Source: Fundidesulfovibrio terrae
GTDB lineage: Bacteria > Desulfobacterota > Desulfovibrionia > Desulfovibrionales > Desulfovibrionaceae
DNA: 64,000 nucleotides
Direction of reading: 5' to 3'
Assembly (NCBI RefSeq): GCF_022808915.1
Contig: NZ_JAKZFS010000001.1
Location: 124,001 to 188,000, forward strand
Positions 1 to 64,000 of this stretch are shown in pieces (within the stretch, counting starts at the first letter, position 1; each line of letters opens with the position of its first letter). The position numbers and the translations under genes are program-made. Under the pieces are notes generated by a model. It was not told where the DNA came from. It was given only the letters and a program-made list of their open reading frames with translations, and made no database searches.

Positions 1-2
1 CC

Positions 3-1190
3 TGGGGGGTCATCCGGAGCCTGCTGAAGCCCAAGACCTACATCCAGTTCATCAAGGAACATCCGATCCTTTCCTTGATCTTCATCGCGGGCGTGTGCGT
101 CACGGTCAACCGCTTCTTCATCGGCGGCCTGGCCAAGACCACCAACCTCGACAACAACAACCCCTGGGGCATCTGGATCAGCTTCGACCTGCTCTGCGGC
201 GTCGCCCTGGCCGCCGGTGGCTACACCACCACCTGCGCCGCGCTGATCTTCAACATCAAGGGCTTCCGCACCGCGGTGAAGCCCGCCATCCTCACTGCGT
301 TCCTGGGCTACGCCTTCGTCGTGTACGCCCTGCTCTACGACGTGGGCCAGCCGTGGCGCCTGCCCTACCCGGTGTTCTGGTCCCCCGGCACCAGCTCTGT
401 TCTCTTCGAAGTGGGCTTGTGCGTCATGCTCTACGTCACGGTGCTGGCCATCGAATGGCTGCCCAACTTCACCGACTGGGTTGGCCTCCAGAAGATCAGC
501 CACATCATCCACAAGTGCACTATCCCCCTGACCATCATGGGTATCGTGCTCTCCACCATGCACCAGTCGTCCCTGGGCATGCTCTACCTCATCGCGCCGC
601 ACAAGCTGCACCCGCTGTGGTACTCCGCCCAGCTGCCCCTGCAGTTCTTCGTGTCCTCGATGTTCGCGGGCATGTCCATGGTCATCTTCGAGGGCACCAT
701 CTCCCACCACTACATGCACAGCCGCATGAGCCCCGAGTACAATCGCGACCATGACGGCGTGCTGTTCATGTTCGCCAAGGCCTGCTCCGTGATCATGCTG
801 GGCTACTTCTTCATGAAGCTGGTCCCCATGGCGGGCGAGGGCAAGTGGGGCTACATCTTCGACGGCAAGTACGGCGCGATGTGGCTCGTGGAGATGTTCG
901 GCTTCGTGCTGCTGCCCTGCTTCCTGTACGCCGTGGGCTACCGCTCCCGCAGCATCGGCACCATCAAGGTGGCCGCCGCCCTCGGCGTGCTGGGCATCGT
1001 GGTCAACCGCTTCAACGTGTCCTGGTTCGGCTTCAACATCCACCTGGCTCCCGAGCAGAGGTACTTCCCCTCTGTCCAGGAAGTCATCGTGTCGGTGTTC
1101 GTGGTGACGCTGATCATCCTGTGCTTCCGCTTCGTCTCGAAGTACATGGCCATCTTCTCCGATCACCCGGCCTACAAGGACCATCACTAA
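3..1190 (+). CDS. HmcC-like NrfD/HybB-family membrane subunit (5' end cut by window)
   Basis: Polytopic membrane protein of the NrfD/HybB (PsrC-like) family, which exchanges electrons or protons with the quinone pool in periplasm-facing redox complexes. The frame is open to the window edge, so the first residues are missing; about 395 residues are visible against roughly 380-400 for HmcC. About nine or ten hydrophobic segments are seen, with conserved stretches such as NNPWGIWISFD, GQPWRLPYPVFWSPGTSSVL and STMHQSSLG that resemble Hmc complex protein 3 of Desulfovibrio. It is followed 15 bp later by a 46-residue HmcD-like protein, as in the hmc operon. Family assignment is secure; whether the complex is Hmc itself or a relative is inference. 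Confidence 0.85.
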   Translation, partial: WGVIRSLLKPKTYIQFIKEHPILSLIFIAGVCVTVNRFFIGGLAKTTNLDNNNPWGIWISFDLLCGVALAAGGYTTTCAALIFNIKGFRTAVKPAILTAFLGYAFVVYALLYDVGQPWRLPYPVFWSPGTSSVLFEVGLCVMLYVTVLAIEWLPNFTDWVGLQKISHIIHKCTIPLTIMGIVLSTMHQSSLGMLYLIAPHKLHPLWYSAQLPLQFFVSSMFAGMSMVIFEGTISHHYMHSRMSPEYNRDHDGVLFMFAKACSVIMLGYFFMKLVPMAGEGKWGYIFDGKYGAMWLVEMFGFVLLPCFLYAVGYRSRSIGTIKVAAALGVLGIVVNRFNVSWFGFNIHLAPEQRYFPSVQEVIVSVFVVTLIILCFRFVSKYMAIFSDHPAYKDHH

Positions 1191-1205
1191 ACGAGGAGCA
1201 AGGAC

Positions 1206-1346
1206 ATGGAATTCCACGTCTACCACGACTTCATGGTCCACGCCAAAGGCGAGGCCTACATCCTGATGGGCGTCTTCCTGGCGACGTTCGTCGGCTGGTG
1301 GCTCTTCGTCACCGGCAAGGAGCCCAAGGACAAGAACGACCACTAA
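1206..1346 (+). CDS. HmcD-like small membrane protein (46 aa)
   Basis: A 46-codon ORF with ATG at 1206 preceded by an AGGA-rich ribosome site (gaggagcaaggac). One central hydrophobic helix (about residues 17-36, rich in F, V, W and L) is followed by a charged tail ending KDKNDH. Size, single helix and position right after an HmcC-like gene match HmcD of the Desulfovibrio Hmc complex, a small subunit of unknown role. The next element is a strong terminator, so HmcE/HmcF-like genes do not follow here. Confidence 0.72.
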   Translation: MEFHVYHDFMVHAKGEAYILMGVFLATFVGWWLFVTGKEPKDKNDH

Positions 1347-1370
1347 ACGTGGCGGAAACCTGAATCAGAA

Positions 1371-1401
1371 AGCCGCGGAGCGAATGCTCCGCGGCTTTTT
1401 T
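1371..1401 (+). terminator. Intrinsic terminator of the Hmc-like operon
   Basis: An 11-bp perfect GC-rich stem (AGCCGCGGAGC with its complement, loop GAAT) is followed by a T run. It lies 24 bp after the HmcD-like stop codon. Confidence 0.9.
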
Positions 1402-1424
1402 GCGTAGGCCGAAACGCTCTACTC

Positions 1425-2195
1425 CTAGACGATCCCGCTGGCCAGCCCGGCGGCGATGGCGATCATCATCCCGGCCACCAGCCGCTTCACACCCTCAATG
1501 GTCACTTTCCGGGCCAGCTTCTTGCCGAAATACGCCCCGGCGAACGCGGCCAGGGCGGCGCTCGTCACCAGACCCAGTTCTCCGGTCACTTCCGGGCGGA
1601 CCAGGTGCCCGGCGTAGACCGACAGCCGGGTGGTGTCCACGGCGCAGGCCAGCACCACCCCCGTGGCGATGAAGGCTTCCTTGGTAAGCCCGGCCTTGAG
1701 CAGGTAGGCGCTGCGGAAGGCCCCCTGGTTGCCGGACAGGCCGCCGAAAAAGCCGCTCAGGAGACCGCCCAGGACAATCCCGCCGACGGCGGGACGCTGC
1801 TTGATGGAACCCTTGAGTTCCGCCAGGGCGAAAATGACCATGAGCACGGCCAGGACGAGCTTCACGGTTGAAATGTCGTGGCGTGCGCCGAACAGCTGGT
1901 AGCTGAAAAGCGCCGGGACGTCCGAAAGAAGCGCGAGCAGTTTTGCACCGGCCAGGGCCGCGACCATGGCCGGAAGGCCGAAGCGCACGGCGGTCTTGAG
2001 GTCCGCGTCGCGCCAGAACAGGGAGAGCTTGAAGATGTTGTTGGCCAGATGCACCAGGGCGGTCTGGGCGATGGCCACGTCCACGGGGAAGAACAGGGCG
2101 AAGGCCGGGAACAGGATGGTGCCCAGGCCGAAGCCTGAAAAGAGGGTCAGGCCGGAGGCGGCGAGGGCCGTGAGGCAGACGAGCAGGTATTGCAT
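1425..2195 (-). CDS. TauE/SafE-family sulfite/sulfonate exporter
   Basis: A 256-residue membrane protein of the TauE/SafE (DUF81) permease family, implicated in export of sulfite, sulfoacetate or related C1/C2 sulfur anions. Two repeats of four helices are visible; the first contains the glycine-rich SGFGLGTILFPAFALFFP segment and the second a GFFGGLSGNQGAF segment, both typical of the family. The ATG at 2195 was chosen because an AGGAG site sits about 10 bases upstream; a longer open frame upstream is Pro/Arg-rich and overlaps a repeat element. It stands alone between the Hmc-like operon and a repeat. The substrate is unknown. Confidence 0.85.
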   Translation of the reverse strand: MQYLLVCLTALAASGLTLFSGFGLGTILFPAFALFFPVDVAIAQTALVHLANNIFKLSLFWRDADLKTAVRFGLPAMVAALAGAKLLALLSDVPALFSYQLFGARHDISTVKLVLAVLMVIFALAELKGSIKQRPAVGGIVLGGLLSGFFGGLSGNQGAFRSAYLLKAGLTKEAFIATGVVLACAVDTTRLSVYAGHLVRPEVTGELGLVTSAALAAFAGAYFGKKLARKVTIEGVKRLVAGMMIAIAAGLASGIV

Positions 2196-2224
2196 GGGGC
2201 GGGCTCCTGAAAAATGGGGGGGAG

Positions 2225-2312
2225 GCCTCCGGCGGGCAAAGAGGGCGCCGCCCTCTCTGCACTCTCCCGCCAAAGGAACTTCGTTCCTTTGGAATCCTGT
2301 ATAGCTTCGCGT
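2225..2312 (+). repeat. Intergenic palindromic element, copy A (long variant)
   Basis: First of six related elements in the window. It begins GCCTCCGGCGG, has the core hairpin with arms CCAAAGGAAC and GTTCCTTTGG (3-base loop) and ends AATCCTGTATAGCTTCGCG. Unlike the other copies it carries an extra hairpin of about 35 bases (GAGGGCG...CGCCCTC) between the left flank and the core. A long-stem terminator follows at 2344. Confidence 0.8.
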
Positions 2313-2343
2313 CCAGGGATGCGAACATTATGGGGCATGAAAG

Positions 2344-2379
2344 AAGGCAGGAAGCGTGGCTTTGCACGCTTCCTGCCTT
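2344..2379 (-). terminator. 15-bp perfect hairpin, likely terminator of the PspA-like operon
   Basis: Arms AAGGCAGGAAGCGTG and CACGCTTCCTGCCTT with a 6-base loop. On the minus strand it lies downstream of the PspA-like gene ending at 2461, followed by a moderately T-rich stretch. It could act in both directions. Confidence 0.6.
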
Positions 2380-2387
2380 AATTGAGG

Positions 2388-2456
2388 GTCCAGGGGGATC
2401 ATCCCCCTGGCGGGTGCAGGGCAGCGCCCTGCCGGGGTACGGGGCGGAGCCCCGTC
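2388..2456. repeat. Three consecutive GC-rich palindromes
   Basis: Three back-to-back inverted repeats lie between the PspA-like stop codon and the terminator at 2344: CCAGGGGGA/TCCCCCTGG (2390-2410), GCAGGGC/GCCCTGC (2416-2432) and GGGGC/GCCCC (2441-2453). They occur as a unit in a 3' untranslated position. No second copy was seen in the window. Role unknown; mRNA 3'-end structure is the simplest reading. Confidence 0.55.
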
Positions 2457-2460
2457 TCGT

Positions 2461-3222
2461 CTATTTCTTCTTCAACGCCGCGAGCCTGTCCGCCAGGCTC
2501 TGTTCGGGCTTGGCTTGCTCACCGGCGGCCTCCTTGAGGGCCTGGGCGATGAGCGGGTCTTCGGCCTTGGGCGGGGCCAGGAGCTGGGTCTTCTGGTTGT
2601 GCACCTCGGTCTTGGCCTCCATCTCGGAGGCCTTCTTGGACATGGCGTCGAAGGCCGTGCCCAGGGAGTCGGCCTGCTTCTTGATGCCGGCGACCACCTT
2701 GGCGCGGTCCTCCTGCTCCTGGGCGCGTTCCATGCGCACCTTGGCCACGTCCATGCGGCGCTTGGCGTCGCTTAAGCGCTCGCGTGCGGTCTTCAGGCGC
2801 TCCGAGGCGCTTTTCACGGCCTGGGCCAGCTCGTCGTAGTATCCTTTGGCCTCCACGGCCTCCTGGGCCTCGCGGTCGATCTCGGGAACCATCTTTTCGA
2901 GATCGGCCAGCAGCGCGGCCAGGCTGGCCTCAACCTGGGCCTTCTCGTCACCCTGGGCGCTCTCGGCCTTGGCCTGGAGGCGTTCGGCGGCGGCCAGGCG
3001 CAGGTCGTAGTTCTTCTTGATCTCCTGGGCCTCGCGGTCTTCCTTTTCCCAGGCGTGTTTGGCGGCCACCATCTGCTGGGTGAGCTTGGTGAGGGCCTCG
3101 TCCAGGGTGGCGATCTCGGCTTCGGAGGCGGTCTCGGGATCAAACTCGACGAGCATCTGTACGAAGCTGGTCTGTACGTCCGTGGCTTTGACCGCGAAGA
3201 AGTTCTTCAGGAAACTGAGCAT
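2461..3222 (-). CDS. PspA/IM30-like coiled-coil protein (YjfJ type)
   Basis: A 253-residue, highly charged and almost wholly alpha-helical protein with long heptad-like coiled coils from about residue 35 to 215, starting MLSFLKNFFAVKATD. This is the shape of PspA/IM30 proteins, which bind membranes as oligomers during envelope stress. E. coli YjfJ, a PspA-family protein, is encoded beside YjfK (DUF2491); the same partner is present here at 4311, supporting the call. A good AAGGAG site lies before ATG 3222. It is the last gene of a three-gene minus-strand operon. Function in this organism is inferred only from the family. Confidence 0.75.
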   Translation of the reverse strand: MLSFLKNFFAVKATDVQTSFVQMLVEFDPETASEAEIATLDEALTKLTQQMVAAKHAWEKEDREAQEIKKNYDLRLAAAERLQAKAESAQGDEKAQVEASLAALLADLEKMVPEIDREAQEAVEAKGYYDELAQAVKSASERLKTARERLSDAKRRMDVAKVRMERAQEQEDRAKVVAGIKKQADSLGTAFDAMSKKASEMEAKTEVHNQKTQLLAPPKAEDPLIAQALKEAAGEQAKPEQSLADRLAALKKK

Positions 3223-3242
3223 TCGGATGACTCCTTAGGATG

Positions 3243-4226
3243 TTAGGCGCGTTTTCTTGCGAAGAGCAGCCAGGCCGCCCCGCCCAGGCCCACCATTCCC
3301 ACGATGGGCCAGAAGAGGGACCGGGAGGCGTTCTCAGGTTCGGTGGCTGTTGCGATCATGGGCTGGGCCAGGGCGATGTTGGGGTCCACGTCCTTGGGCA
3401 TGGCCGTGGGATCCACGGGGACGCCGTTCTTTTTCATGTCGTCCAGCTTGGCGTTGAGCTCGTCCAGTTGCTTCTTGAGGTCGGCGTTGGATTCCGACAG
3501 CTTCTGGGCCTCCTGGCGGAAGGCCTGCACGCCGGGATCGCTTTGGTGGTTGTAGAAGAAACCCGGGCCGGAGGAGAGGTGGGAGAGCATGAACCACATG
3601 AACATGGCGTCCCACATGCCGAAGCCCGAATAGCTGCCGAAGGCGTAGCTGGGGGCGGACCAGCCGCGCCCGGCGTAGTAGTTGTCCCGGTAGCCGTTGT
3701 ACTCCTGGTAGGAGCCGAAGGTGCGGTTCTGGTTGAGGATGGGCTTGGAGGTGCTCACCTGGCCGGGGTTAACCGGGTTGCCCGGCTTGGAGTAGAGCCC
3801 CTGGTAGCCCTTGTAGGAGGTGGTGGCGGCCTGCTTCTTCACCGAGTCGGCTCCGGCCGAGGAGAAGGCCGAGGTGCCGCCCGTCCTCGAGGACGTGGCG
3901 GACGAGGACGCGCCGCCGGTGTTGGACCAGCCGCCGCCCGTGCCCCCGGTGCCCGGTGAGCTCTGGGCCGGGGCCGAAGGGGACTGTGACGGCGTGGTGG
4001 GTTTGGACGTGCTGGACCAGCCCGACGAACTCGAACTTCCGGACGACGAGGGCGGCGGCGAGGACGGCCGCGTGGAGCTGGACCAGCCCGACGAGCCAGA
4101 CCGGCTGCCGCCTGAGGAAAACGAACCGCTGGACCGGCTGCCGCTCGACTTGGCGAACGCCGCGGCCGCGGGGCCGAACACGAGCACGAGGGCCACGGCC
4201 AGGGCCAGGATCGATCTGGATCGCAT
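3243..4226 (-). CDS. Ser/Gly-rich secreted, C-terminally membrane-anchored protein of unknown function
   Basis: A 327-residue protein not matched to a named family. It has a clear N-terminal signal peptide (residues about 4-26, ending AAAAFAKS), then about 85 residues made almost entirely of Ser, Gly, Thr and Pro, a Tyr/Gly/Phe-rich middle, a hydrophobic FGMWDAMFMWFML stretch, a coiled coil (about 220-265) and a final helix LFWPIVGMVGLGGAAWLLF followed by RKRA, resembling an anchoring segment. ATG 4226 was chosen over GTG 4238 because the GAGGTGAG ribosome site overlaps the latter. It lies between the PspA-like and DUF2491 genes, suggesting a shared envelope role. Confidence 0.65.
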   Translation of the reverse strand: MRSRSILALAVALVLVFGPAAAAFAKSSGSRSSGSFSSGGSRSGSSGWSSSTRPSSPPPSSSGSSSSSGWSSTSKPTTPSQSPSAPAQSSPGTGGTGGGWSNTGGASSSATSSRTGGTSAFSSAGADSVKKQAATTSYKGYQGLYSKPGNPVNPGQVSTSKPILNQNRTFGSYQEYNGYRDNYYAGRGWSAPSYAFGSYSGFGMWDAMFMWFMLSHLSSGPGFFYNHQSDPGVQAFRQEAQKLSESNADLKKQLDELNAKLDDMKKNGVPVDPTAMPKDVDPNIALAQPMIATATEPENASRSLFWPIVGMVGLGGAAWLLFARKRA

Positions 4227-4310
4227 GTCAGCACTCACCTCTTGAAACGTTTCCAGAATGACGGATGCTTCTCTTTACTGCCTGGGGACGCATGTTTCAA
4301 GAAGCGCAAG

Positions 4311-4949
4311 TTAGTAGATCTTGAGGGCCTGGGGGGTCATGACCACGCCCGCCAGGCAGCGCACCAGGGCCTGTCCGGGCTCCTCGTCGGCGCTGACGAG
4401 CATGTATTCCTGGGCGTCTCCCCCCAGCTCGCGGCTGTAGAGCATCATCTTGTGGTTCACCACGATGGGGGCGGCGTCCGGCGCGGTGAAGATGCGCTCC
4501 TCGGCCTCCACGGGTTCGGAGTAAGCCCCGTCCCCCCAGTCGCGGGAGTAGGTCGCGCCGTTGGGGGCGTTTAAGTCCTTGCCTCCGATGAGGCCGCCCT
4601 CGCCGAGCCAGGTCTCCCAGTCGGACTCCGAGGCGGGGTAGATCTCCTGGTAGACCTGGAAGCAGTTCACGTCCAGGAGCGTGCCGTCCTTCTGCTGCTG
4701 GAACTGGAACAGGAACTGGCGTTCATCCGTCTTCACGTAGGCCCGGCTGACCGTGAGCCCGAAGAGCTCCATGCCGGAGACGGCCTCCACCACCATCTCG
4801 CCCGGGGGGAGGGGCAGGGTGAGGTTCAGGCCCTCGTAGCGCAGCGCCTCGCCCGGCTCCACGGCCAGGATGGCCCCGATGCGAAGCGTACCGGGCAGTT
4901 TGGGGAAACCGGGATAGGTCGTGGTCTCCTTGCTGGACTTCCAGAACAT
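4311..4949 (-). CDS. DUF2491 (YjfK-like) protein
   Basis: A 212-residue soluble protein resembling the DUF2491/YjfK family. Visible features are an N-terminal MFWKSSKETT, the stretch LPGTLRIGAILAVEPGEALRYEG and a C-terminal region rich in acidic residues. No catalytic motif is evident. Start ATG 4949 has an AAAGGAG site; longer open frames upstream are unsupported. In enterobacteria the homologue is encoded next to a PspA-like gene; here it is the first gene of the same arrangement, read as a small envelope-stress operon. Confidence 0.7.
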   Translation of the reverse strand: MFWKSSKETTTYPGFPKLPGTLRIGAILAVEPGEALRYEGLNLTLPLPPGEMVVEAVSGMELFGLTVSRAYVKTDERQFLFQFQQQKDGTLLDVNCFQVYQEIYPASESDWETWLGEGGLIGGKDLNAPNGATYSRDWGDGAYSEPVEAEERIFTAPDAAPIVVNHKMMLYSRELGGDAQEYMLVSADEEPGQALVRCLAGVVMTPQALKIY

Positions 4950-4992
4950 TTCGGCTCCTTTGGGATCGAAGTGATCAAGCATGTAGGTATGG

Positions 4993-5024
4993 CAAGGGCG
5001 TTTAGCAAGGGGCAAACGCCCTTG
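4993..5024. other. Hairpin in the gap before the DUF2491 operon
   Basis: Inverted repeat with 10-base arms AAGGGCGTTT and AAACGCCCTT. No T run follows on either strand. It may help terminate cupin transcription. The rest of 4950-5218 is GC-rich and shows nothing else convincing. Confidence 0.4.
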
Positions 5025-5218
5025 ATTCCATGAAATTGCGTCCATGTTCGGGGAAGGGGCGGCTTGGCCGCGGCAAGAGCGGGGAAGAGGCAGAGGGCGT
5101 AGCGGAGTGGAGCTGCCCGGGGAGCGTGGCACGTGAAGGCACAGGCGCGCGCAGACACGGGCCCAGGGCCTCGGGAGCACCCTGGCGCCGCGACGCGGAA
5201 GCGGAGGTTCGGGCCGTC

Positions 5219-5542
5219 TCAGGCGGGCTTGAAATCGTATGCGCCCACGCCCTGCACCAGCAGCACCTTGCAAGGGTCCGGGCCCAGGCAGCGCACGCGG
5301 TGTGTCCGCCCGGGCGGAACCTGGCGGAAGTCGCCCGGTTTCAGGAGCACGGCCTCCTCGGGGTCGCGGAAGGCCAGCTCCACGTCGCCTGCCAGGCAGA
5401 AGGTGGAGTCGGTGACTGTGGTGTGGCTGTGCCAGGGAACCTCCTGGCCGGGCGCGTAGGTCATGAGCGTGACCTTGACGTCCGGGGTGGCCACGATGGG
5501 CAGCTTGTCGGCTATGGTGTAGGCGGGCTTGTTCTCGGCCAT
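5219..5542 (-). CDS. Single-domain cupin protein
   Basis: A 107-residue small beta-barrel cupin. Cupin motif 1 is seen as PGQEVPWHSHTTVTDSTFCLAGDVELAF (two His at about 38 and 40, Glu at 55) and motif 2 as LKPGDFRQVPPGRTHRV (His at about 81), the usual metal ligands. Start ATG 5542 has an AGGAGG site about 10 bases upstream. Substrate cannot be deduced; stand-alone cupins range from sugar isomerases to sensory proteins. Confidence 0.8.
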   Translation of the reverse strand: MAENKPAYTIADKLPIVATPDVKVTLMTYAPGQEVPWHSHTTVTDSTFCLAGDVELAFRDPEEAVLLKPGDFRQVPPGRTHRVRCLGPDPCKVLLVQGVGAYDFKPA

Positions 5543-5682
5543 GGGACGGCCTCCTGGCCGCTCACGCGGCCTGCGCAGATTGACGCCGCCGGGGCGGGAG
5601 GCTTCCCCGGCGGCGCGGACCGTTGCAACGACTCGTGTCCGTGCGTCGCGCCCGGGCATACGCGGGAGCGACGCATCCAACC

Positions 5683-6111
5683 CTACGAGCTGGGGCCCGC
5701 GATGGCGGCGCGGGCGTGGGTGAAGCGGTAGACCTCGCCTTCCTGCAGGAAGGGGGTTTCCACGAACTCGCCCATTTTGGGGGTCTTGTAGCGCAGGCGT
5801 CCGAAGCCGCCGCACAGGGCGGTGACGGCCACGGTCTTGCGCTGCCAGGGATTGAAGAAGATGCGCCCAAGGGCCTTGCCGGAGCCGAGGTCCTCAAGTT
5901 CCACGGCCCTGGGGAAGGAGCTGTGGTTTTCCAGTTCCACGTTCATGATCACGCCGGAGAAGAACTGGGCGTAGTCCATGAGCTTGCCGTAGCGGAACTT
6001 GTAGTTCTCGCGCACGGTCTCGATCTTGGCGGCAAGATCCTCGACGTCGGAATCGGAAAGCTGTTTGAATGTATTGCGCAGGTGGGTGCGCAGTTCTTTC
6101 GCCTCTTCCAT
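5683..6111 (-). CDS. Conserved-looking hypothetical protein (142 aa)
   Basis: A 142-residue protein not recognised. It starts with a helical charged segment (EEAKELRTHLRNTFKQLSD) and continues with a mixed region containing FSGVIMNVELENHSSF and ALCGGFGRLRYKTPKMGEFVETPFL. No signal peptide or membrane segment. ATG 6111 is preceded by GAGGAGG 8 bases upstream, a strong start. It precedes the cupin gene by about 140 bp in the same direction, so the two may be co-transcribed. Confidence 0.6.
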   Translation of the reverse strand: MEEAKELRTHLRNTFKQLSDSDVEDLAAKIETVRENYKFRYGKLMDYAQFFSGVIMNVELENHSSFPRAVELEDLGSGKALGRIFFNPWQRKTVAVTALCGGFGRLRYKTPKMGEFVETPFLQEGEVYRFTHARAAIAGPSS

Positions 6112-6197
6112 TGCATGCCTCCTCAGATGGCCGAGTCTTTCTTTTTTCTGTAGCATCGGTGATTTCTTCCGGTCAATGATAACCGCTTGTTTGCGTT

Positions 6198-6226
6198 AAA
6201 AAAGGGGGCCGCGTTGCGCGGCCCCC
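6198..6226 (-). terminator. Terminator of pta-ackA
   Basis: On the minus strand a 9-bp stem GGGGGCCGC/GCGGCCCCC is followed directly by a run of six T. It lies 33 bp after the ackA stop codon. Confidence 0.9.
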
Positions 6227-6258
6227 GGGTATAGCCAGGAAGGCGGAAGGAGGAAGAG

Positions 6259-7470
6259 CTATTTCCCGTTGGCCAGGGAGTAGGTCTGGGTGGCGATCTC
6301 CAGCTCTTCGTTGGTGGGGATGATGTAGATGGCCACCGGGGAGTCGTCGGTGGAGATCTTGGTGATCTGGCCGCGCTTGAAGCCGTAGTTGCGGTCGCGG
6401 TCGATCTTGACGCCGATGGAGCCCAGGGTGTCGCAGCAGAGCTGGCGCACGTCGGGGTCGTTCTCGCCGATGCCGGCGGTGAACACCACGGCGTCGCAGC
6501 CGTCCAGGGCGGCCAGGTAGGCGCCGATGTAGTGCTTCACGCGGTAGCAGAACATCTTCAGGGCCAGTTCGGACTTCTTGTCGCCCTTCTCGCGCGCGGC
6601 GTGGATGTCGCGCATGTCATTCAGGCCGCAGATGCCCTTGAGGCCGCTTTCCTTGTTGAGCAGGGTGTCCACCTGCTCGATGGACATGCCCTTGTTGGCG
6701 GACAGGAAGGCGTGCAGGGAGGGGTCGACGTCGCCGGAGCGGGTGCCCATCATCAGGCCCATGAGCGGGGTCAGGCCCATGGAGGTGTCCACGCACTGGC
6801 CGTTCTTCACGGCGGCCATGGAGCAGCCGTTGCCCAGGTGCACGGTGACGCAGCTGGTCTCGCCCGCGGGCTTGCCCGCGACCTGGGCCAGCTTCTTGGC
6901 CACGTAGCCGTGCGAGGTGCCGTGGAAGCCGTAGCGGCGGATGCCCAGCTCCTCGTAGAGGCTGAAGGGGATGGCGAAGAGGTAGGCGTAGTCCGGGATG
7001 GTGCCGTGGAAGGCGGTGTCGAACACGGCAGCCTGCTTGACGCCCGGGAACAGGGCGGTGGCCGCCTCGATGCCCATGAGTCCGGCCGGGTTGTGCAGCG
7101 GGGCCAGCGCGCAGAATTTCTTGATGGTGGCCACCACGTCGGGGGTGATGATCGTGGGCTGGCGGAAGGCCTCGCCGCCGTGCACCACGCGGTGCCCGAT
7201 GGCGCCGATCTCGGAGGGGGCGGCCACGGCGGCGTCGCCCGAGGTGATCAGGGCGGCGCAGCGGCCAAGGGCTGCGGTGTGGTCCTTGAAGGGCTCCTCG
7301 ACGGTGACGACCTTCTGGTTGTCCAGGCCGGGGAAAGCCTTGTGGGTGATCTTGCCCATGGCCTCGCCGATGCGCTCGGCCAGGCCGGAGCACAGCACGG
7401 CGTCGGTGGCCATGTCGATGAGCTGGTATTTCAGCGACGAGCTGCCGCAGTTGAGCACGAGAACTTTCAT
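6259..7470 (-). CDS. ackA: Acetate kinase
   Basis: A 403-residue acetate kinase of the ASKHA superfamily, interconverting acetyl phosphate plus ADP and acetate plus ATP in the cytoplasm. The N-terminal signature VLVLNCGSSSLKYQLID, the HRVVHGGE motif, GFHGTSHGYV and the C-terminal FTAGIGEND are all intact, and the length equals the family norm. A GAAGGAG site lies before ATG 7470. It follows pta by 24 bp and completes the acetate-forming, ATP-yielding pathway expected of incomplete-oxidising sulfate reducers. Confidence 0.97.
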   Translation of the reverse strand: MKVLVLNCGSSSLKYQLIDMATDAVLCSGLAERIGEAMGKITHKAFPGLDNQKVVTVEEPFKDHTAALGRCAALITSGDAAVAAPSEIGAIGHRVVHGGEAFRQPTIITPDVVATIKKFCALAPLHNPAGLMGIEAATALFPGVKQAAVFDTAFHGTIPDYAYLFAIPFSLYEELGIRRYGFHGTSHGYVAKKLAQVAGKPAGETSCVTVHLGNGCSMAAVKNGQCVDTSMGLTPLMGLMMGTRSGDVDPSLHAFLSANKGMSIEQVDTLLNKESGLKGICGLNDMRDIHAAREKGDKKSELALKMFCYRVKHYIGAYLAALDGCDAVVFTAGIGENDPDVRQLCCDTLGSIGVKIDRDRNYGFKRGQITKISTDDSPVAIYIIPTNEELEIATQTYSLANGK

Positions 7471-7494
7471 GAGAAGACGTCTCCTTCAGCTATA

Positions 7495-9588
7495 TTAGTG
7501 TTGCGCCTGGATGGCGGTGATTGCGACGGTGTTGACGATGTCTTCCACGGTGCAGCCGCGGGAGAGGTCGTTGACGGGCTTGTTGAGGCCCTGGAGCACG
7601 GGGCCGATGGCCACGGCCTGGGCGGCGCGCTGCACGGCCTTGTAGGTGTTGTTGCCGGTGTTCAGGTCCGGGAAGATGAACACCGTGGCCTTGCCCGCAA
7701 CCTCGGAGCCCGGCATCTTGAGCTGGGCCACTTCGGGGTCGATGGCCGCGTCGTACTGCAGGGGGCCTTCGAGCTTGAGCTCGGGGGACATCTCGTGGGC
7801 GATCTTGGTGGCCTCGCGCACCTTGTCCACTTCCGCGCCGGAGCCCGACGCGCCCGTGGAGTAGGAGAGCATGGCGATGCGCGGATCGACCCCGAAGGCC
7901 GTGGCGGTCTGGGCCGACTGGAGGGCGATTTCCGCCAGCTGCTGGGCGTTGGGGTTGGGGTTCACGGCGCAGTCGCCGAAGACCAGCACGCGGTCGGAGA
8001 GGCACATCAGGAACACGGAGCTCACGATGGACATGCCCGGCTTGGTCTTGATGATCTGAAGGGCGGGCCGGATGGTCTCCTGGGTGGTGGTGATGGAGCC
8101 GGAGACCATGCCGCTGGCCTGGCCCATCTGCACCATCATGGTGCCGAAGTAGGTGGGGGAGAGCATCTGGTCGCGGGCCATCTCCTCGGTGACGCCCTTG
8201 GTCTTGCGCATCTCGTAGTAGGTCTTCCAGTACTCCTCGTAATAGGGCGAGAGCACGGGATCGATGATCTGGGCGCCGGAGAGGTCCAGGCCCAGCTGGG
8301 AGATCAGCGGGCGGACCTCGTTTTCCTTGCCCAGGATGGTCAGGTCGGCCACGCCGCGCCTAAGCAGGATGTCGGCGGCGCGCAGGATGCGCCCGGAAGT
8401 GCCCTCGGGCAGGACGATGTGCTGCTTCTGGTGCTTGGCCTTGTCGATCAGGCTGTATTCGAACATCTTGGGCGTGATCTTGGAGGATTTCTTGGCCTCC
8501 AGGCGGGCGCGGAAGTCGTCGCCCTTGACGTGCTGCTCGAAGGTGCCCAGGGCGGTGGCGATCTTCTTCTGGTCGTCGGACTCGATGCGTCCGTAGAGGT
8601 CCATGAGGATGCGGGCCACCTTGTAGGTGTGCCCCTCGGCCAGGAGAACCGGCAGGGGGACGCCGGTCCATCCGTCGATGAGCTTCTTGATGTTCTGGTG
8701 GGGTTCGATGCCGCCGGTGAGCACGATGCCGGCCACGTCCTGGTAGGCGGTGGAAAGCCGCGAGGCGTAGCAGCCGAGCACCACGTCGGCGCGGTCGCCC
8801 GGGGTGATGACCAAGGCTCCCTTCTTCAGGTAATCCAGGAAGTTGCCCACCTGCATGGCGGCCACGATGTAGTCGTCGATGGGGGTGTCCAATTGGTCCT
8901 TGCCGTAGAGCACCTGCGCGCCCAGCCACTTGGTCACGTCGCCCACGGTGGGCTTGCCCAGGGTGGGCTCCTCGGGGATGGCGTAGGTCAGGCAGTCCTG
9001 CCCGCCGATGTACTTGCAGGTCAGGCCCTCGAGGACCTTCTGCTCGATGCCCGGGTCCACGCGGTTGACGATGGTGGCGAAGATGTCCAGGCCCTTCTCG
9101 GAGAAGGTGTCGATGGCGATCTGGGTGGTGGCCACCAGGTTGGCGGCGTTCTTGTCGTGGCCGTTGGCCACCAGGATCACCGGGCAGCCCAGGTTGGCCG
9201 CGATCTCGGCGTTGATGTCGAATTCGAAGGCCGAGTCGCCGCCCACGAAGTCGGTGCCTTCGCAGAGCACGAAGTCGTAGCGGGCTTCCAGGTCCTTGTA
9301 TTTGGAGAGGATGTTTTCCAGCAGCACTGTGTGCTTGCCCTGGTTGATCATGTCCCGGGCCTGGTCCAGGGTGTAGGCGAAGGTCTCCTCGTAGCGCATG
9401 TTCAGGTAGAACTGCGAGAGGATCAGGTTGATGTCGTGGTCCTTCTTGCCCTGGGCGTTGCCGGATATGATGGGGCGGAAGAAGGCGACGCGCTGGAAAT
9501 CCTTCAGAAGAAGCTGCATCACGCCCAGGCAGATGGCGGACTTGCCGCTGCGGGCCTCGGTGGCGATGATATAGAGATTCTTAGCCAT
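7495..9588 (-). CDS. pta: Phosphate acetyltransferase, long form with P-loop domain
   Basis: A 697-residue phosphotransacetylase. The N-terminal domain (residues about 1-250) is a P-loop, BioD/CobQ-like fold beginning KNLYIIATEARSGKSA, followed by a DRTGG-type domain (about 215-340) and a C-terminal catalytic PTA domain (about 370-690) with LPEGTSGRILRAAD and ASGSGAEVDKVREAT. This is the long enterobacterial-type architecture. ATG 9588 was chosen for its GAGGAG site; 52 codons of upstream open frame are low-complexity. It is the first gene of pta-ackA. Confidence 0.95.
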   Translation of the reverse strand: MAKNLYIIATEARSGKSAICLGVMQLLLKDFQRVAFFRPIISGNAQGKKDHDINLILSQFYLNMRYEETFAYTLDQARDMINQGKHTVLLENILSKYKDLEARYDFVLCEGTDFVGGDSAFEFDINAEIAANLGCPVILVANGHDKNAANLVATTQIAIDTFSEKGLDIFATIVNRVDPGIEQKVLEGLTCKYIGGQDCLTYAIPEEPTLGKPTVGDVTKWLGAQVLYGKDQLDTPIDDYIVAAMQVGNFLDYLKKGALVITPGDRADVVLGCYASRLSTAYQDVAGIVLTGGIEPHQNIKKLIDGWTGVPLPVLLAEGHTYKVARILMDLYGRIESDDQKKIATALGTFEQHVKGDDFRARLEAKKSSKITPKMFEYSLIDKAKHQKQHIVLPEGTSGRILRAADILLRRGVADLTILGKENEVRPLISQLGLDLSGAQIIDPVLSPYYEEYWKTYYEMRKTKGVTEEMARDQMLSPTYFGTMMVQMGQASGMVSGSITTTQETIRPALQIIKTKPGMSIVSSVFLMCLSDRVLVFGDCAVNPNPNAQQLAEIALQSAQTATAFGVDPRIAMLSYSTGASGSGAEVDKVREATKIAHEMSPELKLEGPLQYDAAIDPEVAQLKMPGSEVAGKATVFIFPDLNTGNNTYKAVQRAAQAVAIGPVLQGLNKPVNDLSRGCTVEDIVNTVAITAIQAQH

Positions 9589-9869
9589 GCGGGTCTCCTC
9601 GGTGAGGTATAAGTGGGTGGGAACCGGCGGGAAGGGAAGGATGCCGCCGGATGAGCGTGGGAACCAACATGCCGGCCGGTTCGCGGCCGGAGGAAACGAG
9701 GTATGGGCCGGGGCGCGCGTGAGCGTCCTGGTCCAGGGGATCAAGGAAAGGGGAAGCGTATCCGGCGGGCCTTGGACCGCGCGGGCGGGCGGAGGTGGTC
9801 ATGTTTGTCCACGAAGAATTCGCGTCCGCCAGGAACCCGGGGCCCTGAGCAGACTGGATGGATTCCCTT

Positions 9870-9885
9870 AACAAGGACCGTGCCA
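9870..9885 (-). promoter_or_regulatory. Possible sigma54 promoter upstream of pta
   Basis: On the minus strand TGGCAC, five bases, then TTGTT: an exact -24 element with correct spacing but a weak -12 (TTGTT, not TTGCW). It would give an untranslated leader of about 270 bases. The remainder of 9589-10182 shows no gene; it is GC-rich near pta and AT-richer around 9890-9930. Confidence 0.35.
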
Positions 9886-10182
9886 TATGACGCTTTTGGT
9901 TAAACGATTGTTATTTCGAACGGTTGCAAGAAGCGCTGTCCGCACCTTAACCTGATTTTCCAGACAAAACCAGACACGAGTCCCCAGGGGGGCGAAAAAT
10001 CACGCTTTCGGGAGGAAAGTGCAGGGCTGGCGGGGAGTTTCAGGCGTCGTCAGGGCCCGGATACCAGCGAACGGGGCGGGTGGCAACGCCCGCAAGAAGA
10101 GTCCGGAAAAACGGACCCGTCTGAATTGCGGGACGCTCCTTTCTCGAGTATGCAGGCGCAACGTTCGAGGAAGGAGGATTCC

Positions 10183-10854
10183 ATGCGTTCGTATGCAGTG
10201 TCCGTGGCTCTCCTGGTCGTGTTCGCCCTGCCCCGGATATGCTCCGGGCAGGTTCTCGGCCCCGACGCCTACTTCTCGAGCGCCGCGGCCGTGCAGCAGG
10301 CCCTCATGCTCCTGCCGCCTCCGCCCGCGCCGGGCACCGCCGCCCAGGCCGCCAACGTGCAGCTCTTGAACTCCGTCATGATCGCGGCTTCCCCGCAGGC
10401 GGTGGCCAAGGCCCAGGCGGACGCGGTGCCCTCGGTGTTCGACTTCTCCGCCGTGCTGGGGACGGGCTTCAACGCCCAGGACCTGCCGGTGACCAACTCC
10501 TTCTTCAACAAGGTCACCATCAACACGCAAAACACGAACATAAGCCTGGACCGCATCTACAACAGCCAGGGGCCGGTCACGGCCTCGTCGTACCCCAGCG
10601 CGCACACGGTGCTCGGATTCGTGGACGGCATGATCCTTTCCGCCATGATCCCGGAAAAGCAGGATCAGCTGACCACCTACGGCGTCCAGTTCGGCCTGAA
10701 CCGCCTGATCCTGGGCCAGCACTGGCCAACCGACGTGGGCGCGGGCCAGATGGAGGCGGGCATCCTCCTGTTCGACCTGAACGCCAGCCCACAATTCCAG
10801 AGCGACTTAGGCGCCGCCAAGGCGGAATTGCGCGCCCAGCAGGGGCTCAAATAG
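10183..10854 (+). CDS. Periplasmic PAP2-superfamily acid phosphatase
   Basis: A 223-residue protein with a signal peptide (residues 1-22, cleavage near CSGQ). The C-terminal half carries the core of the PAP2/class A acid phosphatase family: SSYPSAHT (phosphatase motif 2 with His) and GLNRLILGQHWPTDVGAG (motif 3 with Arg, His and Asp). Motif 1 (KX6RP) is not obvious; a LDRIYNSQGP segment occupies its place. Start ATG 10183 follows AAGGAGG. It is predicted to hydrolyse phosphomonoesters or lipid pyrophosphates in the periplasm. No operon partner. Confidence 0.75.
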   Translation: MRSYAVSVALLVVFALPRICSGQVLGPDAYFSSAAAVQQALMLLPPPPAPGTAAQAANVQLLNSVMIAASPQAVAKAQADAVPSVFDFSAVLGTGFNAQDLPVTNSFFNKVTINTQNTNISLDRIYNSQGPVTASSYPSAHTVLGFVDGMILSAMIPEKQDQLTTYGVQFGLNRLILGQHWPTDVGAGQMEAGILLFDLNASPQFQSDLGAAKAELRAQQGLK

Positions 10855-10930
10855 AGGCAGGGGTATTGCCGTGATGGAGATCCTGCGCCATTTGCACACC
10901 AGGATGATGTGGCCCGCGTAGGGCCGGAAG

Positions 10931-12046
10931 TCAGCGCGAAAGCAGGTCCCGCGCCTCGTCGTCGGTGAGCGGGCGGCCCAGCCGTTCGGACTTGGCCCGC
11001 ACCTTCCGTGTGATCCCCTCCAGGTCGCGCCCGGCCGGGTCCATCCCGAACTCGGCCATCTTGGCGGCCACGGCCGCCCGGCCGCTCTTCTTGCCCAGGG
11101 CCACCAGGCGGGAAAGCCCGAGCTTCGCCGGATCGTAGGGTTCGAACAGGGACGGATCGCGCGTGAGCCCGTGCACGTGCAACCCCGTCTCGCAGGAGAA
11201 CTGGGCCGAGCCCGCCACGGGCTTGCGCGGCGGTATCTCGATCTTGGCCGCATCGGCCACGGTGCGGCACAGCCCGGGAAGCACCTCCACCCTGTAGGGA
11301 AGTCCCAACCGGAAATGCAGGTAGGCCGTAAGTTCTTCCAGGGCGGCCAGCCCTGCCCGCTCTCCCAGGCCCAGCACCGAGGCGTCGGCGTATTCGGCTC
11401 CGGCCATGAGCCCTGCCAGGGCGTTGGCCGTGCCCAGGCCGAAATCGTTGTGGCAGTGCACGCCAACGGCAACGCCGGGTACGGCGGCCTTGAGCCGCCC
11501 GACCACCTCGGCCACCTCCAGCGGATGCCACAGCCCCACCGTGTCCGACAGGCGCACCCGCGAGGCCCCGGCGTCGCGCCCGGCCAGCGCCGCCCGGACC
11601 AGGAACTCCGGATCGGCCCGGGAGGCGTCCTCCAGGCCCAGGGACACCCGGGCCTGGCCTGAGGCGCAGGCCAGCGCCACGTGGCGCGCCAGGTGCGCAA
11701 GCAGCGCGTCCGGGGAGAGCCCCAGGCGTTTTTCCATGTGCGCGGCGGACACGGGCAGCCCCAGGTGCAGCCAGTCGGTGTTCAGGGCGGCCCCGGCCAG
11801 GATGGTGTCCTCGCGGCAGGCGGCCCACACCGACAGCTCGGGCCTCACGCCGTGGCCGCGCCCGCCCAGGCCGCGCGCTAGCTCCACCAGCCCGGCCACC
11901 GAGGCGTCGCGCCCGGCGATGCCCAGCTCCACCTCGTCGACGCCGAGCGCCGCCAGCCGGGTCAGGATGTTCGCCTTGGCGTCCGGCGTCAGGTATACCC
12001 CGAAGCACTGCTCGCCTTCGCGCAGGGTGGAGTCGATGATCTTCAC
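10931..12046 (-). CDS. nifV: Homocitrate synthase (NifV type)
   Basis: A 371-residue member of the HMGL/DRE-TIM alpha-isopropylmalate/homocitrate synthase family. It makes homocitrate, the organic ligand of FeMo-cofactor, from acetyl-CoA and 2-oxoglutarate. Seen: IIDSTLREGEQ near the N terminus, VSLGLEDASRADPEF, VRLSDTVG, and VGVHCHNDFGLGTANALAG with the metal-binding HxH, then GLGERAGLAALEE. The length fits NifV, with no leuA regulatory domain. Start is GTG 12046, which overlaps the stop of the upstream c-di-GMP gene as GTGA, implying translational coupling. NifV rather than citramalate synthase is supported by the nearby nif operons. Confidence 0.85.
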   Translation of the reverse strand: MKIIDSTLREGEQCFGVYLTPDAKANILTRLAALGVDEVELGIAGRDASVAGLVELARGLGGRGHGVRPELSVWAACREDTILAGAALNTDWLHLGLPVSAAHMEKRLGLSPDALLAHLARHVALACASGQARVSLGLEDASRADPEFLVRAALAGRDAGASRVRLSDTVGLWHPLEVAEVVGRLKAAVPGVAVGVHCHNDFGLGTANALAGLMAGAEYADASVLGLGERAGLAALEELTAYLHFRLGLPYRVEVLPGLCRTVADAAKIEIPPRKPVAGSAQFSCETGLHVHGLTRDPSLFEPYDPAKLGLSRLVALGKKSGRAAVAAKMAEFGMDPAGRDLEGITRKVRAKSERLGRPLTDDEARDLLSR

Positions 12047-13776
12047 GCGGCGTCTCCATGGGGGAGGAGCACGTCCCCCCGGGACAGCAGGGCCGCGAAT
12101 TCGCGCGGCGGCAGGGGTTTGGCGTAGAGGTAGCCCTGGAAGCCGTCGCAGCAGGAGAGCGAGCGCAAAAACTCCAGCTGGGCCATGGTCTCCACGCCCT
12201 CGGCCACCACGGCCAGCCCCAGGTTGGCCGCGATGGACACCACCGAGGTGACGATGGCCGCGTCGTCCTTGTCCTGGGGCAGTCCGTCCACGAAGGATTT
12301 GTCGATCTTGAGCGTGGAGATGGGCAGCTGCTTCAAGTAGGTCAGGGAGGAATACCCGGTGCCGAAGTCGTCCAGGGCCACGGTGATCCCGGCGGCGGCC
12401 AGGCTGGAGAGGGTCTTGCGGGCCTCGGCGAAGCCCTTGAGGAACACGGTCTCGGTGACTTCCACCTCCAGCCTCGAGGCGGGCAGGCCGGTGCGCTCGA
12501 GCACCGCCAGCACCTTGGCGGCCAGCCCGGGCTGCTCGATCTGGCGCGGCGAGAGGTTCACCGCCACCTTCAGGTCGCCCAGGCCCTCGTCGAGCCAGAG
12601 CTTGGTCTGGCGGCAAGCCTCCTCCAGGATCCAGTCGCCCAGGGCCAGGATGAGCCCGGTCTCCTCGGCCAGGGGGATGAACTCTCCCGGCGATACGGGG
12701 ACGCCCCCGGCAGGAATCCAGCGCACCAGAGCCTCCATGCCCCGCACCGTGCCCGTGAGCACGTCCACGCGGGGCTGGTAGTAGAGCACGAACTCCTCGC
12801 GGGCCAGGGCCTTGCGCAGGTCGTTCTCCAGCTTCAACCCCTTGAGCACCCGGTTCCCCAGGTCCTCGGTGAAGAAATTGAAGTTGTTTCGCCCGGCCTC
12901 CTTGGCGCGGTACATGGCCATCTCGGCGTTGCGCACGAGCTGGGCCGGGTCCGTGCCGTCCGAGGGGGATATGGTCACGCCGATGCTGGCGGTGACGTGC
13001 AGTTCCTCGCCCAGGGTCTCCACGGGGTCGGCCAGGCAGGTGAGGATGCGTCCGGCCACGTGGGCCGCGTCCTCGGGGTCGCGCAGCTCGGTGAGCAGCA
13101 TGTAGAAGTCGTCGCCGCCGAAGCGCGAGAGGGTGTCGGCCTGGCGCAAGAGCTTCGAGAGCCGGTAGCCCACCTCGGTGAGGATGATGTCGCCTGTCGC
13201 GTGGCCCAGGCTGTCGTTGATGGTCTTGAAGCGGTCCAGGTCCAGGCAGATGACGCCCACGGGGTTGCCGCCCAGCTGGGACTTGCGCAGGGCCATGCCC
13301 AGGCGGTCGTGGAAGAGGTGGCGGTTGGGCAGCCCGGTGAGGGGGTCGTGGTAGGCCTCGTGGAGCAGGACTTCCTTGTGGCTCTTCTGGTCGGTGATGT
13401 CGGTGAAGACCCCTACGTAGCCCGCCAGCCTTCCCGAGGCGTCCCGGATGGCCCGGATGGAGAGCCGTTCTGGGTAGGCCTCGCCGGATTTGCGGCGGTT
13501 CCAGATTTCGCCCTCCCAGACGCCTTCCTCGATGAGACGGGACCACAGCGCCTCGTAGAAGGCCGCGTCGTGGTGGTCGGACTTGAGCATGCGGGGGTTC
13601 TGCCCGTGCGCTTCGTCAGCGTCGTATCCGGTGATGTCGGTAAAGGCGTCGTTGACCCAGAGGATGCTTCCGTCGGGGGCGGTGACGATCATGCCTTCGC
13701 CGCTGGCCCGCACGAGCGCTTCGAGCAGACGCGCGGGATCACCGGGAGGGAGTGGGAACGGGGGAGGAGGGTTCAT
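12043..13776 (-). CDS. PAS-GGDEF-EAL cyclic-di-GMP signalling protein
   Basis: A 577-residue cytoplasmic protein with three domains: PAS (about 18-132, IVTAPDGSILWVNDAFTDITGYDADEA), GGDEF (about 140-300, active-site motif GGDDF preceded by SRF) and EAL (about 315-560, MEALVRW, then VAVNLSPRQ, DDFGTGYSSLTYL and AEGVET). Both catalytic motifs look intact, so it could make and degrade c-di-GMP. No membrane segment; the PAS domain may sense redox state or a ligand. Its TGA overlaps the GTG start of nifV. Confidence 0.92.
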   Translation of the reverse strand: MNPPPPFPLPPGDPARLLEALVRASGEGMIVTAPDGSILWVNDAFTDITGYDADEAHGQNPRMLKSDHHDAAFYEALWSRLIEEGVWEGEIWNRRKSGEAYPERLSIRAIRDASGRLAGYVGVFTDITDQKSHKEVLLHEAYHDPLTGLPNRHLFHDRLGMALRKSQLGGNPVGVICLDLDRFKTINDSLGHATGDIILTEVGYRLSKLLRQADTLSRFGGDDFYMLLTELRDPEDAAHVAGRILTCLADPVETLGEELHVTASIGVTISPSDGTDPAQLVRNAEMAMYRAKEAGRNNFNFFTEDLGNRVLKGLKLENDLRKALAREEFVLYYQPRVDVLTGTVRGMEALVRWIPAGGVPVSPGEFIPLAEETGLILALGDWILEEACRQTKLWLDEGLGDLKVAVNLSPRQIEQPGLAAKVLAVLERTGLPASRLEVEVTETVFLKGFAEARKTLSSLAAAGITVALDDFGTGYSSLTYLKQLPISTLKIDKSFVDGLPQDKDDAAIVTSVVSIAANLGLAVVAEGVETMAQLEFLRSLSCCDGFQGYLYAKPLPPREFAALLSRGDVLLPHGDAA

Positions 13777-13812
13777 GTACGGCTTCGACCTCTCATCCCC
13801 CTGCTAGCAAAC

Positions 13813-14613
13813 TTAGAGCACCTGGAAAAGCATTCTCGTGGCCATGAAAAAAAGAAACGCCGCGAAGACCTTCTTGAGCTTGGCCACGGGCAGCTTGTGG
13901 GCGATGCGGGCGCCCGTCGGCGCGGTGAGCATGCTGCAGACCACCAGGCCCACCAGGGCCGGGATGTAGATGAAGCCCAGGGTGGCTCCGGGCAGCCCGG
14001 CCTTGCCCATGCCGCCGAGAATGTAGCCCACGGTCCCGGCCAGGGCGATGGGGAAGCCGATGGCCGCCGAGGTGCCCACGGCCTGGTGCATGGGGATGTT
14101 GCACCAGGTCATGAACGGCACGGACATGGTGCCGCCGCCGATGCCCACCAGGGCGGAGACCGCGCCGATGAAGGATCCGGCCCCGAACATGCCGCCCGCT
14201 CCTGGCAGCTCGCGACTGGGCTTGGGCTTGATGTTCAGAAACATCTGGAAGGAGACGTAGTAGAGGAAGCACAAAAAGAAGACCTTGAGAAAACCGCTGG
14301 AGAGCATGGAGGCGATCCAGCTTCCGGCCAGGGTGCCCACGATGATGCCGGGAGCGATGGCGCGGACCACGTACCAGCGCACCGCGCCGTGCTTGTGATG
14401 GGCGCGCATGCTGGAGACCGAAGTGAACATGATGGAGGCCAGGCTGGTGCCCAGGGCCAACTGCATCATGTATTCCGGGGTCATGCCCTGCCAGGCGAAC
14501 AGCACCGACAGGACCGGCACGATGACGATGCCGCCGCCCACGCCGAGCAGTCCGGCCAGGATCCCGGCCACGGCTCCGGCCAGGGCGTAGAGGAGGAAGT
14601 ACAGGATCATCAT
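13813..14613 (-). CDS. TauE/SafE-family sulfite/sulfonate exporter (second copy)
   Basis: A 266-residue permease with eight hydrophobic segments and the two glycine-rich repeats of the family: AGLLGVGGGIVIVPVL near the N terminus and SALVGIGGGTMSVPFM after the midpoint. ATG 14613 is preceded by AAGGAG. It is a more canonical family member than the gene at 1425 and not a recent duplicate of it. It diverges from nifH; the 300-bp interval between them holds the nifH control region. Substrate unknown. Confidence 0.88.
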   Translation of the reverse strand: MMILYFLLYALAGAVAGILAGLLGVGGGIVIVPVLSVLFAWQGMTPEYMMQLALGTSLASIMFTSVSSMRAHHKHGAVRWYVVRAIAPGIIVGTLAGSWIASMLSSGFLKVFFLCFLYYVSFQMFLNIKPKPSRELPGAGGMFGAGSFIGAVSALVGIGGGTMSVPFMTWCNIPMHQAVGTSAAIGFPIALAGTVGYILGGMGKAGLPGATLGFIYIPALVGLVVCSMLTAPTGARIAHKLPVAKLKKVFAAFLFFMATRMLFQVL

Positions 14614-14711
14614 GGCGACTGGCTCCTTGCATTCGGAACGCGTGTTTGGCGAAGTATAATCTTTCCCTGTGGTTGTCGACACACGGATGTTACACGTACG
14701 GTGCCGGAAAA

Positions 14712-14753
14712 CTTACAAAAAGGTCGACATTTTTGTAGCGACTTTTGTGTAAG
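14712..14753. promoter_or_regulatory. Nested inverted repeats upstream of nifH (candidate enhancer)
   Basis: A perfect inverted repeat TACAAAAA / TTTTTGTA with an 8-base spacer (14714-14737) lies within a larger imperfect one whose outer arms begin CTTACA and end TGTAAG (13 of 15 paired). It sits about 110-140 bp upstream of the -24 box, the distance usual for enhancer-binding proteins. It does not fit the NifA consensus TGT-N10-ACA. Confidence 0.5.
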
Positions 14754-14799
14754 GCCACCGTCCCCGCCGGGCCTTCCTGGCGAGTCCGCCTCCCGCTGA

Positions 14800-15738
<939 letters not shown>

Positions 15739-15779
15739 GCGGCCCGGTCAACCTCAAGACTTAGGATGGAGATACCAGC

Positions 15780-16142
15780 ATGTCCCTCATCATGATCCGC
15801 TCCGTCGTCCGCCCCGAGAAGGCCGATGACGTCATGGCAGCCCTCATGGAGGCCGGTTTCCCGGCCGCGACCAAACTGGCCGTCGCCGGCCGCGGCAAGC
15901 AGCGCGGCATCAAGATCGGCGAAGTGACCTACGACGAGATTCCCAAGATCCAGATCATGACCGTGGTGTCTGAGAAGGACAAGGAATTCGTGGTCAAGAC
16001 CATCGTGGACGCCGCCCGCACCGGCGGCAAGGGCAACTTCGGCGACGGCAAGATCTTCGTTTCCCCCGTGGACGAGATGTACACCATCAGCTCCGGCGTG
16101 AAGGAAACCGACCTGTCGTCCATCGGGGAGGCCAGGCCATGA
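15780..16142 (+). CDS. nifI1: PII-family nitrogenase regulator NifI1
   Basis: A 120-residue PII-like protein. NifI1 and NifI2 form a complex that binds NifDK and blocks activity when 2-oxoglutarate is low, giving ammonia switch-off. The N terminus MIRSVVRPEKADDVMAALMEAGFPAATKLAVAGRGKQRGI and the C-terminal GDGKIFVSPVDE are family hallmarks; the T-loop differs from GlnB and lacks its uridylylated Tyr context. Location between nifH and nifD is diagnostic. It overlaps nifI2 by ATGA. Confidence 0.95.
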   Translation: MSLIMIRSVVRPEKADDVMAALMEAGFPAATKLAVAGRGKQRGIKIGEVTYDEIPKIQIMTVVSEKDKEFVVKTIVDAARTGGKGNFGDGKIFVSPVDEMYTISSGVKETDLSSIGEARP

Positions 16143-16513
16143 AGGAAGTCATCGCAGTCGTTCGCATGAACAAGATGAACCAGACCAAGAAGGCCTTAAC
16201 CGACGCCGGTATCGCCGCCTTCTTCGCCCACGAGGCCTGGGGCCGGGGCAAGGGCCTGGTGAACATGGCGGTGGCCGCCGGGGCGGCCCAGGGCTACCAG
16301 GAGGCCGCCGAGGTCCTGGGCAATAAGGGCAAGCTTTTCGCCAAGCGCATGGTCACGGTGGTGGTGCCCGACGACAAGGTCTCCGCAGTGGTGGAGGCCA
16401 TCACCGCCGCCAACAAGACCGGCAACGCCGGCGACGGCAAGATCTTCGTGCTGCCCGTGGCGGATTCCATCAGGGTGCGCACCGGCGAAACCGGCTCCTG
16501 CGCCATCGAGTAA
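16139..16513 (+). CDS. nifI2: PII-family nitrogenase regulator NifI2
   Basis: A 124-residue PII-like partner of NifI1. It begins MKEVIAVVRMNKMNQTKKALTDAGIAAFFAHEAWGRGKG, with a NifI2-type T-loop (LVNMAVAAGAAQGYQEAAEVLGNKGKLFAKRM) and the PII C-terminal motif GDGKIFVLPVADSIRVRTGE. The start codon overlaps the nifI1 stop (ATGA), so equal synthesis of the two subunits is likely. Confidence 0.95.
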   Translation: MKEVIAVVRMNKMNQTKKALTDAGIAAFFAHEAWGRGKGLVNMAVAAGAAQGYQEAAEVLGNKGKLFAKRMVTVVVPDDKVSAVVEAITAANKTGNAGDGKIFVLPVADSIRVRTGETGSCAIE

Positions 16514-16550
16514 CCGGCCCCGAGCCAGCGACAGTTAAAGAGGTAACACC

Positions 16551-18200
16551 ATGGACGCCCCGATCAAAGAACCCCTGGTCACGCCCGGCATCGATCCGGA
16601 AGAGGCCAAGAAGGAGCTTCTGGCCAAGTACCCCCCCAAGGTCGGCCGCAAGCGCTCCCAGCAGATATACATCAAGGAAACCGACGGCGGAGAGGACCGC
16701 GAGATCCTGGCCAACGTCCGCACCGTTCCCGGCATCATCACCATGCGCGGCTGCACCTACGCGGGCTGCAAGGGCGTTATCCTGGGCCCCACCCGCGACA
16801 TCGTGAACATCACCCACGGCCCCATCGGCTGCGGGTTCTACTCCTGGCTGACTAGGCGCAACCAGACCGACGCCTCCGGCGACGTGGAGAACTTCATCCC
16901 CTATTCGTTCTCCACCGACATGCAGGACGAAGACATCATCTTCGGCGGCGAGAAGAAGCTGAAGAAGGCCATCCAGGAGGCCTACGACATCTTCAAGCCC
17001 AAGGCCATCGCCATCTTCTCCACCTGCCCCGTGGGCCTGATCGGCGACGACGTGCACGCCGTGGCCCGGGAGATGAAGGCCAAGCTCGGCATCAACATCT
17101 TCGGCTTCTCCTGCGAAGGCTACAAGGGCGTGTCCCAGTCCGCGGGCCACCACATCGCCAACAACAAGATCTTCACCGAGGTCGTGGGCACCTCGGACAC
17201 CCCGGTGCGCTCGGGCAAGTACATGATCAACATGCTCGGCGAGTACAACATCGGCGGCGACGCTTTCGAGATCGAGCGCATCCTCGAGAAGTGCGGCATC
17301 ACCTTGAACGCCACCTTCTCCGGCAACTCCACCTACAACGACTTCGCCTCCGCCCAGATGGCCAGCCTGAACGCCGTCATGTGCCACCGCTCCATCACCT
17401 ACGTGGCGGACATGATGGAGACCAAGTACGGCATCCCCTGGGTCAAGGTGAACTTCATCGGGGCCCACGCCACCGCCAAGTCGCTCCGGCGCATCGCAAA
17501 CTACTTCGGCGACGCCGCGCTGATCGCCCGCGTGGAAGAGGTCATCGCCGAGGAAATGCCCGCGGTGGAATCGGCCCTGGCCGAGATCAAGCCCCGCACC
17601 ACCGGCAAGACGGCCATGCTCTTCGTGGGCGGATCGCGCGCCCACCACTACCAGGAGCTGTTCCGTGAACTGGGCATGACCACCCTGGCCGCCGGCTACG
17701 AGTTCGCCCACCGCGACGACTACGAAGGCCGCCACGTCATCCCCACCATCAAGGTCGACGCCGACTCGCGCAACATCGAGGAGCTCGATGTCGAGCCCGA
17801 TCCGCAGATGTACAAGCCCCGCATGAGCGAAGGGGACATGAAGGCCCGCGAGGAAGCTGGTTGGAAGTTCAGGGAGTACGAGGGGCTCATCCCGGACATG
17901 GCCAAGAAGACCATGATCATCGACGACCTGAACCAGTTCGAGTCCGAGAAGCTCATCGAGCTCTACAAGCCGGATATCTTCTGCGCGGGCATCAAGGAGA
18001 AGTTCGCGGTCCAGAAGATGGGCGTGCCGCTCAAGCAGCTGCACTCCTACGACTACGGCGGACCCTACGCCGGGTTCAAGGGCGCTGTGAACTATTACAA
18101 AGATATCGACAGGATGGTGAACTCGAAGGTCTGGTCGAAGGTGAAGGCCCCCTGGCACGCCGACGGCCCCGAACTCACCGCCTGCTACGTGGCTGGCTAG
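16551..18200 (+). CDS. nifD: Nitrogenase molybdenum-iron protein alpha chain
   Basis: A 549-residue NifD. P-cluster ligands are at C68, C94 and C159 (CTYAGCKG, GPIGCGFYSW, STCPVGLIGDD); FeMo-co ligands are C278 (AVMCHRSITY) and H498 (LHSYDYGGPYAG). About 55 extra residues lie roughly between 385 and 445 (around DPQMYKPRMSEGDM), matching the known insertion of clostridial (group II) NifD. Normal ribosome site (AAAGAGG). Encoded between nifI2 and nifK. Confidence 0.99.
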   Translation: MDAPIKEPLVTPGIDPEEAKKELLAKYPPKVGRKRSQQIYIKETDGGEDREILANVRTVPGIITMRGCTYAGCKGVILGPTRDIVNITHGPIGCGFYSWLTRRNQTDASGDVENFIPYSFSTDMQDEDIIFGGEKKLKKAIQEAYDIFKPKAIAIFSTCPVGLIGDDVHAVAREMKAKLGINIFGFSCEGYKGVSQSAGHHIANNKIFTEVVGTSDTPVRSGKYMINMLGEYNIGGDAFEIERILEKCGITLNATFSGNSTYNDFASAQMASLNAVMCHRSITYVADMMETKYGIPWVKVNFIGAHATAKSLRRIANYFGDAALIARVEEVIAEEMPAVESALAEIKPRTTGKTAMLFVGGSRAHHYQELFRELGMTTLAAGYEFAHRDDYEGRHVIPTIKVDADSRNIEELDVEPDPQMYKPRMSEGDMKAREEAGWKFREYEGLIPDMAKKTMIIDDLNQFESEKLIELYKPDIFCAGIKEKFAVQKMGVPLKQLHSYDYGGPYAGFKGAVNYYKDIDRMVNSKVWSKVKAPWHADGPELTACYVAG

Positions 18201-18212
18201 GAGGATTCTACA

Positions 18213-19601
18213 ATGGCACTCTTACGGCACACCCCCGCTGAAATAACGGTGGACAGGAAGGCCCTGACCATCAACCCGGCCAAGACCTGCCAGCCCGTGG
18301 GCGCGATGTACGCGGCGCTGGGCATCCACGGCTGCCTGCCGCACTCCCACGGCTCCCAGGGCTGCTGCGCCTACCACCGCTCCGCCCTCATCCGGCACAC
18401 CAAGGAGCCCGTGAGCGCGGCCACCAGCTCCTTCACCGAAGGTTCCTCGGTGTTCGGCGGCCAGGCCAACCTGCTCACCGCCATCCAGAACATCTTCTCG
18501 GTCTACGAGCCGGAAGTGATCGCGGTGCACACCACCTGCCTCTCCGAGACCATCGGCGACGACATGACCCAGATCGTGGAGAAGGCCCGCTCCGAAGGCA
18601 AGGTGCCCCCGGGCAAGCACGTGATCTACTGCAACACCCCCTCCTACGTGGGTTCGCACGTCACGGGCTACTCCAACATGGTGGTCGGCATGGTGAAGAA
18701 CCTGGCCGAGTCCACCGGGACCAAGAACGGCAAGGTCAACGTCATCCCCGGGTTCTGCGAGCCCTCGGACATGGCCGAGATCAAGCGCCTGGCCCTGGAG
18801 CTGGGAGTTGCCGCCAACGTGTTCCCGGACACCTCCGGCGTGCTCAACGCCCCGCTCACCGGCAAGTACGAGATGTACCCCGCCGGGGGAGCCAAGATCG
18901 CCGACATCAAGGGTTCCGGCGACGCCATCGGCACCATCGCCCTGGGCTCCTGGGGCACCGCGGCCGCCGCCAAGTACCTGGACTCCGAGCACAAGGTGCC
19001 CTGCGAGATCATGGGCCTGCCCATCGGCCTGGAAGACACCGACGCCTATATCTACGCGCTGTCCAAGATGACCGGCAAGGCCGTGCCCGCCTCCATCGAC
19101 TTCGAGCGCGGGCAGGTGGTGGACGTCATCAGCGACTACAACCAGTACCTCTACGGCAAGCGCGTGGCCCTGGCCGGCGACCCCGACCAGCTCATCGGGC
19201 TTACCAAGCTCCTGATCGAGCTGGACATGATCCCGGCCTACCTGGTCTCGGGCACGCCCGGAAACAAGTTCGAGCGGACCATCCGCGAGATCATCAAGGG
19301 GACCCCGGCCGAGAACGTCACCAAGGTCAAGTGCCCCGGCGACATGTTCATGCTGCACCAGTGGATCAAGCAGGAGCCCGTGGACCTGCTCATCGGCAAC
19401 ACCTACCTCAAGTACATCGCCCGCGATGAGGACATCCCGCACATCCGGCACGGATTCCCCATCCTGGACCGCATGGGCCACACCCTTTTCCCCACCGTGG
19501 GGTACAAGGGAGCCCTCAGGATGATCGAGAAGATGCTCGACGCCCTGCTGACCAGGCGCGACCGCGACGCCAGCGAGACCGAGTTCGAACTGGTGTACTA
19601 G
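18213..19601 (+). CDS. nifK: Nitrogenase molybdenum-iron protein beta chain
   Basis: A 462-residue NifK. P-cluster cysteines are at about C26, C51 and C109 (KTCQPVGAMYA, HGSQGCCAYH, HTTCLSETIGDD). It lacks the roughly 50-residue N-terminal extension of Azotobacter NifK, as in clostridial enzymes, the counterpart of the longer NifD. A GGAGG site stands before ATG 18213, 12 bp after the nifD stop. Confidence 0.99.
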   Translation: MALLRHTPAEITVDRKALTINPAKTCQPVGAMYAALGIHGCLPHSHGSQGCCAYHRSALIRHTKEPVSAATSSFTEGSSVFGGQANLLTAIQNIFSVYEPEVIAVHTTCLSETIGDDMTQIVEKARSEGKVPPGKHVIYCNTPSYVGSHVTGYSNMVVGMVKNLAESTGTKNGKVNVIPGFCEPSDMAEIKRLALELGVAANVFPDTSGVLNAPLTGKYEMYPAGGAKIADIKGSGDAIGTIALGSWGTAAAAKYLDSEHKVPCEIMGLPIGLEDTDAYIYALSKMTGKAVPASIDFERGQVVDVISDYNQYLYGKRVALAGDPDQLIGLTKLLIELDMIPAYLVSGTPGNKFERTIREIIKGTPAENVTKVKCPGDMFMLHQWIKQEPVDLLIGNTYLKYIARDEDIPHIRHGFPILDRMGHTLFPTVGYKGALRMIEKMLDALLTRRDRDASETEFELVY

Positions 19602-19618
19602 GGATCACGAGACGATTC

Positions 19619-19648
19619 GAAGAGGGGGGAGCGTCGCTCCCCCCTCTC
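19619..19648. other. Intercistronic hairpin between nifK and the ferredoxin gene
   Basis: GC-rich stem AGAGGGGGGAGCG with its near-complement, without a T run. It could stabilise the 3' end of nifHDK mRNA or reduce read-through into the ferredoxin gene, as intercistronic nif hairpins often do. The effect is inferred. Confidence 0.55.
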
Positions 19649-19670
19649 GCAACAGCAAGGAGTTGGAGCC

Positions 19671-19973
19671 ATGGTCAACAAGCCGAAGCATCATATTCTG
19701 GTCTGCAACAGCTTCCGCGCCAAGGGCGAGCCCAAGGGCGTGTGCTTCAAGCAGGGCGGAAGCCTCCTGCAGTACATGGAGACCGAGATCCTGGACCGGG
19801 GCCTGGACATCCTGATCACCGGCTCGGGCTGCCTCAAGCAGTGCGAGGACGGCCCCATCATGATCGTCTACCCCGAGGCCTGGTGGTACGGGCACGTGGA
19901 TTCGGAAGAGAAGGTCGATGAGATCCTCGACGCGCTGGAGAACGGCGAAGCCTGCGAGGACCTTTTGATATAG
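19671..19973 (+). CDS. Thioredoxin-like [2Fe-2S] ferredoxin
   Basis: A 100-residue protein of the (2Fe-2S) thioredoxin-like ferredoxin family. Four cysteines in the family pattern are C12, C25, C54 and C58 (VCNSF, GVCFKQGG, SGCLKQCED). Such ferredoxins are commonly encoded within nif operons of anaerobes and Azotobacter and may pass electrons to nitrogenase or serve cofactor assembly. An AAGGAG site precedes ATG 19671. It is the last gene of the operon, followed by a terminator. Confidence 0.9.
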   Translation: MVNKPKHHILVCNSFRAKGEPKGVCFKQGGSLLQYMETEILDRGLDILITGSGCLKQCEDGPIMIVYPEAWWYGHVDSEEKVDEILDALENGEACEDLLI

Positions 19974-20002
19974 ATTGTCTCCTGCCTGCCTTAGCCTGTC
20001 TT

Positions 20003-20046
20003 GGACGGCCGCCCGGTGAAAGCCCGGACGGCCGTTCCTATTTTTA
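20003..20046 (+). terminator. Terminator of the nifH operon
   Basis: A long GC-rich hairpin (GACGGCC...GGCCGTTCC with an inner CCGG stem) followed by TATTTTT. It lies 30 bp after the ferredoxin stop codon. Confidence 0.82.
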
Positions 20047-20063
20047 GGGCAGGCTGTTGGAGA

Positions 20064-20108
20064 TAAACAATAAAAAATTATTGTTGATCAATAATTTTTT
20101 ATTGTTTA
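20064..20108. repeat. Perfect 20-bp AT-rich inverted repeat
   Basis: Two 20-base arms (starting TAAACAATAAAAAATTATTG) are exactly complementary around the 5-base spacer TTGAT. All but a few pairs are A-T, extraordinary in a GC-rich neighbourhood. It sits between the nif terminator and the lipoprotein gene. Not followed by a T run, so not a classical terminator; it may be a protein-binding or recombination site. Confidence 0.75.
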
Positions 20109-20181
20109 GTTCGGTGCCGTCGCCCCTAAGGACGACCGCGCCGGGGTTCCCGGCGCAAACAACCGCGACGGAGGACGAGTC

Positions 20182-20796
20182 ATGAAGATGAGGACGATTC
20201 CGCTGGTGGCGGCCGTTCTGGCCTCACTGCTCACATCGACGGGCTGCGCGCCCACCACGATCCGCGACCAGGTGGCCAAGGGCGGGGCAGGGGAACTCGG
20301 CAACCTGGGCAAAACGATCCTCGTGGCCAAGGTGGACCTGCCGCCTGCAAGCACGGACCGGATGGAGAAGAGCGGCAGGATCGTCTCGTTGGCCGGGAAG
20401 GCCCTCGAAGGTGTGCCGGGCGTGGAGGTCCTCCCGGCGGAGGTGCTTCTTTCCAGCTTGCAGGGACGCGACCCGGTCGGCGCGAGCGACTCCGAGCTCG
20501 CCGCCGCTGCCCGGGCCGCCGGAGCGGACACCGTGGTCGTGCTGCAGGTGTTGGGCTACGGTGGCGAGTTGGCCGTAGCGTTCCCGCCCGTATATTGGCT
20601 GGTGACCCTGGACTACGCCTACCATGCCAGGGTGATTGACGCCCGCTCCGGCGCGCTATACCTGGATGCCCATCGCGGCCAGAGGTCGAGCCGGGCATAC
20701 GCGGTGAGCGGCAAGGAAGCGCTGGCCGAGCGCTTCATGGCGGACTTCGCCGGCCTGCTCGGCGACACGGCCGGGAAAACCGGCAGCGGCTCCTGA
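20182..20796 (+). CDS. Putative outer-membrane/periplasmic lipoprotein
   Basis: A 204-residue protein with a lipoprotein-type signal (basic n-region, hydrophobic core, then LLTSTGCAP with Cys at about 22). The body has ILVAKVDLPPASTDRMEKSGRIV and a DTVVVLQVLGYGGE segment, reminiscent of small stress lipoproteins of GNA1162/DUF799-like type, but this is not certain. Ribosome site GGAGG precedes ATG 20182. It is followed closely by the DUF2975 and HTH genes in the same direction, so the three may form an operon. Confidence 0.6.
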   Translation: MKMRTIPLVAAVLASLLTSTGCAPTTIRDQVAKGGAGELGNLGKTILVAKVDLPPASTDRMEKSGRIVSLAGKALEGVPGVEVLPAEVLLSSLQGRDPVGASDSELAAAARAAGADTVVVLQVLGYGGELAVAFPPVYWLVTLDYAYHARVIDARSGALYLDAHRGQRSSRAYAVSGKEALAERFMADFAGLLGDTAGKTGSGS

Positions 20797-20817
20797 CAGT
20801 TGCAGGAAGGTGATGTC

Positions 20818-21351
20818 ATGGACAACATGCGGCGCATACAAAGGATGAGCAGGCTCCTCGGGAGGGTTTCGACCGTCCTGTTCTGGGCCACGCCGTTCGC
20901 CTGCGCCCTGTTTTGGGCGTACTTCAACGGCTTTCCGGACATCATGAAGTCGAGATTCCTGGTCCCGGGTAGACTGGACCTGCTGGCCATGAACCGCGCG
21001 CTGTGCTTCGTGGCCAACATGCTCCCGGCGGTCGTGGCCATGTACGGCTTCAGGACCATCCGTGAACTGTTCGGATTGTACGCGGCCGGCGAGATTTTTT
21101 CCCGCCGGAACGTGTCCTGCTACCGGGCGCTCGGCAAGGCCCTCCTCTACTGGGCCGGGGCGGCGTTTTTGAACACGCCCCTTCTGTCCCTGGCGATGTC
21201 GGCGGGCATGCCCGCCGGGCAAAGGCACATCACGGTCAGCCTCGGTTCTGACGAACTGGCCGCCCTGTTCGCGGGCGCGGCCGCGCTGGTGATCTCCTGG
21301 GTCATGGACGAGGGCCGCCATATCGAAGAAGAACAGGCTTTGACCATTTAG
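20818..21351 (+). CDS. DUF2975-family membrane protein
   Basis: A 177-residue protein with four hydrophobic helices (about 13-33, 60-80, 105-130 and 145-165), typical of DUF2975. The stretch FRTIRELFGLYAAGEIFSRRNV matches the family's conserved cytoplasmic loop. ATG 20818 follows AGGAAGGTG. The adjacent small Cro/CI-type regulator at 21360 is the usual genomic partner of DUF2975. Function of the family is unknown. Confidence 0.8.
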   Translation: MDNMRRIQRMSRLLGRVSTVLFWATPFACALFWAYFNGFPDIMKSRFLVPGRLDLLAMNRALCFVANMLPAVVAMYGFRTIRELFGLYAAGEIFSRRNVSCYRALGKALLYWAGAAFLNTPLLSLAMSAGMPAGQRHITVSLGSDELAALFAGAAALVISWVMDEGRHIEEEQALTI

Positions 21352-21359
21352 GCGGCGCA

Positions 21360-21590
21360 GTGGCGATACTGGTGAACCTGGACGTCATGCTGGCCAAGAG
21401 GAAGGTGTCCTCCAAGGCCCTGGCGGAAGCGGTGGGCATAACCGCCCAGAACTTGTCCATTCTCAAGACGGGCAAGGCCAAGGCCATCAGGTTCTCCACC
21501 CTTGAGGCCGTCTGCCGTTTCCTGGACTGCCAGCCCGGGGATATCCTGGAATTCAAGCCGGACGGAGATTCACCCGGCGGCGGGGACTGA
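21360..21590 (+). CDS. YozG-type XRE/HTH_26 transcriptional regulator
   Basis: A 76-residue single helix-turn-helix protein (LDVMLAKRKVSSKALAEAVGITAQNLSILKTGKAKAIRFSTLEAVCRFLDCQPGDILEF), the Cro/CI type paired with DUF2975 proteins. GTG start at 21360, 8 bp after the DUF2975 stop. Probably regulates its own two-gene unit. Confidence 0.85.
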   Translation: MAILVNLDVMLAKRKVSSKALAEAVGITAQNLSILKTGKAKAIRFSTLEAVCRFLDCQPGDILEFKPDGDSPGGGD

Positions 21591-21616
21591 CCTCCCACGG
21601 AAAACCTGAGCGCACG

Positions 21617-21656
21617 AAAACGGCCGTCCGGAGTTCCCTCCGGGCGGCCGTTCCTG
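21617..21656 (+). terminator. Hairpin terminator after the HTH gene
   Basis: 15-base arms AACGGCCGTCCGGAG and CTCCGGGCGGCCGTT (one mismatch) with a TTCC loop, then a T/C-rich tail. Convergent with the frameshifted gene to the right, so it may work in both directions. Confidence 0.7.
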
Positions 21657-21826
21657 TTCCCCGGGCGGCTTCGGGCTACCGCCGGGGTAGCGCCTTCTGC
21701 CCGGTCCTGCCGGAGTCCATGGCCAGCACCAGGTCGGAGAGCACCTGGGCCTGGATCTGGACGAGGCGGATGGATTCCACCTCGATGGGCCATCCCGGGG
21801 AAGACGCAGGAGAACTGAGGTCCCCA

Positions 21827-22433
21827 TCATCCGGCCTTCTCGAGCTTTCCCAGCAGATGGTCCCGCAGGCGGAGCGCGCCCTGGCGCTCCAGCAGGTCGA
21901 AGACCGCCAGGTGCTGCCAGTAGGCCTCGCGCGGGATGCCCCGGCTGGCGCACAGGCGGGCGCGCAGCTTCTCCCAGTAGGTGCGCAGGAGCATCTGTCC
22001 GTAGGCCCCGACCAGGCAGCCGGGCATGATGGTGAACAAGCCCGTGGCCGGGTCGCCCAGGGCGTCGTAGGCGGGCCAGCCGGGGCTGGCGCAGGCACTC
22101 GAGGGCCGTGCCGCGGTGGTCGTCCGGCACGATGCGCGGGTCCACTCCGCGCGAGGACAGGTACAGGCCCACAATGGGCGGCTTCCTGGGCGACGCCCGA
22201 AGCGACGCCGGGGCGCAACGGCTGAGCGTGTCGCGGAATATCTGGTAGTAGCGGTTCACCGTGTTGCGGTTCACGTCCATGGCCTTGGCCGCGAGGCTGG
22301 CCGAGTCGCCGGCGGCGAAGCGCCCGGCCAGTTCGCGCAGGCGCTCTTCATCCAGTTTGGCGTACGCGGCGTAGCGGTTCTTTCTCTTGAGGCCCTGGGA
22401 TTGGCAGGTTGGGGAGGATATCATGCGCGTCAC
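21827..22433 (-). pseudogene. Frameshifted gene with an IS1595-like N-terminal HTH
   Basis: The minus frame from ATG 22433 encodes a helix-turn-helix region (YAKLDEERLRELAGRFAAGDSASLAAKAMDVNRNTVNRYYQIFRDT) like the N terminus of IS1595-family transposases, then PPIVGLYLSSRGVDPRIVPDDHRGTALECLRQP. Near plus position 22079 the sensible reading moves one base, within a run of four C, into GWPAYDALGDPATGLFTIMPGCLVGAYG...LLGKLEKAG, ending at 21827. With one C removed, a 201-residue protein results. The C-terminal part is not the IS1595 catalytic domain and is not recognised. Real decay and assembly error cannot be told apart here. Confidence 0.6.
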
Positions 22434-22617
22434 CTTTTGCGATTTTGAGACTCATTATCAATAAGGTTTGAGACGGTAAACCCATTCCTCTTTCCCCGCC
22501 ACTTGATGAGAAGATTCGGTTGATCCGACCCCGCTCGGACCGGCCGCCCGGCTGGACGGAGCGGGCCGCGCGCGTTATGCGTAAGGTGCACGCAGAAACC
22601 GCCAGGAGCCCCAGCCC

Positions 22618-23358
22618 ATGGACCATCCCCTCCCGCTTTTCGACAAGGAACAGCAGGTCGTCGAATCGGCCAGGCAGGCTCTTGCGGCTGCCCCGCAGGC
22701 CCTGGCCGAGCCCTTCGGCGAGCTCCTGCGGGAGTATGAGTCCCTCATGGAGCGCTCGCGCCGGGTGGCCGAGATGGCCCTCTCGGTGCAGATGGACCTG
22801 GACGCGGCCCTGGCGCAGGTGTCCCAGCTCTCCCAGGTGGACGGGCTCACCGGGGCCCTGAACAGCCGCTCCTTCGAGCTGCTTCTCTCGCGCGACTGGG
22901 CCCAGGCCCAGCGGGAGGGCACGGCGCTGTCGCTCGTCATGGTCAACGTGGACAATTTCCGGGCCTACAACGACATCTACGGGTCGCTCAAAGGCGACGA
23001 TTGCCTGAAGGCCGTCACCCAAGTCCTTCTGCGCTGCCTCTACCGCGAGGTGGACGTGGTGGCCCGCCTGGAGGGCGACACCTTCGCGGCCCTCCTTCCC
23101 GGCACCGACGCCAAGGGCGCTCTGGTGGTGGCGGAGCGCATCGCCTCGGAGACCGCCGCGCTGGAGATCCCCCATCTGGAATCTCCGCACGGGGGCGTGG
23201 TCACGGTGAGCGTGGGGCTGGCCGCGGTGACGCCCACCCGGGCCGAGGCCCCCATGGTGCTGGTGCGCCGGGCCCAGGCGGCCCTGGGCCTCGCCAAGGA
23301 TTCGGGACGCAACGCCGTTTTCCTGGACTCCGGCGATCAGTATTCCGAAGCCGGGTAG
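22618..23358 (+). CDS. Degenerate GGDEF-domain protein
   Basis: A 246-residue protein: a helical N-terminal region (1-70) then a GGDEF domain (about 75-240; DGLTGALNSRSFELLL, LVMVNVDNFRAYNDIYGSLKGDDCLKAVTQVL). The active-site loop is EGDTF instead of GG(D/E)EF, so diguanylate cyclase activity is unlikely. The inhibitory-site RxxD is kept as REVD at the correct five-residue distance, so it may bind c-di-GMP as a receptor. ATG 22618 follows AGGAG. It is monocistronic, lying between the accessory block and the nif small ORFs. Confidence 0.8.
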   Translation: MDHPLPLFDKEQQVVESARQALAAAPQALAEPFGELLREYESLMERSRRVAEMALSVQMDLDAALAQVSQLSQVDGLTGALNSRSFELLLSRDWAQAQREGTALSLVMVNVDNFRAYNDIYGSLKGDDCLKAVTQVLLRCLYREVDVVARLEGDTFAALLPGTDAKGALVVAERIASETAALEIPHLESPHGGVVTVSVGLAAVTPTRAEAPMVLVRRAQAALGLAKDSGRNAVFLDSGDQYSEAG

Positions 23359-23745
23359 GGCTTCGGACCGGCCGCTCCGGTGCGGCCGCCCGGCTGACCG
23401 CAACGCACCGCGCTGTCCGGTGCTGGGTGCCCGCGTGCCGGGACGCTCCCGCAGCTCATGATGCCGCTGCGTTCCCAGGCGCGGAGAAGGCGGCTCAGTT
23501 CCCGCTTTTCCGGGCAAGTGCGGGATTGCGTTCCTGCGGATTTACAACCCCGTGTATGGTGATAATGAAAATCGAAATCGCTGCGGGGCGGGCTGGCCGC
23601 CCTCCAGCGTAACCTATCCTGTCGCGCAGGCATCATCACTTTGTCACATGATGCGAGTAGCAGTGTGTTGCCCGGGAGCGGGGGGCAGGGGTGTCCCGCG
23701 ATACCCCCGGACGCGAACCGTACGATCAACGCCGGAGATTCGTAT
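23359..23745. other. Intergenic region before the first nif small ORF
   Basis: Contains a short CGGCCGC/GCGGCCG hairpin after the GGDEF gene (23369-23388) and an inverted repeat GCATCAT / ATGATGC with an 11-base spacer (23630-23654), about 90 bp upstream of the small ORF, a possible operator. No sigma54 site was found here and no other gene is evident. Confidence 0.45.
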
Positions 23746-23847
23746 ATGAATATGACCGAACGCTTTCAGATGCTGTTTGCCCTGGCCGTGAGCCTGATGA
23801 TTCAGGGCGGGCTGTACGTCTACTGCCTGGAAAGCCTCGCCAGCTGA
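23746..23847 (+). CDS. Tiny single-helix membrane protein, nif-associated (33 aa)
   Basis: ATG 23746 with GGAG 8 bases upstream opens a 33-residue ORF ending TGA 23847. Residues about 9-28 form one hydrophobic helix. It shares 12 identities over 27 aligned residues with the 36-residue ORF at 24189, including V-S-L-x-I-Q-x-G-(L/F)-Y-x-x-C-L-x-x-L, so the two are paralogues. A strong terminator follows at 23878, so it is a separate transcript from nifENB. Family not recognised. Paralogy in such short ORFs is good evidence that both are translated. Confidence 0.7.
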   Translation: MNMTERFQMLFALAVSLMIQGGLYVYCLESLAS

Positions 23848-23877
23848 TAACCGGGAACGCCCCGGTCTCCTCCTCGA

Positions 23878-23921
23878 GCATGGCCCGCCACCGTACAGGA
23901 CGGTGGCGGGCCATGCGCTTT
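23878..23921 (+). terminator. Strong terminator after the first small ORF
   Basis: A 17-bp perfect stem (GCATGGCCCGCCACCGT and complement) with a 5-base loop, followed by GCTTTT. It separates the first small ORF from the nifENB transcription unit. Confidence 0.9.
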
Positions 23922-23981
23922 TCATCCCTCTTGGCTTTGCGCCTCCCTGGCCGATCGACATCCCTCCATGGCGTTGTTCTT

Positions 23982-23999
23982 ACAATTTTGTGCAATTGT
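23982..23999. promoter_or_regulatory. Inverted repeat upstream of the nifENB promoter
   Basis: Perfect arms ACAATT / AATTGT with a 6-base spacer, about 80 bp upstream of the -24 box, flanked by CTTACAA and, further on, TTTTTGTA as in the nifH upstream region. A second stem CGTGGC/GCCACG lies at 24016-24032. Candidate enhancer or operator. Confidence 0.45.
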
Positions 24000-24076
24000 G
24001 TGCGTTTTTGTATCCCGTGGCCGTCAGCCACGCTTGGCCAAAGAATATTATATAGCAATATCAAATAGATAGTTCG

Positions 24077-24091
24077 TGGCACGGGACTTGA
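24077..24091 (+). promoter_or_regulatory. Sigma54 (-24/-12) promoter of small ORF 2-nifENB
   Basis: TGGCACG, four bases, TTGA: exact -24 half and correct spacing; the -12 is TTGAT rather than TTGCW. The same motif type drives nifH. Leader to the small ORF at 24189 is about 85 bases. Confidence 0.8.
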
Positions 24092-24188
24092 TAAACACCG
24101 CTCGTGGACGCGCTGCCGAAGCGGTTCCACGGCGGCCCGAAGAGAGACGGTTTCACTCCGGAAACAACCCAAGCGATCGGAGGCGGTC

Positions 24189-24299
24189 ATGACGGCTTCA
24201 ACCCTGCGCGGGAACCTGGAAATGATCACAACCCTCACCGTCAGCCTCGCCATCCAGGCCGGATTCTACGCCGCCTGCCTGACGAACCTGGTCCGCTAA
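24189..24299 (+). CDS. Tiny single-helix membrane protein, nif-associated (36 aa)
   Basis: ATG 24189 with GGAGG 5 bases upstream opens a 36-residue ORF ending TAA 24299, 22 bp before the nifE start. Residues about 11-31 are hydrophobic (MITTLTVSLAIQAGFYAACL). It is a paralogue of the 33-residue ORF at 23746, with conserved Ser, Gln, Gly, Tyr and Cys. Position as first gene under the sigma54 promoter implies nitrogen-fixation-dependent expression. No known nif protein of this type is recognised. Confidence 0.75.
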   Translation: MTASTLRGNLEMITTLTVSLAIQAGFYAACLTNLVR

Positions 24300-24321
24300 C
24301 CATAAGCGAGAGGCTTACCCC

Positions 24322-25719
24322 GTGTCCGACATCATCTTCGAGGAACGCAAGGACCAGATCCACGTCAAGGGTGAGGGTCCGTTCAAGCTGGCCTGCAACC
24401 GCGATTCCCTGGCGGGGGCGGTCAGCCAGCGGGCCTGCGTGTTCTGCGGCTCGCGGGTGGTGCTCTATCCCATCGCGGACGCCCTGCACCTGGTGCACGG
24501 CCCCATCGGCTGCGCGGCCTACACCTGGGACATCCGGGGCGCGCTGTCCTCCGGCCCCGAGCTGCACCGCCTGTCCTTCTCCACGGACCTGCAGGAGACG
24601 GACGTGATCTTCGGGGGGGAGAAGAAGCTCTACGCGGCGCTCACCGAACTCATCGACCGCCACCAGCCCAAGGCGGCTTTCGTCTACTCCACCTGCATCG
24701 TGGGCATCATCGGCGACGACCTCGCCGCCGTGTGCAAGAAGGTCTCGGCCGAAAAGGGCATCCCGGTTATCCCGGTGCAGTCGGAAGGGTTCAAGGGCAA
24801 CAAGCGCGAGGGCTACCTGGCCGCCTGCAAGGCCATGTTCACCCTCATGGGTACGGGCGATACGTCGGACATCTCACCGATATCGCTCAATATCCTGGGC
24901 GACTTCAACCTGGCGGGCGAGATCTGGATCATCCGCGAATATTTCGAGCGCATGGGCATCCAGGTGGTGGCCAACATCACCGGCGACGGCCGCGTGGGCG
25001 ACATCGCCCGCGCCCACGGCGCGGCGCTCAACGTGGTGCAGTGCTCCGGCTCCACCATGGACCTGGCCAAGATGATGAAGGACGCCTACGGCACCCCGGT
25101 GGTCAAGGTGTCCTACTTCGGCATCGAGGACATGGCCGAGGCCCTGTACGCCGTGGCCCGCTTCTTCAAGGACAAGGACCCGGACATGCTCGCCCGCACC
25201 CAGGCCCTGGTGAAGGAGGAGCTGGCCGTGCTCTACCCGAAGCTCTCCCAGTTCCGCAAAGACCTGGAGGGCAAGAAGGCCGCCATCTACGTGGGCGGCG
25301 CCTTTAAGGCCTTCTCGCTGATTAAAGCATTTCGCCACCTGGGCATGTCCGTGGCCATCGCGGGCTCCCAGACCGGCACCCCCGAGGACTACGAGGAACT
25401 GGCCTCCATCTGCGACCCCGGCACCATCATCATCGACGACGCCAACCCCCTGGAGCTCTCCCACTACCTCAAGGAAAAGGACGTGGACATCTTCGTGGGC
25501 GGCGTCAAGGAGCGCCCCATCGCCTTCAAGCTGGGCGTGGGATTCTGCGACCACAACCACGAGCGCAAGGAAGCCCTGGAAGGGTTCGTGGGCATGTACA
25601 ACTTCGCCCTGGAGGTGCACCGCACGGTCATGAGCCCGGTGTGGCGCTTCGTGCCCCGCCGGGCGGGCAAGGCCTTGGCCGAAAGCCTGGACGATCTGCC
25701 CAAGGAGTGCGCGTTATGA
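24322..25719 (+). CDS. nifE: FeMo-cofactor scaffold protein NifE
   Basis: A 465-residue NifE, the NifD-like half of the NifEN scaffold on which the NifB-cofactor matures into FeMo-co. Conserved cysteines occur at C39 (QRACVFCGSRVV), C64 (GPIGCAAYTWDIRG) and in STCIVGIIGDD; IRGALSSGPELHRLSFSTDLQETDVIFGGEKKL is typical of NifE. It starts with GTG 24322 after a GAGAGG site and overlaps nifN by ATGA. Confidence 0.97.
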   Translation: MSDIIFEERKDQIHVKGEGPFKLACNRDSLAGAVSQRACVFCGSRVVLYPIADALHLVHGPIGCAAYTWDIRGALSSGPELHRLSFSTDLQETDVIFGGEKKLYAALTELIDRHQPKAAFVYSTCIVGIIGDDLAAVCKKVSAEKGIPVIPVQSEGFKGNKREGYLAACKAMFTLMGTGDTSDISPISLNILGDFNLAGEIWIIREYFERMGIQVVANITGDGRVGDIARAHGAALNVVQCSGSTMDLAKMMKDAYGTPVVKVSYFGIEDMAEALYAVARFFKDKDPDMLARTQALVKEELAVLYPKLSQFRKDLEGKKAAIYVGGAFKAFSLIKAFRHLGMSVAIAGSQTGTPEDYEELASICDPGTIIIDDANPLELSHYLKEKDVDIFVGGVKERPIAFKLGVGFCDHNHERKEALEGFVGMYNFALEVHRTVMSPVWRFVPRRAGKALAESLDDLPKECAL

Positions 25720-27143
25720 GTTCCCAGAGCGACATCGCCGATGCGACCGCGGTTCTGGACGCCGAGGCCGGGCCATTGAAGCCCAAGCCCGAGCCCTTCG
25801 TCTCCACCACCAACGCCTGCAAGCTCTGCAAGCCCCTGGGCGCCACACTGGTGTTCAAGGGCATCGAGGGCGGCGTGCCCTACCTGCACGGCTCCCAGGG
25901 CTGCGCCACCTACATGCGCCGCTACATCATCAGCCACTTCCGCGAGCCCATGGACATCGCCTCCAGCTCGCTTGGCGAGAAGCAGGCCATCTACGGCGGC
26001 GGCCCCAACCTGAAGAAGGGTCTGCTCACCGTCATGGACAAGTACGGCGCGGGCATGATCGGCGTGGCCACCACCTGCCTCACCGAGACCATCGGCGACG
26101 ACGTGCCCGGGATACTCATGGAGTTTCGGCGCGAATTCGCCGACCTGGGCGTGGCCCCGGTGGTGAACGTCTCCACCCCCAGCTATTCCGGCACCCACAT
26201 GGAGGGCTTCACCGCCGCCGTGCGCGCCGTGGCCGACCAGCTGGCCACGGCCGACGCCAAGACCGCCGCCGTGAACTGCTTTCCCGGATTCGTCTCCTGC
26301 GAGGACATACGGCACCTGAAGGACGTGTTCGCCTCTTTCGGGCTCACGGCCACCATCCTGCCGGACTACTCCGAGACCCTGGACGGTCCCGCCGTGGAGG
26401 ACTACGAGAAAATCCCCTCGGGCGGCACGCCGGTCAAGGCCATCAAGGCCATGGGAGCAGCACCGGCCACGTTCGAGTTCGGGCGCACCCTCTCCGAGCC
26501 CGGCGAGGCGGCCACGGCCGGAGGCCTTCTGGCCTCGCGTTTCGGCGTGCCCCTCAAGCGCCTGGGCCTGCCCATCGGGCTGCGCGAGACCGACGCCTTC
26601 TTCAAGTCCCTGGAGTCCGTCTCCTGCAAGCCCACCCCGCGCCGCAGGGCGCTTGAGCGCGGCCGCCTGCTGGACGCCTTCGTGGACGGGCACAAGTACG
26701 TGTCCCAGAAGCGCTGCGTCATCTACGGCGAGGAGGACCTGATCGTGGGCCTGACCAGCTTCATGGCCGAGATCGGGGTGATCCCGGTGCTGGTGGCCGG
26801 GGGCGGGCGGTCCGGCAGGCTCGAGAAGGCCGTGCGCGCCGCCTGCGAAGGGCTCGTCCCCGAGATGCCCGAGGTGGCCGAGGGCGTGGATTTCTACGAC
26901 ATAGCCGACCGTGCCCGGGAGCTCGCCCCGGATTTCTTCCTGGGCCACTCCAAGGGCTACCGCCTGGCCCGGGAGATGAACGTTCCCCTGGTGCGGGTGG
27001 GCTTCCCCATCCACGACCGCTTCGGCGGGCAGCGCCTGCGCCACCTCTGCTACCAGGGAGCCCAGGAGCTCCTGGACCGGGTGGTCAACGCCATGATCGA
27101 AACGAAACAGACCGGCTCCGACATCGGATACGGGTACATTTAA
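25716..27143 (+). CDS. nifN: FeMo-cofactor scaffold protein NifN
   Basis: A 475-residue NifN, the NifK-like half of NifEN. TTNACKLCKPLGATLVFKGIEGGVPYLHGSQGCATYMRRY and TTCLTETIGDD are diagnostic; the region LGLPIGLRETDAFFKSL lies near 300. ATG 25716 overlaps the nifE stop and has AAGGAG upstream, so the scaffold halves are probably coupled. About 20 N-terminal residues are variable. nifB follows after 10 bp. Confidence 0.97.
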   Translation: MSSQSDIADATAVLDAEAGPLKPKPEPFVSTTNACKLCKPLGATLVFKGIEGGVPYLHGSQGCATYMRRYIISHFREPMDIASSSLGEKQAIYGGGPNLKKGLLTVMDKYGAGMIGVATTCLTETIGDDVPGILMEFRREFADLGVAPVVNVSTPSYSGTHMEGFTAAVRAVADQLATADAKTAAVNCFPGFVSCEDIRHLKDVFASFGLTATILPDYSETLDGPAVEDYEKIPSGGTPVKAIKAMGAAPATFEFGRTLSEPGEAATAGGLLASRFGVPLKRLGLPIGLRETDAFFKSLESVSCKPTPRRRALERGRLLDAFVDGHKYVSQKRCVIYGEEDLIVGLTSFMAEIGVIPVLVAGGGRSGRLEKAVRAACEGLVPEMPEVAEGVDFYDIADRARELAPDFFLGHSKGYRLAREMNVPLVRVGFPIHDRFGGQRLRHLCYQGAQELLDRVVNAMIETKQTGSDIGYGYI

Positions 27144-27153
27144 GGAGTCCCCC

Positions 27154-28425
27154 ATGGCCATGGATCTCTCCAAGCACCCCTGTTTCAATAAGGACGCCAA
27201 GGGCTCCTGCGCCCGCATCCACCTGCCGGTCGCGCCCAAGTGCAACATCCAGTGCAACTACTGCAACAGGAAGTACGACTGCGTGAACGAGTCGCGCCCG
27301 GGCGTCACAAGCTCGGTGCTCACGCCTCCCCAGGCCATCGCCTACATGGAAGAGGTGCTGAAGGCCGAGCCGCGCATCACCGTGGTGGGCATCGCCGGCC
27401 CCGGCGACCCCATGGCCAACGCCAAGGAGACGCTCGAAACCATGCGGCGCATCAAGGCCAAGTGGCCGGACATGATCCTGTGCCTGTCCTCCAACGGCCT
27501 GGAGCTGCCGGAGCACGTTGACGAGCTGGCGGAGATCGGTGTCTCCCACGTCACGGTGACGGTCAACGCGGTGGACCCCGAGATCGCAGCCAAGGTCTAC
27601 TCCTGGGCCCGGGTGGGCAAGGTGCTCTACCGGGGAGCGGACGCGGCCCGCATCCTGCTGGAAAAGCAGGAGGAGTCCATCCGGCGCCTGAAGGAAAAGG
27701 ACATCATCGTCAAGGTGAACACCATCATCATGCCGGGCGTGAACGACCACCACATCGAGGACATCGCCAAAAAGATGAAGTCCATGGGCGTGAACCTGCT
27801 CAACTGCATGGCGCTCATCCCCAACAAGGACACCAAGTTCGAGCTGGTCCCCGAGCCCAGCAAGGCCGACGTGGAGGCCATCAGGGCCATGGCCGAGACC
27901 TATCTTCCCCAGATGCGCCACTGCCAGCGCTGCCGCGCCGACGCCGTGGGGCTTCTGGAAAAGGACTGCTCGCGCGACTTCTCCGGGCTCATGCAGGCCT
28001 GCTCCGCCATGGTCCCGGCCATGGACGAGTCGCGCAAGTACGTGGCCGTGGCCACCATGGAGGGGATGCTGGTCAACATGCACCTGGGCGAGGCCGCCAG
28101 CTTCCAGATATGGGGAGAGGACGGCAACGGCGGCTACAAGATGGTCGAGGACCGCCCGGCCCCGCCCACCGGCGGCGGCCCCAAGCGCTGGTACACCCTG
28201 GCCAAGGCCCTCTCCGACTGCCGGGCCGTGCTGGTCTCGGGCGTTGGCGACACGCCCCAGGCCATCCTGGAGGAGGAGGGCGTCACCGTGGCGGCCATGT
28301 CCGGGTTCATCACCCAGGGGTTGGACGCGGTGTTCAAGTCGGGCGATCTCGGCAAGCTGCGGGCCAAGGGCGGCGGCGGGTGCAAGATGGGCGGCTGCTC
28401 CGGCGGCTCGGGCGAGGGCTGCTGA
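27154..28425 (+). CDS. nifB: Nitrogenase cofactor biosynthesis protein NifB with fused NifX-like domain
   Basis: A 423-residue radical SAM protein that makes NifB-co, the 8Fe-9S-C core of FeMo-co. The radical SAM cluster is C30xxxC34xxC37 (KCNIQCNYCNRKYDC). The catalytic domain spans about 20-290; residues about 300-405 form a NifX/NafY-like cofactor-binding domain (VAVATMEGMLVNMHLGEA...FQIWGEDGNGGYKMVEDR). The tail is Gly/Cys-rich (KGGGGCKMGGCSGGSGEGC). Last gene of nifENB, closed by a terminator. Confidence 0.98.
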   Translation: MAMDLSKHPCFNKDAKGSCARIHLPVAPKCNIQCNYCNRKYDCVNESRPGVTSSVLTPPQAIAYMEEVLKAEPRITVVGIAGPGDPMANAKETLETMRRIKAKWPDMILCLSSNGLELPEHVDELAEIGVSHVTVTVNAVDPEIAAKVYSWARVGKVLYRGADAARILLEKQEESIRRLKEKDIIVKVNTIIMPGVNDHHIEDIAKKMKSMGVNLLNCMALIPNKDTKFELVPEPSKADVEAIRAMAETYLPQMRHCQRCRADAVGLLEKDCSRDFSGLMQACSAMVPAMDESRKYVAVATMEGMLVNMHLGEAASFQIWGEDGNGGYKMVEDRPAPPTGGGPKRWYTLAKALSDCRAVLVSGVGDTPQAILEEEGVTVAAMSGFITQGLDAVFKSGDLGKLRAKGGGGCKMGGCSGGSGEGC

Positions 28426-28463
28426 TACCGAGGAATTATCCGGTTCCAAGCGCGTACAGATGG

Positions 28464-28497
28464 AAAGCCCCTGCCGGATGGTCCGGCAGGGGCTTTT
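28464..28497 (+). terminator. Terminator of nifENB
   Basis: Stem AAGCCCCTGCCGGA with its near-perfect complement, ending in TTTT. About 40 bp after the nifB stop. Confidence 0.9.
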
Positions 28498-28526
28498 CAC
28501 GTGCGAGAACTATTTTCATCTTTCTT

Positions 28527-28546
28527 CCCACATAGCGCTATATGGG
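28527..28546. promoter_or_regulatory. 20-bp near-perfect palindrome
   Basis: Half-sites CCCACATAGC and GCTATATGGG meet without spacer, with one mismatched pair. It lies about 85 bp upstream of the frameshifted gene at 28631 and just after the nif terminator. Size and symmetry suit a dimeric repressor operator; some resemblance to ModE-type sites was noted but is not exact. Confidence 0.45.
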
Positions 28547-28630
28547 GTGAAAATTTTCTCCTCCTGAATAGGCTTGGCGATACTCCGGCGCGGGAAGCCG
28601 GAGAATACACCTATCCGGAGGACACCCCTC

Positions 28631-29529
28631 ATGCCTTATCCCGCTCCCGAACATCCCGGCACGGCCGGGAAATCTAGCGACAGGGCCGACCAGCAGGCCC
28701 TCAATGAACTGCGCTACAAGCGCTATCTCGAACATCTGGCAGGCTTCGAGCCCGGCGAGTCCGACCTCTCCGACGAGGAAATCCTCTCCAGGCGCGCCGC
28801 AAGGAATTCCGGCGTGCAGCGGCTCAAGTCCGCTATGACGGTCGTGTCAGGCCCGGGCATGGCTTGCGTGCCGTTCGAGGCGGTCCTCGGCCAGCTCAAG
28901 GCCCGTCCCGGCATGGTCGAGCATCTGGAGGGCATCGACCTGGACGGTGACGGCGTCGCCGACATTTCCTTTGCGCCCCACCCCATGGACTATGCCGGGC
29001 AGATGCGCTGGCAGGCCATGGCCAGGGAGAGAGCGCAAAAAGCCGCCCTCAGGAAGTTCGTGAACAACAAGGTGCTGCTTGCCCACCTCGAGGCCCACGA
29101 CCCCCTGTTCCCCCACGTGAAGCACTTTGTGGAAAGCTTTATCCGTCCCTCTCCGAAAGGCTCAGGCGCCCCCTGCTGGAAGAGATCGAACGCGCTTCGG
29201 GCGCGTTCCTGGATATGTACGTGGATATGAGGAGGCATCTCGTCCAGGAGTTCGGCCTGCACGGCCAAGCCCGGGTGTTCACGCAGCAGGTTCATTCCCT
29301 TCACGCTTTCAGCGCGCCAAATTCGCGCGAGGCTGTGCGCCGCGCCACGGCGGGGCGGATGAGCCCGCCGGTGCTGGAGAGCGCCGGGATCATGGACGAC
29401 CGCCTGCCGGGCGCGTCCCGGCAGGCCGAGCTCAAATCCCTGGTCAAACGGGTGAAATCCGGCGGAGCCAGGGAGGGCGACCTGCTGCGCTACATCGAGC
29501 TGAGCATGCCCGAGACGCGGAGCAACTAG
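28631..29529 (+). pseudogene. Frameshifted gene of unknown function (about 299 aa when repaired)
   Basis: ATG 28631 with GGAGG nine bases upstream opens a frame (PYPAPEHPGTAGKSSDRADQQALNELRYKRYLEH...) readable to about 29140 (HVKHFVESF). Sensible sequence then continues in the frame one base back (PSLSERLRRPLLEEIERASGAFLDMYVDMRRHLVQEFG...) to TAG 29529. Insertion of one base near 29140 would give 299 residues. The content is hydrophilic and helical; the family is not recognised. No classical slippery heptamer is present, so a deletion or a sequence error is more likely than programmed frameshifting. Confidence 0.6.
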
Positions 29530-29596
29530 CGCAACCGGCCGTGCGTGCCGCACGGCCTTCCAGAGCAACATTTCAATCGTTCACAGGAGGTTCACC

Positions 29597-30304
29597 ATGG
29601 GCGACGACAGCATCAACTCCCCCGGACAACTGCGGCTTTTCGAGGTCAACAACGGCTGGCTTCCCGACAACACCGGCGGGAATACCACGACCAGCTCCGA
29701 AGTCGGGACGAACACCGACACCGGGTCGACTTCGGGCAGAGCGGACACGGGTTCCACGAACGCCAATCCCTCAGGCACCGACACGGGCGAAACGAAGCTC
29801 TACACCTGGCAGCAGAGCGCCCAGAAGGCCGGTCTCGCCAACGGGGACTACTTCACCCACGACAACAAGCTGTACCAGCGCAGGGACGGCGGCATCGTTC
29901 TGGTCACGGGCGATCCGAATGGCGACGTGAAGCTGGATGAGGAGCAGACGGGGCAGCTTGAGAAGGACATAGCGGCCAAGGCGGAACGCGAGAAAGCCGA
30001 GAAGGAAGGGCCGATCTATACCGACCAAGTCCCAGGAGGGGTAATCGATCCTAACGATCCCAGCTATGCCGCACCCCGCGTTGATCCCACAGGGAAAAGA
30101 GCCGATTCGGCTTTCAACCGCTTACCCCCTGACGCACGAGCCGGTTTGGTGGGGTTGACAACAAAGTATGCTGTTAAACCGTTCGTGGGCAAAGTTCCGG
30201 TAGTGGGAGATTGGCTTGCGGATGGGATTGGCTTGGCAGCTGGAACGGCCTTCAAGATTTACGACCACCGAATACCTGAGCTTGAAAATAAGGATAAGCA
30301 ATAG
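29597..30304 (+). CDS. Hypothetical protein with Thr/Gly/Ser-rich linker (235 aa)
   Basis: A 235-residue protein with no recognised family. ATG 29597 follows an excellent ACAGGAGG site. Residues about 28-65 are Thr/Ser/Gly/Asn-rich, followed by LYTWQQSAQKAGLANGDYFTHDNKLYQRRDGGIVLVTGD and an acidic helical stretch. The C-terminal third (LTTKYAVKPFVGKVPVVGDWLADGIGLAAGTAFKIYDH) is moderately hydrophobic. GC content drops through the last 250 bases, suggesting a junction with foreign DNA. Confidence 0.6.
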   Translation: MGDDSINSPGQLRLFEVNNGWLPDNTGGNTTTSSEVGTNTDTGSTSGRADTGSTNANPSGTDTGETKLYTWQQSAQKAGLANGDYFTHDNKLYQRRDGGIVLVTGDPNGDVKLDEEQTGQLEKDIAAKAEREKAEKEGPIYTDQVPGGVIDPNDPSYAAPRVDPTGKRADSAFNRLPPDARAGLVGLTTKYAVKPFVGKVPVVGDWLADGIGLAAGTAFKIYDHRIPELENKDKQ

Positions 30305-30345
30305 TTATGAGGAGGTTGGCCGCAGTCAGCCTCCTCATAACTTTA
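30303..30345. terminator. Bidirectional terminator between convergent genes
   Basis: 13-base arms AGTTATGAGGAGG and CCTCCTCATAACT begin at the stop codon of the 235-residue gene and include the end of the minus-strand 40-residue ORF. TTTAT follows on the plus strand. Confidence 0.75.
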
Positions 30346-30457
30346 TCATTGCGAGCACATGGCGAATGACATCCCATGTTGATTGTGCAATAAAGTAAGA
30401 AATGCAGCAGCATGTAGCATCAATGACGAATTCAAGGACAGTTTTGTTGTTTAGCAT
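30335..30457 (-). CDS. Small ORF b, 40 aa, Cys-rich hydrophobic
   Basis: ATG 30457 starts two bases after the stop of the 39-residue ORF at 30460-30579, with no clear ribosome site of its own, so it would be read by coupling. The product begins MLNNKTVLEFVIDATCCCISYF and ends HVLAMIKL; three adjacent Cys lie in a hydrophobic stretch. It ends inside the shared terminator stem. Coding status rests on tight packing with a well-signalled upstream ORF. Confidence 0.4.
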   Translation of the reverse strand: MLNNKTVLEFVIDATCCCISYFIAQSTWDVIRHVLAMIKL

Positions 30458-30459
30458 TT

Positions 30460-30579
30460 TTATGCTATCTGGATAGGTAAAAAATAATATTCCAGAAAAT
30501 CCACCAGACCATCAGGCATTTGACCACTCGGAAGATAAGCTTCCGCTTTGTATACCCTGGCAGAGGCGACACCGTCATA
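30460..30579 (-). CDS. Small ORF a, 39 aa, single-helix membrane peptide
   Basis: ATG 30579 is preceded by AAGGAG at 5 bases, an ideal ribosome site. Residues 1-14 are basic and polar (YTKRKL), residues 15-38 hydrophobic and aromatic (two adjacent Trp, then FWNII), like small toxic or regulatory membrane peptides. A sigma70-like promoter lies just upstream at 30597-30625. It occupies the AT-rich gap between two plus-strand genes. Confidence 0.5.
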   Translation of the reverse strand, partial: YDGVASARVYKAEAYLPSGQMPDGLVDFLEYYFLPIQIA

Positions 30580-30596
30580 ACATCTCCTTGTGAAGA

Positions 30597-30625
30597 GTGT
30601 ATGAAGCGTATGGAAAATCGTCAAG
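30597..30625 (-). promoter_or_regulatory. Sigma70-like promoter for the small minus-strand ORFs
   Basis: Minus-strand TTGACG, 17 bases, TACACT. The start point would fall near 30590, giving a very short leader that begins at the ribosome site. Upstream DNA (30630-30680) is almost pure A/T, UP-element-like. The remainder of the gap to 30851 shows no gene. Confidence 0.5.
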
Positions 30626-30851
30626 CGTTATCAATTAATTTAATATATAATAATATATGATAATTTTGATAGAATAGGAGCACCCAGAGAAACCGGTCCC
30701 CTTGTCGAGCTTGCCAGCCCGTCTCCCCTGCCTCCTTTTCCCTCCCCCACGTAACCCCCTCCGCCAATCCCCCCTCTCCCCTGGTATGAAGGCGCGCCGT
30801 GCCGCGCCCCTCTCTTCATCCACGGGCTTCCCGCCCACCGGAGGTCATCCC

Positions 30852-32657
30852 ATGTTCCTCGACGACATCAATTTCTCCCGCAAGCTCACCCTGGGCTTCG
30901 GGCTCGTCCTCTTCCTCTTCGCGGCCATCATGGCCGTAAGCTACGTGAACAACCAGCACCAGGTGGAAGCCAGCCGCCTAAACACCCAGAGCTACAAGCT
31001 GATCCAGGCCCAGGAGTCCCTGGCCGCCGGCATCCCCGGGGTCATGGCGGGCGTGCGGGGATATCTGCTCTCCGGCCACGACGACTACATCCAGGCCATC
31101 GCCGAGAACCGCAGGCTCTACGACGAATCAGCCAGGCAGTTCCGCTCCCTGGCCAAGGACAGCCCCGGCCAGCTCTCGCGCCTGGAAAGCCTGGACGCCG
31201 TGGCCCGCGACCTCTTCGCCGGGGCCGACCAGGCTGTGGCCCTGCGCCGCCGGGTGAACGCAGGGCAGGCGTCCATGGACGAGGTGCTGGCCCTGGTGGC
31301 CCAGGGCACCGGCCGCGTCCGCATGGACCAGATCAACGCCATCCTCAAGGATATCGAGCAGGGCGAGAACGCCCAGCTGGCCGAACGCACCGCCAGGCTG
31401 AACGACGCCCGCGAACAGACCCGCCTGGCCATCCTGGGCGGGGGAAGCCTGGCCGTGGTCCTGGGCGTGGCGGTGGCGGTAATGATCGGGGGCTCCATCC
31501 TGCGTCCCCTCCGCACCACGGTGCGCTTCGTGCATCTGGTGGAGGAGGGCGACTACGACGCCCCCCTGGCCGTCGCCCGCAAGGACGAGATGGGCGAACT
31601 GGCAGGAGGGCTCAAGTCCATGGTGGACACCCTCAAGCGAAACATCGCCCTGGCCCGGGAGCAGAGCGAACAGGCCGAAAGCGAGGCCAGGAAGGCCCGC
31701 GAGGCCATGGCCGTGGCCGAGGAGGCAGGGCACGAGGCCCAGCAGGGCCGCGACGCCATCGTGGGAGCGGCCGGGCATCTTGAGGGCATGGTGGACCGCC
31801 TGACCAGCTCCTCCACGGAACTGGCCGCCCAGGTGGAGCAGACCGCTCAGGGCGCGCAGCAGCAGAAGCAGAGCACCGAGGACACGGCCGCCGCCATGCT
31901 TGAGATGCAGGCCACCGTGGGGGAGGTGGCCCAGAGCGCCGCCCGGGCCGCCGAAACCGCCGGCATGGCCAAGAACAAGGCCCAGGAGGGTGCGGCCGTG
32001 GTGGAGGACGTGGTGCGCGGCATCAGCGCGGTCCAGGCCCGGGCTCTTACGCTCAAGGAGAAGATGGGCGGGCTCGGCAAGCAGGCCGAGGGCATCGGCG
32101 ACATCCTGAACGTCATTGCGGACATCGCGGACCAGACCAACCTGCTGGCTCTGAACGCGGCCATCGAGGCCGCCCGGGCCGGAGAGGCCGGGCGCGGTTT
32201 CGCCGTGGTGGCCGACGAAGTGCGCAAGCTGGCCGAGAAGACCATGGCCGCCACCTCCAAGGTGGCCGAGGCCATCACCTCGGTGCAGCAGGGCGCGCGC
32301 GAGAACATCGAGCAGGTGGACGCCTCGGTTGAGGCCATCACCCTGACCACGGCTTCGGCCAACCGCTCCGGCGCTGCGCTCACGGAGATCGTGCGCCTGG
32401 TGGACGAGGCCACGGACCAGGTCCGGGCCATCGCCTCCGCCTCGGAGCAGCAGGCCGCCGCCAGCGAGCAGATCGGGCGCGCCGTGGAGGACATCCACCA
32501 GATATCCTCGGAGACCTCCCAGGCCATGGTCCAGTCCGCCCAGGCGGTGGTGGAGCTCTCGCGGCAGGCCGGAGGCATCCAGGGCATCATCGAACGGATG
32601 CTCGACGCCGGAGGGACGGCCGTGGCCCAGGCCGGGCGCCGGGCGCTGGCCGTCTGA
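30852..32657 (+). CDS. Methyl-accepting chemotaxis protein
   Basis: A 601-residue transmembrane chemoreceptor: cytoplasmic start, TM1 (about 13-32), a helical periplasmic sensor of about 160 residues resembling CHASE3/four-helix-bundle domains, TM2 (about 195-218), HAMP (about 220-272) and a signalling domain. The hairpin tip ([39 protein letters not shown]) is canonical. ATG 30852 follows GGAGG. No CheW/CheR-binding pentapeptide is visible at the C terminus (GRRALAV). Ligand unknown. Confidence 0.93.
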
Positions 32658-32854
32658 GGCTCGTGAGGCCGGGCGCCCCCCTCCCGTGAACCCCGGGGCG
32701 TCCCGAAGATTCAGCCTGTCATTACAGGCTGTTGGGCCGCGGTTTCCGGATCGGTTCCGGAACGCCGCGGCCCACGCTTGTTTCGGCCCGCCCCTTGGGC
32801 TATGGCCCTCCCGTCACGCCGGGAGCGTCCGGCGCGAAAACGCGAGGTGAATCC

Positions 32855-33907
32855 ATGCCGTTGTCCAAGCGCGATATCCTGATGCTCTGCGCCGCTCTTG
32901 CGGGGCTTGTCCTGTCCGGGCTTTCCGGCGCGGCCGAATACGTCCCCTGGCTTGGCTCCTGGTGCGCGGCCTTCACGGGCGGCTGCCGGGAGACGGCCTC
33001 CTTCTCCCTGCTGGCCGCGCCCCTGTGGTCCTGGGGCGGCGCGTTCTACGTGATGCTGGCCTTCGCCCTGCTCGCCAGGCGCGAGTGGGTGCCCTGGCTC
33101 ATCCCCGTGGGGATCGGCGTGGAGATCACCCTGGTGGCGATCATGTGGGCGCTTGGGGCCGCATGCCTCTTCTGCCTGGGCAACGCCGCAGTGGTCCTGG
33201 TGCTGGCGGGCCTGTTCGGCTTGGGGGGGGGAGAGTCCTGGCGCGCCCTGGCCCTGGCGCTTCTGGCCCTGGTTGTCTCGGCTGCCGCGATCAGCCGGGA
33301 GAACGGCATGATCGCGCGCATGTGCCCGCCGCAGACCCTGGTGGTGCGCGGCGCGCCCGCGTCCGCCGGGGCGTCCCCCAACGTGGGGGCCATCTCCCTG
33401 GCCGGCAGCCAGGCCAAGGGACCGGCCGACGCGCCCGTCACGGTGATCGAATACTCGGACTTCCGCTGCCCGGCCTGCCGCAAGGTGCACCCCGTGGTGG
33501 AGGAGGCCATGAAGCTCTACGGGCCGAAAGTCCGCTGGGTGTTCAAGAACTTCCCCCTGCCCATGCACCAGGACGCGCATATTGCCTCCGAGGCCGCGTT
33601 GTGCACCGCCGACCAGGGCCGCTTCTGGGACTACCAGGACGCCCTGTTCGGCTTCCAGGGCGAATTCAACCCGGAGACGCTCACCAAGATCGCCGAGGAC
33701 CTGAAGCTCGACGCCAAGGCCTTCCGGGCCTGCCTGGATTCCGGCGCGCGCAAGGACGCCGTGGAGCACGAGCTGCGCGAGGGTGCCCAGGCCGGCATCA
33801 ACGCCGTGCCCACGTTCATCGTCAACGGCAAGATAAGCTCGGGGTCCATGCCCCTGAGAGACTTGAAGGCCATGATCGACGAGGCCCTGGCGGGCGCCGG
33901 GAAGTGA
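32855..33907 (+). CDS. VKOR-thioredoxin (DsbA/DsbG-like) fusion
   Basis: A 350-residue fusion. Residues about 8-145 form a vitamin K epoxide reductase-type membrane domain with the loop pair C37/C44 and the active-site CxxC C104/C107 (ACLFCLG). Residues about 175-348 form a periplasmic thioredoxin-fold disulfide oxidoreductase with C205-P-A-C208 and the cis-Pro loop INAVPTFIVNG. The VKOR half would pass electrons to quinone and reoxidise the fused thioredoxin half, replacing DsbB/DsbA. ATG 32855 follows GAGGTGA. Monocistronic. Confidence 0.92.
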   Translation: MPLSKRDILMLCAALAGLVLSGLSGAAEYVPWLGSWCAAFTGGCRETASFSLLAAPLWSWGGAFYVMLAFALLARREWVPWLIPVGIGVEITLVAIMWALGAACLFCLGNAAVVLVLAGLFGLGGGESWRALALALLALVVSAAAISRENGMIARMCPPQTLVVRGAPASAGASPNVGAISLAGSQAKGPADAPVTVIEYSDFRCPACRKVHPVVEEAMKLYGPKVRWVFKNFPLPMHQDAHIASEAALCTADQGRFWDYQDALFGFQGEFNPETLTKIAEDLKLDAKAFRACLDSGARKDAVEHELREGAQAGINAVPTFIVNGKISSGSMPLRDLKAMIDEALAGAGK

Positions 33908-34166
33908 CGAGCGGGGCTTAGGCCCCGGCCCTCCGGAGGCGAACGTCCTCCGGAAGCTCCCGGGAGAGCGCCTCGAACGGCGGGAACCGCAACAATCGGT
34001 ATGACCTGGGCCGAAAGTCTGTTACGCATGGAGCAATGGCTCCAACAAGAATACAGACCATGCCCGGCCGTCGCGGCCGGACCGATGCCCCTGAAGCGTC
34101 CGGGCGGCTCTTCGGGGCCGTGGAAACGAATCCGGCTGGAGGGAAGCCCCGGCTCGAGGTCTGCCC

Positions 34167-35171
34167 ATGAACGGCAGGTATCTCGGCCATGTGTCCCGCA
34201 TGGACCCCCTCTACGGCTACCTGCGCCACGACATCCTGCCCCAGTTGGGGGTGTCCCGGCATGACCCGGAATTTCGCGTGTTCCAGTCCGTCTGTTCCCG
34301 CGACGTGTACCTGTACGCGGAAAAGCGCAGCGGGGCGCGGGTCGTCGGCAAGTTCTATCCCGAGCGGCGCGGCCCGGACCGGGTGATGAAGGGCGAGACG
34401 GAATACAACAATCTCGTCTTCCTGCGCTCCCTGGGCCTCGATTCGCCGCCGCATTACGTGGTCCGGCCCCTGGGGTACAACGCGGACATCGGCGGGCTCC
34501 TGGTGATGGAACACCTGGGGGGCCAGGTGCTGGGGGCGGTCATCAACCAGGCCATCCACCAGGGCGAGCGCGACCGGCTGTACCGCAAGCTCGCGAGCCT
34601 GGCCCATTTCCTGGCCACCATGCACAACCGGACGGCGAAGGACTGGGGGGTCGTCTTCACCGACGCCTGGGCCTACACGGGGCGGCTCATCGGTTCGCTG
34701 GTCGCGAAGCGGGGCATGGGGCGCGACCATTCGGACGAGCTCTACGCCCTGCGCGACGCCTGGCGCGAGCGCGGCTGCATGTGGGAAGACCGCGCGGTGC
34801 TGGCGCATGGCGACGTCACTCCGTCCAATTTCCTCTTCGGCGGGGGCGACCACGTCATGGCCATCGACCTGGAGCGGATGCAATGGGCCGACAGGGTGTT
34901 CGACCTGGGCAGGCTCTGCGGCGAACTCAAGCATTTCTTCTGCCAGGGGACGGGCGGCTTCGGCGGGGCGGAACCCTTCATCGGGCATTTTCTCTGGGAA
35001 TACTGCCGCCATTTTCCGGATCGGATGAGCGCCTTCTCGGCCATCACCCGGCGCGCCCCCTTCTACATCGGCATCACGCTCCTGCGGATCGCCCGCAATT
35101 CCTGGATCGACCAACACTATCGCTGGCGGCTTGTTCATGAGGCCAAGCAGACGCTGAGGGCATTGCCATGA
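34167..35171 (+). CDS. APH/choline-kinase-family phosphotransferase
   Basis: A 334-residue kinase-like protein. Seen: an N-lobe strand with VVGKFYPERRG (candidate ATP-binding Lys), VMEHLGGQVL as hinge, the catalytic Brenner motif LAHGDVTPSNFLF and the metal-binding AIDLERMQWADRVFDLGRL. Such proteins phosphorylate small molecules (sugars, choline, aminoglycosides). Its stop overlaps the start of the HAD gene by ATGA; with a UbiA-type transferase and a DegT aminotransferase next, a lipid or sugar-modification pathway is plausible. Confidence 0.82.
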   Translation: MNGRYLGHVSRMDPLYGYLRHDILPQLGVSRHDPEFRVFQSVCSRDVYLYAEKRSGARVVGKFYPERRGPDRVMKGETEYNNLVFLRSLGLDSPPHYVVRPLGYNADIGGLLVMEHLGGQVLGAVINQAIHQGERDRLYRKLASLAHFLATMHNRTAKDWGVVFTDAWAYTGRLIGSLVAKRGMGRDHSDELYALRDAWRERGCMWEDRAVLAHGDVTPSNFLFGGGDHVMAIDLERMQWADRVFDLGRLCGELKHFFCQGTGGFGGAEPFIGHFLWEYCRHFPDRMSAFSAITRRAPFYIGITLLRIARNSWIDQHYRWRLVHEAKQTLRALP

Positions 35172-35908
35172 AATTTCAGGGGATAATTTTCGATATCAAC
35201 GGCACGCTCATCGACATCCTGACCGATGAGGGGATGGAGGAAATCTACCGGGGGATCAGCCACTTCCTGACCTACCAGGGGATTTCCATCCGCCGCCGGG
35301 AACTGCGCGACGAGTATTACCGGATCATGGACGAGCAGCGTCGCGCAAACACCGAGGAGTACCCCGAGTTCGACGCGGTGAAGGTGTGGCGGGAATTCCT
35401 CGACCGAAGGCCGGCCGCCTGCCGGGCCTTGCCCCGGGAAACGCTGCGCCTGCTGCCGCACGTGCTGGCGGAGATGTACCGGGGCATTTCCCGCATCCGC
35501 CTGGATCTCTATCCGGAGGTCAGGAACATCCTGGACGAGCTCATGCTTCGCTACAAGCTGGCGGCCTTGTCCGACGCGCAGAGCGCCTGGGCCGTGCCGG
35601 AGATGCGCGCGGTCGGGATCGACGGCTATTTCAACCCCATCGTCGTTTCGGGCGATTACGGATACCGCAAGCCCGACAAGCGGATCTTCCAGATGGCCCT
35701 GGACGGGCTCGGCCTGGAGGCGCAGGACGTCCTGTTCGTGGGCAACGACATGTACCGCGACGTCTACGGGGCCAGGCAAATGGGGCTCAAGACCATTTTC
35801 TTCTCCTCCAACCAAGGCAGAAAGGCGTCCGCCGGGGCCGAGCCGGATTACATCATCTACCAGTTCGCCGAACTCCGCCAGGCCATCGCCTTTCTCGAGG
35901 CGCAATGA
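35168..35908 (+). CDS. HAD-superfamily hydrolase
   Basis: A 246-residue HAD phosphatase. Motif I appears as IIFDINGTLID, in which the second catalytic Asp of DxDGT is Asn (DxNGT), an unusual change; motif II around ALSDAQS, motif III Lys in YRKPDKRIF and motif IV VGNDMYRDVYGA are intact. The DxN variant may weaken the acid/base step. Overlaps the APH-like gene by 4 bp. Confidence 0.85.
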   Translation: MKFQGIIFDINGTLIDILTDEGMEEIYRGISHFLTYQGISIRRRELRDEYYRIMDEQRRANTEEYPEFDAVKVWREFLDRRPAACRALPRETLRLLPHVLAEMYRGISRIRLDLYPEVRNILDELMLRYKLAALSDAQSAWAVPEMRAVGIDGYFNPIVVSGDYGYRKPDKRIFQMALDGLGLEAQDVLFVGNDMYRDVYGARQMGLKTIFFSSNQGRKASAGAEPDYIIYQFAELRQAIAFLEAQ

Positions 35909-35962
35909 CCGCTCCCGCCCGGTTTCCATCCTGGAGCAAACAGGATAGGAACGGCGGCAGCC

Positions 35963-36850
35963 ATGAACATCACCGTCGCCAGGGGCCTCATCCGGCTGGC
36001 CCGTCCGCACCAGTACCTGAAGAACCTGTTCGTGCTCCTGCCGCTTTTCTTCGGCTGGAAGCTCTCCGACCCGTCCGCCGTGTGGGCGTCCATCGTCGCG
36101 TTCGCGGTGTTCTGCCTGGCGGCCAGCTGCGTCTACGTCTTCAACGACCTGCGCGACGCCCCGCAGGACCGCGAGCATCCCACCAAGAAGAACCGGCCCA
36201 TCGCCTCGGGACTGGTGTCGCCGCCCCTGGCCTGGGGATTTTTGGCCGTGCTGGCCGGTTCGGCCCTGGCCCTGGCTCCGCTGGTGCCGGGACGCGCCTT
36301 CTCGCTTATCGTGCTCGGCTACCTCGCCATCAACGCGGCCTATTCCCTGGGCGTGAAGCACATGGCCATCGTGGACCTCATGTGCATCGCCCTGGGCTTC
36401 GTGCTGCGCATCTTCGCGGGCGGGGCGGCCTCCGGGGTGACGCCCAGCCACTGGATCGTCATCATGACCTTCCTGCTGGCCCTGTTCCTGGGCCTGGCCA
36501 AGCGCCGCGACGACCTGTTGCTGGCCGCCTGCGGGTCGCGCACGCGCAAGTGCCTGGACGGCTATTCGCTGGAGTTCGTGAGCCTGTGCATGGCGGTGAT
36601 GGCCGGGGTGGTGATCGTGAGCTACATCCTCTACACCCTCTCGCCGGACGTCATGGCCAAGCACGGCACCGAGCAGCTCTACCTGACCTCGCTGTGGGTG
36701 GTGGCGGGCATCCTGCGCTACATGCAGATCACCTTCGTGGAGCAGCGGTCCGGTTCGCCCACTCAGGTGCTCTTGCGCGACCCGTTCATCCAGGTATGCA
36801 TTCTTCTGTGGGTGGCCTCATGCTACCTGATCCTGTACGCCTTCAAATAG
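35963..36850 (+). CDS. UbiA-superfamily prenyltransferase, decaprenyl-phosphate phosphoribosyltransferase type
   Basis: A 295-residue membrane enzyme with eight to nine helices. RPHQYLKNLFVLLPLFFGW and the first Asp-rich motif VYVFNDLRDAPQDREHPTKKNRPIASG match the family that includes Rv3806c, which attaches phosphoribose from PRPP to polyprenyl phosphate. The second motif lies around GVKHMAIVDLMCIALGFVLRIFAGG. With the upstream HAD phosphatase and APH-like kinase, it suggests synthesis of a lipid-linked pentose. The polyprenyl acceptor is inferred. Confidence 0.85.
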   Translation: MNITVARGLIRLARPHQYLKNLFVLLPLFFGWKLSDPSAVWASIVAFAVFCLAASCVYVFNDLRDAPQDREHPTKKNRPIASGLVSPPLAWGFLAVLAGSALALAPLVPGRAFSLIVLGYLAINAAYSLGVKHMAIVDLMCIALGFVLRIFAGGAASGVTPSHWIVIMTFLLALFLGLAKRRDDLLLAACGSRTRKCLDGYSLEFVSLCMAVMAGVVIVSYILYTLSPDVMAKHGTEQLYLTSLWVVAGILRYMQITFVEQRSGSPTQVLLRDPFIQVCILLWVASCYLILYAFK

Positions 36851-36907
36851 CGGTCGATCCGTAAGGAAGTGCTGGAAATCATGTGCGCTATCCGTTAGGG
36901 AGGCTTC

Positions 36908-38041
36908 ATGGTCATACCGGTGGTGCCCTACTTCGATTTCGTCGAGGCTAATCTCGCCCAGCGGGGCGAGCTTTTCGGCGCGCTGGCCCGGATTCTCGAC
37001 AGCGGCGCGCTCATGGCCGCCGAAGAGGTGGCCGCCTTCGAGGACGAATTCGCGGATTACGTGGGGGTTTCCCATTGCGTGGCCGTGGGCACGGGCACGG
37101 ACGCGCTGGGTCTGGCCCTGGCGGCCGTCGGGGCCGCCCGGCAGGACGTGGTGCTCACCACTCCCAACGCCTCGCCCGTGGTGGCGGACGCCGTGCTGCA
37201 GACCGGGCCGCGCCTGGAATTCGTGGACGTGGACGCCTCCACCGGGCTCATGGACCTGAACCGTCTGGAGGACCGCCTCAAGGACGATGCCGCCGCGCGA
37301 CCCAAGGTGGTCATCCCGGTGCACCTGTTCGGGCAGTGCGCCGACATGGACGGCCTGGAGGAGCTTTCCCGCAAGTACGAATTTCTGATCGTGGAGGACG
37401 CCCGCCAGGCGCACGGTTCGCAAGCGCGCGGGCGCAAGGCCGGGTCCTTCGGGATCGCGGCGGCCTTCAGCTTCTCGCCGGAAAAGAACCTCGGAGCCCT
37501 GGGGCAGGGCGGAGCCGTCACCACCAATGATCCGGAACTGGCTGACGCGGTGCGCCAGGTGCGGGCCCAGGGCCTGGGCATCGGCTACACCGGCAAGGTC
37601 GAGCTGGCCGATTCCCAGATGGACGCCTTGCAGGCGGCGGCCCTGCGGGTGAAGCTGCCCCGTCTCGACGAGCACAACGCCAGGCGCCGCATCGTGGCCG
37701 CCGTCTACGACAAGGCCCTCTCCGGCACGGGCTACACCGAGCCCCTGGCCGTGCTGCCCGGCAACACGCCCAACCGCCATATCTACACCATCATGATTCC
37801 CGACCGCGACGACATGCGGGCCTACCTGGACGAGCAGGGCGTGGGCACCGGCCTGTACTATCCCGTGCCCCTGCACCTGCACCCCAGGTTCCGCAGGCTG
37901 GGGCTCAGGCGCGGCGACTTTCCCGAAGCCGAGGCCCTGGCCCTGACCACGCTGTCGTTGCCCATCCGCCCCGAGCTCACCCCGGACCAGGTCGCCATGG
38001 TCATCGACGCGGTACGCTCCTTCGGCGGGTCCATGCGCTGA
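36908..38041 (+). CDS. DegT/DnrJ/EryC1/StrS-family PLP aminotransferase
   Basis: A 377-residue sugar aminotransferase-like protein. The PLP Lys is K193 (FSFSPEKNLGALGQGG), with Asp D164 in VEDARQAHGS and the GTGTDALGLAL cofactor loop near 62-71. It would transaminate a nucleotide-linked keto-sugar to build an amino-sugar for surface polysaccharide. AGGGAGG precedes ATG 36908. Reads in the same direction as the UbiA-type gene and may belong to the same unit. Confidence 0.9.
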   Translation: MVIPVVPYFDFVEANLAQRGELFGALARILDSGALMAAEEVAAFEDEFADYVGVSHCVAVGTGTDALGLALAAVGAARQDVVLTTPNASPVVADAVLQTGPRLEFVDVDASTGLMDLNRLEDRLKDDAAARPKVVIPVHLFGQCADMDGLEELSRKYEFLIVEDARQAHGSQARGRKAGSFGIAAAFSFSPEKNLGALGQGGAVTTNDPELADAVRQVRAQGLGIGYTGKVELADSQMDALQAAALRVKLPRLDEHNARRRIVAAVYDKALSGTGYTEPLAVLPGNTPNRHIYTIMIPDRDDMRAYLDEQGVGTGLYYPVPLHLHPRFRRLGLRRGDFPEAEALALTTLSLPIRPELTPDQVAMVIDAVRSFGGSMR

Positions 38042-38068
38042 GAGGAGAGGGGAGAGGGGAGAGGGGAC
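38042..38068 (+). repeat. Short G-rich tandem repeat
   Basis: Three tandem copies of GGGGAGA-type units directly after the aminotransferase stop. Four G-runs on one strand could form a quadruplex, and it could be a slippage hot spot. A weak ACCGCGCC/GGGCGCGGT stem follows. Confidence 0.6.
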
Positions 38069-38150
38069 CGCGCCGGGGATTATTTCTGCCGCAGGGCGCG
38101 GTCCGGCAGGCCGCCAGGGTGACGCCCGGCCCGACCATCGCCCCTTTCCG

Positions 38151-40646
38151 TCACACCCCCGTCAGGACCCGCTCCATCTCATCCATGTCGATGGGCTTGG
38201 ACAGGTAGTCGTCCATGCCCGCGGCCAGGAGGCTTTCCCTGTCGCCCTTGAGGGCGTGCGCCGTGAGGGCCACGACCTTGATGCCAGACTTGTCCTTTCC
38301 GGCTTCTCCACGGCGGATGGCGGCAACCGCCGTCCTGCCGTCCATGTCCGGCATGTTCACGTCCATCAGCACCAGGTCGAAGTCCGCCCCGGCAAGCTTC
38401 TCCACCGCCTCGAGCCCGTTCCCGGCCACCTCGACGCGGCAGCCGCGCTGTTTCAGGAGCTCGGCGATCAGGCGCTGGCTGATGGGGTCGTCTTCGGCCA
38501 CCAGGACGCGGAGATTGCCGGGCGCGGTCGGCGCGGCCGGCTGTTGCACGGGGACGGGCCGCTCATGCCCCAGGGCAAGCTCCAGGGTGATGTCGAAGGA
38601 AAAGGTCGAGCCCGTGCCCTCCTCGCTCTCGACCCGAATGGTCCCGCCCATCATCTCCACGAGGCTTTTGGAGATGGCCAGGCCCAGGCCCGTGCCGCCG
38701 TACTGCCGGTGGGAAGAAGACCCGACCTGGGTGAAGCTGGCGAAAATGTTCTCCTGCATGTCCGCAGGGATGCCGATGCCCGTGTCCGAGACGCTGAAGA
38801 GCAGGCGGACGGACTCGGGCGAGGGCGTTTCTTCAAGCTCCACCGAGATGCCCACCTGCCCTTGCGAGGTGAACTTGATGGCATTGCCCGCGAGGTTGGT
38901 GAGGATCTGGCGCAGGCGGCCCTGGTCGCCGACGAGCTGGCCCGGCACGTCCCGGGCCACGTAGTAGGTGAAGCGCAGGCCCTTGTCCTGCGCCGTGAGG
39001 GCCAGGGGGGCCAGGGTGGATTCCACCACGTCGCGCAGGTCGAAGGCCTTGTGCTCGAGCTCGGCCCTTCCGGCTTCGATCTTGGCCAGGTCGAGGATGT
39101 CGTTGATGATGGACAGGAGGTTGAGCCCCGACTGCTTGATCAGCTGCACGTATTCGCTGACGCGGGCCGGAACGGCCTCCGAGAGGATCAGCTCCGAGAG
39201 CCCCAGGATGCCGTTCATGGGCGTGCGTATGTCATGGCTCATGTTGGCCAGGAACTGGCTCTTGGCCCGGGTCGCCTCCTCGGCCTGCGCCATGGTCCGT
39301 ATCAGGTCGGTCTCGAGGCGCTTGCGCTCGGTGATGTCCTGGACCGTTCCGCGAAGGGCGATGATCCGGCCGTGGGCGTCGCGCACGGCCTCGCTGCGCG
39401 TGGTGACCCAGATCAGCTCCCCGTCGTGGTAGGCCTCCAGGTCCAGTTCGTAGCCGACCCCCGTGCGCAACGCTTCCTGGACGGCCGCGTTTTTGCGTTC
39501 CCAGCTCTCGTCGGTGTAGATCCGTCCCTTCTGTTCGTCGAACGAGGGGAAGGGTTGCGAGGGGTCCAGGGCGTAGATTCTGTAGAATTCGTCCGACCCT
39601 GTGAGGGCGCCGGTTTCCGTGTCCCAGTACCAGCTCCCGATGTGGGCGATGCGCTGGGCCTTGCTGAGCTCGTCGTCCTTTTGCTGCAGATCCTGCTCGA
39701 TTCGCTTGCGTTCGGTCGTCTCCTGGAAGGTCAGGATCGAGCCGGTGACGGATCCCGCCTCGTCGCGGATCGGGGCCGCGTTCACCGATATCCAGTGAAG
39801 GGGGCCCTCCCTGCGGCGGATGCACATCTCCATCTGCGTGACCGTCTCCCCCCGGAGCGCCCGGAAAGGGGGCAGGTCGTCCAGGGGCAGGGCCGTTCCG
39901 TCGGCGGTGGTGATTGCGATGGCGGAAAGCCGCGTTTCGGCGGGAAGGTCCATTTGATCCTGCGTGTATCCGAGGATTCGCTCCGCTATCGGGTTCAGGC
40001 GCAGGATCCGTCTGTCCATGCCGTAGACGATGAGTCCCTCGGCGATGGCGTTCAGGGTGGAGTCCAGTTCAGCCGCTCGCTGCTTCGCCAGCTGCACGCT
40101 TTCCCGCAACGCCTGATCGTTCGCTCTCAAGGCCTCCTTTTCGACCCAGAGGAAGTTCACCGACCGGTGCAGCATCTCGCACAGGGCGCTGATCACCAGG
40201 CCGCCCGCGACAAACAGGACCCACAGGACCACGTCGCCGGGATCAGTGATACGGAGGCTTGCTGTCGGGGAGAGGAACAAATAATTGACCCCGAGGGCGG
40301 CGATGACCGTGGACAGCACTCCGGGCCACCAGCCGCCCAGGAAGGCGCTCAGGATGACCGGCAGCACGAACAGGATGAACACCGGCCGGGGATTTAGGAA
40401 CTCGGAGAGCTGCGCCCTGACCCAAAGCGTGGCCAGGGTGACCGACGCCGCGATGGCATAGATGGCCCAGCGGGGGAGCCAGGCCAACCCCCCATCCAGG
40501 ACGTTCATGAACCAGGGGGTATTCCGCAGAGCGCTTTCCTCGGACCGTTTGCGCGCGGCTTCGCCGGCCGCGAAGCCCGTGATCAACCGGCGCGCTTCTT
40601 CCAACTCGGCGAGGAGCTGTTCCTTGGTCTTTTCCAGATCGCGCAC
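38151..40646 (-). CDS. Membrane hybrid histidine kinase with DUF4118, PAS domains and receiver
   Basis: About 831 residues from GTG 40646. Order: N-terminal coiled coil ([18 protein letters not shown]), four closely spaced membrane helices of KdpD/DUF4118 type (about 50-165), two PAS domains (about 205-320 and 325-445), HisKA with [15 protein letters not shown] (phospho-His about 475), HATPase ([21 protein letters not shown]) and a receiver ([12 protein letters not shown], phospho-Asp about 760). It probably signals to an unlinked regulator. A longer frame from TTG 40721 exists, but the coiled-coil start with GGGGGA upstream looks better; the start is uncertain. Confidence 0.88.
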
Positions 40647-40888
40647 GAGATCCCCCGATGGCAGGTGAGCTTCGAAACAGCCACAGCGCTCGTTAGATGG
40701 TTTCGGTGCTTCAAAAGCCAACGGATATTACGCAAATTGTTAGCTCGTTTCATGATGGGCTGCAACGATTTCCATCGAAATTTACGATCACCCCCCCAAG
40801 AGATTCTCGCCGCCCCGGCCCTGGGGCATCCGCAAGGCCCCACGAATCCCTTGACGTCACGCTCCAATCCGGCCAACTTCCCCGGCGC

Positions 40889-43090
40889 ATGCACAATCCA
40901 GATACATCCCTTCGGCCGAAGCGGGTGATGCTCTTCTATCCGCCCGGCCGCTTCTATCAACGCGGCGAGGACCGCTCGCAGGGCAACGTGGAGAATTCCA
41001 CGGCCACCACCATGCGCGCCCCCAACGACCTGGGCTACGCAGCCGCCACCCTCAAGGCTCACGGCTTCGAGGTGTTCCTGCGCGACTACCAGACCAGTCT
41101 GCGCTCCCTGGAAGACCTCCTGGCCGACTTCGAACGCTTCGCCCCGGACGCCGTGTTCGTCTCCATCACCAACGCCACCATCTTCCGCGACCTTTCGCTG
41201 GTGGCCACCCTGAAGGAGCGCCGCCCGGACCTCATGGTCATGCTCAAGGGGGCCATCTTCTTCAATCCGGAAGAGGGCCTGCTGGACCAGTTGGACCTCT
41301 CGCGCACCGACTATCTCATCGGGCTGGAGAGCGACTTCATCGTGGGCAAGCTCGTCCAGGCCCACTTTTTCGCTCCCGAGGGCATCCCGGCCATCCGGGG
41401 CATTCTCTACAAGTCCGGCGGAGCCTGGAAGCGCACCTTCTTCGACTCCTGGGAGACCGACCTGGATTCGCTCCCCTTCCCGGACCGCGCCCTCATGGAG
41501 AACCATCTCTACGTGAGGCCGGACACCGGCGAGCCCCAGGCCACCATCGCCACCTCGCGCGGTTGCCCCTCGCGCTGCATCTTCTGCGTCACGCCCACCA
41601 TCTCGGGCGTAAAGCTCAGGCTGCGCTCGCCCGAGAACATCCTGGCCGAGATGCGCGAGTGCTACCACGTGCACGGCATCCGCGACTTCTTCTTCAAGTC
41701 CGACACCTTCACCATCGACCAGAAGTGGACCCTCAAGGTCTGCCAGGCCATCCTGGATTCCGATCTGGCGGGCAAGGTCCGCTGGGTGGCCAACTCCAAG
41801 GTGAAGCCCCTGTCCCTGGAGACCCTCCAGGCCATGAAGCGGGCCGGATGCTGGCTGGTGGCCTTCGGATACGAGTCCGGCCATGCCGAGACTCTGGCCC
41901 GCACCAAGAAGGGCACCACCCTGGAGGAGAACGTCCAGGCCGCCAGGTGGGCCAAGGAAGCGGGCCTTCTCACCTTCGGCTTCTTCCTCGTCGGCATGCC
42001 CTGGGAGACCCGCGAGCACCTGGAAGCCACCCGCCGCCACATCTTCGAGCTGGACCCCGACTTCCTGGAGCTGCACATCGCCGTGCCCTATCCCGGCACC
42101 GAGCTGCACGCCGAGGCCGTGGCCTGCGGGCTCATCGAGGAATCGGTGCTGGGCAAGGACTACTTCAACGCCCCCACCGTGGGCACCGTGGCCCTGTCCA
42201 TGCCCGAGATCGAGAAGTTCAGGCGCGACACCCTGCTTGGGTTCCACCTGCGCCCCAGCTACATCTGGCGCAAGCTCCTCCAGGCCGGGTCCGACAGGCG
42301 CATCCTGGCCAACTATTTCCGCTTCGGCCTGCGCCTGCTCAAGAACACCCTGGGCGGCGCGCCCAAGAAAGCCCGCAAGGCTTCGCGCGTGCTGGTGCTG
42401 GGGGCCAACTCCGACATCGGCCTGGCCATCGCCCGGGAGTTCGCCTCCCGCGAGGGCGCGGACCTGATCCTGGCCTCGCGCGACACCCAGGCCCTCGAAG
42501 CCAAGGCCGCCGAGATCCGCCGCCAATACGGGGTCGAGGTGGACGTGGCCGTCTTCGACGCCACGGACACCGCCTCCCATGCCTCGTTCTACCAGAGCCT
42601 CCCCCACAAGCCCGACGGAGCCGTGCTGGCCTTCGGCCTGCTGGAGGATGCCGACCCCCTGCGCGTCCTTGACGTGAACCTCATGGGCGCTGCCTCAATC
42701 CTCGAGACCGTGGCCCGCGACTTCGAGGAGCGCCGCGAGGGCTTCATCATAGGCCTCTCCTCCGTGGCGGGCGAGCGCGGGCGCAAGTCCAACTACGCCT
42801 ACGGTGCGGCCAAGGCCGGGCTCACCACCTACCTCTCGGGGCTCAGGCACCGCCTGTTCGCATCTAACGTACCCGTGCTCACCGTGACCCCGGGCTATGT
42901 GCGCTCCAAGATGACCGCCCACCTGGACCTGCCAGGCTTTCTCACCGCCTCGCCCGAGCGCGCGGCCAAGGACGTCCACGCCGCGTGGCGCGCCGGAAAG
43001 GATTCGGTCTACACCCTGGCCGTGTGGCGGCCCATCATGTGGATCATCCGCAACCTGCCGGAATTTCTCTTCAAACGGACGAATCTCTAA
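40889..43090 (+). CDS. B12-binding radical SAM protein fused to a short-chain dehydrogenase
   Basis: About 733 residues from ATG 40889 (start uncertain; ATG 40928 is also possible). N-terminal cobalamin-binding-like domain (about 10-150), radical SAM domain with C226xxxC230xxC233 (TSRGCPSRCIFC), a linker (about 440-495), then a complete SDR domain (about 498-690): GANSDIG nucleotide loop, catalytic Ser in GLSSVAGERG and YGAAK. The radical SAM half resembles BchE/HpnP-like enzymes acting on lipids or envelope precursors. It is translationally coupled to the glycosyltransferase at 43090. Confidence 0.85.
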   Translation: MHNPDTSLRPKRVMLFYPPGRFYQRGEDRSQGNVENSTATTMRAPNDLGYAAATLKAHGFEVFLRDYQTSLRSLEDLLADFERFAPDAVFVSITNATIFRDLSLVATLKERRPDLMVMLKGAIFFNPEEGLLDQLDLSRTDYLIGLESDFIVGKLVQAHFFAPEGIPAIRGILYKSGGAWKRTFFDSWETDLDSLPFPDRALMENHLYVRPDTGEPQATIATSRGCPSRCIFCVTPTISGVKLRLRSPENILAEMRECYHVHGIRDFFFKSDTFTIDQKWTLKVCQAILDSDLAGKVRWVANSKVKPLSLETLQAMKRAGCWLVAFGYESGHAETLARTKKGTTLEENVQAARWAKEAGLLTFGFFLVGMPWETREHLEATRRHIFELDPDFLELHIAVPYPGTELHAEAVACGLIEESVLGKDYFNAPTVGTVALSMPEIEKFRRDTLLGFHLRPSYIWRKLLQAGSDRRILANYFRFGLRLLKNTLGGAPKKARKASRVLVLGANSDIGLAIAREFASREGADLILASRDTQALEAKAAEIRRQYGVEVDVAVFDATDTASHASFYQSLPHKPDGAVLAFGLLEDADPLRVLDVNLMGAASILETVARDFEERREGFIIGLSSVAGERGRKSNYAYGAAKAGLTTYLSGLRHRLFASNVPVLTVTPGYVRSKMTAHLDLPGFLTASPERAAKDVHAAWRAGKDSVYTLAVWRPIMWIIRNLPEFLFKRTNL

Positions 43091-44259
43091 TGGACATCCT
43101 CTTTCTCAACCACAACGTCGAGAACTACGGCACCTATTTCCGCTGCCATCATCTGGCGCGCGGGCTGGCCCGGCGCGGCCACACGGTGACGCTTTTGTGC
43201 GCCAACCGCGAGGACACCCTGGCCACCACCAAACGCGTGGACAACGGCCTCACCACGGTTCTCCTGCCCAAGTACAAGCTGCGCGGCTTCCACACCCTGC
43301 ACACCCTGCGCATGCTCTACAACACGGCCTACACGCTCTTCGGCAGCTACGACGTGCTGCACACCTTCGCCTTCCCGCTGCACCCCATGGCCGTGCCCAC
43401 CCTGGCCGCGCGCTATCTGCGCCCGGGGCTCAAGCTGGTGCTGGACCACGACGACCTCTGGAAGGGCGGCTTCGCCAACCAGCACCCCGGCCCCTACCAG
43501 CGCCTCGTGGGCTGGTTCAACGACAACCTTCCCCGCATGGCCCGGCAGTGCACCGCAGCCAGCAGCATGCTTATGGACAGCTTCCGCGCCGCCGGAGTGC
43601 CCGACTCGCGCATCCACTACATTCCCAACTGCCCCACCATGGCCCGCTCGCCGCTGTCCCGGGACGCGGCCCGCGCCGTCACCGGGCTTCCGGCCGGCGC
43701 GCCCCTGGTGCTCTCCATGGGGCACACCTACACCGAGTCGCTCTTCCTGCTGCTGGACGCCTATGAGCGCGCCCGCTCCATCGTGCCCGGGCTGAAGCTC
43801 GCGTTCCTCGGCAAGATGCACATCCCCGCGAGCTTCGAGGAGCGCCTGAAGCCGTATCTGGCGCGCGCCGGCGGCGACATCATCCGCCTGGGCGAGAAGC
43901 CGCCCGCGGACGTGCCCGCCTACCTGGCCGCGTCCGACGCGCTGCTTTTGCCCATGGACGACGACCCCATCGAAAAGGCCCGCTTCCCCATCCGCTTCGG
44001 GGACTACCTGGCCTCGGGCGTGCCCATCGTCTCCAACGCCGTGGGCGAGATCGAGCGGTTCCTGACCGAGCACGACTGCGGCTACGTGGCCCCCGTGACG
44101 GACGCGGCGGCCTTCGGCGACCGGATCGCCGAGGCGCTGACGGATACGGCCCGGAGGGAGGCGATCCAGGCCAACGCGGCAAGGCTCATCGAGACGGAGC
44201 TCAATTGGGACGCCGTGGCCGCCAAGCTGGAGAAGATCTACGAGAAGGCGCGGGCGTAA
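43090..44259 (+). CDS. Glycosyltransferase (GT4-like)
   Basis: A 389-residue GT-B enzyme. The N-terminal acceptor domain starts MDILFLNHNVENYGTYFRCHHLARGLARRGH; the C-terminal donor domain shows LVLSMGHTYTESLFLLLDA, IIRLGEKPPADVPAYLAASDALLLP and FGDYLASGVPIVSNAVGEIE. Its start overlaps the preceding TAA by one base (TAATG), so it is coupled to the radical SAM-SDR gene. Product is probably a cell-surface glycan or glycolipid. Confidence 0.88.
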   Translation: MDILFLNHNVENYGTYFRCHHLARGLARRGHTVTLLCANREDTLATTKRVDNGLTTVLLPKYKLRGFHTLHTLRMLYNTAYTLFGSYDVLHTFAFPLHPMAVPTLAARYLRPGLKLVLDHDDLWKGGFANQHPGPYQRLVGWFNDNLPRMARQCTAASSMLMDSFRAAGVPDSRIHYIPNCPTMARSPLSRDAARAVTGLPAGAPLVLSMGHTYTESLFLLLDAYERARSIVPGLKLAFLGKMHIPASFEERLKPYLARAGGDIIRLGEKPPADVPAYLAASDALLLPMDDDPIEKARFPIRFGDYLASGVPIVSNAVGEIERFLTEHDCGYVAPVTDAAAFGDRIAEALTDTARREAIQANAARLIETELNWDAVAAKLEKIYEKARA

Positions 44260-44277
44260 AAGATTCATAGGTCAGGC

Positions 44278-45153
44278 ATGAAGCCGAAACATATCCTTCT
44301 GGCCCTCGTCGTGACCGCCCTCTGGGGCGGCAACTTCGTGGTCATCACCATCGGGCTCAAGTCGTTCCCGCCGATCCTCTTGGCGGCGCTGAGGTTCGTG
44401 CTCGCGGCCATTCCGGCGTTTTTTCTGCCGCGTCCCAACATATCCTGGAAGCGGATGATCGCGCTGGGCCTGGCCTGGTTCGTGGCCCAGTTCAGCCTGC
44501 TCTTTTTGGGCATGGCCGTGGGCATGCCGCCGGGATTGGCGTCGGTGGTGCTGCAGACCCAGGTGTTCTTCACCGTCGTGCTCGCGGCCGCCGTGCTGGG
44601 CGAGACCCCGAGCTCGCGGCAGATGATGGGAACCTGCGTGGCCCTGGCCGGGCTGACGTTCATCGCGCTCACGGCCGGGAGCGACGGCGTGTCCGTGCTG
44701 GGCTTCTCGCTGGTGATGGCCGCGTCGTTCTTCTGGGCTATCGGGAACATCCTCATGCGCGGCGCGGACAAGGCGGACATGCTGCCGCTGATCGCGTGGC
44801 TCTCCATCATCCCGCCCCTGCCGCTCTTGGCCATGTCCTTCGTGTTCGAGGGGCCCGAGCGCATCACGCAGGCGCTCACACACATGAACGTAAGCGGCGT
44901 GGGCTCGGTGCTGTATCTGACCGTCTGCGCCACCATCATCGGCTACGGCGGCTGGGGGAAGCTCCTCAAGACGTACCCCGCCAGCGCCGTGGCCCCGTTC
45001 TCGCTTTTGATCCCGGTGTTCGGGGCGGCCTGCGCTTATCTCGTGATGGGCGAGACGTTCGGCCCCCAGCGCCTGCTCGGGATGGTCCTCATCATGGCCG
45101 GGCTGGCCGTGATCGTCATGCCGGGAGTCCGCTCCGCGAAAGCGGGGCGCTGA
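44278..45153 (+). CDS. EamA/DMT-family transporter
   Basis: A 291-residue exporter with ten hydrophobic helices in two EamA repeats. TALWGGNFVVITIGLKSFPP starts repeat 1; GYGGWGKLLKTYPASAVAPFSLLIPVFGAACAYLVMGE lies in repeat 2. Starts 18 bp after the glycosyltransferase. DMT members export amino acids or other metabolites; the substrate is unknown. Confidence 0.9.
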   Translation: MKPKHILLALVVTALWGGNFVVITIGLKSFPPILLAALRFVLAAIPAFFLPRPNISWKRMIALGLAWFVAQFSLLFLGMAVGMPPGLASVVLQTQVFFTVVLAAAVLGETPSSRQMMGTCVALAGLTFIALTAGSDGVSVLGFSLVMAASFFWAIGNILMRGADKADMLPLIAWLSIIPPLPLLAMSFVFEGPERITQALTHMNVSGVGSVLYLTVCATIIGYGGWGKLLKTYPASAVAPFSLLIPVFGAACAYLVMGETFGPQRLLGMVLIMAGLAVIVMPGVRSAKAGR

Positions 45154-45158
45154 CCCCC

Positions 45159-45216
45159 GCGAAGCTATAAAGGATTCCAAAGGAACGAATGTTCCTTTGG
45201 CCGCCGGAGGCATCTT
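45159..45216 (-). repeat. Intergenic palindromic element, copy B
   Basis: Minus-oriented element: left flank GCCTCCGGCGG, core arms CCAAAGGAAC / GTTCCTTTGG with a 4-base loop, right flank GCTTCGCG. It fills the whole gap between the EamA gene and the next glycosyltransferase. The plus-strand GGAGG at 45206-45210 lies 12 bases before ATG 45223. Confidence 0.85.
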
Positions 45217-45222
45217 CATCTT

Positions 45223-46407
45223 ATGCGCATCTTCATCCCGGCCATGGGCCGCGTGAACACGAAAAACCGCGACGGCAGCGAGGTCCGCTTCTCGGAGATC
45301 GCCCGGCGCTGGCTGTGCTGGGGCGAGCGGCTGGCGGTCATGCTGCCGAGGCGCCAGATCGGCGTGTTCGAATCCCAGAACGTCCTGGGCATGGACTACC
45401 AGGTGTTTCCCGAGCCCTTCGAGAGTGAAGCCGACTCGCTGGGCAACGTGCTCAAGACCTACCTGTGGCGGCTCTTCCGCTGCCTGTTCATGCCCTACCC
45501 CAAGGGCATGGACGCCATCTACGCCCCCTCCGACTTCTTGGTGGACCTGATCCCGGCGCTGCTCGCCAAGCTGCGCAACCCCAAGGCCAAGCTCACCGTA
45601 TGCGTCTTCCTGATCGCGCCCAATCCCTTTCGGGGCTACGAGAACGTGTTCAGGCCGCGCTGGCGCGTGCCCACCATCCGGGGCATCCTGTACTGGACCA
45701 CCCAGATGCTGGCCGTGGGGCTCACGCGCCTGTTCGGCGGACGCATGCTGGTGCTCAACTCCCTGGACCGCGACACCCTGGTGGGCCGGGGCATCGATCC
45801 CAAGGCCGTGACCGTGGTCACCATGGGCGTGGACGTGAGCGAGTTCGAATCAGTCGAAGTGCTGCCGGACACGCCGCGCTACGACGGCATTTTCCTTGGC
45901 CGCCTGCACCCTCAGAAGGGGCTTCTGGACCTGGTGAAGATCTGGCGCGCCGTGTGCGACGCCAAGCCGCAGGCCAAGCTCGGCATCATCGGCGGCGGCT
46001 CCGACGCCTGGTTCTCGCGTCTGCAGTCCGAGATCGGGAAGGCCGGGCTCACCGCCAACGTGGACCTCATCGGCTTCAAGCAGGGGGCCGAAAAAATCCG
46101 GCTCCTGAAAAACGCCGGATGCTTCTGCATGCCCAGCCACTACGAGAGCTTCGGCCAAGTGGCCGTGGAGGCCATGGCCTGCGGCCTGCCCGTGGTGGCC
46201 TACAACCTGAAGATCTACGACGAAATCTTCCCCGGAGGCATGGTGCGCCTGCCCCAGGGCGACGTGAAGGGCTTCGCGGACGAGGTGCTGCGCCTCATGG
46301 ACGAGCCCTCCCGCCGTGCGCATCTGGTGTCCGAGGCCGCGCTGGTGTCCGCCCGGTTCGACTGGGAGGCCATCGCCCGCGGAGAGCTGGAACTTATCGG
46401 CAAGTGA
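45223..46407 (+). CDS. Glycosyltransferase family 4 (GT1 domain)
   Basis: A 394-residue GT-B glycosyltransferase. MRIFIPAMGRVNTKNRDGSEVRF at the N terminus; the donor domain shows GIFLGRLHPQKGLLDLVKIW, AKLGIIGGGSD and NAGCFCMPSHYESFGQVAVEAMACGLPVVAY with the E-x7-E motif. ATG 45223 immediately follows repeat copy B; the only ribosome-like site is the repeat's GGAGG. Probable role in surface polysaccharide or lipopolysaccharide assembly. Confidence 0.9.
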   Translation: MRIFIPAMGRVNTKNRDGSEVRFSEIARRWLCWGERLAVMLPRRQIGVFESQNVLGMDYQVFPEPFESEADSLGNVLKTYLWRLFRCLFMPYPKGMDAIYAPSDFLVDLIPALLAKLRNPKAKLTVCVFLIAPNPFRGYENVFRPRWRVPTIRGILYWTTQMLAVGLTRLFGGRMLVLNSLDRDTLVGRGIDPKAVTVVTMGVDVSEFESVEVLPDTPRYDGIFLGRLHPQKGLLDLVKIWRAVCDAKPQAKLGIIGGGSDAWFSRLQSEIGKAGLTANVDLIGFKQGAEKIRLLKNAGCFCMPSHYESFGQVAVEAMACGLPVVAYNLKIYDEIFPGGMVRLPQGDVKGFADEVLRLMDEPSRRAHLVSEAALVSARFDWEAIARGELELIGK

Positions 46408-46431
46408 TCGGTTGACGTCAGTGAGAAAATG

Positions 46432-46475
46432 AGGCGGGAAGCGCGCAAAGCCGCGCTTCCCGCCTTGATTATTTT
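46432..46475 (+). terminator. Terminator after the glycosyltransferase
   Basis: 14-bp perfect stem AGGCGGGAAGCGCG and complement, 6-base loop, followed by TGATTATTTTT. It also lies downstream of the minus-strand nikL-like gene and repeat C. Confidence 0.88.
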
Positions 46476-46487
46476 TGCATCGATCGA

Positions 46488-46544
46488 CGCGAAGCCAAAG
46501 GGGATTCCAAAGGGACTGGTCCCTTTGGCCGCCGGAGGCATCTT
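46488..46544 (-). repeat. Intergenic palindromic element, copy C
   Basis: Minus-oriented: GCCTCCGGCGG flank, core arms CCAAAGGGAC / GTCCCTTTGG with a 2-base loop (a compensated G-C for A-T change), right flank GGCTTCGCG. It lies 17 bp after the nikL-like stop codon and is followed on that strand by the hairpin at 46432. Confidence 0.85.
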
Positions 46545-46561
46545 AACTCTTCCCTCTTCTC

Positions 46562-47206
46562 CTACTTCTTCGGCCTCTTGAACCACGCGGCGATCCCGAC
46601 CAGCCCCACTATCCAGCCGATGCCGCCCACGATGTCCCGCACGCGGGTGGACTGTTCCTGGGTGGCCATGCGGGCAAGCTCCAGCTTGATGGGCGTGAGC
46701 TTCTCCTCCAGGGCCTTGGCCGTGGCCGCCTCCACCAGCGCGGTCAGCCGGGGTTCGTCCAGGGAGGCCACGCTTCCCGCTGCCTGCGCCGGGGCGGCAT
46801 CCGCAGGCGTAGCGGCCCGGGTCACGCCGGGTATGGGCAGCGCTCCGGGGGTCGGGGGCGGCAGGCTTTGGGCGGGCGCGGCCTGTCCCAGGTCCTGGGC
46901 GGTGAGGGTGAAGTCGTTCTGGTGGCCTTCGCCGGCCTTGAGCACCACGGTGAGGGGTGCGCCCGCATTGGGGGGGAGCGGGATGCGAAACGTCCCGTCC
47001 GGGGCGGTCATGGCCTCGGCGAGCAGCTCGCCCCGGGAGTTTATGATCTCCACGGTGGAGTTCTGGGCCTTGGCCCCGCCGGAAAAGTAGCCTTCGCCGG
47101 TGACGACGCCGTTTTCGACCACGGCGAAGACGTTGACCTTGTGGGCCAGGGCAGGGGTGGCGAGGCTGAGCAGTGCGGCCAGGGCCGCCGGAATCAATCG
47201 CATCAT
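46562..47206 (-). CDS. nikL: NikL/CbiL-like periplasmic nickel-transport accessory protein
   Basis: A 214-residue protein with a signal peptide (1-21, ending TPALA|HKVNVF), so the mature protein begins with a His, as in many metal-handling proteins. An Ig-like or carboxypeptidase-regulatory-like domain follows (ENGVVTGEGYFSGGAKAQNSTVEI), then a Pro/Ala linker, a helix and a C-terminal anchor (GGIGWIVGLVGIAAWF). This is the layout of NikL/CbiL-type components of ECF nickel/cobalt transporters. It follows nikK. Symbol is by context. Confidence 0.65.
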   Translation of the reverse strand: MMRLIPAALAALLSLATPALAHKVNVFAVVENGVVTGEGYFSGGAKAQNSTVEIINSRGELLAEAMTAPDGTFRIPLPPNAGAPLTVVLKAGEGHQNDFTLTAQDLGQAAPAQSLPPPTPGALPIPGVTRAATPADAAPAQAAGSVASLDEPRLTALVEAATAKALEEKLTPIKLELARMATQEQSTRVRDIVGGIGWIVGLVGIAAWFKRPKK

Positions 47207-47222
47207 GATCTCGCTTTCCGGG

Positions 47223-47990
47223 TTATTTGCCGGGCAGGGGGTGGAAGTACACCCAGATGACGCCGCCCAGTTCCACGGGCATGTCCTTGCCGTCGTGCTT
47301 GATCCTGGCATCGTCGTCGGTGAGCGCCGCGAATCCCCACCAGCCCGCCCAGGGCGCGGCGTAGGTGAAGACGCCGTTCCCGTCGGTCTTGACCACCTGG
47401 GTGGTGTAGGCCTCGTCCGGGGCCTTGAGCGCGCCGTCCTTGTTGAAGAATTCGATTTCGACCTCGGCGTTGGCCAGGGGCTTGCCCTTGAAGAGCACCT
47501 TGCCGGTGAAGGCGTTGCCCGCATAGAGGGCGAAGGGCTTGGCCATGGGCACGATCTCGAGCTTGAGGCCCACGGGCTTGTCCCAGCCTTCGTCGCCGCC
47601 CATCACGCAGACCACGGTCTTGGAGAGGTGCTGGATGAATTTCTTCTCGGCGGGCTCCCAGTAAGGCTGGGGGATGGCGGCGAAGACGTTCACGCCCGGG
47701 GCCTTGAACTGCTGCCGGGCGGTCCAGGCCTGCTTGCCGTCGATGGCGGCCGGGGCGAGCGCGGCGGAGATGTCCTGCTTCTGTCCCTTGGCGAAGACCT
47801 CCAGCCTGGGCTTCTCCATGTTCATGCCCTGGTTGTCCATGGGGTGCCAGAAGCGGATGTCCAGCACCACGGATCTCGGGCCGTCCTTGGTCACGATGTT
47901 TACGTCGGGCACGACCATGCCGAAATGGGCGTTGGCGGGCGCTGCCAGGGCGAACATGAGGAGCAGGACGAGCGGAAGCGTGCGGCGCAT
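47223..47990 (-). CDS. nikK: DUF4198 periplasmic nickel-uptake accessory protein (NikK-like)
   Basis: A 255-residue exported protein: signal peptide 1-21 (ending ANA|HFGMVVPD) with an N-terminal His after cleavage, and DUF4198 features such as VVLDIRFWHPMDNQGMNMEKP and PWAGWWGFAAL. In Desulfovibrio, NikK precedes NikL with NikMNQO transporters; here nikK and nikL lie 16 bp apart, but no transporter subunits follow. Start ATG 47990 has AAAGGAG. Two inverted-repeat operators lie just upstream. Confidence 0.7.
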   Translation of the reverse strand: MRRTLPLVLLLMFALAAPANAHFGMVVPDVNIVTKDGPRSVVLDIRFWHPMDNQGMNMEKPRLEVFAKGQKQDISAALAPAAIDGKQAWTARQQFKAPGVNVFAAIPQPYWEPAEKKFIQHLSKTVVCVMGGDEGWDKPVGLKLEIVPMAKPFALYAGNAFTGKVLFKGKPLANAEVEIEFFNKDGALKAPDEAYTTQVVKTDGNGVFTYAAPWAGWWGFAALTDDDARIKHDGKDMPVELGGVIWVYFHPLPGK

Positions 47991-48008
47991 GGGGACTCCT
48001 TTGCCGAG

Positions 48009-48065
48009 TGGCATCATTTGCCAAGTCGTGTAACTCAAGGAGGCACGATATGGCAACATGTGCCA
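48009..48065 (-). promoter_or_regulatory. Twin TGGCA-N5-TGCCA operators upstream of nikK
   Basis: Two perfect inverted repeats TGGCA-N5-TGCCA at 48009-48023 and 48051-48065 begin exactly 42 bp apart, four DNA turns. The first lies close to the ribosome site of nikK. This spacing suits cooperative binding of a dimeric regulator. The regulator is unknown; a NikR-like role is only suggested by gene context. Confidence 0.6.
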
Positions 48066-48077
48066 CGCGGTAGGCCG

Positions 48078-48839
48078 CTATTTTCCTGCCAGGATCTTCT
48101 GCCAGTCGTCGCCCACCATCTTGGCCAGGGCGGCCCGGATGGCCAGGTCGAATCCGGCGTTGGCGAAGCGCTGGTCGCGGTAGATGGTGTCCATCTGGGC
48201 GATCACGTCGCCCACGGGCAGGGGCAGCAGGGGCTTCAGGCACTTGGAGCCCGACGGGGTGTCGCCGTAGCGTCCCAGGCACTGGGCGGCGGCCATGTCG
48301 CCGAATCCCTGGGCGAAGAGCTGCTTCTGGACCTCTGCGGTCCTGAGCCAGGCCTGGGCGAAGGTGGGCTTGCCGCCGGGGATGGGCGTGGGCACGAAGC
48401 TGTCCATGTTGATGGGCCAGAATCCGGGATCGTCGAAGAGGAGCATGGCGTCGAAATGGACATCGCGCAACACCGGCCCCGACTCAACGTAGCGGATACC
48501 GGTGTCTTGGGCGGCCATGAGGGCCTTGAGGGCCACTTCCATCATGGGCCTGCGGGCGAACATGGGGTCGGAGGCCAGGTGGTCCATGTTGGTGACGGCC
48601 TGGGGCACGTCGATGCGCGCGGGCATGGGCGTGCCGGGCTGGGTTTCGGCGAAGGCGCGGGCTCCGGCGGCGGCCCCGGTCATGTAGCAGGTGCGGGCGT
48701 CGCGGGGCATGCGCTGCCACTGCCCGGCCAGGGGCGGGCCCTTGGGATCGGCGGGATCGGCCGCGAGGCAGTCCCCGGACCCGGCACTGGCGGCGAAAAT
48801 CAGGAGCAGGACAGGAAGCAGGGCGGCGGGCGCGAACAT
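48078..48839 (-). CDS. Exported hypothetical protein (253 aa)
   Basis: A 253-residue protein with a signal peptide (MFAPAALLPVLLLIFAASAGSGDCLA), followed by a soluble domain with four Cys (CLAAD, RTCYMTG, AAQCLGRYG, SKCLKPLL), possibly disulfide-bonded. Family not recognised. ATG 48839 was chosen for the signal peptide and the GAGGTCC site. It precedes nikK by about 87 bp in the same direction and may share its metal-related role. Confidence 0.6.
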   Translation of the reverse strand: MFAPAALLPVLLLIFAASAGSGDCLAADPADPKGPPLAGQWQRMPRDARTCYMTGAAAGARAFAETQPGTPMPARIDVPQAVTNMDHLASDPMFARRPMMEVALKALMAAQDTGIRYVESGPVLRDVHFDAMLLFDDPGFWPINMDSFVPTPIPGGKPTFAQAWLRTAEVQKQLFAQGFGDMAAAQCLGRYGDTPSGSKCLKPLLPLPVGDVIAQMDTIYRDQRFANAGFDLAIRAALAKMVGDDWQKILAGK

Positions 48840-48966
48840 GGAGGACCTCTCGTGTTGGCGGTTGCACGGGACGGGGCGTTGCGACGGATCCGCCGGCGCG
48901 GACAAGGGATAACGCATGGCCGTGCGAGGTGTCGAGGCGGGTTTCGGCGGGAGGGTTTCAGAAGTA

Positions 48967-48984
48967 AATTTTGAATTCAAAATT
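48967..48984. promoter_or_regulatory. 18-bp perfect palindrome, probable GntR operator
   Basis: AATTTTGAATTCAAAATT is perfectly symmetrical and followed by another AATTCAAAATT half. It lies about 45 bp before the gntR start, beside a -35-like TTGACG at 48994-48999. FadR/FCD-type regulators often bind such sites in their own promoters. Confidence 0.65.
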
Positions 48985-49029
48985 CAAAATTCCGTTGACG
49001 CAGGCCACCGACGGGTCTAGCCAAGTTCA

Positions 49030-49764
49030 ATGCATACCAGCGAAACGGCATCAGGCTCAGCGGGCGCCCGTCTGTCCCCCATCCGCCACGTCAATCTGGA
49101 CGACAAGGTCTACGCGCGCGTCAAGGACATGATCGCCTCCGGCGATCTGGAACCCGGAAGCCGCATCGTGCAGGAGGACCTGGCCGCGAACCTTGGGGTC
49201 AGCCGCACCCCGCTGGTGAACGCGCTCAAGCGCCTGGCCCAGGAGGGGCTCCTCGAGTGGGTGCCCCGGCGCGGCATCTACGTGCGCCAGCTGGGCCTTC
49301 AGGAGCTTGTCTGGCTTTTCGAGCTGCGCGAACGCCTGGAGCCCCTGGCCGCCGAGCTTGCCGCCGCGCGCATCGAACCCGGCGAAGCCCGTGAGATGCG
49401 CCGCCAGTGGGCCGCCATGGCCGACATGCCGGACACGCCCGAGTCGCACCGCACCTTCGTGGACCTGGACCGCCGCTTCCACTGGCGGCTGGCCGAGCTT
49501 GCCGCCAATCCCTATCTGAGCGCGGCCATGGCCCCGGTGAACATGATGGCCGCCGCCTACCTGCACGGCGCTCCCCGCCCCTGGGAGGATACCGTGCCCG
49601 ACCACCTGGCCGTCATCGACGCCCTGGAGCGCGGCGACGCGGCCGCCTGCGGCGAGGCCATGCGCGCGCACATCGCCCAGTCCCTGGAGGCGCTGCGCGG
49701 CGAAAGCCAGGGGGCCCCGGCCGCCGCAACCGGCATTTCACCCAAGAAAACAGCGAGGAGATGA
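49030..49764 (+). CDS. GntR-family (FadR/FCD) transcriptional regulator
   Basis: A 244-residue regulator: winged helix (about 22-85; YARVKDMIASGDLEPGSRIVQEDLAANLGVSRTPLVNALKRLAQEGLLEWVPRRGIYV) and an all-helical FCD ligand domain with metal-binding residues around HRTFVDLDRRFHW and DHLAVIDALERGD. No ribosome site precedes ATG 49030 and the promoter is very close, so a short or absent leader is possible. It is followed within 5 bp by hydroxypyruvate isomerase, so it probably responds to a hydroxyacid or sugar acid. Confidence 0.9.
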   Translation: MHTSETASGSAGARLSPIRHVNLDDKVYARVKDMIASGDLEPGSRIVQEDLAANLGVSRTPLVNALKRLAQEGLLEWVPRRGIYVRQLGLQELVWLFELRERLEPLAAELAAARIEPGEAREMRRQWAAMADMPDTPESHRTFVDLDRRFHWRLAELAANPYLSAAMAPVNMMAAAYLHGAPRPWEDTVPDHLAVIDALERGDAAACGEAMRAHIAQSLEALRGESQGAPAAATGISPKKTARR

Positions 49765-49768
49765 CGCC

Positions 49769-50557
49769 ATGCCCAAGTTCTCGGCCAACCTGTCCATGCT
49801 GTTCACCGACCTGCCCTTCCTGGAGCGCTTCGCCGCGGCCAAGGCGACGGGCTTTTCGGCCGTGGAGTACCTCTTCCCCTACGAGCACGCCCCGGCCAGG
49901 CTGGCGGGGCTTCTCAAGGACAACGGCCTCACCCAGGTGCTCTTCAACCTCCCGGCGGGCGACTGGGCCGCCGGAGACCGCGGCATCGCCGTGGACCCCT
50001 CCTGGGCCGAGGAGTTCCGCGCCGGGGTGGCCAAGGCCGTCACCTACGCCAAGACCCTTAACGTGCCGCGCCTCAACTGCCTGGCCGGAAAGGTCCCCCA
50101 GGGCGTCTCCGAGGAGGATCTGCGGCGCACCTTCGTTGCGAACCTGCGCTTCGCCGCCGACGTCCTGGCCAAGGAGGGGCTGACGCTCCTCATCGAATTC
50201 ATCAACCGCAAGGACATCCCCGGCTTCTATCTGCACCGCTCCGACCAGACCCTCGGGATCATCGAGGAGGTGGGCCGGCCCAACCTCCTCATGCAGTACG
50301 ACGTCTACCATGCCCAGCGCGAGGAAGGCGAACTGGCCGCCACCCTGCGCGCGAGCATGGACAAGATCGGCCACATCCAGATCGCGGACAATCCGGGCCG
50401 CCACCAGCCGGGCACGGGCGAGATCAACTTCCCCTTCCTCTTCGAGGAGATCGATCGCCTGGGCTACGCTGGCCACGTGGGCCTGGAATACGTGCCCGAG
50501 CCCGACACCCTGTCGTCGCTGGCATGGATCAAGAAATACGCCCTCACCCACCACTAG
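49769..50557 (+). CDS. hyi: Hydroxypyruvate isomerase / OtnI-like TIM-barrel isomerase
   Basis: A 262-residue xylose-isomerase-like TIM barrel. MPKFSANLSMLFTDLPFLERFAAAKATGFSAVEYLFPYEH is the family N terminus; metal ligands are suggested by LLIEFINRKDIPGFYL, MQYDVYHAQ, HIQIADNPGRHQPGTGE and GLEYVPEPD. It interconverts hydroxypyruvate and tartronate semialdehyde, or a 4-carbon analogue. Clear ribosome site (GCGAGGAG). The neighbour is a tartronate semialdehyde reductase, which fits. Confidence 0.9.
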   Translation: MPKFSANLSMLFTDLPFLERFAAAKATGFSAVEYLFPYEHAPARLAGLLKDNGLTQVLFNLPAGDWAAGDRGIAVDPSWAEEFRAGVAKAVTYAKTLNVPRLNCLAGKVPQGVSEEDLRRTFVANLRFAADVLAKEGLTLLIEFINRKDIPGFYLHRSDQTLGIIEEVGRPNLLMQYDVYHAQREEGELAATLRASMDKIGHIQIADNPGRHQPGTGEINFPFLFEEIDRLGYAGHVGLEYVPEPDTLSSLAWIKKYALTHH

Positions 50558-50576
50558 AACCAGACAGGAGCACCCT

Positions 50577-51464
50577 ATGAAACGCATCGGCTTCATCGGC
50601 CTCGGCATCATGGGCAAGCCCATGGCCAAGAACCTCCTCAAGGCCGGATACTCCCTTACCGTGACGAGCCGTACCCAAAAGGACGTGGACTTGGTCGTGG
50701 CCGCCGGCGCTGAGGCCGGGGCCTCTCCCAAGGACGTGGCCGCCAAGTCCGACGTCATCATCACCATGCTGCCCAACTCGCCCCAGGTGAAGGAGGTGGT
50801 GCTCGGCCCCGGCGGTGTGGTCGCGGGGGCAAAGCCCGGCGCGATCGTAGTGGACATGAGCTCCATCGCCCCCCTGGCCAGCCAGGAGATCGCCCGCGAA
50901 CTCGAAAAGAAGGGCGTGCGCATGCTGGACGCGCCCGTGAGCGGCGGCGAGCCCAAGGCCATCGAGGGCACGCTCTCGGTGATGGTGGGCGGCGCCCAGG
51001 CCGATTTCGACGAGTGCCTGCCGGTGCTCAAGGCCATGGCCGCGTCGGTTGTGCGCGTGGGCGACGTGGGCGCGGGCAACGTGACCAAGCTGGCCAACCA
51101 GATCGTGGTGGCGCTGAACATCGCGGCCATGTCCGAGGCCCTGGTGCTGGCCGCCAAGGCGGGCGTGAACCCGGACCTGGTCTACCAGGCCATCCGGGGC
51201 GGCTTGGCCGGAAGCACCGTGCTGGACGCCAAGGCCCCCCTGGTCATGGACGGCAAGTTCACCCCCGGCTTCAAGATCAACCTGCACGCCAAGGACCTCT
51301 ACAACGTGCTGGAAACCTCCCACGAGCTCAATGTGGCCCTGCCCATGACCGCTCAGGTGATGGAGGTGATGCAGGCCCTCAAGGCCGACGGCCTGGGCGA
51401 CGCCGACCACGGTGCACTCATCAAGTACTGGGAGAAGCTGGCCAAGGTGGAGGCGAGGCGGTAG
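50577..51464 (+). CDS. garR: Tartronate semialdehyde reductase / 2-hydroxy-3-oxopropionate reductase
   Basis: A 295-residue beta-hydroxyacid dehydrogenase. GFIGLGIMGKPMAKNLLKAG is the Rossmann NAD(P) motif plus family signature; DAPVSGGEPKAIEGTLSVMVGG contains the substrate-binding Ser-Gly-Gly; the catalytic Lys lies in GNVTKLANQIVVALNI. It reduces tartronate semialdehyde to glycerate, following Hyi. A CAGGAG site precedes ATG 50577. The three genes gntR-hyi-garR form a compact unit for glyoxylate/hydroxypyruvate metabolism. Confidence 0.92.
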   Translation: MKRIGFIGLGIMGKPMAKNLLKAGYSLTVTSRTQKDVDLVVAAGAEAGASPKDVAAKSDVIITMLPNSPQVKEVVLGPGGVVAGAKPGAIVVDMSSIAPLASQEIARELEKKGVRMLDAPVSGGEPKAIEGTLSVMVGGAQADFDECLPVLKAMAASVVRVGDVGAGNVTKLANQIVVALNIAAMSEALVLAAKAGVNPDLVYQAIRGGLAGSTVLDAKAPLVMDGKFTPGFKINLHAKDLYNVLETSHELNVALPMTAQVMEVMQALKADGLGDADHGALIKYWEKLAKVEARR

Positions 51465-51572
51465 TTGACGCCTAATTTGCTGAAAAATATGAAATATTTT
51501 TCAACGAATTAACTTCATGGTTTTTCTTCGCGGGCAGGGAACCCTGAGTATTGCCCGCGAGGGTCAGGAAGG

Positions 51573-51630
51573 GAAGCCTCCGGCGGCCAAAGGGCTGACG
51601 CCCTTTGGAATCCCAAGTTTGGGCTTTCGC
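51573..51630 (+). repeat. Intergenic palindromic element, copy D
   Basis: Plus-oriented: GCCTCCGGCGG, core arms CCAAAGGGC / GCCCTTTGG with a 4-base loop (compensated stem), then AATCC and a diverged right end GGGCTTTCGC. It follows garR by about 110 bp and precedes a terminator at 51638. Confidence 0.82.
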
Positions 51631-51637
51631 ATGAGAC

Positions 51638-51672
51638 AAAAAGGGCCGGGCGCGCAACACCCGGCCCTTTTG
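51638..51672. terminator. Bidirectional terminator between garR and the AspT-like gene
   Basis: 12-bp perfect stem AAAAGGGCCGGG and complement, flanked by A and T runs so that either strand ends in U. Located between convergent genes. Confidence 0.9.
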
Positions 51673-51689
51673 CGAGCAGGAAAAGACGG

Positions 51690-53360
51690 TCAGAAGAGCA
51701 GCAGCACCATGAGCTGCCCGGCCAGGATGCGTAAAATCATCACCAACGGATAGACCGTGGCGTACACCGAGGCCGGGGCGTCGCTGTTCAGCATCTGCCC
51801 GGCGAAGGCCAGGGCGGGCGGATCGGTCATGCTTCCGGCCAGAAGCCCGCACATGGAGGCGTAGTTGCACTTGAGGAACACCCGCCCGATGATACCGGCC
51901 ACAAAGAGCGGAATGAAGGTGATGGCCGCTCCCGCAGCCAGCCAGTAGAGCCCGGCCCCGCTCATCACCGCGTCCACGAAGCGCCCCCCGGCCTGAAGGC
52001 CCACGCATCCCAAAAACAGGCTGATGCCAACCTCGCGCAGCACCAGGTTGGCGCTGGGATGCATGTACCAGACCATGCCCCCGAAATGGTGCAGCCGGGA
52101 AAGAAGAATGGAAACCAGCAGCGGTCCTCCCGCCACGCCCAGCTTGATGCCCGACGGCAGCCCGGGCAGGGCCACGGGAATGCTGCCCACGATGGTGCCG
52201 AGCAGGATGCCCACGAAGATGGGCAGCACGTGGGGGTGGTCCAGCTCCTTGGCCGAGTTGCCCAGGAGCGCCTCCACCTCGGCCAGCTGCGCGGGCGAGC
52301 CCACGCACTGCACCACGTCCCCGAAATGCAGGTGCACGTCCGGCCCTGGCGAAAACTCCGTGCCCGAGCGGCTGATGCGGGTGACGCTCACCTCGTGCTT
52401 CTGGGCCAGGTTAAGCTCCGGCACGCTCTTGCCCACCACGCCCTTGCGGGTGACCACCAGACGGCGCATGGTGAGCGGCCCGGCCACGCGCGGCAAAAAG
52501 ACCTCGCTCTTCACCCCGGCCAGCACGCGAAGCTTCTCGAGGTCGGCCGGACGGCCCACCGCGTGCAGCAGCATCCCGGCGGCCAGGCGCGTGTCCGGCG
52601 TGGCCGCGCTCACCTGCCCTCCGGACATCACCCGGGACACCGCCACGTTCATCTCGGCAAGCCCCGGCACCGCGCCCAGGGCCATGCCGTCCAGATTGGG
52701 GTTGGTCACTTCCAGGGTCATGGTTTCAAGCGGCGGGTGCAGACTTTTGGCCTGCTCCTCCATCTGGCGCAGCTCCTCGGCGGGATTGATGCGGAAGATG
52801 GCCCGCACGGCCAGCATCACCAGGATGATGCCGAAGATGCCGAAGGGATAGGACACCGCGTAGCCGAGCCCGGCCTCGCCCACCAGGCGCTCGGCCGCCT
52901 GCGGAGCCAGCTCCTTGAAGGCCTGGGAGGCCGAGGCCAGCGAGGGCGTGTTGGTGGTGGCTCCGCTGAAGAGCCCAACCGAGGTGGAGAGCCCGATTCC
53001 CCCGAAACGATGGAAGCATATGGTGAGGACCACGCCAAGGGCCACGATGAGCGTGGCCATGGCGTTCAGGCGAAATCCCCGCCTGCGCAGCGAATCCGCG
53101 AAGCCCGGCCCCACCTGCATGCCGATGGTGTACACGAAGAGGATCAGCCCGAACTCGCGGGCGAACTCCAGCACCTCGTGGTCCAGGGCCAGCCCGTAGT
53201 GCCCCAGGGCCAGGCCGCTAAAGAGCACTCCCCCCACGCCCAGGCGTATGCCGAAGAAGCGGATGTGCCCCAGCGCTAGGCCCAGGGCCACGGCCAAGCC
53301 CAGCACCACCACGGCCTGGGCCGGGGTGTGGGCGGTGAAGAGCTGCGTGAACCAGTTCAT
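51690..53360 (-). CDS. AspT/YidE-family (AAEx) antiporter with two TrkA-C domains
   Basis: A 556-residue membrane protein: five to six helices, two cytoplasmic RCK/TrkA-C domains in the middle (about 205-375; VPGLAEMNVAVSRVMSGGQ, PELNLAQKHEVSVTRISRSGTEF) and five to six more helices. The duplicated signatures GLILFVYTIGMQVGPGF and GISLFLGCVGLQAGGRF and the substrate loops SGATTNTPSLASA and AGSMTDPPALAFA are family hallmarks. It probably exchanges dicarboxylates or amino acids. ATG 53360 is the supported start. Confidence 0.9.
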   Translation of the reverse strand: MNWFTQLFTAHTPAQAVVVLGLAVALGLALGHIRFFGIRLGVGGVLFSGLALGHYGLALDHEVLEFAREFGLILFVYTIGMQVGPGFADSLRRRGFRLNAMATLIVALGVVLTICFHRFGGIGLSTSVGLFSGATTNTPSLASASQAFKELAPQAAERLVGEAGLGYAVSYPFGIFGIILVMLAVRAIFRINPAEELRQMEEQAKSLHPPLETMTLEVTNPNLDGMALGAVPGLAEMNVAVSRVMSGGQVSAATPDTRLAAGMLLHAVGRPADLEKLRVLAGVKSEVFLPRVAGPLTMRRLVVTRKGVVGKSVPELNLAQKHEVSVTRISRSGTEFSPGPDVHLHFGDVVQCVGSPAQLAEVEALLGNSAKELDHPHVLPIFVGILLGTIVGSIPVALPGLPSGIKLGVAGGPLLVSILLSRLHHFGGMVWYMHPSANLVLREVGISLFLGCVGLQAGGRFVDAVMSGAGLYWLAAGAAITFIPLFVAGIIGRVFLKCNYASMCGLLAGSMTDPPALAFAGQMLNSDAPASVYATVYPLVMILRILAGQLMVLLLF

Positions 53361-53404
53361 GGAAGACGTCCTTTCGCGGCCGCTCCAGTCCGGTCTAGCC
53401 CGGA

Positions 53405-54700
53405 CTAGGCATGCCTACCCGTAGCCAGCCTGTCCCGGTTGGTCAACGCGGGAAAGAGCTTCATCCACAGGGCCACCACCAGAAGCGTGGCCATGCCGCC
53501 GATCACCACCGACGGGGCCGTGCCGAACCAGGCGGCGGTCACGCCGGACTCGAATTCGCCCAGCTGGTTGGAGGTACCGATGAACACCGAGTTGACCGCG
53601 CTGACGCGCCCGCGCATCTCATCCGGGGTCTCGAGCTGCACCAGCGACGACCTGATGACCACGCTGATCATGTCGCTGGCCCCCAGCACGATCAGGGCGG
53701 CGAGCGAGAGGGGGAAGCTGCGCGAGAAGCCGAACACGATGGTGGCCAGCCCGAACATGGCCACGGCTCCGAACATCTTGAGCCCCACCTTGCCGCCCAG
53801 GGGCGAATGGGCCAGCCACAGGGACATGGCCAAGGCGCCTATGCCCGGCGCGCCGCGCAGGATGCCCAGGCCCCAAGGCCCGGCCCCCAGGATGTCGCGG
53901 GCGAAGATGGGCAGGAGCGCCGTGGCCCCGCCCAGGAGCACCGAAAAGAGGTCCAGGGAGATGGCCCCCAAAAGCTCGGGCTTGTTGCGCACATAGCGGA
54001 TGCCGCCCAGCACCGAGTCGATGCTCACCGGCTCGCGACGCCTGACCGTGGCGGGCTTGGGGATGCCCCAGACCGCCTTGGCCGCCATGGCGAAGAGCGC
54101 GCAGCACAGGGCGTACACCGCGCCCGCACCGGCCATGTAGAGCACGCCGCCCAGGGCCGGTCCCAGGATGAAGGCGCTCTGGCGCGCGGAGGCGGTCAGG
54201 GCCAGCATCCGGGGCAGCTTGCCCGGTTCCACCAGCTCGGGGAGGAGGGCCTGCAGGGTGGGCATCTCGAAGGCCCGCGCCGCGCCCAGCACGAAGGCTC
54301 CAAGGTAGAGCAGGTGCTGGTCGGTGAAGTGGAAGATGCTCCCGGCGGCCAGCACGGCGGTCATGGCGCACTCGATCATCTGGCAGGCGCGGGCGATAAG
54401 CCGACGGTCGAAGTGGTCGGCCGCCTGTCCGGCGACCAGGGTGAGCAGAAGCTGGGGGATGAACTGGGCCAGGCCGACCAGGCCGAGGCTCAGGGCGCTG
54501 CCGGTGATGTCGTACATCTGCCAGCCGATGGCCACGTTGAGCATCTGGTAGGCGGACATGGACTGGATCTGGCAGAACCAGAAATTGCGGAAGGCCTTGT
54601 CGGCCATGGCTTCTTTGAACATGGGCGTGGTCCGTGGGAAAGGCTTTTCGGCGGGTCCACCCGAAGCCCCGTCCGGGCGGCTCGCGCGGTCTGGATTCAT
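53405..54700 (-). CDS. MFS exporter (EntS-like MFS_3)
   Basis: A 431-residue transporter with twelve predicted helices. FWFCQIQSMSAYQMLNVAIGWQMYDITGSALSLGLVGLAQFIPQL and DHFDRRLIARACQ are typical of the enterobactin-exporter-like MFS_3 group; GRVSAVNSVFIGTSNQLGEFESGVTAAWFG lies near helix 10. ATG 54700 has an AAGG-type site; ATG 54622 is an alternative without the 26 polar residues. Substrate unknown. Confidence 0.85.
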   Translation of the reverse strand: MNPDRASRPDGASGGPAEKPFPRTTPMFKEAMADKAFRNFWFCQIQSMSAYQMLNVAIGWQMYDITGSALSLGLVGLAQFIPQLLLTLVAGQAADHFDRRLIARACQMIECAMTAVLAAGSIFHFTDQHLLYLGAFVLGAARAFEMPTLQALLPELVEPGKLPRMLALTASARQSAFILGPALGGVLYMAGAGAVYALCCALFAMAAKAVWGIPKPATVRRREPVSIDSVLGGIRYVRNKPELLGAISLDLFSVLLGGATALLPIFARDILGAGPWGLGILRGAPGIGALAMSLWLAHSPLGGKVGLKMFGAVAMFGLATIVFGFSRSFPLSLAALIVLGASDMISVVIRSSLVQLETPDEMRGRVSAVNSVFIGTSNQLGEFESGVTAAWFGTAPSVVIGGMATLLVVALWMKLFPALTNRDRLATGRHA

Positions 54701-54865
54701 ACGCGCCCTTGCCCCGGCGGTCCAGCTGGTTTACTTTCAGGCTGGGCAGTGGCCGGGGAGTTTCCCCGTGGCGCACTGGACAAGAAGCGAAATCATTCCA
54801 GCGCGTAAGCGGCTATTTCAACCCGTGTAGTCAGTTCGATGCACCGCGCCTTCAGGAGGTGCCTC

Positions 54866-55216
54866 ATGTGGATATTTTCCCGCGACGGGTTCTTTTCCGT
54901 CGCCGCCACCAAGTTCTGTCAGCCGGGCGAGGTCGCCGTTCGGGCCAGGAAGAAGGAACACCTGGAAAGCCTCATGGAGCGGCACGGCATCTCGGCCGAG
55001 ATTTTGACCTTCCCCGAGGCCGACTACCGCTACCGCATCCAGATTCCCAAGGAGATCTGGGGCAGGGCCCTCCAGGACGAGGCCAACGACCTGGACTACA
55101 ACTCCTTCAAGGACGCCATGGCCCAGGCGGGCATGTCGGCGGACTACCTGCGGGCCATGTTCAGCACATGGTCCATCATCCACAAGATACAGACCGAGGA
55201 GCTGCCCAGGGACTGA
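54866..55216 (+). CDS. Small conserved-looking hypothetical protein (116 aa)
   Basis: ATG 54866 follows an excellent AGGAGG. The 116-residue product starts MWIFSRDGFFSVAATKFCQPGEVAVRARKKEHLESLM and continues with helical, charged sequence (LQDEANDLDYNSFKDAMAQAG...FSTWSIIHKIQTEELPRD). The first part resembles small DUF proteins found in many bacteria that begin MW(I/L)F...GFFSVV; no biochemical role is known to me. Monocistronic. Confidence 0.75.
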   Translation: MWIFSRDGFFSVAATKFCQPGEVAVRARKKEHLESLMERHGISAEILTFPEADYRYRIQIPKEIWGRALQDEANDLDYNSFKDAMAQAGMSADYLRAMFSTWSIIHKIQTEELPRD

Positions 55217-55235
55217 CCCACGCGCGGGCCTTTCC

Positions 55236-56195
55236 TCATCCCTTGCGGGCGGCCAGCCAGATGCCCGCGCCCACTGCCGCGCATCCCATTGCCTGGCCGG
55301 GCGTGGGCGCGGCCCCCAGGAGCACCCAACTGGACAGCACGGCGCTCACGGGCATGAGCCCGGTCAGGGCGGCGGCCTGCCCGGCCCGCACCGATCCCAC
55401 TCCCCTGAACCACAACACGTAGCCCCCGGCCGTCACCAGCACGCCCAGGGCCGCCACGGCCAGCCACGCCCCGACCCCCCCGATCCCGGCGCTTCCCAGT
55501 CCCTCATCCAGGCCCTGGAAAATGGCCAGCGGGGCGGTCATGGCCAGGCCGATCCAGGTCACGCGGCGGGCCGCGCCCAGGGGCGAAAGCCAGTCCGGAA
55601 GCCAGCGCAGCGCCAACAGGAACACCGCCTCGCCGCACACCGCCGCCAGGAGGAGCGCGTCGCTCGGGCCGGGACTCCAGGCGAGGCCGGTCACGCCGCG
55701 CGCGGCGAGCACGCCGGCCACCGTGAGCCCGATGCCGGTAGCGGTCCTGGCCGAAGGGCGCTCCCCGAAGAAAATCATCCCGAGCCCGGCCATCACCGCC
55801 GGGGTGGCGCTGGTGAACACCCCGGCCGCCGCCGGGGAGCTCTCGCGCATGCCCAGCCACAATCCGGCGTTGAACACCACCACCCCGCACAGGGCCTGCA
55901 GAGCGAGCACGGCCCAGTGGCGCGGCGAAAGCCTTTCGGCCTCGCCCGCGCGCCCGCCGAACGCCGCCAGGGCGAGGCCCGCCAGGGCCAGACGAACGGC
56001 CAGGGCGGGAAACAGCGGCACGCCGGACAGGGCGATCTCGCCGAGCGGGGCCGTGGCCCCCACCAGCAGCATGGCCAGGGCCATGTCGGCCAGGGCGCGC
56101 AGTTCGCCTCGCCCTCGCCGTGCTTGCGGGGCTTCCGCCACTCGCGGATCAAGGGCCAGCGCGCCCTGCGGGATAGGGGAAATATCGCGAGACAT
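55236..56195 (-). CDS. EamA/DMT-family transporter
   Basis: A 319-residue membrane protein with ten helices in two EamA repeats after a 30-residue polar N terminus. GATAPLGEIALSGVPLFPALAVRLALAGLAL starts repeat 1 and GGYVLWFRGVGSVRAGQAAALTGLMPVSAVLSSWVLLGAAPTPGQAMGCAAV lies in repeat 2. AGGAGGTG precedes ATG 56195. It follows the AraC regulator in the same direction, 52 bp away, and may be its target. Confidence 0.9.
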   Translation of the reverse strand: MSRDISPIPQGALALDPRVAEAPQARRGRGELRALADMALAMLLVGATAPLGEIALSGVPLFPALAVRLALAGLALAAFGGRAGEAERLSPRHWAVLALQALCGVVVFNAGLWLGMRESSPAAAGVFTSATPAVMAGLGMIFFGERPSARTATGIGLTVAGVLAARGVTGLAWSPGPSDALLLAAVCGEAVFLLALRWLPDWLSPLGAARRVTWIGLAMTAPLAIFQGLDEGLGSAGIGGVGAWLAVAALGVLVTAGGYVLWFRGVGSVRAGQAAALTGLMPVSAVLSSWVLLGAAPTPGQAMGCAAVGAGIWLAARKG

Positions 56196-56246
56196 AGCCT
56201 GACACCTCCTGCATTACGCTGGAGGGCGTCCTGCCACCTTGGCGGG

Positions 56247-57071
56247 TCAGCGGTCTTGAACGATCTTGCCGTATGCGCCGGGGGTGAGCCCGGTCATGCG
56301 GCGGAAGTGGCGGGTCAGATGGCTCTGGTCGCTGAATCCGGATTCCAGGGCGGCCTGGGCCGGGTTCGATCCCGCCGCGATGAGGGCGCGGGCGTTCTCC
56401 ACGCGCAGCATCACCTGGTAGGCGTGGGGGGGCAGGCCCACATGGAGGCTGAACAGGCGGTTCAGGCGGAAACCGGACAGGCCGGCCTCGCGGGAGAGCT
56501 CCTCCAGGCTGACGGGGATGACGGCGCGCTGGCGCAGGTAGTCCTTGGCGCGGCTCACGGCCCTGGGCTCCGCCCCAGGATAGAGCCGCTCCGCGCGGCC
56601 CGAGTGGCGTGATATCCAGGCCGCGAGGATGGCGGCGAGGCGGCTCTGGCGCTCGAGCAAGGTGGTGCGCCCGGCTTCCAGGTCCTCGTGCAGCAGGCGA
56701 AGCCCCCCCGCCAGCAGCGGATCATGGATCACCCCGGCCGGGAAGTCCGGCACCTTGGCGTCGCGTTCGTCCATCTCGCCGGCCAGCTTCTCCACCACCG
56801 GGGCGTCCAGGTAGAACATGCGGTAGCCCCAGCCCTGGGGCGACTCGGGGTGCCCGTCGTGGACCTCGCCGGGCACCACCATGTTCACGGCCCCGGCAGG
56901 GGCCACGCAGTCGCGGCCCAGGTACTTAAATCCCAGCGCCCCGGATTCGATGACGCCCACGGCGTAGCCCTCGTGAAAGTGCCTGGCGAAGCGCACGCCC
57001 ACATGCTCGGCGCGCAGGCATTCCACTCCCGCAAGCCCCTGGGGCTTCCAGATATTGACCGTGTGTTTCAC
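56247..57071 (-). CDS. AraC-family transcriptional regulator
   Basis: A 274-residue regulator: N-terminal AraC-type cupin (about 20-90; ARHFHEGYAVGVIESGALGFKYLG...PGEVHDGHP) and a C-terminal double HTH (about 170-270; SLEELSREAGLSGFRLNRLFSLHVGLPPHAYQVMLRVENARALI and ESGFSDQSHLTRHFRRMTGLTPGAYGK). GTG 57071 is the likely start; the frame extends into repeat copy E up to an ATG at 57134, which would add a 21-residue repeat-encoded leader. It probably controls the EamA exporter downstream. Confidence 0.88.
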   Translation of the reverse strand: MKHTVNIWKPQGLAGVECLRAEHVGVRFARHFHEGYAVGVIESGALGFKYLGRDCVAPAGAVNMVVPGEVHDGHPESPQGWGYRMFYLDAPVVEKLAGEMDERDAKVPDFPAGVIHDPLLAGGLRLLHEDLEAGRTTLLERQSRLAAILAAWISRHSGRAERLYPGAEPRAVSRAKDYLRQRAVIPVSLEELSREAGLSGFRLNRLFSLHVGLPPHAYQVMLRVENARALIAAGSNPAQAALESGFSDQSHLTRHFRRMTGLTPGAYGKIVQDR

Positions 57072-57079
57072 GCGAGTCC

Positions 57080-57136
57080 CGCGAAGCGATGGAGGATTCC
57101 AAAGGAACGAAGTTCCTTTGGCCGCCGGAGGCATCT
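57080..57136 (-). repeat. Intergenic palindromic element, copy E
   Basis: Minus-oriented: GCCTCCGGCGG, core arms CCAAAGGAAC / GTTCCTTTGG with a 3-base loop, right flank CGCTTCGCG. It lies between the stop of the AAA+ gene and the start of the AraC gene, both minus-strand, filling nearly the entire gap. Confidence 0.85.
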
Positions 57137-57146
57137 TCCTCTTCTC

Positions 57147-58250
57147 TTACCTGGCCAGACGCTCCTGCACCATGGCCCGGTCGATGGTCAGGGAGTGCCC
57201 TTTTTCGGTCTTCTGCAATTTAGGCTGGCCGAAGGGGTCGAACTCGGCGTCGGCCATGATGCGGCTGAAAATCTCGCGTAGCGCCCTGGCCCCGATGCGG
57301 GTGTTGCGCAGGGCGTGCTCGGCGATGGAGTCCAGGGCCTCCTGGGTGACGCGCAGGTCGATGCCCATGGAGGCGAAGAACTCCCTGCAGTGCCGAAGCG
57401 GCGAGTCCTCGGCGGCCAGCATGATCTGCACCAGGTCCTCGCGGGCCAGGTCGTCCAGGATGGCGATGGACGAAAACCGCGACAGAAACTGCGGCAGCAT
57501 GCCGTAGGTGAACATGTCCGACAGGCGCAGGTAGTCCACCAGCTTGAAGCGGGTCACGGCGGTGACGCGCACCTCGCCGTCGGCGCTGCGTTGCAGCTCG
57601 GTGGTCTCCTTGAGCCTGCGGTCGTCCTTGCGGTTGACGATGAGCGAATAGACCTGGTCGTAGAGCTCCTCGAAGGCCCCGCCGCACACGAACAGGATCT
57701 TGCCCGTGTCCACGGGCACGTGGGTGGCCACTTCGGCCCCGTTTTCCATCACCGTGACCGGCACCATGATGGTCTCGCCCTCCAGGATGGTCAGCAGGGC
57801 CTGCTGCAGGGTGATGCCCACCGGGTTGGGCTTGCCGGAGATGCGCGCGGATATCTTGTCCACCTCGTCTAAGCACACCGTGGCGTTCTGCAGCCCCAGG
57901 CGCATGGTCTCGCGGTCGACGTTCTCGCCCAGCTGCTTCTTCACCGCCGCTTCCAGGGCCGTGAACAGGCGCGCCGTGCGGATGTCGCCCTCCTCTCCGG
58001 CCAGGATGTTGGCGTTCAGGACCGCCATCACCCTGAAGGGGGCCATCTCGTCGTGCTCCAGGTAGAAGCGGTGGATGGTCTTCATGATGGTGGTCTTGCC
58101 CGTGCCCGAGTTGCCCACCAGCAGGATGTTGCCCGCCCGGATGCCCGACACGTGCTTGTACACCGCCACGGAGATCAGGCGCAGCACCTCGCGCTGGCCG
58201 AGCACCCGCTTGGCCATGTAGTCGAAGATGTCCTTGGGCAGGATGGGCAT
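57147..58250 (-). CDS. ClpX-like AAA+ ATPase without zinc-binding domain
   Basis: A 367-residue AAA+ protein of the ClpX/HslU group. Walker A GNSGTGKT (46-53), Walker B TVCLDEVDK (Asp128, Glu129), sensor-like FVCGG and arginine-finger region QFLSRFSS; the C-terminal small domain ends with the ClpX-like RNTRIGARALREIFSRIMADAEFD. The N-terminal zinc domain is absent, the aromatic GYVG pore loop is replaced by AGEEGD, and no IGF-type ClpP loop is seen, so it is probably not a ClpP partner. It starts 2 bp after ahbB. Confidence 0.8.
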   Translation of the reverse strand: MPILPKDIFDYMAKRVLGQREVLRLISVAVYKHVSGIRAGNILLVGNSGTGKTTIMKTIHRFYLEHDEMAPFRVMAVLNANILAGEEGDIRTARLFTALEAAVKKQLGENVDRETMRLGLQNATVCLDEVDKISARISGKPNPVGITLQQALLTILEGETIMVPVTVMENGAEVATHVPVDTGKILFVCGGAFEELYDQVYSLIVNRKDDRRLKETTELQRSADGEVRVTAVTRFKLVDYLRLSDMFTYGMLPQFLSRFSSIAILDDLAREDLVQIMLAAEDSPLRHCREFFASMGIDLRVTQEALDSIAEHALRNTRIGARALREIFSRIMADAEFDPFGQPKLQKTEKGHSLTIDRAMVQERLAR

Positions 58251-58252
58251 GG

Positions 58253-58732
58253 CTAGAAGTACCGCATGCTGGTCTTCTTGAACTCCTTGCGGCTTCTGAG
58301 CACGTCGAACTCCTCGACGCCCGAGAGCCTGACCAGCTCGGCCACGGTTTCCATGCACTCCTCGGGGGTCTTGGCGTGGACCATGGTGTAGAGGTTGTAG
58401 GGCCAGTCCATGCAGTTCACCCGGTGGTAGCAGTGGGATATTTCGGGGCGCGCGGCCATGAACGCGCCGATGCGCGCCATGTCCTCGTCGTCCACGTACC
58501 AGGCCACCATGGCGTTGGAGCCGTACCCGGCCTTCTGGTGGCGAAGCGTCGCCCCGAAGCGCCTGATCTCGCCGCGCTCCTTCATGCCGGAGAGAAGCTC
58601 CAGAACCTCTTCCTGGCTCACCCCGGCCTGTTTGGCGATCTCGGCGAACGGCTCGGGGCCGTCGGGCAGATCGCCTTGAACCAGCGCCAGCACGCGCTTC
58701 TGGGACTCGGTAAATTCCTTGGCCTTGGACAT
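58253..58732 (-). CDS. ahbB: AsnC/Lrp-like siroheme decarboxylase subunit
   Basis: A 159-residue Lrp/AsnC-type protein: winged-helix N terminus (TESQKRVLALVQGDLPDGPEPFAEIAKQAGVSQEEVLELLSGM) and an RAM-like domain. The signature RRFGATLRHQKAGYGSNAMVAWYV with the siroheme-contacting His, plus CYHRVNCMDWPYNLYTMVHA, is characteristic of AhbA/AhbB, which decarboxylate siroheme to didecarbosiroheme in the alternative heme pathway of sulfate reducers. The AhbA partner is not in the window; AhbB rather than AhbA is a judgement. AAGGAG precedes ATG 58732. Confidence 0.8.
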   Translation of the reverse strand: MSKAKEFTESQKRVLALVQGDLPDGPEPFAEIAKQAGVSQEEVLELLSGMKERGEIRRFGATLRHQKAGYGSNAMVAWYVDDEDMARIGAFMAARPEISHCYHRVNCMDWPYNLYTMVHAKTPEECMETVAELVRLSGVEEFDVLRSRKEFKKTSMRYF

Positions 58733-58859
58733 CGCCGCTCCTTGCAATCGTACTGATAACGCCTTTATCTCTACCGGGTTCATGTGGTACTTGCAATCAC
58801 GGCGGCAATGGGGATTCGCCCCCCGCCGCTTCGGCACCCACGTAATTCACGGAGATCCA

Positions 58860-59852
58860 ATGAAAATAGCGGTCATAGGCGGCGGCAGCTGGGGCACGAC
58901 CCTGGCCGACCTGCTGGCCGGGAAGGGCCTGGACGTCACCATCTGGATCCGCGAGATGGAGCTTCTGGCCGAGATCAAGGCCAAAGGCGAAAACACCTGG
59001 TACATGCCGGGCGTGAAGCTCTCGCCCAACCTGCAGGCCACCATGGACCTGGCCCAGGCGTGCAAGGGCGCGGAATTCTTCCTCATGACCGTGCCCAGCC
59101 AGTTCTTGCGCCAGACGCTTTCCGACATGCGGCCCCTGCTGCCCAAGAACGCGGCCATCATCTGCGCTAACAAGGGCGTGGAGCTGGACACCGGCAAAAC
59201 CATGTCCGAGGTCTGCGAGGAGGCCCTGGCCGGGCACAAATACCGCTTTGCGGTGCTCTCCGGCCCGAGCTTCGCCTACGAGGTCATCCGCCGCATGCCC
59301 ACCGCCGTGAGCCTGGGATGCAAGGACAAGGACCTGGCCAGGCAGGTGCAGGAACTTTTCGCCACCGACACCTTCCGCGTCTACACCAACAAGGACGTCA
59401 GGGGGGTGGAGCTCGGCGGCGCGGTCAAGAACATCATCGCCATCGCCGCGGGCGTCTCCGACGAGCTGGGCTTCGGAGCCGACGCCCGGGCCGCCCTCAT
59501 CACCCGGGGCCTGGCCGAAATGAGCCGCCTGGGCACCAGGATGGGGGCCGACCCCAAGACCTTCATGGGCCTGTCCGGCCTGGGCGACCTGGTGCTCACC
59601 TGCACCGGCGACCTCTCGCGCAACCGCCAGGTGGGCAAGCGCCTGGCCCAGGGCCAGAAGCTCATGGATATTTTGGGCGAAATGAAGATGGTGGCCGAAG
59701 GCGTCAAGACCACCCAGGCCGTGCACGGGCTGGCCAAGAAGCTCAAGGTGGAGCTGCCCATCACCGAGCAGGTGTATGCCATTTTGTACGAGGACAAGGA
59801 CCCGGCCCAAGCCGTGCGCGAGCTGATGATGCGGGAGTTGAAGGACGAGTAG
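58860..59852 (+). CDS. gpsA: NAD(P)-dependent glycerol-3-phosphate dehydrogenase
   Basis: A 330-residue GpsA, reducing dihydroxyacetone phosphate to sn-glycerol 3-phosphate for phospholipid synthesis. Rossmann motif IGGGSWGTTLADLLAGKG (7-24), VLSGPSFAYEV, catalytic Lys in LGGAVKNIIAIAAGVSDELGFGADARAALITRGLAEM, and GLSGLGDLVLTCTGDLSRN with the substrate-binding Arg. Ribosome site GGAG before ATG 58860. Divergent from ahbB. Confidence 0.97.
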   Translation: MKIAVIGGGSWGTTLADLLAGKGLDVTIWIREMELLAEIKAKGENTWYMPGVKLSPNLQATMDLAQACKGAEFFLMTVPSQFLRQTLSDMRPLLPKNAAIICANKGVELDTGKTMSEVCEEALAGHKYRFAVLSGPSFAYEVIRRMPTAVSLGCKDKDLARQVQELFATDTFRVYTNKDVRGVELGGAVKNIIAIAAGVSDELGFGADARAALITRGLAEMSRLGTRMGADPKTFMGLSGLGDLVLTCTGDLSRNRQVGKRLAQGQKLMDILGEMKMVAEGVKTTQAVHGLAKKLKVELPITEQVYAILYEDKDPAQAVRELMMRELKDE

Positions 59853-59867
59853 GAAGAGAAGAGTTTA

Positions 59868-59924
59868 AGATGCCTCCGGCGGCCAAAGGAACTGCGTTCC
59901 TTTGGAATCCTGTATAGCTTCGCG
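59868..59924 (+). repeat. Intergenic palindromic element, copy F
   Basis: Plus-oriented: GCCTCCGGCGG, core arms CCAAAGGAAC / GTTCCTTTGG with a 3-base loop, then AATCCTGTATAGCTTCGCG. It starts 16 bp after the gpsA stop and its right end runs into a terminator. Confidence 0.87.
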
Positions 59925-59961
59925 CCCCTGATCGGCACGCCGGTCAGGGGCGCTCTCTTTT
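59922..59961 (+). terminator. Terminator after gpsA
   Basis: 10-bp perfect stem GCGCCCCTGA and complement, 12-base loop, then TCTCTTTT. It overlaps the right end of repeat copy F. Confidence 0.82.
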
Positions 59962-59997
59962 CGGGGAAGATGAAGCCCCAGACCCACCCGGAAATTC

Positions 59998-60399
59998 CTA
60001 CGCCCCGGTCCCGATCCACTGCGCCCAGAGCTGCCTGGTCCTCGGGCCGTCGAACTCGCAAAAGAACACCCCCTGCCACGTGCCCAGGCGAATCCTCCCG
60101 CCCTCCACGATGAGCGACAGCCCCGGCCCCATGCAGCTGGCCTTCAGGTGGGCGTCCGAATTGCCCTCCACGTGGCGGTAGTCGCCCTTTTCGGGCACCA
60201 GCCGCGCGAGCGTGGCCAGGATGTCCCGGGCCACGTCCGGGTCCGCGTTCTCGTTGATGGTAAGCCCCGCCGTGGTGTGCGGGCAGTGCAGGGAAAGCAC
60301 TCCGTCCCGCCAGCCGTTGGCCGACACGAGCTCCTGAAGAAGGCCGGTGACCGCGAGCAGCTGCTCGCGGTGGGTGGTCTTGATGGTCAGGGTTTCCAT
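59998..60399 (-). CDS. YjbQ/UPF0047 family protein
   Basis: A 133-residue single-domain protein. LSLHCPHTTAGLTINENADPDVARDIL, GDYRHVEGNSDAHLKASCMG and LGTWQGVFFCEFDGPR are the invariant UPF0047 motifs with the conserved His residues. E. coli YjbQ has secondary thiamine-phosphate synthase activity; the physiological role is unclear. GGGAG precedes ATG 60399. Confidence 0.93.
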   Translation of the reverse strand: METLTIKTTHREQLLAVTGLLQELVSANGWRDGVLSLHCPHTTAGLTINENADPDVARDILATLARLVPEKGDYRHVEGNSDAHLKASCMGPGLSLIVEGGRIRLGTWQGVFFCEFDGPRTRQLWAQWIGTGA

Positions 60400-60417
60400 G
60401 GGTGTCTCCCGGAAATG

Positions 60418-61188
60418 TCAGCGTGATCCGGCCGAGGCTTCCCGCGACCCGTGCGCGAACGCCGGGTCGTACAGCTTGGAGCGCGTGCCCGCCTTGTAGC
60501 CGGGCAGCACCAGGAAGAGGGTCTGCTTGGTGAGGTTGCGCGCCCGCACTACGTCCGGGAAGTCCCGTACGCTGGATATGTGCAGCTCCTCCTCGGGCCA
60601 GCCCACCCGGTGGGCCACGGCCACGCAGGTGTCCTCGGGGTAGCCCCCGGCCAGGAGCTCCTCGCGCACTGCCTCGGGATCGGTGGAACTCAGATACACG
60701 GCCAGGGCGCTGTGGTGCCGGGCCAGCTCGCGCAGGCGTTCCGCCTCGGGCACCGGGGTGCGTCCGGCCAGGCGGGTCAGGACGAGCGTCTGGGTCACTT
60801 CCGGGGCAGTGGCCGGAATCCTGAGAGCCGCAGACGCGGCCGAGGCCGCCGTAACGCCGGGAACCACGCCGTAGTCCACCCCTTCGGCTTCCAGCAGCCG
60901 GGCCTGCTCGGCCACGGTGCCGTAGAGGGCCGGATCCCCGGCCTGGAGCCGGGCCACGCGTCCGCCCCGGCGGACGGTCTCCATGATGGCCTCGTGGGTC
61001 TGTTCCAGGGTCAGGGCCGCGCTGTCCAGAAGCTCTGCGCCGGGCTTGGCCAGGTCCGTCACCGCCTTGGGCGTGAGCGAGCCGGGATAGATGACCAGAT
61101 CGGCCTGGGAGATGATCCGGGCCGCCTTGAGGGTGAGCAGGTCCGGGTCGCCCGGGCCTGCGCCGACGAAATGGACCCTGGGGGTCAT
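60418..61188 (-). CDS. cobM: Precorrin-4/cobalt-precorrin-4 C11-methyltransferase
   Basis: A 256-residue SAM-dependent uroporphyrinogen-type methylase of corrin synthesis (CobM/CbiF). MTPRVHFVGAGPGDPDLLTLKAARIISQADLVIYPGSL is the N-terminal signature; RLQAGDPALYGTVAEQARLLEAEGVDYGVVPGVTAASAA binds SAM. The length is normal. With cbiET and cbiD alongside, CbiF would be an equally valid name for the anaerobic pathway. It overlaps the upstream membrane protein gene by ATGA. Confidence 0.95.
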   Translation of the reverse strand: MTPRVHFVGAGPGDPDLLTLKAARIISQADLVIYPGSLTPKAVTDLAKPGAELLDSAALTLEQTHEAIMETVRRGGRVARLQAGDPALYGTVAEQARLLEAEGVDYGVVPGVTAASAASAALRIPATAPEVTQTLVLTRLAGRTPVPEAERLRELARHHSALAVYLSSTDPEAVREELLAGGYPEDTCVAVAHRVGWPEEELHISSVRDFPDVVRARNLTKQTLFLVLPGYKAGTRSKLYDPAFAHGSREASAGSR

Positions 61189-62057
61189 ATGTGCCTCTCG
61201 CGGCTCTCGGGGCGCTCCGAGAGCTTGTTGAACGTCCAGGTGAGGGCCACGGCGTACACGGCTGACCCAACGCCCAGGGCGGCGTTGAAATAGGGGGGCG
61301 AGGCCAGGGCCAGGCGGATGCCCAGGGTGGCCAGGGCGTAGCCGGAGTTCCTGAATACGGCCAAATAGCCGGGGATGAAGCGCTGCGACAGGAGCACCAG
61401 CAGGATGTCCGCGAACACCAGCACGGTGTAGAAGGTGTCGAAGAAGTCGAAGGTGTGCTGGTGGATCAGCCCTTCCCAGATGGCCTTGCCGCCGAGCCCC
61501 GCGAAGATGGCCAGCAGGATCAGGGCCACGATCTTCTTGGAGGCGATGAAGGCGTAGCGCGCGTGTCCGGGCCGTGCCTGCTTGGGCGCGGGACCCTGGA
61601 TGTGGTCGTAGAGGCCGAGCAGCGCGAAGATGAGAAGCGCGCTTGAGCCGTCCACCACGATGTGCAGGATGGGGGACCAGTCGCTGGCCAGCAGGTGGAT
61701 GGGCTCGGGCAGGTTGACCAGTTCCTTGAAGGAGTTGCGCAGGAGGATCAGCGACAGGATCTCGAACTGCTTGCCCATGGCCTTGGAAAAGGAGCACGGT
61801 AGGATGAGGATCAGCCCGATCACCTCCATGATGAGCACCAGGGTGAAGGCCACGCTCACGGCGTGGAAGTGGTGGTCCGGGGTGAACCAGGCCAGGGAGG
61901 GAGGCAAAAGCCCCCAGCGCTTGAGCTCGATTCCCGTGAGCGACAGGAGGAAGATCACGACCAGCGAGCCTGAGATGGTGCGCTCCGTCTTGGGGTCCTC
62001 CCAGAAGCGGACCATGGGCTCGAAGATGTTGGTGGCGAGTTCGTATATGGATTGCAT
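61185..62057 (-). CDS. Multi-pass membrane protein in the cobalamin operon, function unknown
   Basis: A 290-residue protein with about seven hydrophobic helices (near 30-48, 70-95, 98-115, 130-150, 175-195, 210-230 and 250-275). Family not recognised. Soluble stretches include FTPDHHFHAVSVAF and SWSPILHIVVDGSSA-like His/Asp positions in or near membranes. Start ATG 62057; the stop overlaps cobM as ATGA, so it is tightly co-translated with corrin enzymes. Cobalt or corrinoid handling is a guess from context only. Confidence 0.7.
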   Translation of the reverse strand: MQSIYELATNIFEPMVRFWEDPKTERTISGSLVVIFLLSLTGIELKRWGLLPPSLAWFTPDHHFHAVSVAFTLVLIMEVIGLILILPCSFSKAMGKQFEILSLILLRNSFKELVNLPEPIHLLASDWSPILHIVVDGSSALLIFALLGLYDHIQGPAPKQARPGHARYAFIASKKIVALILLAIFAGLGGKAIWEGLIHQHTFDFFDTFYTVLVFADILLVLLSQRFIPGYLAVFRNSGYALATLGIRLALASPPYFNAALGVGSAVYAVALTWTFNKLSERPESRERHI

Positions 62058-62076
62058 GGGGTTGCCCTAACACAGT

Positions 62077-63315
62077 TCAGGCGGGTTTGTCCGCCGCCAC
62101 GATGAAAACCGGGTTCAGCGCGGCCAGGCGCTGGTCTCCGGCCAGGGGCGCGGCCAGGCTGGCCTGGACCTGGCAGGTCTCGGCGCCCCAGCCGAGCTGG
62201 CGGAAATGTTCGAGCGCCGCCTGGAGCGATCCCAGGAGCACCGTGTTGACCACCACCCGTCCGCCTGGGGCGAGCCTGCGGCACGCCTCGGCCAGGGCCG
62301 TCGTGCCCTTGCCCAGCGAGCCGCCCACGAACACCCGGTCCGGGTCGGGCAGGATGGAGAAGGCCTCCGGGGCCTCGCCCTTCACGGCCTTGACCTGCCA
62401 GGCCCCGCAGGCGCGGATGTTGGCCTTGACCGCCTGGTGGCGTTCCGGATCGCGCTCCACGGCAAAGACCCGTCCGCCGGGCATGAGCGCGCAGGCCTCT
62501 ATGCCCACCGCCCCGCACCCGGCGCCCACGTCCCAGAGCACCCCCCCGGCGGGCAGCCGCAGGGCCGCGAGGCTTGCGGCCCGCGCGGGCCATTTGGTGA
62601 TGAGGCCGTCCTGCCGCTGGTAGAACTCGTCGGGGCGCCCAAGCACAGGCGGTCCGGCCGGGGCCTGCGCCCCCTCGATCACCACGAGGTTCAGGGCCGA
62701 AAAGCTCTCGCCAGAGGCTTCCTGGGGAGAGAAGCGGCGCGCCCGCTCGTCCGGCGAGCCCAGGTCCTCAAGCACCCACACGGTGGCGTCCTCGATGCCG
62801 CGCTCCAGGAGCAGCCGGGCCACGGCGTCGGGCGTGTTCTCGTTGTCGGTGTACACGGCGGCCCGGCTCTTGGCGGCCAGGGCCGAGAACAGCGGGCCGG
62901 GGTCGCTACGGCCGTGCAGGGACACGGCGGGCAGGTCCTGCCAGGGCAGGCCGATGCGCGCGCAGGCCGCCTGCACCGCGCACACGCCGGGGTGGAAGCG
63001 AAGGCGCTCCCGGCCGAAGCGCTCGATCAGGCGTGCGCCGATGCCGAAGTAGAGCGGATCGCCGTCGGCCAGCACCACCACGCGAAGCCCGTGCTCGAAG
63101 GCCCGGCTGATGCGCGTAAGCGCCGTCTCCAACGGCGAGCCCAGGACCACCCGCTCGCCGCGCAGGTGGGTGAAGCGCTCCAGAAGCCTCGCTCCTCCGG
63201 CCAGCACGTCGGCCGTGACGATGCGTTCCATCTCGGAGCGCGCAAGCCCGCCGCCCATGCCCAGGCCCACCACCTCGATGGCTTTCGCCCCGCCGTTCAA
63301 TGCGTCCCCACCCAT
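62077..63315 (-). CDS. cbiET: Precorrin-6Y C5,15-methyltransferase/decarboxylase, CbiE-CbiT fusion
   Basis: A 412-residue fusion. CbiE-like methylase half (about 10-210; IEVVGLGMGGGL, VVLADGDPLYFGIGARL, FHPGVCAVQAACARIGLPWQD) and CbiT-like half (about 220-405; PDEFYQRQDGLITKWPARAASLAALRLPAGGVLWDVGAGCGAVGIEACAL). Together they methylate C5 and C15 and decarboxylate the C12 side chain. Same direction as the membrane gene and cobM. Confidence 0.95.
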   Translation of the reverse strand: MGGDALNGGAKAIEVVGLGMGGGLARSEMERIVTADVLAGGARLLERFTHLRGERVVLGSPLETALTRISRAFEHGLRVVVLADGDPLYFGIGARLIERFGRERLRFHPGVCAVQAACARIGLPWQDLPAVSLHGRSDPGPLFSALAAKSRAAVYTDNENTPDAVARLLLERGIEDATVWVLEDLGSPDERARRFSPQEASGESFSALNLVVIEGAQAPAGPPVLGRPDEFYQRQDGLITKWPARAASLAALRLPAGGVLWDVGAGCGAVGIEACALMPGGRVFAVERDPERHQAVKANIRACGAWQVKAVKGEAPEAFSILPDPDRVFVGGSLGKGTTALAEACRRLAPGGRVVVNTVLLGSLQAALEHFRQLGWGAETCQVQASLAAPLAGDQRLAALNPVFIVAADKPA

Positions 63316-63404
63316 GTCCGCCGCCTTTACTTGCCCGGCCCGCGCCGGTATCTTCAGGTTCGCGGCCCGCCCGGGCCGATTGAAATCAAACAGAAGGACG
63401 CGCC

Positions 63405-63710
63405 ATGATCAAGCACATCGTCATGTGGACCTTGAAGGACGAAGCTCTGGGCAAATCCAAGGCCGAGAACCTGTCCAAAATGAAGGCCCTGCTGGAGGAG
63501 CTGCCCTCCAAGGTGCCCGGCGTGGTGGAACTCGAAGTTGCCACCTCGGGCGTGTTCGAGTCCGTGCCGCAAACGGACATCGTCCTGTACACGGCCTTCA
63601 AGACCAAGGAAGACCTCAAGACCTACGCCGTCCACCCCGAGCACCTGAAGGTGGTGGAGTTCGTCAAGAGCGTGGTGGCCGAACGCCGGGTCATCGATTA
63701 CGAGCTGTAG
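63405..63710 (+). CDS. Dabb (stress-responsive A/B barrel) domain protein
   Basis: A 101-residue ferredoxin-like-fold protein: MIKHIVMWTLKDEALGKSKAENLSKMKALLEELPSKVPGVVELEVA and YAVHPEHLKVVEFVKSVVAERRVIDYEL are typical Dabb sequence with the conserved N-terminal His. Function is generally unknown, sometimes stress-related. Ribosome site AAGGA before ATG 63405. Its 3' end overlaps the convergent cbiD by 13 bp. Confidence 0.92.
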   Translation: MIKHIVMWTLKDEALGKSKAENLSKMKALLEELPSKVPGVVELEVATSGVFESVPQTDIVLYTAFKTKEDLKTYAVHPEHLKVVEFVKSVVAERRVIDYEL

Positions 63711-64000
63711 GCCTCGGCCAGCAGACCGCCCTCGAATCCGAAACAACATATCCGCAGGCGCGGCCCGTCCTTGGCGAAGGAGCGGGCCGCCGCCACCGCC
63801 CCTTGCGCCGTGAGCGCCGCGAAGCGCCGTCGCACGGCCCCTTCGGGCACGATCTCCAGGGCGTGCCGGGCCGTGTTGGCCCCGGCCACCTCCCGACAGA
63901 CGTGCTCGTCCGCGCCGGCCCGCCCGGCCAGGCGTGCCAAGGCCTCGAAATCCGTCGGGGCCTCGTGGGCGTGGGTGTAGGCAAGCCCCTGGGCCATCTT
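63698..64000 (-). CDS. cbiD: CbiD-like cobalt-precorrin-5B C1-methyltransferase (C-terminal part)
   Basis: The frame is open to the right edge, so only the C-terminal 100 residues or so are visible (KMAQGLAYTHAHEAPTDFEALARLAGRAGAD...). The KMAxGxxxTHxH segment and following helices fit the CbiD C terminus, in which GKxxKxAxGxxxTHS is conserved. It belongs with cbiET and cobM in corrin synthesis. Identification rests on this short motif and context. The last 13 bp overlap the convergent Dabb gene. Confidence 0.7.
   Translation of the reverse strand, partial: KMAQGLAYTHAHEAPTDFEALARLAGRAGADEHVCREVAGANTARHALEIVPEGAVRRRFAALTAQGAVAAARSFAKDGPRLRICCFGFEGGLLAEAYSS

Follow-up and report, generated by a model that had tools for sequence, protein, structure and literature searches.

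What are two tiny hydrophobic proteins doing at the promoter of the nifENB genes of Fundidesulfovibrio terrae? Two short open reading frames, here called ORF-A and ORF-B, are located between the gene of a GGDEF-domain protein and nifE in the stretch of 64,000 nucleotides that we analyzed (the window; position 1 is its first letter). A first-pass annotation, made from the letters of the window, had described them as a family of duplicated membrane peptides that may tether or regulate cofactor assembly, iron-sulfur supply, or electron input.

23746 to 23847, + strand: ORF-A, a predicted membrane protein of 33 amino acids with a single helix
24189 to 24299, + strand: ORF-B, a 36-amino-acid paralogue of ORF-A and the first gene before nifE

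Both ORFs, of 33 and 36 codons, were found at these coordinates, each with a purine-rich ribosome site, as described in the annotation. The 12 residues reported to be shared (M, L, V-S-L, I-Q, G, Y, C-L, and L) are shared; however, the ungapped core counts 25 residues and not the 27 given as aligned. The paralogy is above chance in both profile searches and shuffling. A profile made from the six ORF-A sequences alone recovered all five ORF-B sequences from 3231 open frames, with E-values between 9.5e-10 and 5.6e-7; the next best match had an E-value of 0.53. None of 20,000 shuffled ORF-B sequences equaled the score of even one of the five real ones. When the whole genome of the organism was searched with ORF-B (limit E 10), the matches were ORF-B itself and ORF-A (E = 0.036), and no others. 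ORF-A and ORF-B are real, paralogous, and conserved genes.

The genus was sampled with seven Fundidesulfovibrio genomes, six of which contain nifE. ORF-A is present in all six and ORF-B in five, and each of the six keeps the gene order GGDEF, ORF-A, (ORF-B), nifENB. The genome that lacks ORF-B (G094) retains the sigma54 element, nifE, and nifENB, and no second copy of the family was found anywhere in it; ORF-B is therefore not essential for nif. The seventh genome (G118, 66% complete), which has no nifE, contains neither ORF.

A profile of all 11 proteins, searched against 348 genomes of the order, found 11 copies in six genomes (E ≤ 8.2e-14). The next match had an E-value of 0.012, and further matches ranged from 0.023 to 1; among the matches listed, 127 of the 348 genomes had one at E ≤ 1. 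In a sample of 395 genomes of the phylum, the profile returned at E ≤ 0.01 only the two copies from the window and two weak matches. These two and the order-wide match at 0.012, in genomes G118, G655, and G463, were judged to be chance: one is an antisense frame overlying a different ORF, one is part of a long transporter-like frame, and one is an interrupted frame. Among the 119 genomes of the family, nifE is present in 67, and convincing copies of ORF-A or ORF-B are found only in the six from Fundidesulfovibrio; ORF-B-like matches in other genera are weak (E 0.22-0.97, in seven genomes). The motif that the annotation had proposed to look for near nif genes was not seen upstream of nifE in 24 loci of other genera, which we scanned for short hydrophobic ORFs that have a stretch resembling a ribosome site, and the order-wide search gave no convincing score outside the genus. 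A contig scan with the ORF-A alignment yielded five pattern matches, one of them a relative, in a contig of Fundidesulfovibrio agrisoli. A plasmid collection searched with one ORF-A relative as query gave no match, and none of 32 pattern matches in viral contigs was a relative. Within the genomes sampled, 348 of the order and 395 of the phylum, the family appears to be that of a single genus.

Searches of protein libraries gave nothing significant. With all 11 members as queries, the best E-values were 0.083 in Pfam and 0.21 in PHROGs; the two proteins from the window had no significant match in NCBIfam, and the best match among PDB sequences had an E-value of 0.068. The curated nif families contained no match to either ORF, and a wide co-occurrence of the ORFs with nif was not seen. 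No published description of the family was found among the open-licence papers listed in literature searches.

Codon-level comparisons, which the annotation had suggested as a check, indicate purifying selection on ORF-A and weak constraint on ORF-B. For ORF-A, the summed pN/pS is 0.50, and 14 of the 15 pairs, which are non-independent, have a shuffle p ≤ 0.0035. For ORF-B, the summed pN/pS is 0.69; p is ≤ 0.0055 in four of ten pairs, 0.052 in one, and above 0.06 in five, and pN/pS reaches 0.97 and 1.21 in two pairs.

All 11 members are ORFs of 31-41 residues with the core L..SL.IQ...Y..CL..L. Nine residues are invariant in the 11 proteins (ORF-A numbering): L13, S16, L17, I19, Q20, Y24, C27, L28, and L31. 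On a helical wheel, reckoned by hand, I19 lies apart from the other eight. Conservation within the core (columns 17-40, picked by us) shows a periodicity of about 94-98 degrees per residue, with a best angle of 96 degrees for both paralogues together. At 100 degrees, p is 0.00125 for both together, 0.0008 for ORF-B alone, and a marginal 0.088 for ORF-A alone. Periodic conservation implies that one face of the helix is kept while the other drifts, and supports a one-sided placement of the conserved polar and aromatic residues, of which the annotation had noted Ser, Gln, Tyr, and Cys inside the helix. Structure prediction gives a single helix (residues 3-32, pLDDT 92) and no other domain. For a membrane helix, the hydropathy is between acceptable and borderline: the 17-residue maxima range from 1.4 to 2.0 among the copies measured, and the usual threshold is about 1.6. 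The helices may insert into the membrane. One-sided conservation is the pattern that would be expected of a helix docking on a protein partner, and the common set of retained residues in ORF-A and ORF-B suggests that they have the same partner. Profile searches, paralogy, selection on ORF-A, helix periodicity, and predicted structure together support the claim that these tiny proteins form a real family.

The first-pass annotation had overlooked Fur-like boxes, the conserved GGDEF neighbor, and the fact that one species lacks ORF-B. The genes and elements upstream of the nif transcript are as follows.

21836 to 22424, - strand: divergent gene of a helix-turn-helix (HTH) or transposase-like protein, at the same place in all six nifE-bearing genomes
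22440 to 22460, no strand assigned: Fur-like double box (2 mismatches to the consensus), flanked by the divergent gene and the GGDEF gene
22618 to 23358, + strand: GGDEF-domain protein upstream of ORF-A, degenerate signature RLEGDTF, in all six nifE-bearing genomes
23560 to 23580, + strand: Fur-like double box upstream of ORF-A, two 15-mers shifted by 6, the first 15-mer with 3 mismatches
23878 to 23916, + strand: intrinsic terminator-like hairpin after ORF-A, a 17-bp stem and a T-rich tail

The hairpin agrees with the earlier description of ORF-A as a terminated single gene, which holds as a prediction. A strong hairpin is located 24-36 nt 3' of the ORF-A stop in all six genomes; its T-run is clear in four and poor in G075 and G106. 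Within 22400-24400, it is the only terminator-like site on the + strand, and none was found between ORF-B and nifE. A strict sigma70 scan of the same interval found no promoter-like site on either strand, the scan being weak in GC-rich DNA.

Overlapping Fur-like boxes with the 6-base shift precede ORF-A in four of the six genomes. They score 21-24 of 28, and 0-3 of 1000 Markov simulations reach these scores. Genomes G009 and G050 have no double box at ORF-A (best scores 14 and 15), and their box is located only before the GGDEF gene. The box between the GGDEF gene and the divergent HTH gene scores at least 20 in five of the six genomes and 19 in G075. In the 64-kb window the best 15-mer score is at 22446, inside the box at 22440-22460, and in 162 kb (the window plus the stretches of five relatives) every double box scoring at least 20 precedes either ORF-A or the GGDEF gene. 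The whole genome of the organism contains 201 single boxes with up to 3 mismatches, versus 51 for a reversed control; with its 3 mismatches, the box of ORF-A in this genome proves nothing by itself. A similar box is located upstream of feoB in six of the seven Fundidesulfovibrio genomes; in G075, no box of at least 12 of 14 was found there (best score 10). Genes of the Fur family and feoB are both present in all seven. The training set of the weight matrix consisted of 11 sites in six genomes, none of them from G075; these sites were picked by the Fur consensus, so the matrix is not independent of it. The consensus used is close to one in print, in the available part of a 2004 study (PMC545781). 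That part reports the double Fur box with a 6-base shift as a feature of Desulfovibrio and lists gdp, a GGDEF gene, among the predicted Fur targets (PMC545781). The layout of the ORF-A box agrees with the double box and 6 bp shift given there (PMC545781). ORF-A may be under Fur control.

The GGDEF signature is degenerate in all six genomes, R[LM]EG[DN]TF, and the protein is probably not an active diguanylate cyclase. A domain search found no membrane or partner domain in it. Among the 119 genomes of the family, its clear orthologues (64-72% identity, E ≤ 1e-88) were seen only in Fundidesulfovibrio. Near-whole-length matches of 40-41% identity occur in two other genera (G022 and G027), and these two genomes have no ORF-B-like match at E ≤ 1 among the matches listed. 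The Fur-like boxes at GGDEF genes score 15-20 in 24 loci of other genera (three reach 20; the open frame runs off the locus in 4 of the 24, and three loci are incomplete) versus 19-22 in the six orthologues; the other genera thus offer no clear boxed case. The divergent HTH gene is split here into two frames, with residues 1-117 encoded at 22074-22424 and residues 118-206 at 21836-22102. Copies in the genus have 48-55% identity to the one in G075, and full-length relatives among the 119 family genomes are found only in Fundidesulfovibrio. The Pfam matches of the protein are weak and cover the HTH part only, so the gene may be a domesticated transposase, IS1595-like, that became a regulator.

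Between the nifHDK part and the GGDEF gene lies a gene of a DUF2975 protein (20800-21590, + strand), adjoining a gene of a Cro/C1-type HTH protein. The DUF2975 gene is also present in G106. It was not found in the stretches from the four remaining relatives, and the one from G075 stops short of nifHDK. Elsewhere in the window, 10931-12180 on the - strand, inside a long open frame, has the look of a homocitrate synthase (nifV-like) gene in its translation.

The elements and genes on the nifE side of the hairpin are the following.

23979 to 24011, + strand: upstream element CTTACAA...GCGTTTTTGT, its GCGTTTTTGT part exact in five of the six genomes and not in G075
24077 to 24092, + strand: sigma54 -24/-12 promoter element TGGCACGGGACTTGAT, at the same place in all six genomes
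24322 to 25719, + strand: nifE (TIGR01283, 614 bits, cut-off 505)
25641 to 27143, + strand: nifN-like gene, nitrogenase component 1 type (NifN model 286 bits, under the curated cut-off of 326.8); its true start is probably further downstream than the ORF start at 25641
27154 to 28425, + strand: nifB (TIGR01290, 402 bits, cut-off 343.65)

The distance from the sigma54 element to ORF-B is 63-112 nt in the five genomes that have ORF-B; in G094, the element lies 91 nt before nifE. All six share TGGCACG as the -24 part. The -12 part reads TTGGA in G106 and TTGAT in the other five, and departs from the Desulfovibrio consensus tTGCt given in the available part of a published study (PMC4641369). Where present, ORF-B sits between this element and nifE, 22-26 nt upstream of the latter. 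The motif and the layout bear out the reading of ORF-B as the first gene behind a sigma54 element, on a predicted transcript with nifE, and sigma54 control of ORF-B is predicted accordingly from the DNA. A second nifE-like gene, scoring 549 bits and thus over the NifE cut-off, was seen in G106 (contig C28, 425148-426485).

The hairpin between ORF-A and nifE, together with the Fur-like boxes at ORF-A and the GGDEF gene, makes ORF-A look like an iron-regulated gene and not like a nif component. On sequence features, ORF-A resembles a gene of the iron regulon, and ORF-B resembles its nif-controlled copy.

We propose, tentatively and with somewhat less than even confidence, that ORF-A and ORF-B dock on one inner-membrane partner that serves iron supply, in iron starvation and in nitrogenase cofactor assembly. 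The two would be variants of a single membrane docking peptide, each under its own switch, and the single helix of each would show the same face (L..SL.IQ...Y..CL..L) to the partner. Iron starvation, sensed by Fur, would turn on ORF-A; ORF-B would come on once the nif regulator activates the sigma54 promoter from which nifENB is transcribed. Given these two switches, the partner is most likely something needed in both states, such as iron acquisition or delivery for the Fe-rich nitrogenase cofactor. Of the roles offered by the first-pass annotation, iron-sulfur supply comes nearest to what the motifs suggest. The most economical candidate for the partner would be FeoB, which the peptide would stabilize or activate; we still think this identification unlikely. 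Small membrane subunits stabilize or activate other transporters. To our knowledge, FeoB is nearly universal; this weakens it as the partner of a family seen in one genus, and a helper limited to the genus would be a late addition. That the partner is shared, which protein it is, and whether the effect is positive or negative are inferences, as are Fur and sigma54 control and insertion into the membrane.

The same motifs and the same helix face would also fit peptides that spare iron by inhibiting an iron-rich membrane complex (a respiratory Fe-S or haem enzyme) or marking it for proteolysis, and would thereby free iron or electrons, with ORF-A acting in iron starvation and ORF-B in nitrogen fixation. 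The predicted Fur regulon of Desulfovibrio, in the available part of its description, includes an iron-repressed flavodoxin that may replace ferredoxins (PMC545781), which is in keeping with such sparing. However, the peptides are not known to have a target or a degradation signal, nothing separates iron sparing from the activation of uptake, and we regard sparing as unlikely. A role in signaling, in which ORF-A would be the anchor or sensor of the degenerate GGDEF protein (and of the divergent HTH protein) and ORF-B would tap the same pathway for nif, seems to us a rather poor prospect. GGDEF gene, HTH gene, and ORF-A adjoin in all six nifE-bearing genomes; clear orthologues of the GGDEF protein and full-length relatives of the HTH protein were seen only in the genus, among the 119 genomes of the family; GGDEF gene and ORF-A have a Fur-like box in common; and the degenerate signature suggests a non-catalytic role. 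On the other hand, ORF-A with its own box in four of six genomes and its own hairpin in six of six is not simply a gene of a GGDEF operon, the GGDEF protein shows no membrane or partner domain, and the 40-41% matches in G022 and G027 come with no ORF-B-like match (E ≤ 1, among the matches listed).

The annotation's own view, a dedicated nif accessory that serves as membrane tether for cofactor assembly or as electron input, fits the place of ORF-B behind the sigma54 element, 22-26 nt upstream of nifE. It does not fit ORF-A, set off from nif by its hairpin and in four of six genomes preceded by its own Fur-like box, nor the retention of nifENB without ORF-B in G094, nor the lack of the motif or of any such ORF before nifE in the 24 loci from other genera; we consider it improbable. 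ORF-B could instead be a leader ORF whose translation is coupled to that of nifE and whose protein product does not matter; its position directly before nifE and the weak selection on it would agree with this. In contrast, ORF-A has the same protein core although what comes after it is a hairpin rather than a gene, and conservation in ORF-B tracks the helix period (p 0.0008), which makes this explanation very improbable. A role as nifE leader peptide was discounted for ORF-A by the hairpin, and for both ORFs by the shared protein core. Least probable of all, to the point of being hardly credible, are hydrophobic peptides of the type I toxin kind: their size, single helix, duplication, and short hairpin-ended unit are matched here, but the invariant S, Q, Y, and C, the nif and iron promoter motifs, and the lack of a promoter-like site on either strand in the strict scan (weak in GC-rich DNA) all speak against them.

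Small single-helix regulators are already known; what appears to be new is the family of ORF-A and ORF-B, along with the way its two paralogues seem to be divided, one under iron control and the other under nitrogen-fixation control. KdpF, CydX, AcrZ, and MgtS are single-transmembrane regulatory proteins of about 30-50 residues that dock on a larger membrane protein. ORF-A and ORF-B resemble them in size, in having one helix, and in the docking proposed here; unlike them, they are paralogues that appear to be divided between an iron and a nitrogen-fixation switch, and they have no significant library match. The proposed link to iron uptake recalls a membrane protein encoded in a feo operon and tied to iron uptake in a diazotroph. 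In contrast to that protein, ORF-A and ORF-B are not located at feo, have one invariant Cys, and match no family. The available part of a study of Methanosarcina mazei describes sP36, a small protein of 61 residues that regulates nitrogen metabolism at the membrane; it is cytoplasmic in nitrogen limitation and moves to the membrane (AmtB1, GlnK1) on ammonium upshift (PMC10714827). Unlike sP36 as described there, ORF-A and ORF-B look like permanent membrane helices, by prediction. Like gdp of Desulfovibrio, the GGDEF-domain gene of this locus has a double Fur-like box (PMC545781); the available part of the source mentions no tiny ORF beside gdp.

A single membrane target under two paralogous micro-proteins would make these interchangeable adaptors for the Fur and the sigma54/nif regulons, an idea that we hold to be possible but doubtful. 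If true, the pair would be a direct wire through which a diazotroph increases the iron supply of the nifENB pathway before iron runs short, a connection absent from the literature searched. For the model diazotroph Azotobacter vinelandii, the available part of a 2023 review states that it is unknown how iron uptake rises during nitrogen fixation and whether it is coupled to nif (PMC10669500). Two peptides, one with iron-regulon motifs and the other on the predicted nif transcript, would provide a small, genetically testable candidate for such a coupling in another diazotroph, and with them an unnamed, apparently one-genus protein family joins an otherwise well-described gene cluster.
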